Below are positions 1-50,422 of a stretch of DNA of 50,422 nt, piece after piece. The stretch comes from an uncultured Massilia sp. (lineage in GTDB: Bacteria > Pseudomonadota > Gammaproteobacteria > Burkholderiales > Burkholderiaceae_D): NCBI GenBank assembly GCA_913777025.1, contig CAJYQM010000322.1:1-50422 (forward strand), given 5' to 3'. Under the pieces are notes generated by a model that saw only the letters and a program-made list of their open reading frames with translations, was not told the origin of the DNA and searched no databases. Numbering within the stretch: the stretch's first letter is position 1; the number at the start of each line of letters is the position of its first letter. Made by a program: the position numbers and the translations under genes.

Positions 1-1
1 C

Positions 2-289
2 CACCTGATCCGCATCGCCGGGCGCCTCGACACCATCCGCGACACCATCGCCACCGCGATCCAGGTGAACCTGTCGATGGTGTCGATCGACGAGAGCGAA
101 GTGAACAAGCGCCTGGCCGCCTGGGCGGCGATCTTCGCCGTGTTCACCGCCTTTGCCGGCGTATGGGGCATGAACTTCAAATACATGCCCGAGCTGGAGT
201 GGAAGTACGGTTATCCGATGGCGATCGGGATCATGGTGGCCGTGTGCTTCTACCTGTACCGGCTCTTCAAAAAGTCCGGCTGGCTGTAG
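2..289 (+). CDS. corA: CorA family magnesium/cobalt channel, C-terminal part
   Basis: This is the 3' end of a gene that begins left of the window; 95 codons plus stop are visible. The product is an inner-membrane pentameric Mg2+/Co2+ channel. The visible part starts in the long stalk helix and runs into the two C-terminal membrane helices. The family signature GMN is encoded at 167-175 in the context VWGMNFKYMPEL, at the end of TM1, with the short acidic periplasmic loop after it. TM2 (roughly PMAIGIMVAVCFYLY) and the basic tail KKSGWL follow, which is the usual CorA ending. The TAG stop lies inside a GTAGGGTGGAC string resembling the REP element at 38449. The family assignment is firm; ion preference is not shown by the sequence. 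Confidence 0.93.
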   Translation, partial: HLIRIAGRLDTIRDTIATAIQVNLSMVSIDESEVNKRLAAWAAIFAVFTAFAGVWGMNFKYMPELEWKYGYPMAIGIMVAVCFYLYRLFKKSGWL

Positions 290-297
290 GGTGGACA
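285..297. repeat. Possible degenerate REP-like half-element over the corA stop
   Basis: The string GTAGGGTGGAC at the end of corA matches the first 11 bases of both arms of the REP-like doublet at 38449-38560. As there, the TAG stop codon is part of the string. The palindromic core (GTGGACGGC and its complement) is not preserved: only GTGGAC-AGGC remains. It could be a decayed copy or chance. Confidence 0.3.
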
Positions 298-666
298 GGC
301 GAAGGCGCCAATCCCATGCAGGATCATGCATGCCGGCGGCCGACAGTCCTTTTGAAACAGGAATGTAAATTTTCAGTCCACGCACGGCTTGGCCTGGATG
401 CAACAAACACGCCCGCCAGCCGCCCCGCTGCGCCTCCATGACATCCCGCGGCATGCCCGCGAGTTAACGAACTGCAAATGGAACGCGCCGAATCATGTTC
501 GGCAACCCTACATTTGTGACAAAATGTTGTGTTGCAAAATTGTAGAAATGAGCATGTAAATATTGACCAATGGCCAACCGGGCGACCATTATTCAGTCCC
601 CCAGGCTTGTGCCGACTTCCATCGTCCCAAGCCCGTTTCGGTAAATTTGATTAGTTTGGGAATTGA
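290..666. other. Intergenic region, corA to receptor A
   Basis: These 377 bases hold no convincing gene. The left part is GC-rich with small palindromes; from about 500 it becomes AT-rich (TTGTGACAAAATGTTGTG), as expected of a promoter region. A weak sigma70-like pair, TTGCAA at 532-537 and TGTAAA at 555-560 (17-base spacing), might drive receptor A with a 5' UTR of about 100 bases. I see no clear operator and no terminator for corA. Confidence 0.4.
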
Positions 667-3420
667 ATGATTAAGGAAACAGTACTTTCGCGCTCCGTCC
701 GCGTGATGTTCGCCGGCGGTATGGCCGCCGGCTTGGGCCTGTTCGCCCACGCGGCCGTCGCGCAGGAAGATGCAAAACCGATCGCACGCGTCGAAGTGAC
801 CGGCTCGTCGATCAAGCGCGCCGACGTCGAAGGCTCGCTGCCGGTGCAGGTCCTCAGCGCCGCCGACATCAAGCGCACCGGCGCCACCAATACCGCCGAA
901 CTCCTGACCACGCTGAGCTCGAACTCGATGGCCGGCGCGACCAACCAGGCCGAAGGCGCGGGCCTGTCGACCTACGGCCTGTCCACCGCCAGCCTGCGCG
1001 GCCTGGGCGCGTCCAAGACCCTGGTGCTGGTCAACGGCCGCCGCCTCGGCAACTACGCCACCGACGGCACCGCCGTCGACGTCAACGCGATCCCGCTGGC
1101 CTCGATCGACCACGTCGAAGTCCTGAAGGACGGCGCATCGGGCGTGTACGGCTCCGACGCGATCGGCGGCGTCATCAACTTCATCACCCGCCAGAACTAC
1201 CAGGGCGTGGAAGTGAACGGCTACACCAGCGCCAGCCGCTACGGTGGCGGCCAGACCCACAAGGCCAGCATCCTCGCCGGCTGGGGCGACTTCGACGAGG
1301 ACCGCTACAACATCACGGTGTCGGCCGATTTCAGCCGCGACAACGCGATCTTCGGCAACCAGCGCGACTACGCGAACACGGCCTGGAACAACAACGGCCT
1401 GCGCGACGCCAGCGCCACCCCGAGCGGCGTGTACAGCACCTTCGACCCGGTCACCACCGCCAACGCGGGCGGCGTGATCCCGCGCCAGCTGGTCTCGACC
1501 GGCTCGTCCATCGGCAGCCCCCTGACCCAGGCCAACTGCGCCGCCAACGGCAGCGCATGGGACGCCAACCTCGGCGCCTGCCGCTTCGACAGCTCGCCGT
1601 ACCTGAACCTGGTGCCGGCCGCCAAGCGCGCCAACATCGGCGGCAACTTCCGCTTCAAGCTGAACGACAAGGCCGAGTTCTTCATGGAAGGCTTCGTGTC
1701 GCGCAACGAGACCACGCAGCAGGCGCAGTCGTCGCCGTACAGCGCGTCCTTCCTGTCGACCGATCCGGCCTTCGCCACCCAGAACATCTACCCGGCGATC
1801 CTCGTCTCGCCGAACAGCCCGTACTACCCGACCGCACTGGCGGCCGCCAACGGCGTGGCCGGCCAGCCGCTGACCGTCAGCTACCGCGCATTCGACGGCG
1901 GCAGCCGCATCGCCAAGGACACCGCGATCGCTTCGCACCTGGCGCTGGGCTTCCGTGGCACCGTCAAGGGCTTCGACTACGACGTCGCCTACACCCACAA
2001 CTCGAGCGACGTCACCGAGCGCGCGATCCAGGGTTACCAGAACCAGACCAGGCTGGTCAGCCTGCTGAGCAACAACAACGCCTTCAATCCGCTGACGCAG
2101 TTCCAGTCGCCGGAACTGGCACAGCAGATCTACGCGACCAACTACGTCGGTCCGGTGATGAACGCGGTGCTGCGCAACGACGCGCTGAACGCACGCATCT
2201 CGGGCGACCTGTACCAGCTGCCGGCCGGCATGGTGAAGTTCGCGGTGGGCGCCTCGATGGCCGACGAGAACCTGTCGATCAACCCGAGCCAGGCTTACCA
2301 GAGCGGCGACGTGTCGGGCTACGGCGGTGCCCAGCTGCCGCTGTCGGCCTCGCGCAATTCGTCGGCGGTGTTCGCGGAAACCATCATCCCGATCATCAAG
2401 AACCTGGAAGCCGACGTGGCCGTCCGTCACGACCGCTACCCGAACGCCAGCGCGACCAACCCGAAGGTCAGCCTGCGCTACCAGCCGTTCTCGCAACTGC
2501 TGCTGCGCGGGTCCTACGGCAAGGGCTTCCGCGAGCCGTCGCTGCCCGAGCTGATGAACCAGCAGACCATCGGCACCAGCGCCAACCTGACCGACCCGGT
2601 CACCGGCCAGTTCGGCCAGTTCAACCAGACCTACGGCGGCAACCCGAACCTGCAGCCGGAGAAGTCGGAACAGTCCTCGCTGGGCTTCGTGGTCGATCCG
2701 GTCAAGGGCCTGTCGGTCGCCGTCGACTGGTGGAAGATCAACGTCAACAACCTGGTCACCACGCTGACCCCGTCGCTGACGCTGGCCCAGGCCGCCGCCG
2801 GCAACCCGGCCTATGCCGGCCTGGTGACCCGCGATGCGCTGGGTAACATCACCAACATCATCGGCACCAACATCAATGCCGGCAGCGTGAAGACCGAAGG
2901 CGTCGACCTGGACGTGCGCTGGGCCGTGCTGAAGAGCCCGACCTACGGCAACTTCAACCTGCGCCTGAACGGTACCTACACCTCGAAGTATGACCTGACC
3001 CTGCCGGACGGCACGGTGCAGAAGAGCGTGGCCCGTACCATCGACAGCGAAGGCAACGTCCTGAGCGCGGTCACCACCGGCGTCATCTTCCGCTGGAGGG
3101 ACCAGCTGACCCTGGACTGGAAACGCCAGCACTATGGCCTGTCGCTGACCAACAACTTCCAGTCGGGCTACTGGGACAACGCCCGTGCCGACGCCGAAGA
3201 ACCGGTCGCCCAGCACGTCGGCGCGTTCTCGACCTGGGACCTGCAGGGCAGCTACGACGGCATCAGGAACCTGACCCTGACCGCCGGCGTCAAGAACCTG
3301 TTCAACCGCAAGCCGACCGAAGTCATCACCGGCGGTTCGTACTTCCAGACCGGCTATGACCCGACCTGGTACGACCCGCACGGCCAGACCGGCTACGTCA
3401 GCGCCAGCTACAAGTTCTGA
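667..3420 (+). CDS. TonB-dependent outer-membrane receptor A
   Basis: A 917-residue TonB-dependent receptor that would bring an unidentified substrate across the outer membrane using TonB/ExbBD energy. A signal peptide ends at about residue 32 (AAVA/QED). The TonB-box-like stretch RVEVTGSSIKR follows, then a plug domain (to about 170) with ASLRGLGASKTLVLVNGRR and the motif [23 protein letters not shown]. The rest is a 22-strand-type barrel with GSYGKGFREPSLPEL and a late GVKNLFNRKP segment. The last residues SYKF end in Phe, the usual outer-membrane beta signal. There is no STN or carboxypeptidase-like N-terminal domain. The ATG follows GGGAATTG, a modest ribosome-binding site. The gene stands alone, with a terminator directly downstream. 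The family is certain; the substrate cannot be read from the sequence. Confidence 0.93.
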   Translation: MIKETVLSRSVRVMFAGGMAAGLGLFAHAAVAQEDAKPIARVEVTGSSIKRADVEGSLPVQVLSAADIKRTGATNTAELLTTLSSNSMAGATNQAEGAGLSTYGLSTASLRGLGASKTLVLVNGRRLGNYATDGTAVDVNAIPLASIDHVEVLKDGASGVYGSDAIGGVINFITRQNYQGVEVNGYTSASRYGGGQTHKASILAGWGDFDEDRYNITVSADFSRDNAIFGNQRDYANTAWNNNGLRDASATPSGVYSTFDPVTTANAGGVIPRQLVSTGSSIGSPLTQANCAANGSAWDANLGACRFDSSPYLNLVPAAKRANIGGNFRFKLNDKAEFFMEGFVSRNETTQQAQSSPYSASFLSTDPAFATQNIYPAILVSPNSPYYPTALAAANGVAGQPLTVSYRAFDGGSRIAKDTAIASHLALGFRGTVKGFDYDVAYTHNSSDVTERAIQGYQNQTRLVSLLSNNNAFNPLTQFQSPELAQQIYATNYVGPVMNAVLRNDALNARISGDLYQLPAGMVKFAVGASMADENLSINPSQAYQSGDVSGYGGAQLPLSASRNSSAVFAETIIPIIKNLEADVAVRHDRYPNASATNPKVSLRYQPFSQLLLRGSYGKGFREPSLPELMNQQTIGTSANLTDPVTGQFGQFNQTYGGNPNLQPEKSEQSSLGFVVDPVKGLSVAVDWWKINVNNLVTTLTPSLTLAQAAAGNPAYAGLVTRDALGNITNIIGTNINAGSVKTEGVDLDVRWAVLKSPTYGNFNLRLNGTYTSKYDLTLPDGTVQKSVARTIDSEGNVLSAVTTGVIFRWRDQLTLDWKRQHYGLSLTNNFQSGYWDNARADAEEPVAQHVGAFSTWDLQGSYDGIRNLTLTAGVKNLFNRKPTEVITGGSYFQTGYDPTWYDPHGQTGYVSASYKF

Positions 3421-3437
3421 TGTAGTGTGTGAACTTC

Positions 3438-3470
3438 AAACCCCCGCCGCCGCAAGGCCGCGGGGGTTTT
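3438..3470 (+). terminator. Intrinsic terminator of receptor A
   Basis: A 10-bp stem pairs AAACCCCCGC (3438-3447) with GCGGGGGTTT (3460-3469). An inner GCC/GGC stem is capped by a GCAA tetraloop, and a T-run follows. It lies 17 bases after the stop of receptor A and before the convergent BrkB gene, which it might also weakly serve. Confidence 0.85.
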
Positions 3471-3481
3471 GTTCATCCACA

Positions 3482-4795
3482 CTATGCGCTGCGTACCTTG
3501 CTGTTCGCGTACACCCACGTGTACTCGGCGCCGAACAGGAAAATCTGCGCCGAATAGTAGAACCAGGCGATGAGGATCACGAACGACCCGGCTGCGCCGA
3601 AGCCCGAGGCCACGCTCGATTTGGCAAGGTACAAGCCGATCAATGATTTGCCCACGTTGAAGAGCAGGGCCGTGACCGCGGACCCCATCCACACGTCGTG
3701 CCAGGATATCTTCGCGGTCGGCATGATCTTGTAGATCATCGCAAACAGCACCGTGAAGAGGGCGAGCGACGCGATGAAATTTAATGCGCTTGCCAGCACG
3801 CTTTCGGCTGGGCCTCCCGTCAACCATTCGCCCCATGCCGCGAGCGCGGCACTGACGACGAGCGACAGCATCAGCATGAAAGCCAGTCCGAGCACCAGTC
3901 CAAAGGACAGTACGCGGCTGCGCAGCCAACCCCAGATGCCCGAGGGTTTGTCTTTCTCGGGCACTTCCCAGATGCGGTCCAGATCCGTCTGCAACTCGGC
4001 GAAGATCGCCGTTGCGCCGAGCAGCAAGAGAACGCCGCCAACGACGCTGGCGACGATGCCGGTGGACGGTTCGCGCGCAGCGGCGAGCAAGCCCTGCACG
4101 GCCTCCGCGCCGTCCTTGCCCATGATGCCTTGCAACTGCGCGATGATGGCGCCTTGCGCGGCGTCGTGTCCGAATACCATCCCGGCAATCGCGATGATCA
4201 TAACCAGCAGCGGGGCCAGGGAAAACAGCGTGTAGTACGACAGCGCCGCGCCCATGCTTGGCGCGTAATCGTCCACCCAGGCATTGGCCGCCGCCAGGAA
4301 GATTTGCCACTCCCTGCCGATCCAGCTGGTCGAGGTCTGCTCGAACTTCGGGCGCGCGGGCGTGGCCGTGGCGGGTGCGACGGGCTGCGCATCGGGTGCG
4401 CGGTGCTGCGAAGGCGCCGGCGTATCGTCCTTTTCTCGATGGAGCGGGGCGGGTGCGTCGACGCCCGGCGGGTGCATGGCCGCGGCAAAGGACGCCGCCA
4501 GGGATACGAGCCGGCTGCCCTTCCTCAGCATAGTGCCGATGTCGTGGCTGCGTGCCGGTGCATGGCCTGGCGCGCGTGCCACGCGACGTGCCGGCGCCGT
4601 GTTGGAGATACGCGTTTTCCTGCGCCTGGCATAGACGTAGCCCGCCGCCGCGATGCCCAGTACGGCGGCGCCGCGCGCATAGGGGGACGAAAGCACCTCC
4701 GAAGCCTTCGATTTCAATACCTTGATGTGGTCATTCGTTTTCGACGCTGCGGCAGCTGCGCGGGTGTCGGCTTCATGCGTTTCGTGGGCGGTCAT
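3482..4795 (-). CDS. YihY/BrkB-family inner membrane protein
   Basis: A 437-residue integral membrane protein of the YihY/BrkB (formerly ribonuclease BN-like) family, whose biochemical role is not settled. The conserved core begins near residue 190 with GAALSYYTLFSLAPLLVMIIAI, continues through GATAIFAELQTDLDRIWEVP, and ends with WFYYSAQIFLFGAEYTWVYA; about six membrane spans are visible. The N-terminal 170 residues are an extension: one short hydrophobic span (GAAVLGIAAAGYVYA), then a basic, Ala/Pro-rich linker. The frame is open to 4882, but the ATG at 4795 is preferred because GAGGA precedes it by about nine bases, while the longer version adds only a basic tail. It converges on receptor A and is probably transcribed alone. 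Confidence 0.85.
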   Translation of the reverse strand: MTAHETHEADTRAAAAASKTNDHIKVLKSKASEVLSSPYARGAAVLGIAAAGYVYARRRKTRISNTAPARRVARAPGHAPARSHDIGTMLRKGSRLVSLAASFAAAMHPPGVDAPAPLHREKDDTPAPSQHRAPDAQPVAPATATPARPKFEQTSTSWIGREWQIFLAAANAWVDDYAPSMGAALSYYTLFSLAPLLVMIIAIAGMVFGHDAAQGAIIAQLQGIMGKDGAEAVQGLLAAAREPSTGIVASVVGGVLLLLGATAIFAELQTDLDRIWEVPEKDKPSGIWGWLRSRVLSFGLVLGLAFMLMLSLVVSAALAAWGEWLTGGPAESVLASALNFIASLALFTVLFAMIYKIMPTAKISWHDVWMGSAVTALLFNVGKSLIGLYLAKSSVASGFGAAGSFVILIAWFYYSAQIFLFGAEYTWVYANSKVRSA

Positions 4796-4908
4796 GGTCT
4801 GTTGTCCTCGTGCGGTCTGCTTGCTGGCTTTACCGTAAGCCTTCCGCGAGGCAGCTTCAGTACGGTGACTCACATGTGGCAACGATCAATGCCAGAAACG
4901 CAAGCTCC

Positions 4909-5799
4909 CTAGCGTGCGCCGCGCGCCGCGCCGCCGGATGCCAGCATCACCAGCGCAATTGCCAGCCACTGCAGCGGCGTGAGGCGCTCGCCCAGCACCA
5001 GCCAGCCGGCCAGCGCGCTGACCGCGGGCGAAGCGCTGACCAGGATGCCGAACACGCGCCGCGGCAGGCGCCGCAGGGCCACCATCTCGAGCGAATAGGG
5101 CAGGGCGCTCGACAGCAGCGCGACCCCCAGCCCGGCCGCCAGCACGCTTGGGGCGAGCAGGGCGCCGCCCGCGTGCGCGAAGCCCACCGGCACCGTGAAC
5201 AGCGCCGCCGCCAGCATGCCCCAGCCCACCGCCTGGCCGCCCTGCAGCGTCGAGACGCGCTTGCCGAACACGATGTACATGGCCCAGCACAGGGCCGCGC
5301 CGCCCGCCAGCAGCATGCCGACCGGGTCGAGCGCGCCCGCGTGCGCCGTCTGCGCGCGCAGCGGCAGCAGCAGCCACAGGCCCAGCACGGCGCAGGCCAG
5401 CCAGGCGAAGTCCATAGCACGGCGCGAGCCGGCCAGCACCACCAGCAGCGGCCCGGTGACTTCGATGGCCACCGCGATGCCGATCGGGATGCGCGCGAAG
5501 GCGCCGTAGATCAGGAGGTTCATGCAGCCCAGCATCAAGCCGTAGATGAGCAGGTTCGGCACATCCTTGCGCGCCAGCGGCGTGCGCCAGGGCCGGAACC
5601 AGGCCAGCAGCAGGCAGGCGGCCAGGCCCACGCGCAGGGCGGTCACGCCCTGGCTGCCGACGACCGGAAAGAGATGCTTGGCGATGGCGGCGCCGAGGTA
5701 GGTCGAGAGCATGGCCCCGACCAGCGCCAGGAATGGGGTCAGCGCCGGCGTCGTGGCCGGCGCTGTGTCGGTGGTCTGTGGCTGCGCGTCAGGCGGCAT
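4909..5799 (-). CDS. rhtA: RhtA-like EamA/DMT amino acid exporter
   Basis: A 296-residue drug/metabolite transporter with two EamA repeats and about ten membrane helices. It resembles E. coli RhtA (threonine/homoserine exporter) closely across its length: AKHLFPVVGSQGVTALRVGLAACLLL, the GIAVAIEVTGPL segment, LGLWLLLPL, and SSALPYSLEMVALRRLPRRVFG. These strings are characteristic of the RhtA branch rather than of EamA proteins generally. Its ATG overlaps the end of the upstream oxidoreductase gene by 11 bases, so the two are very likely co-transcribed and translationally coupled. Export of threonine/homoserine-like amino acids is inferred from homology only. I see no terminator after it. Confidence 0.85.
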   Translation of the reverse strand: MPPDAQPQTTDTAPATTPALTPFLALVGAMLSTYLGAAIAKHLFPVVGSQGVTALRVGLAACLLLAWFRPWRTPLARKDVPNLLIYGLMLGCMNLLIYGAFARIPIGIAVAIEVTGPLLVVLAGSRRAMDFAWLACAVLGLWLLLPLRAQTAHAGALDPVGMLLAGGAALCWAMYIVFGKRVSTLQGGQAVGWGMLAAALFTVPVGFAHAGGALLAPSVLAAGLGVALLSSALPYSLEMVALRRLPRRVFGILVSASPAVSALAGWLVLGERLTPLQWLAIALVMLASGGAARGAR

Positions 5800-7429
5800 G
5801 CAGCGGCACGGCGCTCTCGCCCATGGACAGGGCCACCGCTTCCGCGATGCGGATGCCGTCCACCGCGGCCGACATGATGCCGCCCGCGTAACCGGCGCCT
5901 TCGCCGGCCGGGTACAGGCCGCGCGTGTTCAGGCTTTCCAGGCTGTCGTCGTGGCGCTTGATGCGGATCGGCGACGAGGTCCGGGTCTCGACCCCGGTCA
6001 GCACCGCGTCTTCCTTGTAGTAGCCCTTGATCTGTTTATCAAACGCGACAAACGCTTCGCGCAGCGCGACGGTGGCGTAGTCGGGCAGGGCGGGGCCGAG
6101 GTCCGTCAGGTGCACGGCCGGCTTGAACGAAGGGACCACCGAGCCGAATTCGGTCGAGGGCACGCCGCGCACGAAGTCGCCCATCAGCTGGCCCGGCGCA
6201 TCGTAGGTGCTGCCGCCGAGGACGAAAGCACGGGACTCCAGCTCGCGCTGGAAGGCGATGCCGGCCAGCGGGTGGCCCGGATAGTCGGCCGGCGTGATGC
6301 CGACCACGATCGCGCTGTTGGCGTTGCGCTCGGCGCGCGAGTACTGGCTCATGCCGTTGGTGACCACGCGGCCTTCTTCCGACGATGCCGCCACCACGGT
6401 GCCGCCCGGGCACATGCAGAAGCTGTACACCGAACGGCCGTTGGACGCGTGGTGCACGATCTTGTAGTCGGCCGCGCCGAGGATCTTGTTGCCGGCGTTC
6501 GGGCCGAAGCGGCAGGCGTCGATCAAGGATTGCGGGTGCTCGACGCGGAAGCCGATCGAGAACGGCTTCGCCTCTATATAGACGCCGCGGTCGTACAGCA
6601 TCTGGAAGGTGTCGCGCGCGCTGTGGCCGATCGCCATGGTCAGGTGACGGGTCGGGATGGTCTCGCCGGACGCCAGCTTCACGCCGACGACCTGGCGGTT
6701 GCCGCCTTCGCCTTCGATCAGCACGTCCTCGACACGCGTTTCGAAACGGATCTCGCCGCCCAGCGACAGGATCTCGGCGCGCATCTGCTCGACCATTTTC
6801 ACCAGCCTGAAGGTGCCGATGTGCGGCTTGCTGACGTACAGGATCTCTTCCGGCGCGCCGGACTTGACGAACTCGGTGAGCACCTTGCGGCCGTAGTGCT
6901 TCGGGTCCTTGATCTGGCTGTACAGCTTGCCGTCCGAAAAGGTGCCGGCGCCGCCTTCGCCGAACTGCACGTTCGACTCGGTGTTCAGCTTGCGCTTGCG
7001 CCAGAAGCCGAAGGTGTCGACGGTGCGCTCGCGCACGACCTTGCCGCGCTCGAGGATCAGCGGCTTCAGGCCCATCTGGGCCAGGATCAGGCCCACGAAC
7101 AGGCCGCACGGGCCCATGCCGACCACGACCGGACGCGGCATGCCGGGCGCGGGCGGCGCCGCCTTGACGAATTTGTAGCCGGTGTCGGGGGCGGGCATGA
7201 CCTGCTTGTCGGCCTGCATGCGCGCCAGTACCTGCGCCTCGTTCTTCACTTCCACGTCCAGCGAATAGATCAGCACGATCGCGCTGCGCTTGCGTGCATC
7301 GTAGCTTCGCTTGAAGACACTGAAGTCGACCAGGTCGTCGGCGCCGATGCCCAGGCGGGCCAGGACAGCTTCGCGCAACTCGGGTTCTGCGTGGTTAAGG
7401 GGAAGTTTTAGTTCGGCAATTCTCAACAT
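5789..7429 (-). CDS. NAD(P)/FAD-dependent oxidoreductase (COG2509-type)
   Basis: A 546-residue flavoprotein of the 'FAD-dependent dehydrogenase' group found in many proteobacteria, with no firmly assigned reaction. After an N-terminal domain of about 95 residues (starting MLRIAELKLPL) comes the dinucleotide-binding motif GMGPCGLFVGLILAQMGLKPLILERG. Further conserved segments are FGEGGAGTFSDGKLYSQIKDP, the FCMCPGGTVVAASSEEGRVVTNGMS cysteine region, and a C-terminal GLYPAGEGAGYAGGIMSAAVDG typical of the FAD-binding end. The frame is open to 7621, but the family normally starts at MLRIAEL, so 7429 is chosen; no strong ribosome-binding site precedes it. It is the first gene of a two-gene unit with the RhtA-like exporter, which may be fortuitous. 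Confidence 0.85.
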   Translation of the reverse strand: MLRIAELKLPLNHAEPELREAVLARLGIGADDLVDFSVFKRSYDARKRSAIVLIYSLDVEVKNEAQVLARMQADKQVMPAPDTGYKFVKAAPPAPGMPRPVVVGMGPCGLFVGLILAQMGLKPLILERGKVVRERTVDTFGFWRKRKLNTESNVQFGEGGAGTFSDGKLYSQIKDPKHYGRKVLTEFVKSGAPEEILYVSKPHIGTFRLVKMVEQMRAEILSLGGEIRFETRVEDVLIEGEGGNRQVVGVKLASGETIPTRHLTMAIGHSARDTFQMLYDRGVYIEAKPFSIGFRVEHPQSLIDACRFGPNAGNKILGAADYKIVHHASNGRSVYSFCMCPGGTVVAASSEEGRVVTNGMSQYSRAERNANSAIVVGITPADYPGHPLAGIAFQRELESRAFVLGGSTYDAPGQLMGDFVRGVPSTEFGSVVPSFKPAVHLTDLGPALPDYATVALREAFVAFDKQIKGYYKEDAVLTGVETRTSSPIRIKRHDDSLESLNTRGLYPAGEGAGYAGGIMSAAVDGIRIAEAVALSMGESAVPLHAA

Positions 7430-8044
7430 GGTAGAAGTTTCGCTTGGAAACGCTTGGACGTTCAACCTTCTATTGTAACCCGCCATGTACTTCGGCCGGG
7501 CAGCGCCTTCGAACTGCTTCACGCAAGCTCTTCGGTCAACAAACACATGAAATGTTGTATCAGCCCAACGTCTGGCAAATTCCTGGCAAACAAAAAATAT
7601 GCACTTTAACTGTGCATACAAAATACGTTTTTCGCGATTGTATATACATATGCTGCAGCGCTATGTATGCATATCGGGTCGTACTTACACGCATTTAATT
7701 GTATGTACCTGATTTGATAGCAATTTTTACACATGTGACTTTTGTGTTCCTATAGAGACACGTTTGTATTGCTGCGCCACACAAGAGTGCAGCGTATGCC
7801 GCACCTGCTTGGTGCGTAAATTCTTGGCAGTTTTTCAGCACTTTTCCGGCGTGTTATTGCGATTGACACCCCTGGAATCGGTATGTTCATATGTACAGAC
7901 ATATCCTTTATGCAACTAGGGATACACCTTGCTTCGCGGTGAGGAAAGAGAGAAACATTGTTGTTCTGACAGTCGGTAGTGATTCAAAAACGTAGTCGCG
8001 GAGCCGCTCCCAGGAGCGACTGAAATACCAAAATAGGAAATCAC
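7430..8044. promoter_or_regulatory. Upstream region of receptor B with palindromes
   Basis: This 615-base, unusually AT-rich region separates the divergent oxidoreductase and receptor B. It contains TATGCAC-N7-GTGCATA (7598-7618), the perfect palindrome TGTATATACA (7639-7648), and ATGCATAT (7667-7674), an octamer that recurs upstream of other receptors here. A promoter-like pair is TTGACA at 7863-7868 with TTCATA at 7886-7891 (17 bases apart). A small stem (AGTCGC 7994-7999 with GCGACT 8016-8021) lies just before the ribosome-binding site AGGAAA. No gene is visible. The elements are seen; operator function is inferred. Confidence 0.4.
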
Positions 8045-11000
8045 ATGCTCAAAAAAACCGTTTTAACAAATGCGTTGCTGTTGGCTTTTACCAGCACGGC
8101 ACTGACTGTGGGCGTCATGGAGACTGCGATGGCGCAGTCGAACGCATCCGGTAACATTACTGGCCGTGTCGAATCGGCCGCCGGTGCCAGCATCAACTTG
8201 GTAAATACCGAAACCGGCTTGCGCCGTACCGCTTCGATCGAGTCGAACGGACGGTTCCAGATCACTGCGCTGCCGATTGGCCACTATCGTGTCGAACTGC
8301 TGCGTAACGGTGGTGTCGAGCGTACCGTGGAAGTCGATGTCATTGCCGGTCAAGGCGTAGATGCCTCCTTCCTTTCGCAAGTGCAAACCGTGCAGGTGAG
8401 CGGTCGCCGCAGCCGGATCGACGTTACCAATACCAACAACGGTGCGACCTTCACTTCCAAGGAACTGGCTGCGTTGCCGCTGGCGCGCAATATCGACGCC
8501 ATCATCCAGTTGGCGCCGAACACGACCTACGCCGACCCGCGCTATTCGGGTGGCGCGTCGATGGGCGGCGGCGGTCCCTCGGAAAACGCGTATTACATCA
8601 ACGGTTTCCCTGTCACCAACCCGCTGACCCAGTTGGGCGGTGCGGAGCTGCCCTTCGGTGCGATCGCGCAGGCGCAGATCCTGACCGGCGGTTTTGGCGC
8701 CGAGTTCGGCCGTTCAGTGGGTGGCGTGGTGAACATCACCACCAAGAGCGGTACCAACAACTGGGAAGCGGGCGCAACGGTCCAAATCTCGCCAAACGCG
8801 TGGCGCGCCAAGGAAAAGAACCTGACCTATGGCAATACCGGAAAGAATCCGAGCACCGACAACCAACTGCGCCGCCGCGACGAAAACAACGAGCTGACCG
8901 AGAAGATTTACGGCGCCTACGTGGGTGGCCCGATCGTTAAGGACAAACTGTTCTTCTTCGCGTCCGTCGAGCAGCAGAAGCAGGATCGCGGCTTCGTCAA
9001 TGCCCTGACGACCGCCATCACGCCGTCGTCGAGCGTCGTGCCGTCGGGCTGGACCGATCGTAACCGTACCATCACGCGCCACCTCGAGAAAGTCGATTGG
9101 AACATCACCGACAATCATCGCCTGGAATTCACCTCGATCGGCGACCAGACCAAACGCGACGATTACTTGTCGGGCTACGACTACGCGACGGGCGCACGCA
9201 ACGGTGCCGTGGTTTCGGGACAGCATTATCGCAATCCGAACGATAGCGGCAACTCGATCAAGGCATTTGTCGGACGCTATGTCGGCAACCTGACTGAAGA
9301 CATTACCCTGACCTTGCTGACGGGCACGAGCAAGACGCCGCACACCAATACCTACGACGGCTACGATCCTACCCAGAAGCTGTATCAGGTTACCCAGACG
9401 ACAGGCACCGCCGGTGCCGGTTATGCGCCGGGCCTGAATTACAAGAGTCCGCAGTTCCTGACCGGTAACATCACTGCGCCGGGGGCCGAAGACAAGATCA
9501 AATCGAACCGTGTCGACCTCGAGTGGAAACTGAGCAACCACACCCTGCGTGTCGGTCTCGATGACAACAAGTTGACCTCGATCAATGCAGGTGACATCAC
9601 CGCCGGTGGCGGCGTCTGGCGCTATCAACGCCTGACCCCGGGGAGCACCCAGACGCTGAACGGCGAGAGGGTCGTCATCGGTAGAAACCAGCCGGCTGGC
9701 AGCCTGGCCGCCCAGGGTTACATCGTGCGCGAAGCCATCCTGAACACCGCCACCAACACCTATTCGAACCAGTCGGCCCAGTTCATCGAAGATCGCTGGC
9801 AGGTCACGCCCAACGTGCTGGTGACCGGTGGCCTGCGTGTCGAGCAGATGGAAAACCTGAACGGCGACAAGCAGACCTTCCTTGAAGTGAAGGACCAGAT
9901 CGCACCGCGCCTGTCGGCATCGTGGGACGTGAACGGCGACGCCAGCCTGAAGATTTACGGCAGCGCTGGCCGCTACAGTGTGCAGATCCCGACTCACATC
10001 TCAGTGCGCGGTGCCAGCCGTTCGCTGAACACGACCCAGTATTTCTATTACACGGGTACCGATACCAACGGCAATCCAACCGGTCTGACCAAGCTGACCT
10101 CGGCGCCATACTCGGCCAACAATGAGTACTACCAGGCCAAGGATCCACTTACCGTGACGGCCGTCGACATCAAGCCGACCTACCAGGATGAAGTCACACT
10201 GGGCTTCGAGCGGGCCTGGTCGCCGAACCTGAATTTCGGCGCCAAGCTCACCTATCGCAAGCTGCGTCAGACCATCGACGACTTCTGCGATAGCAGCATC
10301 ATCGACGCCTGGGCCGAACGCAATAACGTGAGCGAGGCCAACTACGGCGGCTTCGGCTGCGCGTCGTTCAATCCGGGCGAAGATAACACTTTCCTGGTCG
10401 ACTTCAACAGCGCCGACCCGGCCCAGGCTGGCAAGACGCATACCGAAGTCAAGCTGAGCGCAGCCGAGATGGGCTTCCCGAAGGCCAAGCGCACCTACAC
10501 TGCACTCGATATGTTCCTCGAGCACCCGTACCGCAACGGCTGGTATGCGCGCTTGAATTACACCTGGTCGCGAAGCTACGGCAATACCGAAGGCCAGACC
10601 CTGTCCGACGTCGGCCAGACCGACGTGGCGGCAACCCAGACCTGGGACTTTCCGCAGATCATGGAATACGCTGAAGGTCTGCTGCCTTCCAACCGTACTC
10701 ACCAGATCAAGGCCTTCGCCTATTACGACGTGACGCCTGAGTGGTCGGTCGGCGGTAACTTCCTGGCTGCATCGGGCCGCCCGAAGAGCTGCATCGGTGA
10801 ATATGCAAACGCGGACGGTACCTTGTCGACCTTCGGCTACGGCTCGGCATTCCACTACTGCGACTACAAACCGGCACCTCGTGGCGGTGCAGGTCGTCTG
10901 CCGTGGGATGTTCGCCTGGACGCCAACCTGTCCTACAAACCGGTCTTCCTCAAGGGGCTGAACTTCAAGATCGACGTCTTCAATGTCTTCAACAAGAAGA

Positions 11001-11134
11001 CTGCGCAGGCAGTGGATGAGGTTTACGCGGACGGTACTGCCACCAATACCGTGGCATCGACTTATGGCCGCGTGTTGTACTGGACCGCGCCTCGTTCCGT
11101 ACGCCTTGGCGCCGAGTACAACATCAAGTTCTGA
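8045..11134 (+). CDS. Oar-like TonB-dependent receptor B with CarboxypepD_reg domain
   Basis: A 1029-residue outer-membrane receptor of the Oar/OmpA-related TonB group. The signal peptide ends near residue 30 (TAMA/QSN). Residues about 33-110 form a carboxypeptidase-regulatory-like beta-sandwich (GNITGRVESAAGASINLVNTETGLRR and GRFQITALPIGHYRVEL). The plug follows, with ENAYYINGFPVTNPLTQLGG and FGAEFGRSVGGVVNITTKSGTN. The barrel ends in EYNIKF. Two cysteine pairs occur in likely extracellular loops, one beside GGFGCASFNPGED. AGGAAA sits seven bases before the ATG. It is a tandem paralogue of receptor C. Codon choice is a little less GC-extreme than in the housekeeping genes. Large Oar-type receptors are often linked to peptide or protein uptake, but no substrate is shown here. 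Confidence 0.92.
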   Translation: MLKKTVLTNALLLAFTSTALTVGVMETAMAQSNASGNITGRVESAAGASINLVNTETGLRRTASIESNGRFQITALPIGHYRVELLRNGGVERTVEVDVIAGQGVDASFLSQVQTVQVSGRRSRIDVTNTNNGATFTSKELAALPLARNIDAIIQLAPNTTYADPRYSGGASMGGGGPSENAYYINGFPVTNPLTQLGGAELPFGAIAQAQILTGGFGAEFGRSVGGVVNITTKSGTNNWEAGATVQISPNAWRAKEKNLTYGNTGKNPSTDNQLRRRDENNELTEKIYGAYVGGPIVKDKLFFFASVEQQKQDRGFVNALTTAITPSSSVVPSGWTDRNRTITRHLEKVDWNITDNHRLEFTSIGDQTKRDDYLSGYDYATGARNGAVVSGQHYRNPNDSGNSIKAFVGRYVGNLTEDITLTLLTGTSKTPHTNTYDGYDPTQKLYQVTQTTGTAGAGYAPGLNYKSPQFLTGNITAPGAEDKIKSNRVDLEWKLSNHTLRVGLDDNKLTSINAGDITAGGGVWRYQRLTPGSTQTLNGERVVIGRNQPAGSLAAQGYIVREAILNTATNTYSNQSAQFIEDRWQVTPNVLVTGGLRVEQMENLNGDKQTFLEVKDQIAPRLSASWDVNGDASLKIYGSAGRYSVQIPTHISVRGASRSLNTTQYFYYTGTDTNGNPTGLTKLTSAPYSANNEYYQAKDPLTVTAVDIKPTYQDEVTLGFERAWSPNLNFGAKLTYRKLRQTIDDFCDSSIIDAWAERNNVSEANYGGFGCASFNPGEDNTFLVDFNSADPAQAGKTHTEVKLSAAEMGFPKAKRTYTALDMFLEHPYRNGWYARLNYTWSRSYGNTEGQTLSDVGQTDVAATQTWDFPQIMEYAEGLLPSNRTHQIKAFAYYDVTPEWSVGGNFLAASGRPKSCIGEYANADGTLSTFGYGSAFHYCDYKPAPRGGAGRLPWDVRLDANLSYKPVFLKGLNFKIDVFNVFNKKTAQAVDEVYADGTATNTVASTYGRVLYWTAPRSVRLGAEYNIKF

Positions 11135-11719
11135 TGAGGGCTTTTGAAGGCGTTTCGTGACATGCAGGGGACGCGGGGTGACCCGCGTTCCCGTACTTCT
11201 GCCAATTGTGGACATCAACCGGCCGCCAGGCCGGTTTGCTTTTCTACTCCAAATCTGTTGTTTCTTTCCCACAAATAAGATTTGCAAGGTCTACCAATGC
11301 CTTGCCTTTCTGCACCAGAACCGTGCGGAAAAATCTTATCCTGCACCTTTTTCCATATTTCGATGTTGCATTGCGCTGAAACATCGTTGGATGCAAATCT
11401 TGCATGAGAAGCCCGATATTGCGATAAACCTGAGGGCGGAATCATGCAAATTTGAAAACAATATTTATTGCGATGCATCATTTCGTCTGTGAATGTGCAC
11501 AGTTTTAGTGCATAAGAACAGAATATCTTTGTTAAAAATTAATTTTTTTCATCAATTGACGATAACTGCGTAAGTATGTTTTATTTAGTGTTCGTCCAGC
11601 AAAAGCAGGAATGTACTGTTTTTGTTAGAGAGGGAGAATAAATACGCTATTAAAGTGTATTTACAGGAATGTGGTGATCGCCATTTACATAATGGCTTGA
11701 ATGATAAAGAAGGAAATAC
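11135..11719. other. Intergenic region between receptors B and C
   Basis: This 585-base region starts with the receptor B terminator and then turns AT-rich. A plausible promoter for receptor C is TTGACG at 11556-11561 with TTTTAT at 11579-11584 (17-base spacing). In the predicted 5' UTR a small hairpin pairs GCCATT (11680-11685) with AATGGC (11691-11696), directly upstream of the AGGAAA ribosome-binding site, where it could influence initiation. No convincing gene is seen; short frames here lack good starts and recognisable sequence. Confidence 0.4.
11217..11243 (+). terminator. Intrinsic terminator of receptor B
   Basis: AACCGGCC (11217-11224) pairs with GGCCGGTT (11229-11236) around a GCCA loop, followed by a T-rich tract. 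It lies about 80 bases after the stop codon, so the two Oar-like receptors are probably separate transcripts. Confidence 0.7.
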
Positions 11720-14700
11720 ATGTTCAAGAAATCGATTTTGGTGCACGCATTGGCAGTCGCATTTGGAGGCACCGTCCTGTCCGCCGCCGTCATCTCGCCG
11801 GTGATGGCGCAGTCGAATGCATCGGGCACGGTGTACGGCAAGATCGCCGCAGGCTCGGGCGATAGCGTCGTCCTGAAGAATATCGGGACCAACCAGACCC
11901 GTACGTCGGCAGTCGATGCAACTGGTAGCTTCCGTGTGACCAGCCTGCCGATCGGCACCTACACGGTCACCCTGACTAAAGCCGGCAGTACCGTCGGAAC
12001 CGCGCAGGTTGAGGTGCTCGCCGGGCAGGGCGTGGAAGCGGCTTTCGCAACTGGCGGCGTGCAGTCGGTCCAGGTGGTCGGCCGCCGTAAGCACATCGAC
12101 GTGTCGAGCTCGGTCAACGGTGCCACTTTCACCGCACGTGAACTGGACAAGCTGCCGATCGGCCGTAACGTCGATGCGATCATCCAGCTGGCCCCGAACA
12201 CCACTCGCAGCGACCCGAGCTACGGCGCGGGCGCCAGCTTCGCCGGCGGCGCGGCAACGGAGAACGCCTACTACATCAACGGCATGACGGTGACCAACCC
12301 GCTGACCGGCCTTGGCGCAATGGAGCTGCCGTTCGGCGCAATCGCCCAGGCGTCGGTCCTGACCGGCGGCTACGGCGCCGAATTCGGCCGTTCGATCGGC
12401 GGCGTGGTCAACATCACCACCAAATCCGGTACCAACACCTGGGAAGCCGGCGGCTTCGCGTCGATCACCCCGGCCTCGACCCGCGCCAGCTACCGTGACC
12501 GCTACTACGCCAACACCGGAGCCTTCCCGGCGACCGACAACACCCTGTACCTGCGCCGCTCGCAGGACGAAGTGACCCAGAAGCAGTACTCGGCCTACGT
12601 CGGCGGCCCGCTGATCAAGGACACCCTGTTCGGCTTCGTCTCGCTGGAACAGACCCGGGGCGATTCGCACCAGGTCGTCGGCACCACCAACTCCACCACC
12701 CTGGGCACCTCGGGCTGGCGTGACGCGCAAACCAAGAACAACCGCTACTACGGCAAGCTGGACTGGAACATCAACGACAATCACCGTCTTGAATTCACGA
12801 CCATCGGCGACCTGCCCCAGTCGGATTACAGCTACCGTTCCTACGACTACGCGACCGGCGCGGTCGGTTCGACCGTCAACTCGTCGATCCACCAGGAGTT
12901 CGGCCCGGCCCAGACCAATGGCGGTAAGCTCAACAGCCTGCGCTACATCGGCAATATCACCGACGACCTGACCATCAACGCCCTTTACGGCAAGGTGAAG
13001 TCCGAGCACATCTACAGCCCGACCGGCTATGACCCAACCCTGGCCCAGGTATCGGCAGCAACGGCCAACCGCTACCCTGGTTTCAACTATACCAGCGGCC
13101 AGAAGGTGACCGGCACGGTGCCGTTGAGCGGATCGAGCGACGAAGTCGAGTCGAAGCGCCTGGACCTGGAATACAAGCTCGGCGCCCATACCCTGCGTGC
13201 CGGCTTCGATAATAACAAGATCGTGACGCAGGACGCCGGGGTCGGCTATGCCGGCGGCAGCCTCTGGCAATACCAGAAGACGACCAACGTGAGCACGCCG
13301 CTGGTCGTGTCGGGCGGTGTCCTGCCGGCGCCATTGAATTCCTACGGCGGCATCGCGGCCCAGGGTTACTACGTCCGCAATATCATTTACCAGACCTACT
13401 CGAACGCCTTCGCCGGCCAGGACGCCCAGTACCTGGAAGACCGTTGGCAAGCGACCAAGGATGTGCTGGTGACACTCGGCGTGCGCCGCGAAGGCTTCTA
13501 CAACGCCAACCAGGACGGCACCAAGTATATCGAGATGAAGAACCAGTGGCTGCCGCGCTTGAACGTGGCGTGGGATGTGAATGGCGACAGCTCGTTCAAG
13601 GTCTACGGTAGCGCCGGCCGCTACACGGTGCCGATCCCGAGTTCGGTCGCACTGCGCGGCGCCAACGGTTCGAAGTACACCTACGAGTACTTCACCTATA
13701 CTGGTACCGATGCCAACGGCCTGCCGACCGGCACCAACCGTATCCTGCAGCCGGTGTCGAGCAACAACGAGTACGGCCAGGCCAAGGATCCGAAGACTGT
13801 TGCGGCGCAAGACATGAAGCCGGCCTACCAGGATGAGGTGACCCTGGGCTTCGACCGCCAACTGACCCCGGACTATACCTTCGGCATGATGTTTACCTAC
13901 CGCAAGCTGCGTTCGACCCTGGACGATACCTGCGACGCGCGTCCGTTCGAAGCCTATGCCGCGCGTAACAACATCAACACCGACAATTATGCCGGCTTCG
14001 GTTGCGCTACCTTCAACCCGGGCGAAGACAACCACTTCCTGGTCGACTACGCAGGCAACGGTACCTACACCGATGTGCGCCTGAGCAAGGCCGACCTGGG
14101 TTTCGACAAGCCGACGCGTACCTACGCCGCGCTCGACTTCACGTTCGAGCACCCGTACCGCAATGGCTGGTGGGGCCGCGTGACCTACACGCTGTCGCGC
14201 AACAAGGGCAATACCGAAGGCCAGACCCTGTCGGATACTGCCACCGCCCAGGCCGACGTCGCGGGAACCCAGACCTGGGATTATCCGGAACAGATGATCG
14301 GCGCCAACGGCTTGCTGCCGAACGACCGCACCCACCAGATCAAGGCCTTCGGTTTCTACGACGTCACGCCTGAAGTCGCTGTCGGCGGCAACCTGTTGCT
14401 GTCGTCCGGCCGTCCGCGTTCGTGCTTCGGCACCGACCCCCTGCATCGTGGTGCGGACTACAGCAGCGCGGCACATTACTGCTTCGGCGACATTGCCGAA
14501 AACAACGTGCTGTCGGAGCGCGGTTCTCTCGGCCGCATGGCCTGGGAAAAGACGGTCGACCTGAACGTGGTCTACAAGCCGAGGTTCCTGCAAGGCCTGT
14601 CGCTGCGCGCGGACGTCTACAACGTGTTCAATAGCCAGACCGTCAGCAAGGTCGACGAAACCTACAACAGCGACAGCGCACGTGTTGCAACGTACGAAAT

Positions 14701-14767
14701 GCCGATCTACTTCAGCGCGCCGCGCTCGCTCAGGTTCAGCGCCGAGTACAACTACCGCTTCAAATAA
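11720..14767 (+). CDS. Oar-like TonB-dependent receptor C with CarboxypepD_reg domain
   Basis: A 1015-residue paralogue of receptor B, collinear over the whole length. The signal peptide ends near residue 30 (SPVMA/QSN), followed by a carboxypeptidase-regulatory-like domain (about 33-110), a plug with ENAYYINGMTVTNPLTGLG and FGRSIGGVVNITTKSGTN, and a barrel. The cysteine-bearing loop (AGFGCATFNPGED) and the second one near GRPRSC are both conserved with receptor B. Unlike B, the protein ends YRFK: a Lys follows the usual terminal Phe of the beta signal. GAAGGAAA gives a good ribosome-binding site. The pair likely arose by tandem duplication and then diverged in the barrel loops, which suggests related but non-identical ligands; that is inference. 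Confidence 0.92.
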   Translation: MFKKSILVHALAVAFGGTVLSAAVISPVMAQSNASGTVYGKIAAGSGDSVVLKNIGTNQTRTSAVDATGSFRVTSLPIGTYTVTLTKAGSTVGTAQVEVLAGQGVEAAFATGGVQSVQVVGRRKHIDVSSSVNGATFTARELDKLPIGRNVDAIIQLAPNTTRSDPSYGAGASFAGGAATENAYYINGMTVTNPLTGLGAMELPFGAIAQASVLTGGYGAEFGRSIGGVVNITTKSGTNTWEAGGFASITPASTRASYRDRYYANTGAFPATDNTLYLRRSQDEVTQKQYSAYVGGPLIKDTLFGFVSLEQTRGDSHQVVGTTNSTTLGTSGWRDAQTKNNRYYGKLDWNINDNHRLEFTTIGDLPQSDYSYRSYDYATGAVGSTVNSSIHQEFGPAQTNGGKLNSLRYIGNITDDLTINALYGKVKSEHIYSPTGYDPTLAQVSAATANRYPGFNYTSGQKVTGTVPLSGSSDEVESKRLDLEYKLGAHTLRAGFDNNKIVTQDAGVGYAGGSLWQYQKTTNVSTPLVVSGGVLPAPLNSYGGIAAQGYYVRNIIYQTYSNAFAGQDAQYLEDRWQATKDVLVTLGVRREGFYNANQDGTKYIEMKNQWLPRLNVAWDVNGDSSFKVYGSAGRYTVPIPSSVALRGANGSKYTYEYFTYTGTDANGLPTGTNRILQPVSSNNEYGQAKDPKTVAAQDMKPAYQDEVTLGFDRQLTPDYTFGMMFTYRKLRSTLDDTCDARPFEAYAARNNINTDNYAGFGCATFNPGEDNHFLVDYAGNGTYTDVRLSKADLGFDKPTRTYAALDFTFEHPYRNGWWGRVTYTLSRNKGNTEGQTLSDTATAQADVAGTQTWDYPEQMIGANGLLPNDRTHQIKAFGFYDVTPEVAVGGNLLLSSGRPRSCFGTDPLHRGADYSSAAHYCFGDIAENNVLSERGSLGRMAWEKTVDLNVVYKPRFLQGLSLRADVYNVFNSQTVSKVDETYNSDSARVATYEMPIYFSAPRSLRFSAEYNYRFK

Positions 14768-14810
14768 CTGGACTGGTAGCCCGTGCCTGCCGCTCGCGCG
14801 GCGGGCTGCA

Positions 14811-14841
14811 AAGCCCACGGTTTCATGCCGTGGGCTTTTTT
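14811..14841 (+). terminator. Intrinsic terminator of receptor C
   Basis: AAGCCCACGG (14811-14820) pairs with CCGTGGGCTT (14828-14837) around a seven-base loop, followed by six Ts in all. It is the clear end of the receptor C transcript. Confidence 0.85.
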
Positions 14842-14863
14842 CGTCGGTTCAGTCGCCCACCAC

Positions 14864-14892
14864 ATGCCATACGCCGAATGTGGGCGTACAAT
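14864..14892 (+). promoter_or_regulatory. Candidate promoter of the SEL1-repeat gene
   Basis: TACAAT at 14887-14892 is a good -10 hexamer; ATGCCA at 14864-14869, 17 bases upstream, is a weak -35. It lies just after the receptor C terminator and about 100 bases before the next gene. Confidence 0.35.
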
Positions 14893-15000
14893 AACAAAAT
14901 GTAAACGTCTTCGAGTGCCGGTCGCGTCGTCATCCGGCTTGTATGCCGCCGGCATGCGCTTGCGGTTTTCGTCGTCTCAGGAGGAGCAACGAAGAAACGC

Positions 15001-15762
15001 ATGGCATGTCTGGTCCTCGCGTTTGGCTGCTGCACGGCTGGCGCGGATGAGTTTTCAGATGGCATCAAGGCTTGGGAACAGCAGGATTACGCCCGGGCAC
15101 ACCGGATTTTCAACAAGCTGGCCGCTGCCGGCAATGCCGAAGCCCAACGGCAACTGGGCGAGATGATTGGCTTCGGCGACGGGGTACCGGAAGACCTGGC
15201 GACGGCGCGCAACTGGCTCGAGCGCTCCAGGGCCGCGGGCAACAAGGACGCGGCCGAGTCGCTGGCGCTGGTCGAGCGGCGTGCCAGCCATAAGGCGGAC
15301 ATCCAGCGTTATCTGACTTCGTACGATGCTTCGGACCTGGCCCTGGCAAACTATGGCTGCGTGAAACCAGACATCCCTGAAGCTTCCGACACCAAGAAGA
15401 AGATCGCCACGGTGCACCAGCAGATTGCCGACTGGTATGCGTGCTACGGACGTTTTGTCAAGGGCCTGCAGGCCGCCGTGCCAGCGCAGACCGCATCGAT
15501 CATGAACGTGGCCGAACTGGCGCGGGCAAGAACGCGCCTTGAACCCGTCCTGGCGCGCCTCGCCGATGAGGGCAGAGCGCAATCCGAGGCGATGGCAATG
15601 GCCGAACGCGACTGGGTGGTCGCCACCGAGAAAAAGGTCAAGGCGAATGACAGGATCGCCAAGCAGTTGGTCGCTTTTAACAAGAACGCGGCCTTCAATC
15701 GCCTGTCGGTCGTCGAAGATCGCCGCAGTTTTGCATCCGGCGCACCCTCCATAGGCAAATAG
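15001..15762 (+). CDS. Exported SEL1-like repeat protein, function unknown
   Basis: A 253-residue protein with a short hydrophobic leader (ACLVLAFGCCTAGA/DE) and two SEL1/TPR-like repeats at about residues 20-85 (AWEQQDYARAHRIFNKLAAAGNAEAQ and DLATARNWLERSRAAGNKDAAESL). The helical remainder contains Cys in YGCVKPDI and WYACYGRF. SEL1 repeats usually mediate protein contacts. The first canonical start is ATG 15001, but the strong AGGAGG (14979-14984) is 16 bases upstream. In frame just after it lies ACG-AAG-AAA-CGC (from 14989), which would supply the missing basic n-region (KKR) of the signal peptide. No ATG, GTG or TTG exists in frame between the stop at 14902 and 15001. Real initiation at ACG or loss of an ATG is possible. 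It converges on rsmE with six bases between stops. Confidence 0.7.
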   Translation: MACLVLAFGCCTAGADEFSDGIKAWEQQDYARAHRIFNKLAAAGNAEAQRQLGEMIGFGDGVPEDLATARNWLERSRAAGNKDAAESLALVERRASHKADIQRYLTSYDASDLALANYGCVKPDIPEASDTKKKIATVHQQIADWYACYGRFVKGLQAAVPAQTASIMNVAELARARTRLEPVLARLADEGRAQSEAMAMAERDWVVATEKKVKANDRIAKQLVAFNKNAAFNRLSVVEDRRSFASGAPSIGK

Positions 15763-15768
15763 AAGGCG

Positions 15769-16494
15769 TCAGAGTGCGTCCCAGGCCGCACCGAGCACTG
15801 CCAGCGCAGCCAGCCCGGCAGTCTCGGTGCGGAGCACCCGTGGCCCCATCGACAGCGCCAGCGCCCCGTGCGCCAGCGCTGATTCCTCTTCCTCGGCGCT
15901 GAAACCGCCTTCCGGCCCGATCAGCAGCGTGACCGGACACGGCGCCGTCGCGCGCGCCCAGCCGGCCAGCGATTGCGTCGCGCGCGGCGACAGCAGGATG
16001 CGTACGCCGTCGTCCGCTTGCGCGATATAACGATTGAATTCCTGCAACGGCGCCACCTCGGCCAGGCGGTTCCGGCCGCACTGTTCGGAAGCGCTCACGA
16101 CCACCGCCTGCCAGTGCGCCAGCCGTTTATCCGCACGGTCGCCAGCCAGCTTGACCACTGAGCGGCGCGCCGCCAGCGGCTGGATCGCGCCCACGCCCAG
16201 CTCGACCGCCTTCTCGACGATCCAGTCCATCTTGCTTCCCTCCGGCAAACCCTGGGCCAGCGTGACGCGGAAGGGCAGTTCGGCGTCGACGGCCTCGTGC
16301 GCCAGCACCTCGGCGCTGGCGCGGCGCTTGCCGACCTCGACCAGGCGCGCACGCACCTGGCCACCCTCGCCATTGAACAGCACCAGCTCGTCGCCGGCCT
16401 GCTGGCGCACGACATGGAGGTGGTGGGCGACCGCTTCCGGCAGCTCGACGGTCGTGGCGGGATGGAGAGCCTGGGGGCAGTAAAAACGTGGCAT
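15769..16494 (-). CDS. rsmE: 16S rRNA (uracil-1498-N3)-methyltransferase RsmE
   Basis: A 241-residue SPOUT-class methyltransferase that uses S-adenosylmethionine to methylate U1498 of 16S rRNA. It begins MPRFYCPQ, as family members do. It has an N-terminal PUA-like part (AHHLHVVRQQAGDELVLFNGEGG), then QGLPEGSKMDWIVEKAVELGV and the motifs RSVVK and SEQCGRNRLAEV. The knot-forming cofactor region is LLIGPEGGFSAEEEE and RVLRTETAGLAAL. The frame can be extended three codons to a TTG at 16503, but the ATG at 16494 fits the family start. It is divergent from tkt and has no close partner on its strand. Assignment is firm. Confidence 0.95.
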   Translation of the reverse strand: MPRFYCPQALHPATTVELPEAVAHHLHVVRQQAGDELVLFNGEGGQVRARLVEVGKRRASAEVLAHEAVDAELPFRVTLAQGLPEGSKMDWIVEKAVELGVGAIQPLAARRSVVKLAGDRADKRLAHWQAVVVSASEQCGRNRLAEVAPLQEFNRYIAQADDGVRILLSPRATQSLAGWARATAPCPVTLLIGPEGGFSAEEEESALAHGALALSMGPRVLRTETAGLAALAVLGAAWDAL

Positions 16495-16550
16495 GGAAGG
16501 CAAGGCGGGTCGTTAACAAGCCGCCATTTTAAGGCGCGGATAAGCTCCTC

Positions 16551-16559
16551 TGGTAGAAT
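16551..16559 (+). promoter_or_regulatory. Extended -10 promoter of tkt
   Basis: TGG-TAGAAT is an extended -10 element (TGn plus a near-consensus hexamer) about 60 bases before the transketolase ATG. The -35 region is poor, as is common when TGn is present. It predicts a 5' UTR of about 50 bases. Confidence 0.45.
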
Positions 16560-16617
16560 ATCCGGTTAAGGCATCAGCATCGCCACAGCTTTCCCAATCC
16601 TCAGACTCACCACATCC

Positions 16618-18615
16618 ATGAAACCTCTGCAAACCACTACCCTGATGGCCAATGCGATCCGCGCGCTGGCGATGGACGCCGTCCAGAAAGCCAACTCCGG
16701 CCACCCGGGCATGCCGATGGGCATGGCCGAGATCGCCGTTGCGCTGTGGGACGGCCACTATCGCCACAATCCGGCCAATCCGGGCTGGATGAACCGCGAC
16801 CGCTTCCTGCTGTCGAACGGCCATGGTTCGATGCTGCACTACGCGCTGCTGCACCTGTCGGGCTACGACCTGTCGATGGACGACATCCGCAACTTCCGCC
16901 AGCTGCATTCCAAGACCCCGGGCCACCCGGAGGTGCACATCACCCCGGGCGTGGAAACCACCACCGGCCCGCTGGGCCAGGGCATCGCCAACTCGGTCGG
17001 CATGGCGCTGGCCGAGTGGCTGCTGGCACGTGAATTCAACCGTCCGGGCTTCGACATCGTCGACCACCACACCTACGCCTTCGTCGGCGACGGCTGCCTG
17101 ATGGAAGGCATCTCGCACGAAGTGGCGTCGCTGGCCGGCACCCTGCGCCTGAACAAGCTGGTCTGGCTCTACGACGACAACGGCATCTCGATCGACGGTA
17201 AAGTGGAAGGCTGGTTCACCGACAACACCCCGCAGCGCTTCGCCGCCTACGGCTGGAACGTGATCCCGGACGTGGATGGCCACAGCGTCGAAGCCGTCGA
17301 CGCCGCGATCGCGCAGGCCAAGGCCTCGGACCGTCCGACCCTGATCTGCTGCAAGACCATCATCGGCAAGGGCTCGCCGAACCTGCAGGGCGGCGACAAG
17401 GTGCACGGCGCCGCGCTGGGCGAGAAGGAAGTCGCCGCGGTGCGCGAGCACCTGATCTGGGATGCGATCCCGTTCGACATCCCGGCTCCGATCTACGAAG
17501 CCTGGGACCAGAAGGCCAAGGGTGCCGCCGTCGAAGCCGAATGGAACGAACTGTTCGCCGGCTACCGCGCGCAATTCCCGGAACTGGCCGCCGAATTCGA
17601 GCGCCGCATGAAGGGCGATCTGCCTGGCAGTTTCGAAGCCGCGCTGGCCGCCGCCGTCGCCGCGACTGTCGAGAAGAAGGAAACCATCGCCACCCGCAAG
17701 GCCAGCCAGAACGCGATCCAGGCGCTGGCACCCGTGCTGCCGGAATTCCTGGGCGGCTCGGCCGACCTCACCGGCTCGAACCTGACCAACTGGAAGGAAT
17801 CGATCCCCGTCCGTTCCGGCACCCCGGGCAACCACATCAACTACGGCGTGCGCGAGTTCGGCATGGCCGCCATGATGAACGGCATCGCCCTGCACGGCGG
17901 CTACATCCCGTTCGGCGCGACTTTCCTGACCTTCTCGGACTACAGCCGCAACGCGCTGCGCATGGCCGCGCTGATGAAGATCCGTTCGCTGTTCGTGTTC
18001 ACCCACGACTCGATCGGCCTGGGCGAAGACGGCCCGACCCACCAGTCGGTGGAACACGTCGCGTCGCTGCGCCTGATCCCGAATCTGGACAACTGGCGTC
18101 CGTGCGATACCACCGAATCGATGGTGGCCTGGGGCGAAGCCCTGAAGCGCAAGGACGGTCCGTCGACCCTGATCTTCTCGCGCCAGAACCTGCCGTTCCA
18201 GGAGCGTGACGCCATGACCGTGGCGAATATCGCTAAGGGCGGCTACGTGCTGCGCGACGCCGACAACGCGCGCGCCGTGCTGATCGCGACCGGTTCGGAA
18301 ATCGAACTGGCGATCAAGGCAGCCGACACGCTGGCAGGGCAGGGCATCGGCGTGCGCGTCGTGTCGATGCCGTCGACCGACGTGTTCGACCGCCAGGACG
18401 CGGCCTACAAGGCGCAGGTGCTGGGCCAGGGCCTGCCGCGCGTGGCGATCGAAGCCGGCGTGACCGCCTTCTGGTACAAGTACGTCGGCCTGGAAGGCGC
18501 CGTCATCGGCATCGACACCTTCGGCGAATCGGCGCCGGCGGGCGTGCTGTTCAAGTATTTCGGCTTCACCGTCGAGAACGTCGTCGGCAAGGTCAAGTCG
18601 GTCCTGCAGGCGTAA
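16618..18615 (+). CDS. tkt: Transketolase
   Basis: A 665-residue thiamine diphosphate enzyme that moves two-carbon units between sugar phosphates in the pentose phosphate pathway. All three domains are present. The N-terminal pyrophosphate-binding part has [14 protein letters not shown], the [18 protein letters not shown] segment and the ThDP/metal motif [12 protein letters not shown], with DDNGISIDG nearby. The pyrimidine domain has [34 protein letters not shown] and [20 protein letters not shown]. The C-terminal domain has [12 protein letters not shown] and SMPSTDVFD. Length matches the bacterial family. The ribosome-binding site is weak. GAPDH follows 96 bases downstream with a hairpin between them, an arrangement common in betaproteobacteria, where pgk and pyk often follow; here they do not. 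Confidence 0.97.
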
Positions 18616-18627
18616 AGGGTTTCGTGC

Positions 18628-18660
18628 CCGTGCCCCGGCATGGAGATGGCCGGGGCACGG
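18628..18660 (+). other. Stem-loop between tkt and gapA
   Basis: A perfect 12-bp stem pairs CCGTGCCCCGGC (18628-18639) with GCCGGGGCACGG (18649-18660) around a nine-base loop. No T-run follows, so it is not a standard terminator. It may protect the tkt 3' end or set the tkt-to-gapA expression ratio; this is inference. Confidence 0.6.
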
Positions 18661-18711
18661 GGTTCGTGCTGTGTTTCGTTACAACAGATTTCTTTAATCA
18701 GGAGTAAAACA

Positions 18712-19722
18712 ATGACGATCAAGGTAGCAATCAACGGTTATGGCCGTATCGGCCGCAATGTGCTGCGCGCTTTCTACGAAGGCGGCAAGAAGCAGGACAT
18801 CCAGATCGTGGCGATCAACGACCTCGGCAACTCGGAGTCGAACGCCCACCTGACCCGCTACGACACCACCCACGGCAAGTTCCCCGGCACCGTCGAAGTC
18901 GACGGCGACTTCATGATCGTCAACGGCGACCGCATCCGCGTGTTCGCGCAGCGCAATCCGGCCGAAATCCCGTGGGGTGAGCTGGGCGTGGACGTGGTGC
19001 TCGAGTGCACCGGCTTCTTCACCACCAAGGAAAAGGCATCAAGCCACCTGAAGGGCGGCGCCAAGAAGGTCATCATCTCGGCCCCGGGCGGCAAGGACGT
19101 CGACGCCACCATCGTCTACGGCGTCAACCACGACGTGCTGAAAGCGTCGGACACCGTGATCTCGAACGCATCCTGCACCACCAACTGCCTGGCCCCGCTG
19201 GTCAAGCCGCTGAACGACGCCATCGGCCTGGAAAACGGCCTGATGACCACCGTCCACGCCTACACCAACGACCAGGTGCTGACCGACGTGATGCACGAAG
19301 ACCTGCGCCGCGCCCGCTCCGCCACCCACTCGATGATCCCGACCAAGACCGGCGCCGCCGCCGCGGTCGGCCTGGTGCTGCCGGAACTGAACGGCAAGCT
19401 GGACGGTTACGCGATCCGCGTGCCGACCATCAACGTGTCGATCGTCGACCTGTCCTTCATCGCAAAGCGCGACACCACGGTCGAAGAAATCAACGACCTG
19501 ATGAAGGCAGCCGCCGAAGGCCCGCTGGCCGGCATCCTGACCTACAACAAGGCACCGCTGGTGTCGGTCGACTACAACCACAACCCGGCATCGTCGAACT
19601 TCGACGCGACCCTCACCAAGGTGTCGGGCCGCCTGGTGAAGGTGTCGTCGTGGTACGACAACGAGTGGGGCTTCAGCAACCGCATGCTGGACACGACCGT
19701 GGCGCTGATGAACGCCAAGTAA
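18712..19722 (+). CDS. gapA: Glyceraldehyde-3-phosphate dehydrogenase, type I
   Basis: A 336-residue phosphorylating GAPDH of glycolysis/gluconeogenesis, converting glyceraldehyde 3-phosphate to 1,3-bisphosphoglycerate with NAD+. The Rossmann motif [14 protein letters not shown] is at the N-terminus, the catalytic Cys is residue 155 in [13 protein letters not shown], and the partner His follows in [10 protein letters not shown]. The C-terminal helix region [13 protein letters not shown] is intact. The frame extends upstream to 18640, but ATG 18712 is chosen because AGGAG precedes it by eight bases and the protein starts like all homologues. It ends in a strong terminator, so it is the last gene of this unit. 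Confidence 0.97.
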
Positions 19723-19738
19723 TCGTTACCGCTTCATG

Positions 19739-19768
19739 AAAAACCCCGGCTGGCCCGGGGTTTTTTTT
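19739..19768 (+). terminator. Intrinsic terminator of gapA
   Basis: An 11-bp stem pairs AAAAACCCCGG (19739-19749) with CCGGGGTTTTT (19755-19765) around a five-base loop, with further Ts. It is a strong terminator 16 bases after the stop. Confidence 0.9.
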
Positions 19769-20064
19769 CATCCAAAAACCGGATTCACTAGATTGGTGCA
19801 ATTCGTGCCCAAATAATGTGAGGTAGTTGTTAGGAGAAGGCGCATTATCATCTCTTTAGTGCCTGTAAGAAAAATTATGTTTGTAAATGCGAGATATTGA
19901 ACTTACTTCGTAAAAATTGTATCAATTTGTGTCAAATACACGACAAAACGATAAAGGTATATAGATGTTATAAAAAACTATTTTCCAAAGAATATTCTTT
20001 CTGACAGACTCGAAATGCATACACGTATGCATCAAAACATAAAAGTCATAGAGAGGATGAACAC
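19769..20064 (+). promoter_or_regulatory. Upstream region of receptor D with a perfect palindrome
   Basis: This AT-rich region holds ATGCATAC-AC-GTATGCAT (20015-20032), an 8+2+8 perfect inverted repeat that ends 32 bases before the start codon. It resembles the ATGCATAT octamers upstream of receptors B, E and H. The position fits a repressor operator or a 5' UTR element. A start-stop mini-ORF (ATG at 20057, stop TGA 20066-20068) overlaps the gene start. No other gene is seen. Confidence 0.45.
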
Positions 20065-22947
20065 TTGAACCGACATTTCGTGCTGAAACCCAGCGTAATC
20101 GCGGTCGCACTCGCATTGGGTACCACCCAATTCGCCGCGGCCCAGGATGGTGCAACCACCAGCGCATCGCAAACCGTGTACGTCACGGGCTCGAACATCA
20201 AGCGTACCGACAAGGAGGGCACGTCCCCGATCAGTGTGATGAGCGCGGCCGACATCAAGTCGACCGGTGCGACCACCGTGGCCGACCTGATGAAGTATAT
20301 CCCGGCCATGGGTACGGACGGCAATCAGGACTTCGTTGGCAGCAACAGCTTCTCCAAGGGCGCCTCGACTGCGTCCTTGCGCGGCCTCGGTTCGTCTTCC
20401 ACACTGGTGTTGTTGAATGGCCGTCGCATGAATCCGGCACCGTATGCTGATCCGAACACCGGCAATTCGGTCATCTATGACCTGAACAGCATCCCGGTCT
20501 CGGCTATCGAGCGTGTCGAAGTGCTGGCAGACGGTGCCTCGGCGATCTATGGTTCGGATGCGATTGCCGGCGTCATCAATTTCATTCTCAAGCAGAGCTA
20601 CCAAGGCGCCGAGATTGCAGCACGCGGCGGCGCGAACGATGACGGCAACTTCCGCAAGAAAGGTGCAAATTTCATCTTCGGTAGCGGCGATCTGGATACC
20701 GATGGACACAGCTTCATGATCACCGGCGACATCAGCCAGCGCGACCGCACCGCGCGCCGCGACGCCACCGATATCGAATACGAGCAATACAAGATCATGA
20801 ACGGCCGCTACCGTTCGCCCTATTCGACCTACATTTCCCAGTATCCGACGATCGCTAAGGAAAGCCGCCCGGGCTCCGCCAATTTCGGTGTGACGCGCGC
20901 AACCGCGCCGACCAACTTGATCTTCAATACAACTTGCCCTGCATCGGAACAGATCACCCTGGGCGAAAAGGACGGCCTGAATCCCCGTACCAGCACTATT
21001 CTTGGCCGCACCGTGTGTAACTACGACACGACCCAGTTCGACGAAGCGCAGGGCTGGGGCCGCGACATCAACTTGCTGAGCCATGGTGAATTGAAGCTAG
21101 GCCACAACATCACTGCCTTCGCCGACCTCAACTACTCGCGCAACGAGCGTCGCTATACGGTGGCTCCACCCTCGATTGGCGTCACCGCCAGCACCAACTT
21201 CACGTCCAGCGGTGTGGGCACCCCATATCAGACGATCCTCCCGGTCGGCCATCCAAACAATCCGTTCCCTGATGCGCGCGCTTCAGCGTACTACCGTTTC
21301 GTGAACGTGAATGCCGATTCGACTTCCGACAACCAGGCCTATCGTGCCCTGGCCGGTCTGCGCGGTACCCACTTCGGTTGGGATTGGGAAAGCGCCTTGC
21401 TGTGGAATCGTGCCGAGCGCGATGACACCAGCAATGGCCGCCTCTATATCCCTGTCCTGAGAACGATCATGACCCAGAATCGTTCGTTGGCAGACGTGGC
21501 CAACGATCCGAACCTTGCTCACAGTGTTCTTGCCAACAACCGCTCGCAGATTTCGCAATGGGACCTGAAGGGTTCGCGTGAGTTCGGCCAATTGGGCGGA
21601 GGCGCAATCGGGATCGCGGCCGGCATCGAAGTGCGGCGCGAAACCACCAACCTGAATCCGGATCCGATCAACGCTTCGGGCGACATTCTCGCCACCGCCA
21701 ATACGGTCCTGCAGAGCGGCCGTACCGTGAAATCGGCTTTTGCCGAAGCGCGGCTCCCGGTCCTGACGAACCTGGAATTCGACTTCGCCGGACGTGTCGA
21801 CAAATACCCGGACCTGAAAACCAACTTCGTGCCGAAGGTCGGTACCAAATGGACCGTCAGCGACAAGCTCGCGTTTCGCGGCACCTATGCCGAAGGCTTC
21901 CGCGCGCCGTCGCTGAACCAGGTCGTGCGCGGCGGTACGCAGTTCTTCAACAGCGGGGTATGGGATCCCAAGCGTTGTGGTCCCGACCATCAAACGCCGC
22001 TGCCAGGTGGCGGTACTACCGTCGACTGCTCGATCAGCATCAGCGGCACCGGCGGCTACAACCCGGAGCTGAAGCCGGAAGAATCGAAGAGCTGGAACAT
22101 CGGCCTGATCTTCTCGCCGACCAGCAGCTTCGATGTGACGATGGATTTCTGGCACATCAAGCGCACCAACGAGATCATCCTGGGCAGCATCGACGAAGCG
22201 CTGAAGAACGAAGACCGCTTCCCGGAGAACGTGACCCGCAGCCAAACCAACAACCTGATCGGTGCCAACGGCCAGCCTATCCCGAATACCGGCACGCTGC
22301 TGTTGGTGGCCCGTCCATGGCAAAACCAGGGGATGACCGAGCAGGGCGGCGTCGACGTCGAAGCGCGCTACCGCCTGAAGCTGGGGGAGTACGGTTCGCT
22401 GTCGAACACCCTGCGCACGACCTACGTGGGTACCTACAAGCTGCAGCAGCATGCCGGCGATCCAGTGCATAACGTCACCGGCACGATTCCTGGCCTGAGC
22501 GACTGGCAATTGAGCGTAGGGACTGCGATGCCGCGTTGGAAGAGCACCTGGACCAGCAACTGGACCCGTGGCGACCATAATGCATCCCTGTCGGTCAACT
22601 ACGTCGGTCCGGTCTCACTGTTGCGCCGCTACGATGGCGACACAACGTATCCAGTTCCGTTCTGCCACTTTGGCGAAGCGCGCGCTAGCGACGGAGCGAG
22701 TGACCGCGATACCTCGAACTTCCTGTACGAACAGTACTATCCGGAGTGCTCGATCAAGGAATGGGTGACTGTCGGCCTGGGTTACACCTACACCGGGTTC
22801 AAGCACTGGACCCTGAGCGGCAATATCCAGAACTTGTTCGACACCAAGGCACCGTACGATCCAAACAGCACTTCGACTGGCTTCAACGAAGACCTGCACA
22901 ACCCGTACGGCCGCTACTTCAACTTCAGCGCGCGTTACACCTTCTGA
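20065..22947 (+). CDS. TonB-dependent outer-membrane receptor D
   Basis: A 960-residue receptor. The signal peptide ends near residue 26 (QFAAA/QDG), followed by VYVTGSNIKRTDKEG as the TonB-box region. The plug has ASLRGLGSSSTLVLLNGRRMNP and VEVLADGASAIYGSDAIAGVINFILK; the barrel has GTYAEGFRAPSLNQV. It ends ARYTF. Cysteines occur in two loop regions (RCGPDHQ with VDCSIS, and PFCHFG with YYPECS). The start is TTG, with GAGAGGA about seven bases upstream. An ATG eight bases further upstream is out of frame and stops after three codons, so a one-base indel may have replaced the original start. The gene stands alone between gapA and map. Substrate unknown. Confidence 0.9.
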   Translation: MNRHFVLKPSVIAVALALGTTQFAAAQDGATTSASQTVYVTGSNIKRTDKEGTSPISVMSAADIKSTGATTVADLMKYIPAMGTDGNQDFVGSNSFSKGASTASLRGLGSSSTLVLLNGRRMNPAPYADPNTGNSVIYDLNSIPVSAIERVEVLADGASAIYGSDAIAGVINFILKQSYQGAEIAARGGANDDGNFRKKGANFIFGSGDLDTDGHSFMITGDISQRDRTARRDATDIEYEQYKIMNGRYRSPYSTYISQYPTIAKESRPGSANFGVTRATAPTNLIFNTTCPASEQITLGEKDGLNPRTSTILGRTVCNYDTTQFDEAQGWGRDINLLSHGELKLGHNITAFADLNYSRNERRYTVAPPSIGVTASTNFTSSGVGTPYQTILPVGHPNNPFPDARASAYYRFVNVNADSTSDNQAYRALAGLRGTHFGWDWESALLWNRAERDDTSNGRLYIPVLRTIMTQNRSLADVANDPNLAHSVLANNRSQISQWDLKGSREFGQLGGGAIGIAAGIEVRRETTNLNPDPINASGDILATANTVLQSGRTVKSAFAEARLPVLTNLEFDFAGRVDKYPDLKTNFVPKVGTKWTVSDKLAFRGTYAEGFRAPSLNQVVRGGTQFFNSGVWDPKRCGPDHQTPLPGGGTTVDCSISISGTGGYNPELKPEESKSWNIGLIFSPTSSFDVTMDFWHIKRTNEIILGSIDEALKNEDRFPENVTRSQTNNLIGANGQPIPNTGTLLLVARPWQNQGMTEQGGVDVEARYRLKLGEYGSLSNTLRTTYVGTYKLQQHAGDPVHNVTGTIPGLSDWQLSVGTAMPRWKSTWTSNWTRGDHNASLSVNYVGPVSLLRRYDGDTTYPVPFCHFGEARASDGASDRDTSNFLYEQYYPECSIKEWVTVGLGYTYTGFKHWTLSGNIQNLFDTKAPYDPNSTSTGFNEDLHNPYGRYFNFSARYTF

Positions 22948-22970
22948 TATAGAGGAAGAGGGATAACAGC

Positions 22971-23007
22971 AAAAAGCCCGCCGGTTCACACCGGCGGGCT
23001 TTTTTTC
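22971..23007. terminator. Bidirectional terminator between receptor D and map
   Basis: A 14-bp stem pairs AAAAAGCCCGCCGG (22971-22984) with CCGGCGGGCTTTTT (22991-23004) around a six-base loop. T-runs lie on the appropriate side of both strands, so it can end both convergent genes. Confidence 0.88.
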
Positions 23008-23024
23008 GGCATGTTTCGTCCGGT

Positions 23025-23792
23025 TTATTTCTTGGTCGGCCAGGGCGTCAGGATCTCGAACCCGTTCCTGGTCACGGCAATCATGTGCTCCCACTGCGCC
23101 GACAGCGAGCGGTCGCGCGTGACCACGGTCCAGCCGTCGTCGAGCTGCTCGACGTCGGCTTCGCCCAGGTTGATCATCGGCTCCACCGTGAAGGTCATGC
23201 CTTCCTTGAGCAGCAGGCCGGTGTTCGGGCGGCCGTAGTGCAGCACCTGCGGGTCTTCGTGGTAGACCTTGCCGATGCCGTGGCCGCAGTATTCGCGCAC
23301 CACCGAGTAACCGGCTTTTTCGGCCAGGGTCTGGATGGCGTGGCCGACGTCGCCCAGGCGCGAACCCGGACGCACGGTCCGGATGCCGGCCATCATGGCC
23401 TCGAAGGTGGTGTCGACCAGCTTCTTCGCTTCCGGCGAGGGCGTGCCGGCGAAGTACATGCGGCTGGTGTCGCCGTGCCAGCCGTCCTTGATGACGGTGA
23501 CGTCGATGTTGATGATGTCGCCGTCCTGCAGGATCTCGGTCGGGCTGGGGATGCCGTGGCAGACCACGCCGTTGACCGAGGTGCACAGGGTTTTGGGGAA
23601 GCCGTGGTAGCCGACGTTGGCCGGCGTGGCCTTCTGTACCTTGCGGATGTAGTCGTTGCAGCGCTTGTCGAGTTCCTCGGTGGAGACGCCGGGCACGACG
23701 TATTCCGAAATCATCTCGAGCACTTCGGCGGCCAGGCGGCCGGCCACGCGCATTTTGCCGATGTCTTTTTCGTTCTTGAGTTTGATGACCAT
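23025..23792 (-). CDS. map: Methionine aminopeptidase, type I
   Basis: A 255-residue cytosolic metalloprotease that removes the initiator methionine. All five metal ligands are present at the E. coli numbering: D97 (INIDVTV), D108 (HGDTSRMY), H171 (CGHGIGKVYHEDP), E204 (TVEPMIN) and E235 (SAQWEHM). The substrate-binding His79 is in VCHGIPSP. The frame is open to 23870, but the family start MVIKLKNEKDI at 23792 is used; a weak AGAAAAGAA precedes it. In many proteobacteria map lies beside rpsB or glnD, but here it stands alone between two receptor genes, each separated from it by a terminator. Confidence 0.96.
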   Translation of the reverse strand: MVIKLKNEKDIGKMRVAGRLAAEVLEMISEYVVPGVSTEELDKRCNDYIRKVQKATPANVGYHGFPKTLCTSVNGVVCHGIPSPTEILQDGDIINIDVTVIKDGWHGDTSRMYFAGTPSPEAKKLVDTTFEAMMAGIRTVRPGSRLGDVGHAIQTLAEKAGYSVVREYCGHGIGKVYHEDPQVLHYGRPNTGLLLKEGMTFTVEPMINLGEADVEQLDDGWTVVTRDRSLSAQWEHMIAVTRNGFEILTPWPTKK

Positions 23793-23837
23793 GATTCTTT
23801 TCTGGTAGTCCGACCTTGCATGATACCTGTGTCCAAT

Positions 23838-23870
23838 GAAAAATGCCCGCCAGGCGAACCTGGCGGGCAT
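23838..23870 (-). terminator. Intrinsic terminator of receptor E
   Basis: On the minus strand a 12-bp stem (ATGCCCGCCAGG 23843-23854 with CCTGGCGGGCAT 23859-23870) with a four-base loop is followed by five Ts. It lies 24 bases after the receptor E stop and just upstream of map. Confidence 0.85.
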
Positions 23871-23894
23871 CGTGCAGTCAGCTAGGCGATCGGA

Positions 23895-26765
<2,871 letters not shown>

Positions 26766-27293
26766 TGCAAACACTCCTCGGGTTGAAGAAGCCGCACTAA
26801 GGCGGCTATTCCGAAAACACTGTGCGGTAACAATGTTTTTCAAGTTTGCAATGGAAGCATTGGAAATGGCTGAATGTCAACGAAATACGATGCATATATT
26901 TGTATGTTGTAATTCTGCGTAATTACACAAAATTCGCTGAATATAAAGGATCTTAACTCGAAGTAATATTTACTTAATTCCTCAAATTTCCAAAAAGAAC
27001 AAAATTTGTGTCGAACCGCCGATTAGAATTGTCACATAAGTACACATTGATCTTTTTTTGCAAAGCACCATAACAGTGCATTTAATACGCTCTTTTAAGG
27101 AAAGGCACGAGAATGGTGCATCTCGTCATCGATCAAAGCCAGCATGCGCGTCATCCTGGAAAATATGCATAAGGGATATGTATGCAAGGTAGATGCGTTC
27201 TTACTGCTCGATCTCATTGTCAAATCATTTATGTTGCTATGCAATAAATTGGTGCGTCAAAGTGACATGCATTTTCCTGGCATAGAGGCACGC
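26766..27293 (-). promoter_or_regulatory. Upstream region of receptor E
   Basis: This AT-rich region contains the inverted repeat GTAATT-CTGCGT-AATTAC (26909-26926) about 145 bases before the receptor E start. A nearly identical site, GTAATT-GTGTGT-AATTAC, lies upstream of receptor H. ATGCATAT (26890-26897) and its complement ATATGCAT (27163-27170, part of TGCATA-N9-TATGCA) are also here. A 6-bp hairpin (AGCCGC 26790-26795 with GCGGCT 26802-26807) sits in the predicted 5' UTR. No gene is recognised. Confidence 0.45.
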
Positions 27294-27318
27294 AAAACCG
27301 CCGGCCGGGGCCGGCGGT
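27294..27318 (-). terminator. Intrinsic terminator of receptor F
   Basis: On the minus strand the stem ACCGCCGG (27311-27318) with CCGGCGGT (27297-27304), loop of six bases, is followed by TTTT. It lies about 50 bases after the receptor F stop. Confidence 0.7.
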
Positions 27319-27367
27319 CTGGCGCAAGCGACACGGCGCGGCGCCCCAGGAAGATGGTTTCGACAAT

Positions 27368-30244
27368 TCAGAACGACTGGTTGTAACGCACATAGAAAAA
27401 GCGGTCGAGCGGGCGCTCGGGATCCACCGCCGAGGACGACGACGCGCCGCCCAGCGCGCTGCCGGCGTCGTAGACCACGATCGGCTTGCGCCGGAAGACA
27501 TTGTTGGCGCCGACCAGCAAGCGGGCCTTCCACGGCAGCGCATAGCCGATCGACAGGTCGCTGTAGACCATGGCGCCCAGCTTGGTGTAGCCGGTGCCCC
27601 AGTTGGCGGCGTCGTTGGGATTGCTGCATTCCTGGTTGCGCGGCGCGCTCCAGCAATGGACTTTCACGCCGCTGTAGTAGCGCGAGGCGAGGGTGGCGTT
27701 CCAGTTGCCCTGGCTCCAGTCCAGCGCCAGGTTCGACTTGACGCGGTTGTAGCCGAAGTCGCCGGCGTACTGGATCGGGTTGGCCGTTGCGGTGCTTTTG
27801 ATTTCGAAGGTATCGACATAGGTCGATTCGGAGCGCACGACGAACTGGCCGAGGCGGGTGCGCGGCAGCCGCCAGGCAAGCGACAGGTCGAAGCCCCGGG
27901 TGCGCAGCGCGCCCAGGTTGGCGTTGCCGCGCGACAGGCTCGAGATCTGGCCGGTGGCCGGGTCGCGCCGGATCTTGTCGCAGAAATCCTGCACCCCTTC
28001 GATATAGCACTGGTTGATCTCGTAGACCGCCGTCACGGCGGTGATGCGGTTTTTCACGCGGATGTCGAACCAGTCCAGCGAGACCGAGGCGCCGCTCAGC
28101 CACGACGGGCTGTAGACCAGGCCGAGGGTGCGCGTGGTCGCGGTTTCCGGCTGCAGCGAGGCGTTGCCGGCGCCGATGTTGAACGGCACCGGCGACTGGG
28201 CTCCGGTGGCCGGGACTTCGGCGCCGGCCTGGTTGCGCTGGCGGAAATTGACCGGGACGCCGGCCGCGCTGCAGCGCGCCTTGACCGCCGGGTTCTTGGC
28301 CGCTTCGCCGTACAGGCTGTCGCAGGCATCCAGGTAATTGTCGAAGGATTGCGAGCCGCCGCCGAAGGTGTGGCCCACGGTCGGGGCGCGGAAGCCTTCG
28401 GCGAAGGTGGCGCGCGCCAGCAGGTCGCGCACCGGCTTCCACATCAGGCTGGCCTTGCTGTTGGTGGTGTTGCCGAAGTTGCTGTAGTCGGAATGGCGCG
28501 AGGCGAGGTCGATGCTCAGCAGTTGCGCGAACGGCAGGTTCTTCAGGAGAGGAACGTTGAACTCCAGGTAGGCTTCGCGCACCGTGTACTTGCCGAGCGT
28601 GGCATTGCCGGCCAGGTCGGTCGAGTAACCCGACTGCTCGAACTGGCCCGGACGGTCGTGGCCCCGGACCGAGCGGTGTTCGAGGCCGGCCGCCATGCCG
28701 ATCGCGCCCGCGGGGAGGTCGAACAGTTCGCCGCTGAGGTCGGCGGTGGCGCTGTTCACGGTCGAGCCATAGGTGGCCTGGCCGACCGTCATCACGTAGG
28801 ACAGCGCTGCCGGAGTCGAGGCCGACGGGCCGCCCAGGATGTCGAAGGGCACGCATTCGGCCAGCCCGATGGGCGCGGCGCGGGTGCCGCACTGGACCTG
28901 GCCCGAGGCGTTCAGGAACGAGGGCCCGAGCGCCTTCTTGAGGTTCAGCAGGCTCAGGTTGCCGGTCTGCGTGATGGTGCCGGTGATGGCGCTGTGGTTG
29001 TAGCCCAGGTTCCAGTTCCAGGCCTTGCCCATGAGGCTGAAGTCGCCTTCCAGCGCGGCGTCGATGTGCACGGTGCGGTTCTCGTTGTCGGTCACGCGCG
29101 GTACCTCGATGATGCGGCGCGAGAAGAACAGGTCCTGGCCGCCATAGGGATTGTAGTAACTGTCCTTGTCGATGTAGACCGGGTAGCGGGCCTGGGCCAG
29201 GGAGTTGACCGGATAACCGGCCACCTGGCGCGTCGACAGGCGCTCCGAGACCATCGCCGTGGTCGAGAAGCGCAGGTCGTGCGGCAGGGCGATGCTGCCC
29301 CGGGTGAACAGGGTGGTCAGGCGGGTCGGCTGCAGGTACATCATCTGCGAGGACGAGTTGAAGGTGTCGGCGTCGGCATTGGTGTAGGCGTGGTAGTTGC
29401 CGCGGTCGCGCGCGAGGGCGCCGGTGCCGTCGCCATCGTAGGCGCCGGTATGGTTCAGGTATTGGTTGAAACCGCCCCGGGTGGCGTCGGTGTTGGACGC
29501 ACCGGCGGCGGTGAGCGGCGTGATGCGGGCCCAGGGGCCGGCGGCGAAGCCGGCGTTCATGTGGGCCGGGCCGCTGCTGTAGGCGGTGATCTCGCGGTCG
29601 CGGGCCCACACCGGGCCCTGGTCGCTGTGGTTCAGGCCGAACATGATGCTGGCGCGTTCGTCGCCGGCGCCGTAGGCCAGCGCGAGATCCTTGCTGCGGG
29701 CGTCGCCCAGTTCGTTGCGGCCGGTGTAGGCGCTGGCCTGGCCGCCCTGCAGGGTCTTCCTGAGGATGATGTTGACCACGCCGGCGATCGCGTCCGAACC
29801 GTAGATCGCGGAGGCCCCGTCCTTCAGGATGTCGATGCGCTCGATCAGGGAGGCCGGGATGGTCGACAGGTCGGTGAAGCCGTTCACGGTCGCGGTCCAG
29901 CGCTTGCCGTCGACCAGCACCAGCAGGCGGTTGGTGCCGAGGTTGCGCATGTTGATGAACTGGCCCCCCTGTTCGCGCGCGGCGCCCAGGGTGCTGCCGC
30001 GCGAGAACGCCGGCGTGCCGGCCGCCGACAGGTTGTCGATGATCTCGCCTACCGTGATCAGGCCGGTCTTCTGGATCTGTTCCTGGGTCACGACCTGCAC
30101 CGGCTGCGCCGTTTCCAGGTCGACCTGGTGGATGCGCGAGCCGGTGATCTCGACGCGCTGGGACTCGATGGTTTGCGCCCGGACCAGGGCGCTCGTGGCT
30201 AGGGCAAGGGCGACGGCGAGCGCCGTCCGGGTGGCTCGTTGCAT
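27368..30244 (-). CDS. TonB-dependent outer-membrane receptor F
   Basis: A 958-residue paralogue of receptor E. The signal peptide ends near residue 23 (LVRA/QTI), then RVEITGSRIHQVDLETAQPV. The plug has [22 protein letters not shown] and IDILKDGASAIYGSDAIAGVVNIILRK. The barrel shares TFAEGFRAPTVGHTFGGGSQSFDNYL and the paired cysteines with E. It ends VRYNQSF. The frame is open to 30328, but ATG 30244 is chosen because GGGAGAAG precedes it and a typical signal peptide begins there. An imperfect 26-bp palindrome lies 113 bases upstream (30357-30382), and no equivalent was seen upstream of E, so the copies may be regulated differently. Substrate unknown. Confidence 0.92.
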   Translation of the reverse strand: MQRATRTALAVALALATSALVRAQTIESQRVEITGSRIHQVDLETAQPVQVVTQEQIQKTGLITVGEIIDNLSAAGTPAFSRGSTLGAAREQGGQFINMRNLGTNRLLVLVDGKRWTATVNGFTDLSTIPASLIERIDILKDGASAIYGSDAIAGVVNIILRKTLQGGQASAYTGRNELGDARSKDLALAYGAGDERASIMFGLNHSDQGPVWARDREITAYSSGPAHMNAGFAAGPWARITPLTAAGASNTDATRGGFNQYLNHTGAYDGDGTGALARDRGNYHAYTNADADTFNSSSQMMYLQPTRLTTLFTRGSIALPHDLRFSTTAMVSERLSTRQVAGYPVNSLAQARYPVYIDKDSYYNPYGGQDLFFSRRIIEVPRVTDNENRTVHIDAALEGDFSLMGKAWNWNLGYNHSAITGTITQTGNLSLLNLKKALGPSFLNASGQVQCGTRAAPIGLAECVPFDILGGPSASTPAALSYVMTVGQATYGSTVNSATADLSGELFDLPAGAIGMAAGLEHRSVRGHDRPGQFEQSGYSTDLAGNATLGKYTVREAYLEFNVPLLKNLPFAQLLSIDLASRHSDYSNFGNTTNSKASLMWKPVRDLLARATFAEGFRAPTVGHTFGGGSQSFDNYLDACDSLYGEAAKNPAVKARCSAAGVPVNFRQRNQAGAEVPATGAQSPVPFNIGAGNASLQPETATTRTLGLVYSPSWLSGASVSLDWFDIRVKNRITAVTAVYEINQCYIEGVQDFCDKIRRDPATGQISSLSRGNANLGALRTRGFDLSLAWRLPRTRLGQFVVRSESTYVDTFEIKSTATANPIQYAGDFGYNRVKSNLALDWSQGNWNATLASRYYSGVKVHCWSAPRNQECSNPNDAANWGTGYTKLGAMVYSDLSIGYALPWKARLLVGANNVFRRKPIVVYDAGSALGGASSSSAVDPERPLDRFFYVRYNQSF

Positions 30245-30356
30245 GGCTTCTCCCAGTTCCGTGATAGGGACCGGCGATGCATGGCCGCCGGATCTCGAAC
30301 GACGCGTATGCCAGGTGCGGCGCGCCATTGCGGCGCGTCAATCTGTATACGATCAT

Positions 30357-30382
30357 TTCGTCTTGACAAGTGTCAATACGAA
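30357..30382. promoter_or_regulatory. Imperfect 26-bp palindrome upstream of receptor F
   Basis: TTGACA-AG-TGTCAA (30363-30376) is a perfect 6+2+6 inverted repeat, flanked after one mismatch by TTCGT on the left and ACGAA on the right. Position 113 bases before the receptor F ATG suits a transcription-factor operator. The half-site TTGACA might also act as a -35 element. It could instead serve glnE, which is transcribed away from it, but that is less likely. Confidence 0.5.
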
Positions 30383-30458
30383 AATAGCCGGAAAACGATT
30401 GCCAGAAAAAATACAACAGGCAGCGCGGCGGGCACTGCCGGGGGAGGGGGCGCTGCGC

Positions 30459-33227
30459 TCAGTTGCCGAAGCAGGCTTGCCACAGCCGCATGACGACGGC
30501 CGCGTGACCGGCCACCAGTGCCGGGTCGACGCGGGCGTTGTCCTGGCCCTGCAGCCTGATCTGGTGCTGCAGGCGGCGCAGCGCGCGGTAGGCGTCGGCG
30601 GCGCCGGCGGCCAGGCCGGCGTCGATCAGGCCGAGCTCGCCGCACATGCGCAGCAGCGCGATGTTGCCCCTGTTCGCCGTCAGTTGCGGATAGCGCGCGG
30701 CATGGCGCAGCACCAGGTATTGCACGATGAATTCGACGTCGATCATGCCGCCTTCGTCCTGCTTCAGGTCGAAGCGGGCGCTGGTGTTCGGGTAGGCGTC
30801 GCGCATGCGCCGGCGCATCTTGACCACCTCGTCGCGCAAGGCTTGCGCCCGATCGTCGCGGTCCTGGCGCAGCACGCTTTCCCGGATCGCCTCGAAGCGC
30901 GCGCCGATGGCGGCGTCGCCGGCGCAGAAGCGGGCGCGGGTCAGCGCCTGGTGTTCCCAGATCCAGGCCGAGGCCTGCTGGTAGCGTTCGAAGGCGGCGA
31001 CGGACGAGACCAGCATGCCGCTGGCGCCATCCGGGCGCAGCGCGGTGTCGATGTCGAACAGGATGCCGGCCGGCGTGTGCGTGGTCATCCAGGTAATGAA
31101 GCGCTGGGCCAGCTTGGCGTAGTTGGACGGCGCCATGTCGTCTTCGTCGTCGAACAGGAAGATCACGTCCAGGTCCGACACGTAGCCGAGCTCCTTGCCG
31201 CCCAGCTTGCCGTAGGCGATGACGGCGAAGCAGGGTTCGGCGCGGTGGCGGGTGGCGATGGTGTTCCAGGCGCGCCGCACGGTCTCGAGCACGATCAGGT
31301 CGGCCAGCGCCGACAAATGGTCGGCCAGGCGCTCGACCGACAGCTCGCCGGCCAGGTCCAGCGCCAGCAGGCGGAACATCTGGGCGTGGTGGGTCTCGCG
31401 CAGGATGTCGAGCTGGCGCTCGGTGTCGCCGGCGGCGCCGTCCAGCTGGGCCTTGAGGCTGGCGGCCAGCGCCGGCAAGTCGTCGGCAAAGTTCGCCGCG
31501 CCGTTGCCGCGCTCGTCCAGCAATTCGTCGAGCAGGATCGGGTGCTGGGTCAGGAAGGTCGCGGCCCAGCCGCTGGCGTTGATCATGCGCAGCACGCGCT
31601 CGAGCGTGTGCGGATACTCGGTCAGCAGCGACAGGTAGGCCGAGCGGCGCGCGATCGCCTCGAAGAAGTCGAGCAGGCGCCCCAGCGTGGCGGCGTGGCT
31701 GCCCAGGCCGGTTTCCTGCACGATGGCGCCGATCTGCGGCAGCGCGGCATTCACCAGCGCCACCAGGCGGTTACGGCTGGCCTCGGGCAGGGTCTGCAGG
31801 CGCGGCGCCTGCCAGGTCGCGACCAGGCGGTCGGCGGCGGCTTGCGGGTCGTCGAAGCCGAGGCTGAGCAGGCGGTCGGCGATGGCGTCGCGGTTGTCGG
31901 GGTCGCTGACGGAGGCGCCGGGGTCGACCGGGTCGGCCGGCGCCGCTGCGCCCTTGTCGGCGAATATCTCGTCGAACTGGGCGGCGACGAAGGTGCGCCA
32001 TTCGCCCAGGCGCGCCAGCAGCTCGGCTTCGTCCTTCAGCCCCATCATGCGCGCCACGGCGGCGCGGTCGTCCGGCGAGGCCGGCAGCGTATGGGTCTGG
32101 GCATCCTCCATATATTGCAGCCGGTGTTCCAGGTTGCGCAGGAAGGTGTAGGCATCGAGCAATTGCTGGACGATGTCAGGCGTGAGCAGTTCGCGCTCGG
32201 CCAGCAGGCGCAGGGTCTTGCGCGTGGAACGGTCGCGCAGGGCCGGGTCGCGTCCGCCGCGGATCAACTGGAAGACCTGGGCCAGGAATTCGATTTCGCG
32301 GATGCCGCCGCGGCCCAGCTTGACGTTGTGGCTGCGCTCCGGATGCAGGCGTTCCTGGCGGTTGACCTCGGCACGGATCTGGGCGTGCATGGTGCGGATC
32401 GCGTCGATCACGCCGAAGTCGAGGTAGCGCCGGAACACGAAGGGCCGCACGATGGCATCCAGGGCCGCGATGTCTTCCGGCTCGCCGGTGACCGCGCGCG
32501 CTTTGACCCAGGCATAACGTTCCCATTCCCGCCCTTGTACGATCAGGTAGTCCTCGACCATGTTCAGGCTCGCCGCAAGCGGACCCGACTTGCCGTTGGG
32601 GCGCAGCGCCATGTCGACGCGGAAGGTAAAGCCGTCCTCGGTGATTTCCGACAGGGCGGCGATCAGCTTGCGGCCCAGGCGCACGAAGAATTCGTGGTTG
32701 GACAGGGTGCGCTGGCCCGGGCCGGCGGCGGTGTCGCCATCCTCGGGGTAGACGAAGATGAGGTCGATGTCGGAGGACACATTGAGCTCGCAGCCGCCGT
32801 GCTTGCCCATGGCCAGCACCATCATCCGCTGGGGCCGGCCGGACTCGGCGCCGACCGGTTCGCCGTGGGCGGCGCTCATTTCGGTCATCAACTCGACCAG
32901 GTGCGACTGGACGGCGAAGTCGGCGAAGCGGCTCATCGCAGTCACGACTTCGTCGAGGTCGGCGCTGCCCTCGAGGTCGCGCCGGATGATGGCGCAGATC
33001 AGGAGATTGCGCAGGCGGCGCATGGCGCGCCCGAGAGGAAGATGGGGACCGCCGGGGCCGTTTTGGGCTTCGAGCGCCAAGGCTGCGCCGAAATCGAGCC
33101 GGGCCAGCGATAATTCGGACATGGCGGCCAGGCGCGCTTCGCGTGCCGGGTCGGCGGCCAGCCAGCGCTGGTAAAAGCGCGACAGGCTGGCTGGGGAAAC
33201 AGCTTGGGGCGAAGCAGGTTGCGACAT
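30459..33227 (-). CDS. glnE: Glutamine synthetase adenylyltransferase/adenylyl-removing enzyme
   Basis: A 922-residue bifunctional cytosolic enzyme that adenylylates and de-adenylylates glutamine synthetase in response to PII and glutamine, tuning nitrogen assimilation. Two nucleotidyltransferase domains are visible: the N-terminal one with GKHGGCELNVSSDIDLIF (Asp 153 and 155) and the C-terminal one with GKLGGKELGYVSDLDVIFLFDD (about residues 670-695). A helical linker joins them; the conserved region LKLGRGGIREIEFLAQVFQLI-like and the C-terminal QDEGGMIDVEFIVQYL are intact. Length is normal. GGAGA lies eight bases before ATG 33227. It is divergent from yhdP across a 189-base gap. glnE, yhdP, nitrilase and tldD adjacency is, to my knowledge, common in Burkholderiales. 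Confidence 0.96.
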   Translation of the reverse strand: MSQPASPQAVSPASLSRFYQRWLAADPAREARLAAMSELSLARLDFGAALALEAQNGPGGPHLPLGRAMRRLRNLLICAIIRRDLEGSADLDEVVTAMSRFADFAVQSHLVELMTEMSAAHGEPVGAESGRPQRMMVLAMGKHGGCELNVSSDIDLIFVYPEDGDTAAGPGQRTLSNHEFFVRLGRKLIAALSEITEDGFTFRVDMALRPNGKSGPLAASLNMVEDYLIVQGREWERYAWVKARAVTGEPEDIAALDAIVRPFVFRRYLDFGVIDAIRTMHAQIRAEVNRQERLHPERSHNVKLGRGGIREIEFLAQVFQLIRGGRDPALRDRSTRKTLRLLAERELLTPDIVQQLLDAYTFLRNLEHRLQYMEDAQTHTLPASPDDRAAVARMMGLKDEAELLARLGEWRTFVAAQFDEIFADKGAAAPADPVDPGASVSDPDNRDAIADRLLSLGFDDPQAAADRLVATWQAPRLQTLPEASRNRLVALVNAALPQIGAIVQETGLGSHAATLGRLLDFFEAIARRSAYLSLLTEYPHTLERVLRMINASGWAATFLTQHPILLDELLDERGNGAANFADDLPALAASLKAQLDGAAGDTERQLDILRETHHAQMFRLLALDLAGELSVERLADHLSALADLIVLETVRRAWNTIATRHRAEPCFAVIAYGKLGGKELGYVSDLDVIFLFDDEDDMAPSNYAKLAQRFITWMTTHTPAGILFDIDTALRPDGASGMLVSSVAAFERYQQASAWIWEHQALTRARFCAGDAAIGARFEAIRESVLRQDRDDRAQALRDEVVKMRRRMRDAYPNTSARFDLKQDEGGMIDVEFIVQYLVLRHAARYPQLTANRGNIALLRMCGELGLIDAGLAAGAADAYRALRRLQHQIRLQGQDNARVDPALVAGHAAVVMRLWQACFGN

Positions 33228-33416
33228 GCGGGCGTCTCCAGATGAGTTATGCGTTCCGGGACGCTTGCTATCGGGTAAAATTGCCCGCCATGCTGCCCTG
33301 GGTCAGCATGATGGTAAGGTAGACGCCGCAGACCTTGCAAGCGCATTGGGAATCTACTGGATTTAACGCGAATTGTCGCGAGTTGACGTTACTGGCGAGC
33401 CTTTTTGAGCTTATTG

Positions 33417-36400
33417 ATGCACAACCCGGAACAGGAGCAGGCGGAACGCGCGCAGCAGGAGCAGGCGCGGCCGGGGCAGGAGCCCCTGGCCGATGCCTAC
33501 GCTGCGGATGCGCATGCCGTGGAGGCGCACGCGCATCTGCCGCTGGCGGAGCGCTGGCGTCGTGCCCGCGCGTGCTACCGCTACGCCAACCTGGCTTCGC
33601 ACCATGTGCTCGGCTTCGCGGTCAAGGCCGTGCTGCTGGTCTATTTCTTCTTCATGCTGATGTTCCTGGTGCTGCGCTACGCGGTCCTGCCGAACATCGA
33701 CCTGTACAAGCCGGACATCGAACGCGCCGCCAGTCGCGCCCTCGGCAACCAGGTGAGCATCGCCCGCGTCTACGCGTCCTGGCGCGGCCTGCACCCGAAC
33801 CTCTACCTGGGCGACCTGCGCCTGCACGACCGCCAGGGCCGCCAGCTGCTGGCCCTGCCTTCGGTCTCGGCCACGCTGTCCTGGTGGAGCGTGGCCGCGC
33901 TCGAGCCGCGCTTCGAGTCGCTCGAGATCAACCGTCCCGAACTGGACGTGCGGCGCCTGCCCGACGGCGCGCTGCAGGTGGCCGGGGTGCGCATCGACCC
34001 CAACAAGAAGGACGAGGGCGGCGGCGCCGACTGGCTGTTCCGCCAGCGCGAGATCGTGATCCGCGACGGCCGCCTGGCCTGGACCGATCAATTGCGCGCC
34101 AGCCCCACGCTCGACCTGCGCGACGTCACCCTGGTGCTGCAGAACCGCTGGACCGCGCACCGCTTCGCGCTGAAGGCCACGCCCCCGGCTTCCCTGAGCC
34201 AGCCGCTCGACGTGCGCGCCCGTTTCAGCCATCCCGCCTTCGGCGCCCGGCCGTCGGACGCCAGGCGCTGGAAGGGCGAGGTCTACGCCGACCTGCGCAA
34301 TGCCGACCTGGCGGCCTGGAAACAATACTTCAGCTATCCGTTCACGCTGGACAGCGGACACGGCTCGGTGCGCGCCTGGCTGAACTTCGACCATGCGCGC
34401 CTGGCCGGCTTCACGGCCGACCTCGGCCTGGCCGGCGTCGGCGCGCGCCTGGCGCCGGATGCGGCGCCGCTGGCCCTGAGCCGGGTCAGCGGGCGCCTGT
34501 CGGCGCGCGAGGAAATCAAGCCCGGCGTCGAGGACGGCAAGCCGACCTTCGGCGCCCTCGGCCATTCGATCGGCATCGAGAACCTCTCGGTGGTCACGCG
34601 CGACGGCACGGTGCTGCCGCCCACCACGTTGTCGGAAACCTGGCGTCCGGCCACCCGTGGCCAGCCGGCGCGCACCACGGTGCGCGCCGGACAGCTGGAC
34701 CTGGGCGCGCTGGCCACGCTGGCGGTCCGGATGCCCTTGCCGGCCGCCCAGCGCGAGCTGGTGGCGGCGCTGGCGCCGCGCGGCCGCCTGAGCGGCGTCG
34801 AGGCCGAGTGGCAGGGACGTTTGCCGCAGGTGAGCGCTTACCGCGTGCGTGCGCGGGCCGAAAACCTCGGCATCAATGCGCTGGCCGCGCGCACCGCCGC
34901 CGGGCCGTCCCAGCCGGCGCGCCCGGCCATCCCGGGTTTCCGCAACCTGTCCGGCAGCGTCGACGCCAGCGACCGTGGCGGCAGCCTGAACATCGATGCG
35001 GACAAGCTGGCGCTGGACCTGCCGGCCTGGTTCGCGAATCCCGAGATGGCGTTCGACGAAATGGCGCTGCGCGCGCGCTGGTCCTGGCCCCAGGCCGACC
35101 AGTTGCTGGTCGAAGTCGACGGCATGAATTTCACCCAGGGCGCACTGCGCGGCACGCTGTCGGGCCGCCACCTGCTGCCGCTGGGCGAAGGCCACGGCCC
35201 CGGCAGCGCGGACCTTAACGCGACCATCGACAACGTCGACATCGCCTCGGTCGGGCGCTTCCTGCCGCTGGCCACCCCCGAGCACCTGCGCGACTGGCTG
35301 ACCGGGGCGCTGCAGGGCGGCACCCTGCACGATGCGCGCCTGCGCCTGCGCGGCGACCTGGCGGACTTCCCGTTCAAGGCGGCGCGCGCGCGCGGGGAAT
35401 TCCGCGTCAGCGGGCGCATCGCCGACGGCCGCCTGGAATACGCGCCGGCGCACCGCACGCCCGACGCCAAGCCCCTGTGGCCGCTGGCCGAAGCCATCAA
35501 CGGCAGCATCGTGTTCGACCGCGCGCGCATGGAAATCCACGCCGACACCGCGCGCACCTCCGGCATCGCGCTGAACAACGTGCGCGCCGTGATCCCGGAG
35601 CTGGGCTCGCACGAATCGGTGCTCGACATCGACGGCAATGCCGCCGGCCAGATGCAGGACTTCCTGCGCTACGTGGCGGCGACGCCGGTGCTGGAATGGA
35701 TCGGCCACTTCACGGAAGACACCCGCGCCACCGGCCCGGCCAAACTGGGCCTGAAACTGCACCTGCCGCTGGCCGACCTGCACGAGACCAAGGTCCAGGG
35801 CGCATTGCAGCTGCAGAGCAACGACATCACGCTGTTCCCGGAGCTGCCGCCGGTGCAGGCGGCGCTGGGCAAGATCGAATTCTGGGAGTGCGGCTTCAAC
35901 CTGAACGGCGTCGGCGCCAGCTTCCTGGGCGGCCCGCTGGTGCTGTCGGGCGGCAGCCAGCCGGGCGGCGCCATCGCGGTGCGCATGGCCGGCACCGCCA
36001 CCGCCGACGGCATGCGCAAGACCGGTTCGCTGCCGGCGCTGCAGCGCCTGGGCGCCAAGTTGTCGGGCGGGGCGCGCTTCGGCGGCAGCGTCACGGTCAG
36101 GGAGCACCAGACCCAGATCGTGCTCGATTCCAACCTGGCCGGCCTCGGGATCGACCTGCCGGCGCCGCTGAACAAGCCCCAGGCCGACGCGCTGCCGCTG
36201 CACTTCACCCTCACCGGCCAGCCGACCGGCACCGACGGTGTCGGCCACGACGAGATCCGCCTTGCGCTGGGCGACATCGCGGCGGCGCGCTACGTGCGCG
36301 AGCGCCAGCCGCACGGTCCCTGGATCGTCAAGCGCGGCGGCATCGGCGTCAACGTGCCGGCGCCGGAGCCGGACAGCGGCATGATGATCAACGTGAACAT

Positions 36401-37646
36401 GAAGGCGCTGAACGTCGACCGCTGGCTGGCCGCGGGCGCCGAGATCGCCGGGCAGGGCGAGGCATCCGTCGAGGGCGTACCCGGTGCCAACATGGCGCAG
36501 TACGTGATCCCGGACACCATCGGCGCCCGCGCCGGCGAACTCGTCATCGGCGAGCGCCCGCTGCGCAACGTCGTGGTCGGCGCCACCCACCAGCCGGGCA
36601 TGTGGCAGGCCAGCATCGACTCGCGCGAAGTGGTCGGCTACGTGACCTGGAACGAATCGCCCACCGGCCAGGGCCTGGGCAAGGTGACGGCGCGCCTGGC
36701 CTCGCTCGACATCCCGGAATCGACGGCCAACGACGTCAAGGACCTGCTCGAATCGAACAAGGGCGCCGGCGCCAGCATCCCGGCCCTGGACATCGTCGCC
36801 GAACGCTTCGAACTGTTCGACAAGCAGTTCGGGCGCCTGGAACTGGTGGCCAGCAATGCCCAGGCGCTGGCGGGACGCGAATGGCGCATCGAGAAGGTGG
36901 CGCTCACCAACCCGGACGGCCAGCTGAAGGCCAACGGCCGCTGGCTGACGCGTGACGGCAAGAGCAACACGGCACTCAACTTCACGCTCGACATCAGCGA
37001 CGCCGGGCGCCTGCTGGATCGACTTGGCTTCCCCGGCACCCTGCGCCGCGGCAAGGGCCAGATGTCGGGCGACGTGTCCTGGGCCGGCCTGCCGTACTCG
37101 CTCGACATCCCGAGCCTGTCCGGCCAGATCCAGATGAACGTCGAGGATGGCCAGTTCCTCAAAAAGGACCCGGGCGCGGCCAAGCTGCTGGGCGTGCTGA
37201 GCCTGCAGATGCTGCCGCGCATGCTCAAGCTCGACTTCCACGACGTGTTCTCGGAAGGCCTGGCCTTCGACGGCATCACCGCCAACGCCCTGATCTCGCG
37301 CGGCGTGCTGCGCACCGACAACCTCAAGATGCACGGCGTGGCGGCCACCGTGCTGATGGACGGCAGCGCCGACATCGCCAACGAGTCGACCAACCTGCAC
37401 GTGGTCGTGATTCCCGAATTCAACCTCGGCACCGGGCCCCTGGTCTATGGCCTGGCGGTCAATCCGGTGGTCGGCATCGGCAGCTTCCTGGCCCAGCTTT
37501 TCCTGCGCGACCCGGTGATGAAGGCCTTGACCTACCACATGCAGGTGTCGGGACCGTGGAAGTCGCCCACCGTGACCAAGCTGGACAACCAGGCGCTGCC
37601 GCCGGCACCGGCGGAGCGCAACAAAGCCAAAAAGGGAAGCCCATGA
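33417..37646 (+). CDS. yhdP: YhdP family AsmA-like envelope protein
   Basis: A very long (1409-residue) inner-membrane-anchored periplasmic protein of the YhdP/TamB/AsmA-like group. In E. coli, YhdP helps phospholipids reach the outer membrane. One N-terminal membrane helix (VKAVLLVYFFFMLMFLVLRY, about residues 70-90) is followed by the DUF3971-type start (SIARVYASWRGLHPNLYLGDLRL), a long beta-rich region predicted to form a hydrophobic groove, and the C-terminal AsmA-like part (VVVIPEFNLGTGPLVYGLAVNPVVGIGSFLAQ). Length agrees with the family. In-frame TTG codons at 33405 and 33414 could also start it; ATG 33417 is chosen without a strong ribosome-binding site in support. Its stop overlaps the nitrilase start (ATGA). 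In E. coli yhdP also lies beside tldD. Confidence 0.93.
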   Translation: MHNPEQEQAERAQQEQARPGQEPLADAYAADAHAVEAHAHLPLAERWRRARACYRYANLASHHVLGFAVKAVLLVYFFFMLMFLVLRYAVLPNIDLYKPDIERAASRALGNQVSIARVYASWRGLHPNLYLGDLRLHDRQGRQLLALPSVSATLSWWSVAALEPRFESLEINRPELDVRRLPDGALQVAGVRIDPNKKDEGGGADWLFRQREIVIRDGRLAWTDQLRASPTLDLRDVTLVLQNRWTAHRFALKATPPASLSQPLDVRARFSHPAFGARPSDARRWKGEVYADLRNADLAAWKQYFSYPFTLDSGHGSVRAWLNFDHARLAGFTADLGLAGVGARLAPDAAPLALSRVSGRLSAREEIKPGVEDGKPTFGALGHSIGIENLSVVTRDGTVLPPTTLSETWRPATRGQPARTTVRAGQLDLGALATLAVRMPLPAAQRELVAALAPRGRLSGVEAEWQGRLPQVSAYRVRARAENLGINALAARTAAGPSQPARPAIPGFRNLSGSVDASDRGGSLNIDADKLALDLPAWFANPEMAFDEMALRARWSWPQADQLLVEVDGMNFTQGALRGTLSGRHLLPLGEGHGPGSADLNATIDNVDIASVGRFLPLATPEHLRDWLTGALQGGTLHDARLRLRGDLADFPFKAARARGEFRVSGRIADGRLEYAPAHRTPDAKPLWPLAEAINGSIVFDRARMEIHADTARTSGIALNNVRAVIPELGSHESVLDIDGNAAGQMQDFLRYVAATPVLEWIGHFTEDTRATGPAKLGLKLHLPLADLHETKVQGALQLQSNDITLFPELPPVQAALGKIEFWECGFNLNGVGASFLGGPLVLSGGSQPGGAIAVRMAGTATADGMRKTGSLPALQRLGAKLSGGARFGGSVTVREHQTQIVLDSNLAGLGIDLPAPLNKPQADALPLHFTLTGQPTGTDGVGHDEIRLALGDIAAARYVRERQPHGPWIVKRGGIGVNVPAPEPDSGMMINVNMKALNVDRWLAAGAEIAGQGEASVEGVPGANMAQYVIPDTIGARAGELVIGERPLRNVVVGATHQPGMWQASIDSREVVGYVTWNESPTGQGLGKVTARLASLDIPESTANDVKDLLESNKGAGASIPALDIVAERFELFDKQFGRLELVASNAQALAGREWRIEKVALTNPDGQLKANGRWLTRDGKSNTALNFTLDISDAGRLLDRLGFPGTLRRGKGQMSGDVSWAGLPYSLDIPSLSGQIQMNVEDGQFLKKDPGAAKLLGVLSLQMLPRMLKLDFHDVFSEGLAFDGITANALISRGVLRTDNLKMHGVAATVLMDGSADIANESTNLHVVVIPEFNLGTGPLVYGLAVNPVVGIGSFLAQLFLRDPVMKALTYHMQVSGPWKSPTVTKLDNQALPPAPAERNKAKKGSP

Positions 37647-38452
37647 CCGAGATGAAGACGACTGTCGCAGCAGTACAAATGATCTCCACCCCCGTGGTCG
37701 AGGAAAACCTGGCCACCGCCGGCCGCCTGCTGGCGCAGGCCGCGGCCACCGGTGCAACACTGGTGACCCTGCCCGAATACTGGCCGATCATGGGCCGCTC
37801 GGACACCGACAAGGTGAACCATGCCGAGCAGCCGGGCAGCGGCCCGATCCAGGACTTCCTGGCGGCGCAGGCGCGCGCCCACGGCATCTGGCTGATCGGC
37901 GGCACCTTGCCCCTGGTGTCGAACGACGCCGGCAAGGTGCTCAACACGACCCTGGTGTACGACCCGGAAGGCCGGCCGGCCGGCCGCTACGACAAGATCC
38001 ACCTGTTCGGTTTCAACAAGGGCAGCGAATCCTATGACGAGGCGCGCACCATCGTGCCCGGCGCGACGGTCGGTGCGTTCGAGGCGCCCTTCGGCCGGGT
38101 CGGGATGTCGATCTGCTACGACCTGCGCTTCCCGGAACTGTTCCGCGCGATGGGCGAATGCGCGCTGATCGTGGTGCCGGCCGCCTTTACCCACACCACC
38201 GGCAAGGCGCACTGGGAAGTGCTGCTGCGTGCCCGCGCCATCGAGAACCAGTGCTACGTGCTGGCCTCGGCCCAGGGCGGCCTGCACCCGAACGGCCGCC
38301 GCACCTTCGGCCACAGCATGCTGGTCGACCCCTGGGGCGAGGTCAAGGACGTGCTGGCGGAAGGCGAGGGCGTGGTCAGCGGCGAGATCGACCCGGCCTT
38401 CCTGGCCCAGGTGCGCGAGAACTTGCCAGCCTTGAAACACCGGAAAATGTAG
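37643..38452 (+). CDS. Nitrilase-superfamily amidase (Nit1/YbeM-like)
   Basis: A 269-residue carbon-nitrogen hydrolase. The catalytic triad is visible: Glu45 (LPEYWP), Lys118 (YDKIHLF) and Cys158 (SICYDLRFPELF). A second Glu, in the AHWEVLLRARAIENQ segment, is typical of the superfamily. Sequence and length fit the Nit1/YbeM branch, which hydrolyses deaminated glutathione as metabolite repair; omega-amidase activity is an alternative. ATG 37643 overlaps the yhdP stop by four bases and has GGGAAG seven bases upstream, so translation is probably coupled. The longer frame from 37556 lies inside yhdP and is rejected. The TAG stop is inside a REP-like palindrome (38449-38560), placing the repeat immediately at the 3' end. 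Confidence 0.92.
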   Translation: MTEMKTTVAAVQMISTPVVEENLATAGRLLAQAAATGATLVTLPEYWPIMGRSDTDKVNHAEQPGSGPIQDFLAAQARAHGIWLIGGTLPLVSNDAGKVLNTTLVYDPEGRPAGRYDKIHLFGFNKGSESYDEARTIVPGATVGAFEAPFGRVGMSICYDLRFPELFRAMGECALIVVPAAFTHTTGKAHWEVLLRARAIENQCYVLASAQGGLHPNGRRTFGHSMLVDPWGEVKDVLAEGEGVVSGEIDPAFLAQVRENLPALKHRKM

Positions 38453-38560
38453 GGTGGACGGCTTCGCCGTCCACGCGGTGATTGTTGGCGGCTCCGCTAT
38501 CGTGCACCTGATAGGAACCTATATCTATCACCGCGTGGACGGCACAGCCGTCCACCCTAC
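38449..38560. repeat. REP-like inverted doublet (BIME-type)
   Basis: Two 34-base arms (38449-38482 and 38527-38560) are inverted copies of each other, matching at 32 of 34 positions and separated by 44 bases. Each arm is itself palindromic: GTGGACGGC and GCCGTCCAC form a 9-bp stem with a three-base loop (TTC in the left arm, ACA in the right; the only differences). The whole could fold as two small hairpins or one long one. It begins at the nitrilase stop (TAG 38450-38452) and ends 102 bases before tldD. REP/BIME elements are usually mobilised by RAYT transposases; none is in the window. Confidence 0.85.
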
Positions 38561-38662
38561 CTGTTGCGTAACGGTATTCATAAAGTAAGACGTACGCCAC
38601 GTCCGGTAGGAACGAATCGGATATGGCACAATGCCCTATCCTTACCAGAAAGACCGACGCAC

Positions 38663-40123
<1,461 letters not shown>

Positions 40124-40146
40124 CCGGCCCGGTTTCATCGCAAAAC

Positions 40147-40174
40147 ATGCCCGCATTGCTGCGGGCATTTTTTT
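40147..40174 (+). terminator. Intrinsic terminator of tldD
   Basis: ATGCCCGCA (40147-40155) pairs with TGCGGGCAT (40160-40168) around a TTGC loop, followed by six Ts. It lies between convergent tldD and receptor G and may weakly serve both. Confidence 0.85.
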
Positions 40175-40202
40175 GCCTGCTTTTTTCCCGGTCGGCACAC
40201 GC

Positions 40203-43088
40203 TCACTCGAAGGTATAGCGCGCCCCCACCGTGAAATACCTGCCGCGCGCGCCTTCGTAATCCAGCGGGTTGTACGCCTGCGCCCCATAGGTCAGCGGAT
40301 CGAGCGGTGCCACCTTGTCGAACAGGTTCTGGATCGATCCGAACACTTCCCATTTCGGCAGCGGCTTCCAGCGCGCCACCAGGTCGAAGGTGGTGAAGGA
40401 AGCCAGTTCGCAATCGGTCGGTGCGTCGGCGCCGTTGGCATAGTGGCTGGCGCAGCCGTCCGGATCGTTCTTGAACAGGACGTTGTCGAGCTTGCCGCGG
40501 AAGTTCACATTGAGCGACACGCGCCAATCGTTGCGGTCCCAGCCGAGGCGCAGGTTGGCCTTGTTGTCGGGCGTGCCCGTGCAATTGGTGATGTCGCAGT
40601 TGCCATGGGTGCCGGAAAAGTCGCGTGAGGTGCCGTCGCGCTCGGTACGGGTCCACTCGAAGAAATGCGTGTACTTGGCGTCGAGACTCAGGTTGCCCCA
40701 GGCGTCTGGCAGACGATACTGGTAGCGCCCGTCGACGTCGAGACCGCGCACCTTGGTCTGGGCCGAATTGACGTAGCGCGACAGCACGGCCAGCAGGGCA
40801 CCGGGGTCACCCGGGATGCCGCTGTTGCTGGCGGGATCGCGCACCACGCTGCCGGCGGCGATGGCGGCATCGGTCTGGTCCTGGTTGATCTCGTTCTTGC
40901 GTTTGATGGTCCAGTAATCGACCGAGATGCTGGCGCGCGGGATCGGATCCCAGATCACGCCCACGTTGTAGCTGCGCGAACGCTCGGGCGACAGGGCCGG
41001 GTTCGGCGAGGTGATCACGGCGACCGACGCGGCATCGCAGGTGCCCGGCACGCCCAGCGCGCAGCGTACCGGGTCGGCGGCGGTGGAGTAGGCCGCCAGG
41101 CCGCCGACGCCGTTCTCGGCCGGGCTGGGGGCGCGGAAGCCGCGGGCGAAGGTGCCGCGCAGCGCGAATTCCCGGACAGGCGTCCATTTCAGGCCGGCCT
41201 TCGGGGTAAATGAACTGTTGACGTCGGTGAAATAGTCCCAGCGCATTGCCGCCGAGGCTTCCAGGTTGAAGGGCAGCGGCGCCAGCCCCTCGCCGTACAG
41301 CGCGAACACATTGCGCCCGCCCGTATAGGCCGAGTAACCCAGGCCGATGATGTTGCCGCGTTCGGTGCCGCTGGTCGGCCGCAACTCGGTGTATTCGCGG
41401 CGCCACTCGGCGCCGACTGCCAGGCCCAGCGGCGCGGTCAGGTAGGGAATGCCTTCGAATTCGCGCGTGGCCTTGACATCGCCCTGGATGACCTTGCTAT
41501 TGGCGCGGTTGCCGATGGTGGGCGACAGGGCGGCGTACAGGGCCGGCGAATTCAGCGGCGCATTCTCGGCGATGCGCCAGAAGGTGCCGGGTGGCAGCGC
41601 CGCGTAGGCCGGGTTGGCCAGTGCGGCCGCGACGTTGGCCGGGCTAGGGTCGAGCAGGGCGAAGGCGACGTCGCGCTGCAGGTAGCCGTTCTGGACGTTG
41701 TTGACGTGGTTGTGCGAGAACAGGATGGCCGAATCCCAGTCCCAGCCGAAATGGGTGCCCTTGGCGCCGCCGACCCAGCGCAGGAAGTTGGAGCCGATGT
41801 TCGATACCCGCGGGCCGACGTCGGCCGCGATGTAGCGCAGGCGCGCAGGGCTGCCGAAGTAGGGATTGTCCGGATGCCCGGCGCCGAACTGCACGGTGGC
41901 ATTGTTGACCGGTCCGCCGGGGTAGCCGACCGAGCCGTTGATGCCCGACGGCGTGGTCGCGGAATCGGTCTGGCTGGTGTAGTAGTTGAATTCGCTGTAG
42001 ACCTGCAGGTTCGGCGTTGCCTGCCAGGTGCCGCGTGCAAAGAAGCTGAGGTTTTCCTGCTTCGGCTCGATCTGGTTGTACTGCAGGGTCGAGTCGATCA
42101 GGCAGCCGCCGCCGGGGTCGCCCTGCGGGTGGCTGGTGAAGTTGGAGCAGGCGGCGCCGGGGAAGGTGCGGGTGAAGCCGGGCCCGGCCAGGTTGCCGCG
42201 GTTGTAGTAGTTGGCCGGGTCGGCCGGGTTGCGCACGTTGCCGTTGATGGCGCTGCCGGCCCCGCCGCTGCCCGGGATGATGGCGCCGGTGCCGCCCAGG
42301 TTCTCGTTGGCCGAGTAGCCCCAGGGCCGCAGGTCGATGCGGCCGATCCAGTCGCGATCGGCGCGGTCGCGGTACCAGATCTCGTCGAACTTCTTGTATT
42401 CGACGCTGAACAGGAGGTTGTAGCGGTCGCTGTCGAGGCTGCCGACACCCTTGGTGAAGGCGAGGTTGGTGCGCTTGCCGTCCCACTCGTCGCCGACGCC
42501 GCGCGAGAAGCGGAAGGTGTTGCCCTGGTAATCGCGGCGCAGGATGACGTTGACCACGCCGGCAATCGCATCGGAACCGTAGATGGCCGAGGCGCCGTCC
42601 TTCAGCACCTCGATGCGGTCGACGGCGCCGGTCGGTATCACGTTCAGGTCGGAGAACTGCTTCTGGCCGTCGTCGGCCAGGCCGTAGGGCGCCATGCGGC
42701 GGCCGTTCAGCAGCACCAGCGTGGAGGACGCGCCCAGGCCGCGCAGCGAGATGCCGGAGGCGCCGGCGGCGAAGCCGTTGCCGAAGGTGGTCGGCACCGA
42801 ACCCTGGTTGTCGACCGCCAGCGTCTGCAGGAGCTCGGCGACGGTATTCTTGCCGGATTTTTCGATGTCGGCGCGGTTGACCGTGATGACGGAGGACGCG
42901 GTTTCGGCTTCCGAGCGGCGGATGTTCGAACCGGTGATCTCCACGCGCGCGACGGGCTTGGGCGCCGCTTCCTGGGCTTGTACCGGCGCCGGCAGCGCCA
43001 GCACCAGCATGCCGACGGCGCCACCGCCCGCGAACAGGCGCCGTATCGACCGGCAGATCGGTGTTTGGGTCAGCGGTGTTTCAGTCAT
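40203..43088 (-). CDS. TonB-dependent outer-membrane receptor G
   Basis: A 961-residue receptor. The signal peptide is long and ends near residue 38 (PAPVQA/QEA), then RVEITGSNIRRSEAETASSV. The plug has FGNGFAAGASGISLRGLGASSTLVLLNGRRMAPYG and [27 protein letters not shown]; the barrel has GTFARGFRAPSPAEN. Near the C-terminus it carries the loop motif GTHGNCDITNC and GCASHYANGADAPTDC, shared with receptor H, then GSIQNLFDKVAPLDPLTYG. It ends RYTFE: a Glu after the usual terminal Phe. The frame extends to 43532, but ATG 43088 has GGAG seven bases upstream and a proper signal peptide. It lies between tldD and aroG, genes often adjacent in relatives, so it may be an insertion. Substrate unknown. 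Confidence 0.92.
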   Translation of the reverse strand: MTETPLTQTPICRSIRRLFAGGGAVGMLVLALPAPVQAQEAAPKPVARVEITGSNIRRSEAETASSVITVNRADIEKSGKNTVAELLQTLAVDNQGSVPTTFGNGFAAGASGISLRGLGASSTLVLLNGRRMAPYGLADDGQKQFSDLNVIPTGAVDRIEVLKDGASAIYGSDAIAGVVNVILRRDYQGNTFRFSRGVGDEWDGKRTNLAFTKGVGSLDSDRYNLLFSVEYKKFDEIWYRDRADRDWIGRIDLRPWGYSANENLGGTGAIIPGSGGAGSAINGNVRNPADPANYYNRGNLAGPGFTRTFPGAACSNFTSHPQGDPGGGCLIDSTLQYNQIEPKQENLSFFARGTWQATPNLQVYSEFNYYTSQTDSATTPSGINGSVGYPGGPVNNATVQFGAGHPDNPYFGSPARLRYIAADVGPRVSNIGSNFLRWVGGAKGTHFGWDWDSAILFSHNHVNNVQNGYLQRDVAFALLDPSPANVAAALANPAYAALPPGTFWRIAENAPLNSPALYAALSPTIGNRANSKVIQGDVKATREFEGIPYLTAPLGLAVGAEWRREYTELRPTSGTERGNIIGLGYSAYTGGRNVFALYGEGLAPLPFNLEASAAMRWDYFTDVNSSFTPKAGLKWTPVREFALRGTFARGFRAPSPAENGVGGLAAYSTAADPVRCALGVPGTCDAASVAVITSPNPALSPERSRSYNVGVIWDPIPRASISVDYWTIKRKNEINQDQTDAAIAAGSVVRDPASNSGIPGDPGALLAVLSRYVNSAQTKVRGLDVDGRYQYRLPDAWGNLSLDAKYTHFFEWTRTERDGTSRDFSGTHGNCDITNCTGTPDNKANLRLGWDRNDWRVSLNVNFRGKLDNVLFKNDPDGCASHYANGADAPTDCELASFTTFDLVARWKPLPKWEVFGSIQNLFDKVAPLDPLTYGAQAYNPLDYEGARGRYFTVGARYTFE

Positions 43089-43322
43089 GTCTGGACTCCA
43101 TGTGCAATAAAGGAAGAACCCGCAACCGCTGCCAGCGCGGGCCAACGGTGCGCGAGCCGGGCGGGGCTTGTTGCGACTTTTGCATTGGAGCCAAAGCTGG
43201 GAGTGACATCGCTCAAGTGTGTCCGGCACAGCCGGATCGGGTGTCGGCTTCATGCAACCGATCGTCTTGTATAGGCGAGTCGACGCGACGGACAACGGGC
43301 AGGCGATGCGCGGACAAAGCGC

Positions 43323-43352
43323 TTGCCAAGGCTGACATATTGTTGTTATAGT
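43323..43352 (+). promoter_or_regulatory. Extended -10 promoter of the aroG leader
   Basis: TTGCCA (43323-43328) and TATAGT (43347-43352) are 18 bases apart, with TGT directly before the -10 forming an extended -10. Transcription would start near 43359, leaving about 18 bases before the leader ATG at 43377. The position fits the attenuator described downstream. Confidence 0.6.
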
Positions 43353-43376
43353 CGTTCGGACATTTCGGACGAGACC

Positions 43377-43445
43377 ATGCGCCACACCGCCTTCTTTACC
43401 TTTTATTTTTGGTTTAGCCATTCCAGCCCAACGGCGGTGGAGTAG
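43377..43445 (+). CDS. Aromatic-rich leader peptide of aroG (attenuation)
   Basis: A 22-codon ORF starting at ATG 43377 and ending at TAG 43443. Codons 6-13 encode FFTFYFWF, that is seven aromatic residues (five Phe, one Tyr, one Trp) in eight. It ends SSPTAVE. This is the composition expected of a leader whose translation senses charged aromatic tRNAs, as in the E. coli pheA and pheST leader peptides. A weak GGACGAG precedes the ATG. The ORF lies between an extended -10 promoter and an intrinsic terminator upstream of aroG, which makes the first enzyme of aromatic synthesis. Its product would have no function of its own. The sequence arrangement is seen; regulation is inferred from the known mechanism. 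Confidence 0.8.
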   Translation: MRHTAFFTFYFWFSHSSPTAVE

Positions 43446-43517
43446 CGGCAGGTTCACGCGACAGCAGAACGAAGTCCGACACAGATTCCAGAAAAACCGC
43501 CAGCGATGGCGGTTTTT
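43385..43517 (+). promoter_or_regulatory. Transcription attenuator (1:2, 2:3, 3:4 pairings) of aroG
   Basis: Region 1 CACCGCC (43385-43391, leader codons 3-5) can pair with region 2 GGCGGTG (43433-43439). Region 2 GGCGGT (43433-43438) can instead pair with region 3 ACCGCC (43496-43501), which is the 5' arm of the terminator. Region 3 pairs with region 4 (43507-43517) as the terminator. A ribosome stalled on the aromatic codons (43392-43415) would cover or closely follow region 1, freeing 2 to pair with 3 and allowing read-through. A ribosome at the stop codon (43443) would cover region 2, allowing termination. The pairings are read directly; function is inferred. Confidence 0.72.
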
Positions 43518-43521
43518 TTTT
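43492..43521 (+). terminator. Attenuator terminator upstream of aroG
   Basis: An 11-bp stem pairs AAAAACCGCCA (43492-43502) with TGGCGGTTTTT (43507-43517) around a GCGA (GNRA) loop, with nine Ts in all. It sits 38 bases before the aroG ATG and after the leader ORF. No other plus-strand gene upstream needs it, since receptor G is on the minus strand and starts 400 bases away. Confidence 0.9.
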
Positions 43522-43559
43522 GCTCCCGGCACCCCATATTTTCAGAACGGAGAACAGCA

Positions 43560-44621
43560 ATGCCCCGCACCGACGACTTACGCATCCGCGAAATGAAGGA
43601 ACTGACCCCGCCCGCGCACCTGATCCGTGAGTTCCCGGTGACCCCGGCGGCGGAGCAGACGGCGTCGCAGGCGCGGATCGCGCTGCACCGCATCCTGCAC
43701 GGCCAGGACGACCGCCTGATGGTGGTGATCGGCCCGTGCTCGATCCACGATCCGCAGGCCGCGCTGGAGTACGCGCGCCGCCTGGCCGAACAGCGCGAGC
43801 GCTTCAAGGGCGAACTCGAGGTCGTGATGCGGGTCTACTTCGAAAAGCCGCGCACCACGGTCGGCTGGAAGGGGCTGATCAACGACCCGTACATGGACAA
43901 CAGCTTCCGCATCAACGACGGCCTGCGCATGGCGCGCGAACTGCTGCGCGACATCAACGAGCTGGGCTTGCCGGCCGGTACGGAGTTCCTCGACGTGATC
44001 AGCCCGCAGTACATCGCCGACCTGATCAGCTGGGGCGCGATCGGCGCGAGGACAACGGAATCCCAGGTGCACCGCGAGCTGGCCTCGGGGCTGTCCTGCC
44101 CGGTCGGCTTCAAGAACGGTACGGACGGCAACATCAAGATCGCGGCCGACGCCATCAAGGCGGCGTCCCAGGCGCACCACTTCCTGTCGGTGACCAAGGG
44201 CGGCCACTCGGCCATCGTGTCGACCGCCGGCAACGAGGATTGCCACATCATCCTGCGCGGCGGCAAGACCCCGAATTACGACGCCGCCAGCGTCGACGAG
44301 GCTTGCCGCGCCCTGGCCGCGAACGGCCTGGCCAGCCGCCTGATGATCGACGCCTCGCATGCGAACAGCAGCAAGAACCCGCAGAACCAGGTGCCGGTGT
44401 GCGCCGACATCGCCGGCCAGGTGGCCGGCGGCGAGGACCGCATCGTCGGGGTGATGGTCGAGTCGCACCTGGTGGGCGGGCGCCAGGACCTGGTGCCGGG
44501 CAAGGAACTGACCTACGGCCAGTCGGTCACCGACGGCTGCATCGACTGGGAAACCAGCCTGGGCGTGCTGGAAGGCCTGGCGGCGGCCGTGCGCCAGCGC
44601 CGCCTGCGCGAGGACGCATAA
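43560..44621 (+). CDS. aroG: 3-deoxy-7-phosphoheptulonate (DAHP) synthase, AroG type
   Basis: A 353-residue class I DAHP synthase, which condenses phosphoenolpyruvate and erythrose 4-phosphate at the entry to the shikimate pathway. Visible motifs are the metal-binding Cys60 in VVIGPCSIHDPQAALEYA, PRTTVGWKGLINDP, SWGAIGARTTESQVHRELASGLSCPVGFKNGT, and DASHANSSKNP. Length matches the E. coli AroF/G/H group, which are feedback-inhibited by single aromatic amino acids; which one acts here cannot be told. The ATG at 43560 has GGAGA seven bases upstream; the upstream extension to 43506 would lie in the terminator. Expression is probably controlled by the leader peptide attenuator at 43323-43521. It is flanked by the paralogous receptors G and H, both on the other strand. 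Confidence 0.96.
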   Translation: MPRTDDLRIREMKELTPPAHLIREFPVTPAAEQTASQARIALHRILHGQDDRLMVVIGPCSIHDPQAALEYARRLAEQRERFKGELEVVMRVYFEKPRTTVGWKGLINDPYMDNSFRINDGLRMARELLRDINELGLPAGTEFLDVISPQYIADLISWGAIGARTTESQVHRELASGLSCPVGFKNGTDGNIKIAADAIKAASQAHHFLSVTKGGHSAIVSTAGNEDCHIILRGGKTPNYDAASVDEACRALAANGLASRLMIDASHANSSKNPQNQVPVCADIAGQVAGGEDRIVGVMVESHLVGGRQDLVPGKELTYGQSVTDGCIDWETSLGVLEGLAAAVRQRRLREDA

Positions 44622-44734
44622 GAAAAGCCGCCGGCACTGCTGCTGGCGGCCTTCGCTTCATGCCGCAATCGCCAGAAGCGGCAGGTCAGGTCGGCATACA
44701 CGGCTGAGGCCTCGAGTTTTCCCCTCTCGGACAT

Positions 44735-44762
44735 AAAAAAGGCGGTGATCGCTCACCGCCTT
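44735..44762 (-). terminator. Intrinsic terminator of receptor H
   Basis: On the minus strand the stem AAGGCGGTGA (44753-44762 complement) with TCACCGCCTT (44739-44748 complement), loop of four bases, is followed by six Ts. It lies 28 bases after the receptor H stop. A weaker stem after aroG (GCCGCC 44627-44632 with GGCGGC 44645-44650) may end the aroG transcript. Confidence 0.85.
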
Positions 44763-44789
44763 CCGGTCATGCCAGGAGTGGATCAGGCA

Positions 44790-47558
44790 TCAGAACGTGT
44801 AACGCGCGCCCACCTTGAAGTAGCGGCCGATCGCGCCGCTGGCGTCCATCGGGTTGAAGCTCATGCCGCCGTAGGTCAGCGGATCGAGCGGAGCAACCTT
44901 GTCGAACAGGTTCTGGATCGAACCGTACAGCTGCAACTGCGGCGAGACCTGGTAACGGGCCGACAGGTCGATCGTGGTGAACGACGCCAGGCGGCAGTTA
45001 CCCGGGGCGTCCGAACCGTTGGCGAACTGCGAGGCGCACTTGTCGCCGGCGAAGTACGTGTTCTGCATGTCGGCGCGGTAGTTCGCGGTCGCGGTCACGT
45101 TCAGGCCGTTGCGGTCCCACGAAGCGGTGGCGCTGATCTTGTCCTTCGGCGTGCCGGCGCAGTTCGAGGTGTCGCAGTTGCCGTGGGTGCCGGCGTACTG
45201 GAAGCGCGTGCCGTTCTGCTCGGCGCGCACCCAGGAGGCGACGTGGGTCCAGGTCAGCCCCACCACGCCACGGCCCATGTCGCCCAGCGGGATGCGCTGC
45301 TTGATGTCGAGGTCGATACCCTTGACTTCGGTGTAGCTCGAGTTCTGGTACGGCGCCTTCGACAGCAGCAGGGTACCGGTGTTCGGGCGCGCCACGCCGT
45401 TCACGACCAGGTTGTTGTCGTTGCGGATGGCGGTCGGCAGCGCGGCGGCTTCGACGTAGGACAGCGGGTTGATCTCGTTGCTGCGCTTGATCTTCCAGGC
45501 GTCCAGCGACAGGCTGGTGTACTGCAGCGGATCCCAGACCATGCCCAGGGTGGCGCCCTTCGAGGTTTCCGGCTGCAGGGCCGGGTTGCCGACCTTGACC
45601 GCGCCGATCGAGATCGCGCAATCGGCCTGGGTGGCGCCGCCGGCGGCCGGGACGCCGCCCGGGCAGCGCACCGGGTCACGCACCGAGGAGCTGCCGGTGC
45701 TCTGGCTGGAGAGGCTCGCTTCGGCAGGGCCCGGGGCGCGGAAGCCTTCCGAATAGGTGCCGCGCAGCGCGAAGGTCTTCAGCGGGGTCCACTTGGCGCC
45801 GACCTTTGGCGTGGTCGACGAGAAGTTCTTGTACTTGTCGTAGCGCAGTGCGGCGCTCAGCTCGACGGTCTTGAGGACCGGCGCGGCCAGTTCGACGAAC
45901 ACGGCCGAGATGTTCTGCGAACCCATGGCCGCCACGTAGGAGGCGTTGATCGAGCCGTCCGAGGTACCCGACAGCGACGGGTTGTCCAGCTTCTCGCGGC
46001 GGTGCTCGGCGCCGACCGCCACGCCCAGCGCACCGCCCGGCAGCTGCATCAGCTCGCGCGAGGCCCTGAAGTCGATGATGTCGAGCTTGGTGCTGGAATC
46101 GGAGGTGGCGTTGGTCACCATCGCCGCGTACAGCGAGGCCGGGTTGCGGTTGGCCTGGGTGCCGATGTAGTACGGGAACAGCGAGCTGGCCGGGTTGCCC
46201 AGTGCCTGCTGCAGCACCCGCATGTTGATCATGTTGCTGTAGTCCAGGTGCAGCGAGGACTGCGAATGCAGGTAGGCGGTGTCGAAGTCCCAGCCGAAGC
46301 GCTGGCCCTTGATGCCGACGACGAAGCGGTTGAAGGCGTTGTCGACCGAGCGGGTGCTGGGGCCGACGTCGAACATCGAGTAGCGCAGGCGCACGTCGGC
46401 GCCGTACGGGTTCTGCGGATGGCGCGCCGACATCAGGATGGTGTTGCCATAGTTGATCACGCCGGTCGGGCTGGCGGCGTTCGGCGGGAAGGCGACGGTG
46501 GAGCTGGTGGCCGGCGGGGTCAGCGTGAACGAGGTGTCGCGCTTGGAGTAGCCGGCTTCGGCGTACAGCTGCAGGTCGCCGTCCAGGTTCTTGGTGAAGC
46601 GGGTGTAGAAGTTGACGCCGCCGATTTCCGGCATCATCGAGCGGAACTGGTCCTGGTACCACAGGCAGCCGCCGGCCGGGTCCTGGGCCGTGGTCACCGA
46701 GAATTGCGAGCAGCCCGGCAGGGACACGTAGTTGTTGGTGCGCGGATCGCGCAGCGCGCCGGCCGGGGTCGGGCTGGACGCGCCCGGGGTGATGTAGCCC
46801 GCCGCGAACTGGGTGTTGGCGGCATAGCCCCATGGGCGGATGTCGCCGTGGCCGATCCAGTCGCGGTCGGCGCGGTCGCGGGCCTTGACTTCCTTGTTGC
46901 TGAAGGACTCGAGGTTGATCATCCAGTTGTAGCCGTCCTCCTCCAGGCGGCCGGTGCCCCAGGTCAGCGAGCCCTTGGCCATCTTGGCGTCGCGGTCGCC
47001 CGAGATGCCGGCTTCGGCCTTCATGGTCAGGCCGGTGAAGTCCTTGCGCAGGATGATGTTGACCACGCCGGCGATCGCGTCGGCGCCGTACAGCGAGGAG
47101 GCGCCGTCCTTCAGGATCTCGATGCGCTCGACCGCTTCCATCGGTACCGTGGAGAGGTCGGTGAAGCTCTTCTGGCCGTCGTCGGCACGCGCGAACGGCG
47201 CCATGCGGCGGCCATTCAGCAGCACCAGGGTCGAGGTCGCGCCCAGGCCGCGCAGCGAGATCGCGGTCGAACCGGCGGCGAAACCGTTGCCGAAGCCGGT
47301 CGGCAGCGAGCCGGCGCCGTCGGCGGTCAGGGTCTGCAGGTATTCGGCGACGGTGCCCTTGCCCGACTTGGCCAGGTCTTCGCGGGTGACGGTCTGGATC
47401 GGGGAAGCGGTTTCGGTGCTGGCGCGCTTGATGCTGGAGCCGGTGATTTCAACGCGCTGGACGGCGCCCTGGGACTCCTGGGCCATCGCGGGCGCACCCA
47501 GCGCCACGTAGGCGAGGGCGAGCGAGACGGCTTGGGCGACTGCTTTCTTCTGATGCAT
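44790..47558 (-). CDS. TonB-dependent outer-membrane receptor H
   Basis: A 922-residue paralogue of receptor G. The signal peptide ends near residue 26 (GAPAMA/QES), then RVEITGSSIKRASTETASPI. The plug has GFGNGFAAGSTAISLRGLGATSTLVLLNGRRMAPF and IEILKDGASSLYGADAIAGVVNIILRK; the barrel has GTYSEGFRAPGPAEA. It shares with G the cysteine loops GTHGNCDTSNC and KCASQFANGSDAPGNC and the end GSIQNLFDKVAPLDPLTYGG. It finishes normally in ARYTF. The frame is open to 47609, but ATG 47558 has TAGGAG six bases upstream and starts a proper signal peptide. It is divergent from the ABC importer operon; a role in taking up that importer's substrate across the outer membrane is possible but unproven. Confidence 0.92.
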   Translation of the reverse strand: MHQKKAVAQAVSLALAYVALGAPAMAQESQGAVQRVEITGSSIKRASTETASPIQTVTREDLAKSGKGTVAEYLQTLTADGAGSLPTGFGNGFAAGSTAISLRGLGATSTLVLLNGRRMAPFARADDGQKSFTDLSTVPMEAVERIEILKDGASSLYGADAIAGVVNIILRKDFTGLTMKAEAGISGDRDAKMAKGSLTWGTGRLEEDGYNWMINLESFSNKEVKARDRADRDWIGHGDIRPWGYAANTQFAAGYITPGASSPTPAGALRDPRTNNYVSLPGCSQFSVTTAQDPAGGCLWYQDQFRSMMPEIGGVNFYTRFTKNLDGDLQLYAEAGYSKRDTSFTLTPPATSSTVAFPPNAASPTGVINYGNTILMSARHPQNPYGADVRLRYSMFDVGPSTRSVDNAFNRFVVGIKGQRFGWDFDTAYLHSQSSLHLDYSNMINMRVLQQALGNPASSLFPYYIGTQANRNPASLYAAMVTNATSDSSTKLDIIDFRASRELMQLPGGALGVAVGAEHRREKLDNPSLSGTSDGSINASYVAAMGSQNISAVFVELAAPVLKTVELSAALRYDKYKNFSSTTPKVGAKWTPLKTFALRGTYSEGFRAPGPAEASLSSQSTGSSSVRDPVRCPGGVPAAGGATQADCAISIGAVKVGNPALQPETSKGATLGMVWDPLQYTSLSLDAWKIKRSNEINPLSYVEAAALPTAIRNDNNLVVNGVARPNTGTLLLSKAPYQNSSYTEVKGIDLDIKQRIPLGDMGRGVVGLTWTHVASWVRAEQNGTRFQYAGTHGNCDTSNCAGTPKDKISATASWDRNGLNVTATANYRADMQNTYFAGDKCASQFANGSDAPGNCRLASFTTIDLSARYQVSPQLQLYGSIQNLFDKVAPLDPLTYGGMSFNPMDASGAIGRYFKVGARYTF

Positions 47559-47859
47559 TGCTACTCCTAAAGGAACTACGGGAAACTTCAGGGGGCACAG
47601 GCTACACATCGGGACTTCCCATTAATCCGGCATACAAGGCATGCATATGCCGGATATGGATTGGGTCAAATGTAGTCTCTCTCGATTTTTTAAAAAAAGA
47701 ATGAAATTCTTTTGCGGAACATCAAATCACCAAGGGCTGATTCCTGTCAACAGAGCAATAATGTAATTGTGTGTAATTACAACATTTATTCATAATAAGT
47801 ACGCGCCGCCGGTCTTGTTTTTGCAGCCCGGCAAGGCAAATCTAGTCTATAGTGCCTGG
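47559..47859. promoter_or_regulatory. Divergent region between receptor H and the ABC operon
   Basis: This 301-base region holds the inverted repeat CCGGCATA-N11-TATGCCGG (47627-47634 and 47646-47653), with ATGCATAT inside it (47641-47648), about 70 bases before the receptor H start. It also holds GTAATT-GTGTGT-AATTAC (47763-47780), nearly the same site as upstream of receptor E. TATAGT at 47848-47853 is a -10-like hexamer seven bases before the ABC permease ATG. No gene is seen. Confidence 0.45.
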
Positions 47860-48798
47860 ATGCTTGCTTATATCCTGCGCCGCCTGTGGCAGATGCTGCC
47901 GACCATGGCGGGCGTCGTCGTGCTGGTGTTCCTGCTGTTCAACTGGGTCGGCGGCGACCCGTCCTACTTGTTGGCCGGCAAGATGGCGGACGCGCGCGCG
48001 ATCGCCAACATCCGCGCCCAGCTCGGGCTGGACCAGCCCTGGACCGTCCAGCTGTGGATCTTCGTCAAGCAGATCCTCACCTTCGATTTCGGCAATGCCT
48101 GGAGCACCGGCGAGCCGGTCTCGCACATCATCACGAGCCGGCTCGGGCCTTCGCTCACCGTGCTGGTGCCGCTGACGGTGCTGGAAACGGTCTCCGGCAT
48201 CGCGCTGGCGCTGGCCATCGCCTTCGTGCGCGGCTCGCTCACCGACCGCCTGGTGATGGTGGCCTGCACGGTCGGCATGTCGATCTCGATCCTGGTCTAC
48301 ATCATCGTGTTCCAGTACGGCCTGGCCTACAAACTCGGGCTGTTCCCGGTGCAGGGCTGGGGCGAGCACTTTAGCGAGAACCTGCTGCGCTACGCGGCCC
48401 TGCCGATCCTGATCGGCCTGGCCGTGTCGATCGCGCCGACGCTGCGCCTGTTCCGCAGTTTCGTGCTGGACGAGGCCAACCAGGACTACGTGCGCACCGC
48501 GCGCGCCAAGGGTCTGTCCGAGCGCCGCATCGTCTGGGTGCACGTGCTGCGCAACGCCGCGATCCCGATCATCACCTACGTCATGGCCAACCTGCCGGCG
48601 CTCCTGATCGGCGCTTTCCTCCTGGAGCGCTTCTTCGGCATCCCGGGCATCGGGCGCGAAGTGATCCTGGCGGTGGAACGCAGCGACTTCCCCGTCATCA
48701 AGGCGGTCACGGTCTACGTCGCCGCGGCCACGATGGTGTTCAACCTGCTGGCCGACCTGATGTACCAGGCGGTCGATCCGCGGGTGCAGCTGAAATGA
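47860..48798 (+). CDS. Peptide-type ABC transporter permease (DppB/OppB-like)
   Basis: A 312-residue inner-membrane permease of the binding-protein-dependent 'peptide/nickel' family. The N-terminus LAYILRRLWQMLPTMAGVVVLVFLLF is the family's first helix, followed by the periplasmic loop DPSYLLAGKMADARAIANIRAQLGLDQPW. About six helices are visible. The EAA loop is in DYVRTARAKGLSERRIVWVHVLRNAAIPI, which contacts the ATPase. The upstream frame to 47767 is open, but translation from ATG 47860 gives the normal start; there is no clear ribosome-binding site. Its stop overlaps the next gene by four bases (ATGA). No binding-protein gene precedes it in the window. Substrate is probably a peptide-like molecule, by family only. 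Confidence 0.92.
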   Translation: MLAYILRRLWQMLPTMAGVVVLVFLLFNWVGGDPSYLLAGKMADARAIANIRAQLGLDQPWTVQLWIFVKQILTFDFGNAWSTGEPVSHIITSRLGPSLTVLVPLTVLETVSGIALALAIAFVRGSLTDRLVMVACTVGMSISILVYIIVFQYGLAYKLGLFPVQGWGEHFSENLLRYAALPILIGLAVSIAPTLRLFRSFVLDEANQDYVRTARAKGLSERRIVWVHVLRNAAIPIITYVMANLPALLIGAFLLERFFGIPGIGREVILAVERSDFPVIKAVTVYVAAATMVFNLLADLMYQAVDPRVQLK

Positions 48799-49841
48799 GC
48801 GCGCCGGTGCCCCTGCATGCGGCGGGTCATGCCAGTGCGCATGCCGCCTCGCCCGGCCTGTGGGCCCTGGCCTGGCGCCGCCTGCGCGCGGACCGGGTGG
48901 CGATGGCCGCGCTGGCGGTGGTGCTGCTGTTCCTGCTGTCGGTGCTGCTGTCCGCCACCGGCCTGGTGGCCGCCGACTGGGAAGACGAGGTGGCGGTCAA
49001 CTACGCCCCGCCGAGCTTTGTCGGGCCGGATCCTTCGCTGGCGGCGCTGTCGCAGCCTGCGCGTCCAGCGCCGCCGAATGCCTTCGATCCGCTGGCTGGC
49101 GAGCTGGCCGAGCTGAAAACCGGGCTGGCGCGCCAGGGCGGGGCGGCGCAGGTGGTGAAAGCCGCCACGCTGCCGTTCGGGGCCGACAAATGGGGCCACG
49201 ACATCGTCAGGAAGACCATCAAGGGTGGCCAGACCTCGATCGTGGTCGGCCTGGTGGCAGCGCTGGTCGCGGTGGCGCTGGGAACGCTGTTCGGCGCGCT
49301 GGCCGGCTTCTACGGCGGCATCGTCGACGACCTGTTCAACTGGTTCTACAACGTGTTCACCTCGATCCCTTCGATCCTGATGATCCTGACCGTGGCCGCG
49401 GTGCTGCAGACCAAGGGCGTGCTGAACATCGTGCTGATCCTGGGCCTGACCGGCTGGACCGGCCCGTTCCGCCTGATCCGCGCCGAATACATCAAGCACA
49501 AGGCGCGCGAATACGTCATGGCGGCCGACGCCATCGGCGCCTCGAACTGGCGCAAGATGTTCGTGCACATCTTCCCGAACGTCTCGCACGTGGCGCTGGT
49601 GCAGATGTCGATCCTGGTGGTGGGCTTCATCAAGGCCGAAGTCATCCTGTCCTTCCTCGGCTTCGGCGTGCCGGTGGGCGTGGTGTCCTGGGGCAGCATG
49701 CTGAACGAGGCCCAGAGTGAACTCATCCTGGGCAAGTGGTGGCAGCTTGCGGCGGCGGCCAGCGCGATGGCGCTGCTGGTGACGGCGTTTTCCCTGTTTG
49801 CCGATGCCTTGCGCGATGCGCTGGACCCGAAGCTGAAATGA
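48795..49841 (+). CDS. Peptide-type ABC transporter permease (DppC/OppC-like)
   Basis: A 348-residue permease, partner of the preceding one. The N-terminal cytoplasmic segment and first helix (RRLRADRVAMAALAVVLLFLLSVLL) are typical. The periplasmic stretch before the second helix is about 100 residues, longer than usual, and includes a charged, Pro/Ala-rich insert (about residues 75-125) before the conserved PFGADKWGHDIVRKTIKGGQTSIVVGL. The EAA loop is REYVMAADAIGASNWRKMFVHIFPN. Further motifs are SFLGFGVPVGVVSWGSML and the C-terminal FADALRDALDPKLK. It starts within the ATGA overlap with the upstream permease and overlaps, by ATGA, an out-of-frame ATG ahead of the ATPase. The long loop may dock an unusual binding protein; that is speculation. 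Confidence 0.92.
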   Translation: MSAPVPLHAAGHASAHAASPGLWALAWRRLRADRVAMAALAVVLLFLLSVLLSATGLVAADWEDEVAVNYAPPSFVGPDPSLAALSQPARPAPPNAFDPLAGELAELKTGLARQGGAAQVVKAATLPFGADKWGHDIVRKTIKGGQTSIVVGLVAALVAVALGTLFGALAGFYGGIVDDLFNWFYNVFTSIPSILMILTVAAVLQTKGVLNIVLILGLTGWTGPFRLIRAEYIKHKAREYVMAADAIGASNWRKMFVHIFPNVSHVALVQMSILVVGFIKAEVILSFLGFGVPVGVVSWGSMLNEAQSELILGKWWQLAAAASAMALLVTAFSLFADALRDALDPKLK

Positions 49842-49866
49842 ACGCCGATCAAAATGAACGCAGATC
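49838..49866 (+). repeat. 16-bp tandem duplication at the ATPase gene start
   Basis: ATGAACGCCGATC (49838-49850) and ATGAACGCAGATC (49854-49866) match at 12 of 13 positions, 16 bases apart. The first ATG overlaps the upstream stop as ATGA but is out of frame with the ATPase and ends after 12 codons; the second ATG opens the real reading frame. Confidence 0.7.
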
Positions 49867-50422
49867 ATCTCCTTGAAGTGCGCAACCTGCGCATCGCCTT
49901 CCGCCTCGACAAGACATCGACCTTCGAGGCCGTGAAAGGCATCTCGTTCAGCGTGCCGCGTGACGCCACCGTGGCGCTGGTGGGCGAATCGGGCAGCGGC
50001 AAGTCGGTCAGTTCGCTGGCCGTCATGGGCCTGCTGCCGCCGGACACCACGATCGTCCACCCCGGTTCCACGGTCCGCTTCGACGGGCGCGAGCTGCTTG
50101 GCCTGCCCATCGCCGAGCGGCGCAAGCTATGCGGCAAGGACATTGCCATGGTCTTCCAGGAACCGATGTCCTCGCTGAACCCGGTGTTCACGGTCGGCTA
50201 CCAGATCGGCGAGGTGCTGCGCCTGCACATGGGGATGGACAAGCGCCAGGCGCGCGCGCGCACGCTCGCGCTGCTGGAAGAAGTCGGCATCCCCGACCCG
50301 GCCAACAAGATCGACGCCTACCCGAGCCAGATGTCGGGCGGCCAGCAGCAGCGCGTGATGATCGCGATGGCGATCGCCTGCGAACCCAAGCTCCTGATCG
50401 CCGACGAGCCGACCACGGCGCT
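49854..50422 (+). CDS. Peptide-type ABC transporter ATP-binding protein (DppD/OppD-like), partial
   Basis: The first 189 codons of an ATPase that continues past the right edge. Visible motifs: Walker A GESGSGKS, the Q-loop region [20 protein letters not shown] (characteristic of the peptide/nickel importer ATPases), the signature [15 protein letters not shown], and Walker [11 protein letters not shown] at the very end. It would power the two permeases just upstream. The frame begins at the second of two near-identical ATG segments; the first is in another frame. Whether it is a single OppD-type protein or a fused YejF/GsiA-type double ATPase cannot be told from this part. Confidence 0.93.

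Follow-up and report, generated by a model that had tools for sequence, protein, structure and literature searches.

The window analysed here, a stretch of 50,422 nucleotides from an uncultured Massilia sp., belongs to an assembly of 4.7 Mb in 542 contigs that is 83.5% complete. It carries aroG, the gene for a DAHP synthase, preceded by a candidate leader region with the following elements (basis of each assignment in brackets).

43323-43328, plus strand: promoter -35 element TTGCCA (direct sequence reading)
43344-43352, plus strand: extended -10 element TG-N-TATAGT, with TATAGT at 43347-43352 and a spacer of 18 nt (sequence)
43377-43445, plus strand: leader peptide ORF MRHTAFFTFYFWFSHSSPTAVE*, 22 codons (sequence; counterparts in relatives)
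43392-43415, plus strand: putative regulatory codons 6-13, FFTFYFWF (third-base T/C variation, TTT enrichment, distance to region 2)
43421-43428, plus strand: region 1, UUCCAGCC (fold, co-variation across 15 families, pair counts)
43433-43443, plus strand: region 2, GGCGGUGGAGU (GGCGG:CCGCC core pairing; folds)
43485-43489 and 43496-43501, plus strand: region 3, AUUCC and ACCGCC (MFE structure of the nascent RNA with masked ribosome, co-variation)
43508-43513, plus strand: region 4, GGCGGU
43492-43517, plus strand: intrinsic terminator 3:4, DNA AAAAACCGCCA-GCGA-TGGCGGTTTTT (sequence)
43492-43521, plus strand: terminator RNA AAAAACCGCCA GCGA UGGCGGUUUUU plus four further U (sequence, folds, co-variation)
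43560-44621, plus strand: aroG, DAHP synthase, 353 aa (NCBIfam NF006723, 591 bits, cutoff 568; PF00793, 319 bits)

The leader region is bounded by aroG and by a gene on the minus strand whose translation, judged by eye, suggests a TonB-type receptor. Taken mechanically, the receptor ORF extends over 40203-43532 and spans the entire leader, so that an automatic gene caller could mask the leader; judged by eye, the true start of the receptor is probably the ATG near 43089. Downstream of aroG a hairpin with an A tract at its left side is found (AAGGCGGTGA-TCGC-TCACCGCCTT, 44734-44762), which by eye appears to be the terminator of the minus-strand receptor gene that lies there. The same assembly encodes a second DAHP synthase (L002, 51% identity), and inspection by eye of about 480 bases upstream of it revealed no comparable leader.

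The initial annotation had described a TTGCCA-N18-TATAGT promoter with extended -10 element, a 22-codon ORF reading FFTFYFWF at codons 6-13 and a GGCGGTG motif at the ORF end, all of which can be read directly from the DNA, the motif lying at 43433-43439 within region 2. In a promoter scan of 43000-44000 the site at 43323-43352 was the lone sigma-70-like site, with 0.1 expected, and TTGCCA/TATAGT was also the top-scoring site in the four f1 relatives examined. When one ORF of 12-50 codons is counted per stop codon on both strands, the window has 593, of which a single one has seven aromatic residues in eight codons, the runner-up having five; clustered codons for end products, characteristic of a trp-type attenuator, are present as FFTFYFWF. 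Region 1 follows directly after the aromatic codons, and codons 10-13 (YFWF) would, given an assumed footprint, be positioned for a stalled ribosome to cover it. Region 2 runs through the final part of the leader ORF as far as the first base of the stop codon, and in helix 1:2 positions 43421-43425 pair with 43438-43442 and 43426-43428 with 43433-43435. The antiterminator 2:3 comprises 11 bp with an A-rich bulge in the MFE structure of the nascent RNA with the stalled ribosome masked. An intrinsic terminator lies between leader and gene, its end at 43521 being separated by 38 bases from the start of aroG at 43560. Its proposed 11-bp stem with GCGA loop was recovered, but not the nine trailing Ts, as five Ts of the run at 43513-43521 are inside the stem and four unpaired Ts remain after it; a terminator scan requiring five Ts after the stem reported none. 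The arrangement GGCGG-N40-65-CCGCC-N3-16-GGCGGTTTTT occurs a single time in the Massilia assembly, at the leader.

Lack of conservation in relatives had been named beforehand as an observation that would speak against attenuation, and 118 of the 195 distinct regions sampled upstream of aroG (one remaining duplicate included, L240 = L108), spread over 9 of 25 families, turned out to have both leader and terminator. A region was counted as positive if it contained at least five aromatic residues in eight codons plus a CCGCC/GGCGG-type terminator, a rule that leaders with other arms escape. Positives made up 53/55 regions in the window's family f1, where L066 and L097 had no detected leader, 36/36 in f30, 8/8 in f8, 8/10 in f4, 5/5 in f21, 3/3 in f11, 2/2 in f48, 1/1 in f42 and 2/5 in f18. 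The 16 other families, represented by 1 to 9 regions each, yielded a leader in 0 of 70 sampled regions and account for 70 of the 77 leaderless ones, the zeros for f9 (3) and f28 (6) not amounting to absence from these families, in both of which a covariance model finds the leader. L113-L115, L128, L132, L136 and L138 were left out of the survey, the last four being the genomes of L240, L236, L241 and L233.

The sample is weighted towards close relatives, as it was drawn from the best aroG matches. From an aroG protein search the best 80 of 591 loci were taken, covering Massilia, Janthinobacterium, Duganella, Herbaspirillum, Collimonas, Undibacterium, Paraburkholderia, Caballeronia, Burkholderia, Pandoraea and other genera, and loci with a genus name were put into f1 (Oxalobacteraceae) or f30 (Burkholderia group) by title and leader type. 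In genomes of the order, aroG was found at E<=1e-60 in 230/300, and 100 places, chosen largely from the head of the list and including some duplicates, contributed upstream regions. A DNA search of the window's family with 43300-43620 matched some part of the query in 134/145 genomes, where the query extends 61 bases into aroG and a number of the weaker matches cover only the aroG end or the terminator. In a Cupriavidus plasmid record (H15) the leader stretch has no annotated feature, and a Mycetohabitans leader region had no DNA match among plasmid records. In 23 of 26 sequences of f4, f8, f11, f21, f42 and f48 the best -10-like element stops 6-10 bases short of the leader ATG (counted without a shuffled control), which would place the start of the leader mRNA in these six families at or near the AUG, making it near-leaderless; in most f1 sequences this gap is 22-36 bases.

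Searched with a covariance model of pairs 1:2 and 3:4 that was built from 61 sequences, 399 Burkholderiales genomes yielded matches in 154 (E<=0.01) or, at the stricter E<1e-5, in 103, some of these matches being there partly by construction since some of the 61 sequences came from the searched genomes. Of the 103 strong matches, 102 immediately precede aroG in the same orientation, as placed by tblastn on loci (30), by tblastn on fetched stretches (46) or by aroG coordinates (27, two of them from loci). The model added five families (f3, f9, f10, f38 and, with one genome, f28), and among 13 weaker matches examined (E 1.1e-5 to 7.9e-4) three precede aroG (L338, L341, L344). The one strong match located elsewhere (L331 in G255, f26; E 2.8e-6) has a leader-like ORF with VYFYWY, a GCCGCC/GGCGGC hairpin and a short T run, and the gene downstream had no Pfam match. 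In f42 the RNA model still matches L330, L332 and L334, where 3, 4 and 1 aromatic codons remain before aroG, possibly reflecting decay or a changed sensed signal.

Of 232 genomes of the class the model matched 21 at E<=0.01, and outside the order strong matches are confined to two f60 genomes (1.6e-13 and 2.1e-9, both before aroG; the next is 8.6e-4). These loci, L273 and L276, belong to another order and carry the same type of aroG attenuator, the L273 leader reading FYFWYYFPKPLAEEG, which would point either to transfer or to an origin older than the order Burkholderiales. The L281 locus (1444-2805) of G691, from another order, has a leader with CFFYFSFF at its end and a CCCCCAG/CTGGGGG hairpin before a divergent DAHP synthase gene (PF00793 182 bits; 36% identity of the protein to that of the window), and this looks like an independently evolved attenuator.

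The leader ORF bears marks of codon-level selection. In-frame TTN and TAN codons of the aromatic block in 102 sequences comprise 333 TTT, 96 TTC, 103 TAC, 94 TAT and 2 TTG with zero TTA, TAA or TAG, the other two frames containing 31 and 151 TTA; the missing purines are in part a product of picking the ORFs for aromatic richness, whereas the free T/C exchange is not. Across the same 79 loci Phe is encoded by TTT in 282/364 cases (77%) in the leaders versus 79/511 (15%) in aroG, the TTT fraction being higher in the leader at 77 of 79 loci, and the aroG of the window uses TTT in 0 of 7 Phe codons. This preference fits a stall site that has to be slow and sensitive, or a need to avoid structure. 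All 141 distinct leader peptides contain Phe, 135 contain Tyr, 66 Trp and 63 all three, counted, like the pairing tests, without four f42 leaders that have fewer than five aromatic residues in eight codons (L320, L330, L332, L334).

A rival explanation is nascent-peptide arrest, in which the peptide itself, instead of uncharged tRNA, would stall the ribosome when free amino acid is present, as with TnaC, and peptide tails are indeed kept within families (SYSSPxAVEKR, LRPLADREG). The tails differ between families, however, and the order and number of residues in the aromatic block vary (5 to 8 of 8, 5 being the selection limit), unlike in an arrest motif. Moreover, frame-shifted tails in L036, L038, L068, L077 and L089, each a single draft in which errors are possible, have lost the peptide end and kept the bases of region 2, favouring RNA pairing over an arrest peptide, which we regard as highly improbable.

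The compensatory changes that had been called for in the arms were looked for with a family swap test, in which the duplex energy of a family's own arms was compared with that obtained with the arms of other families and families were permuted (15 families, 149 distinct sequences). With families treated as exchangeable and kinship ignored, all three helices co-vary: 1:2 with p 2.5e-4 (own arms stronger in 13/15 families), 2:3 with p 5e-5 (12/15) and 3:4 with p 5e-5 (15/15), indicating that the mutually exclusive helices are kept by selection. Control pairings gave no co-variation (2:linker p 0.89, 1:4 p 0.31, 1:linker p 0.88), nor did the ORF head with region 2. The latter pairing had been put forward initially, with CACCGCC in the ORF start as region 1; the motif is present at 43385-43391, but its pairing role fell away, with p values of 0.18 and 0.69 (the latter in the control set) against the 2.5e-4 of the proximal arm at 43421-43428, and the ORF head contains a perfect complement to region 2 of at least 6 nt in 34 of 115 leaders, among them 27 from the Burkholderia group and 5 that are Massilia-type. 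Choosing region 2 blind to complementarity shifted 1 of 161 anchors and resulted in p 1e-4 and 5e-5, and the outer extension of 2:3 by itself gave p 0.009. An earlier run with nine families had yielded p 0.008 (1:2), 0.0014 (2:3) and 0.0002 (3:4), own arms not being preferred for 2:3 in f1 (+0.5 kcal), f21 (+1.1) and f42 (+0.2). With short arms, own pairing of 2:3 was stronger in just 50/95, separation being reached only with longer flanks, and p<0.05 versus dinucleotide shuffles was obtained in 56/95. At each of its positions the GGCGG:CCGCC core is paired in 97 to 99 of the 99 distinct sequences.

Pairs were also counted against shuffles in a MAFFT alignment on the fixed register of the window. 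For 3:4, 93.7% of the alignment cells are paired versus 90.4% after shuffling, with 26 double-change cells versus 6.3. The corresponding values for 1:2 are 65.1% versus 62.2% and 38 versus 24.1 cells; counted by pairs, double changes in 1:2 do not exceed those of shuffles (6 versus 5.3; 215/500), and sliding 1:2 by +3 gives 33 double-change cells, near the 38 in register. For 2:3 the fixed register carries no signal (69.1% versus 68.7% paired, 12 versus 14.5 double-change cells), because the GGCGG:CCGCC core hardly varies and its flanks are displaced in the alignment. It is as improbable as peptide arrest that the region holds a plain, unregulated terminator that yields an sRNA upstream of aroG, with aroG transcribed mainly from another promoter: such RNAs are common, 82 5'UTRs of B. 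cenocepacia giving short transcripts (PMC5688073), but this would leave the aromatic codons and the co-varying 1:2 and 2:3 helices unexplained.

RNA folding was carried out for 106 distinct sequences with the ribosome masked, assuming a footprint of 14 nt from the A-site codon. With the ribosome at the last aromatic codon the region 2 core is free in 98/106, and 2:3 forms in the nascent RNA with a mean probability of 0.94 (1.0 in the window; lower in f48, 0.59, and f8, 0.67), whereas with the ribosome at the stop codon, which lies a median of 16 nt (range 6-93) past the start of region 2, the probability of 3:4 is 1.0. Under this footprint, a stalled ribosome would cover region 1 and one at the stop codon would cover region 2. 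In ribosome-free nascent RNA 2:3 (0.65) is favoured over 1:2 (0.19), a difference from the E. coli trp leader, which terminates when untranslated. At equilibrium the complete RNA forms 3:4 with a mean probability of 0.94 when free and 0.93 with a stalled ribosome, and since the full RNA favours the terminator even then, switching has to be kinetic. A metabolite-binding riboswitch with an incidental short ORF could likewise have alternative helices for terminator and antiterminator; it is the least probable explanation, given that RNAalifold on the same alignment returned the terminator only (both-side changes in 3/9 pairs), that the linker varies in sequence and in length (41-77 nt from region 2 to region 3), that the ORF is under codon-level selection and that Rfam has no match at gathering.

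In summary, conservation, codon selection and co-variation strongly support the original proposal of ribosome-mediated attenuation, and aroG is very probably controlled by a transcription attenuator with an aromatic leader peptide. Sequence and statistics establish the ORF, the selection on its codons, the three alternative helices and their placement upstream of aroG, while promoter use, translation, stalling, termination and the identity of the amino acids that count are inferred. RNA polymerase would start near 43359, and a ribosome would follow along the leader ORF. When charged Phe- or Tyr- (or Trp-) tRNA is scarce, the ribosome would stall in YFWF, covering region 1, so that region 2 could pair with the emerging region 3 and the antiterminator would allow read-through into aroG. 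With charged tRNAs, the ribosome would reach the stop codon, which abuts region 2; with region 2 blocked, or paired with region 1 behind the ribosome, the 3:4 terminator would form and transcription would stop at about 43521. That Phe, Tyr and Trp would all be sensed is plausible. An ancient attenuator family of the Burkholderiales acting as an OR gate, in which region 2 would be freed by a stall at any Phe or Tyr codon of the one short run, and at a Trp codon where there is one (roughly half of the leaders), is a tentative reading that we lean slightly against.

Among E. coli systems, the leader resembles pheL/pheA in its Phe-rich peptide, its alternative helices and the terminator before the gene, with the difference that pheL controls pheA and the leader described here precedes aroG. 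With trpL it shares a stall beside region 1 that would free region 2, whereas trpL senses Trp only and controls the trp operon, and in the leader described here region 2 is inside the end of the ORF. As in ilvL of ilvGMEDA, several related amino acids are encoded in one leader, branched-chain ones in ilvL and aromatic ones here.

An attenuator of a DAHP synthase gene, aroR-aroF of Corynebacterium glutamicum, was reportedly described by Neshat et al. in 2014. The C. glutamicum aroF leader peptide contains Phe-Tyr-Phe (PMC4046766) and is stated to respond to Phe and not to Tyr (PMC11802643). Like the Burkholderiales leader, it is an aromatic leader peptide ahead of a DAHP synthase gene; unlike it, it belongs to a different phylum and has FYF only, with Tyr reportedly being without effect, in this comparison of peptide and target gene. 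For gammaproteobacteria, control by TyrR and TrpR is discussed (PMC5343134). Among the matches listed for the open-licence PMC literature no betaproteobacterial aroG attenuator was found, an earlier mention being possible, and the term aroG is absent from the main texts of PMC2965389, PMC4833913, PMC4603805 and PMC5688073.

In Rfam, the window and six relatives had no match at gathering; at E up to 10 the best match was RNAI with 26.1 bits (gathering 47), and the matches are terminator look-alikes. The Phe_leader model RF01859 scored 18.5 bits on the window versus a gathering cutoff of 55, with the base pairs of the match falling on the terminator. Searches of Pfam and NCBIfam with seven leader peptides gave zero matches at E up to 10. 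The novelty initially suggested has to be taken more narrowly: given the known C. glutamicum aroF leader the kind is known, and the Burkholderiales member is new and widespread. Judged by its sequence, the leader is a widespread, putative DAHP synthase attenuator of the classical type without an entry in the libraries searched. Corynebacterium aroR, the unrelated-looking L281 and the Burkholderiales leader together suggest more than one origin of DAHP synthase attenuators.

The leader points to a cis-regulatory RNA of wide distribution and to a group of small coding genes, neither of them matched in the Rfam, Pfam and NCBIfam searches described above. It offers a concrete, testable answer, unlike the TyrR scheme of E. 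coli, to how flux through the aromatic pathway may be set in a large order. If the OR gate were true, a shortage of any one end product would induce the entry enzyme of the aromatic pathway.
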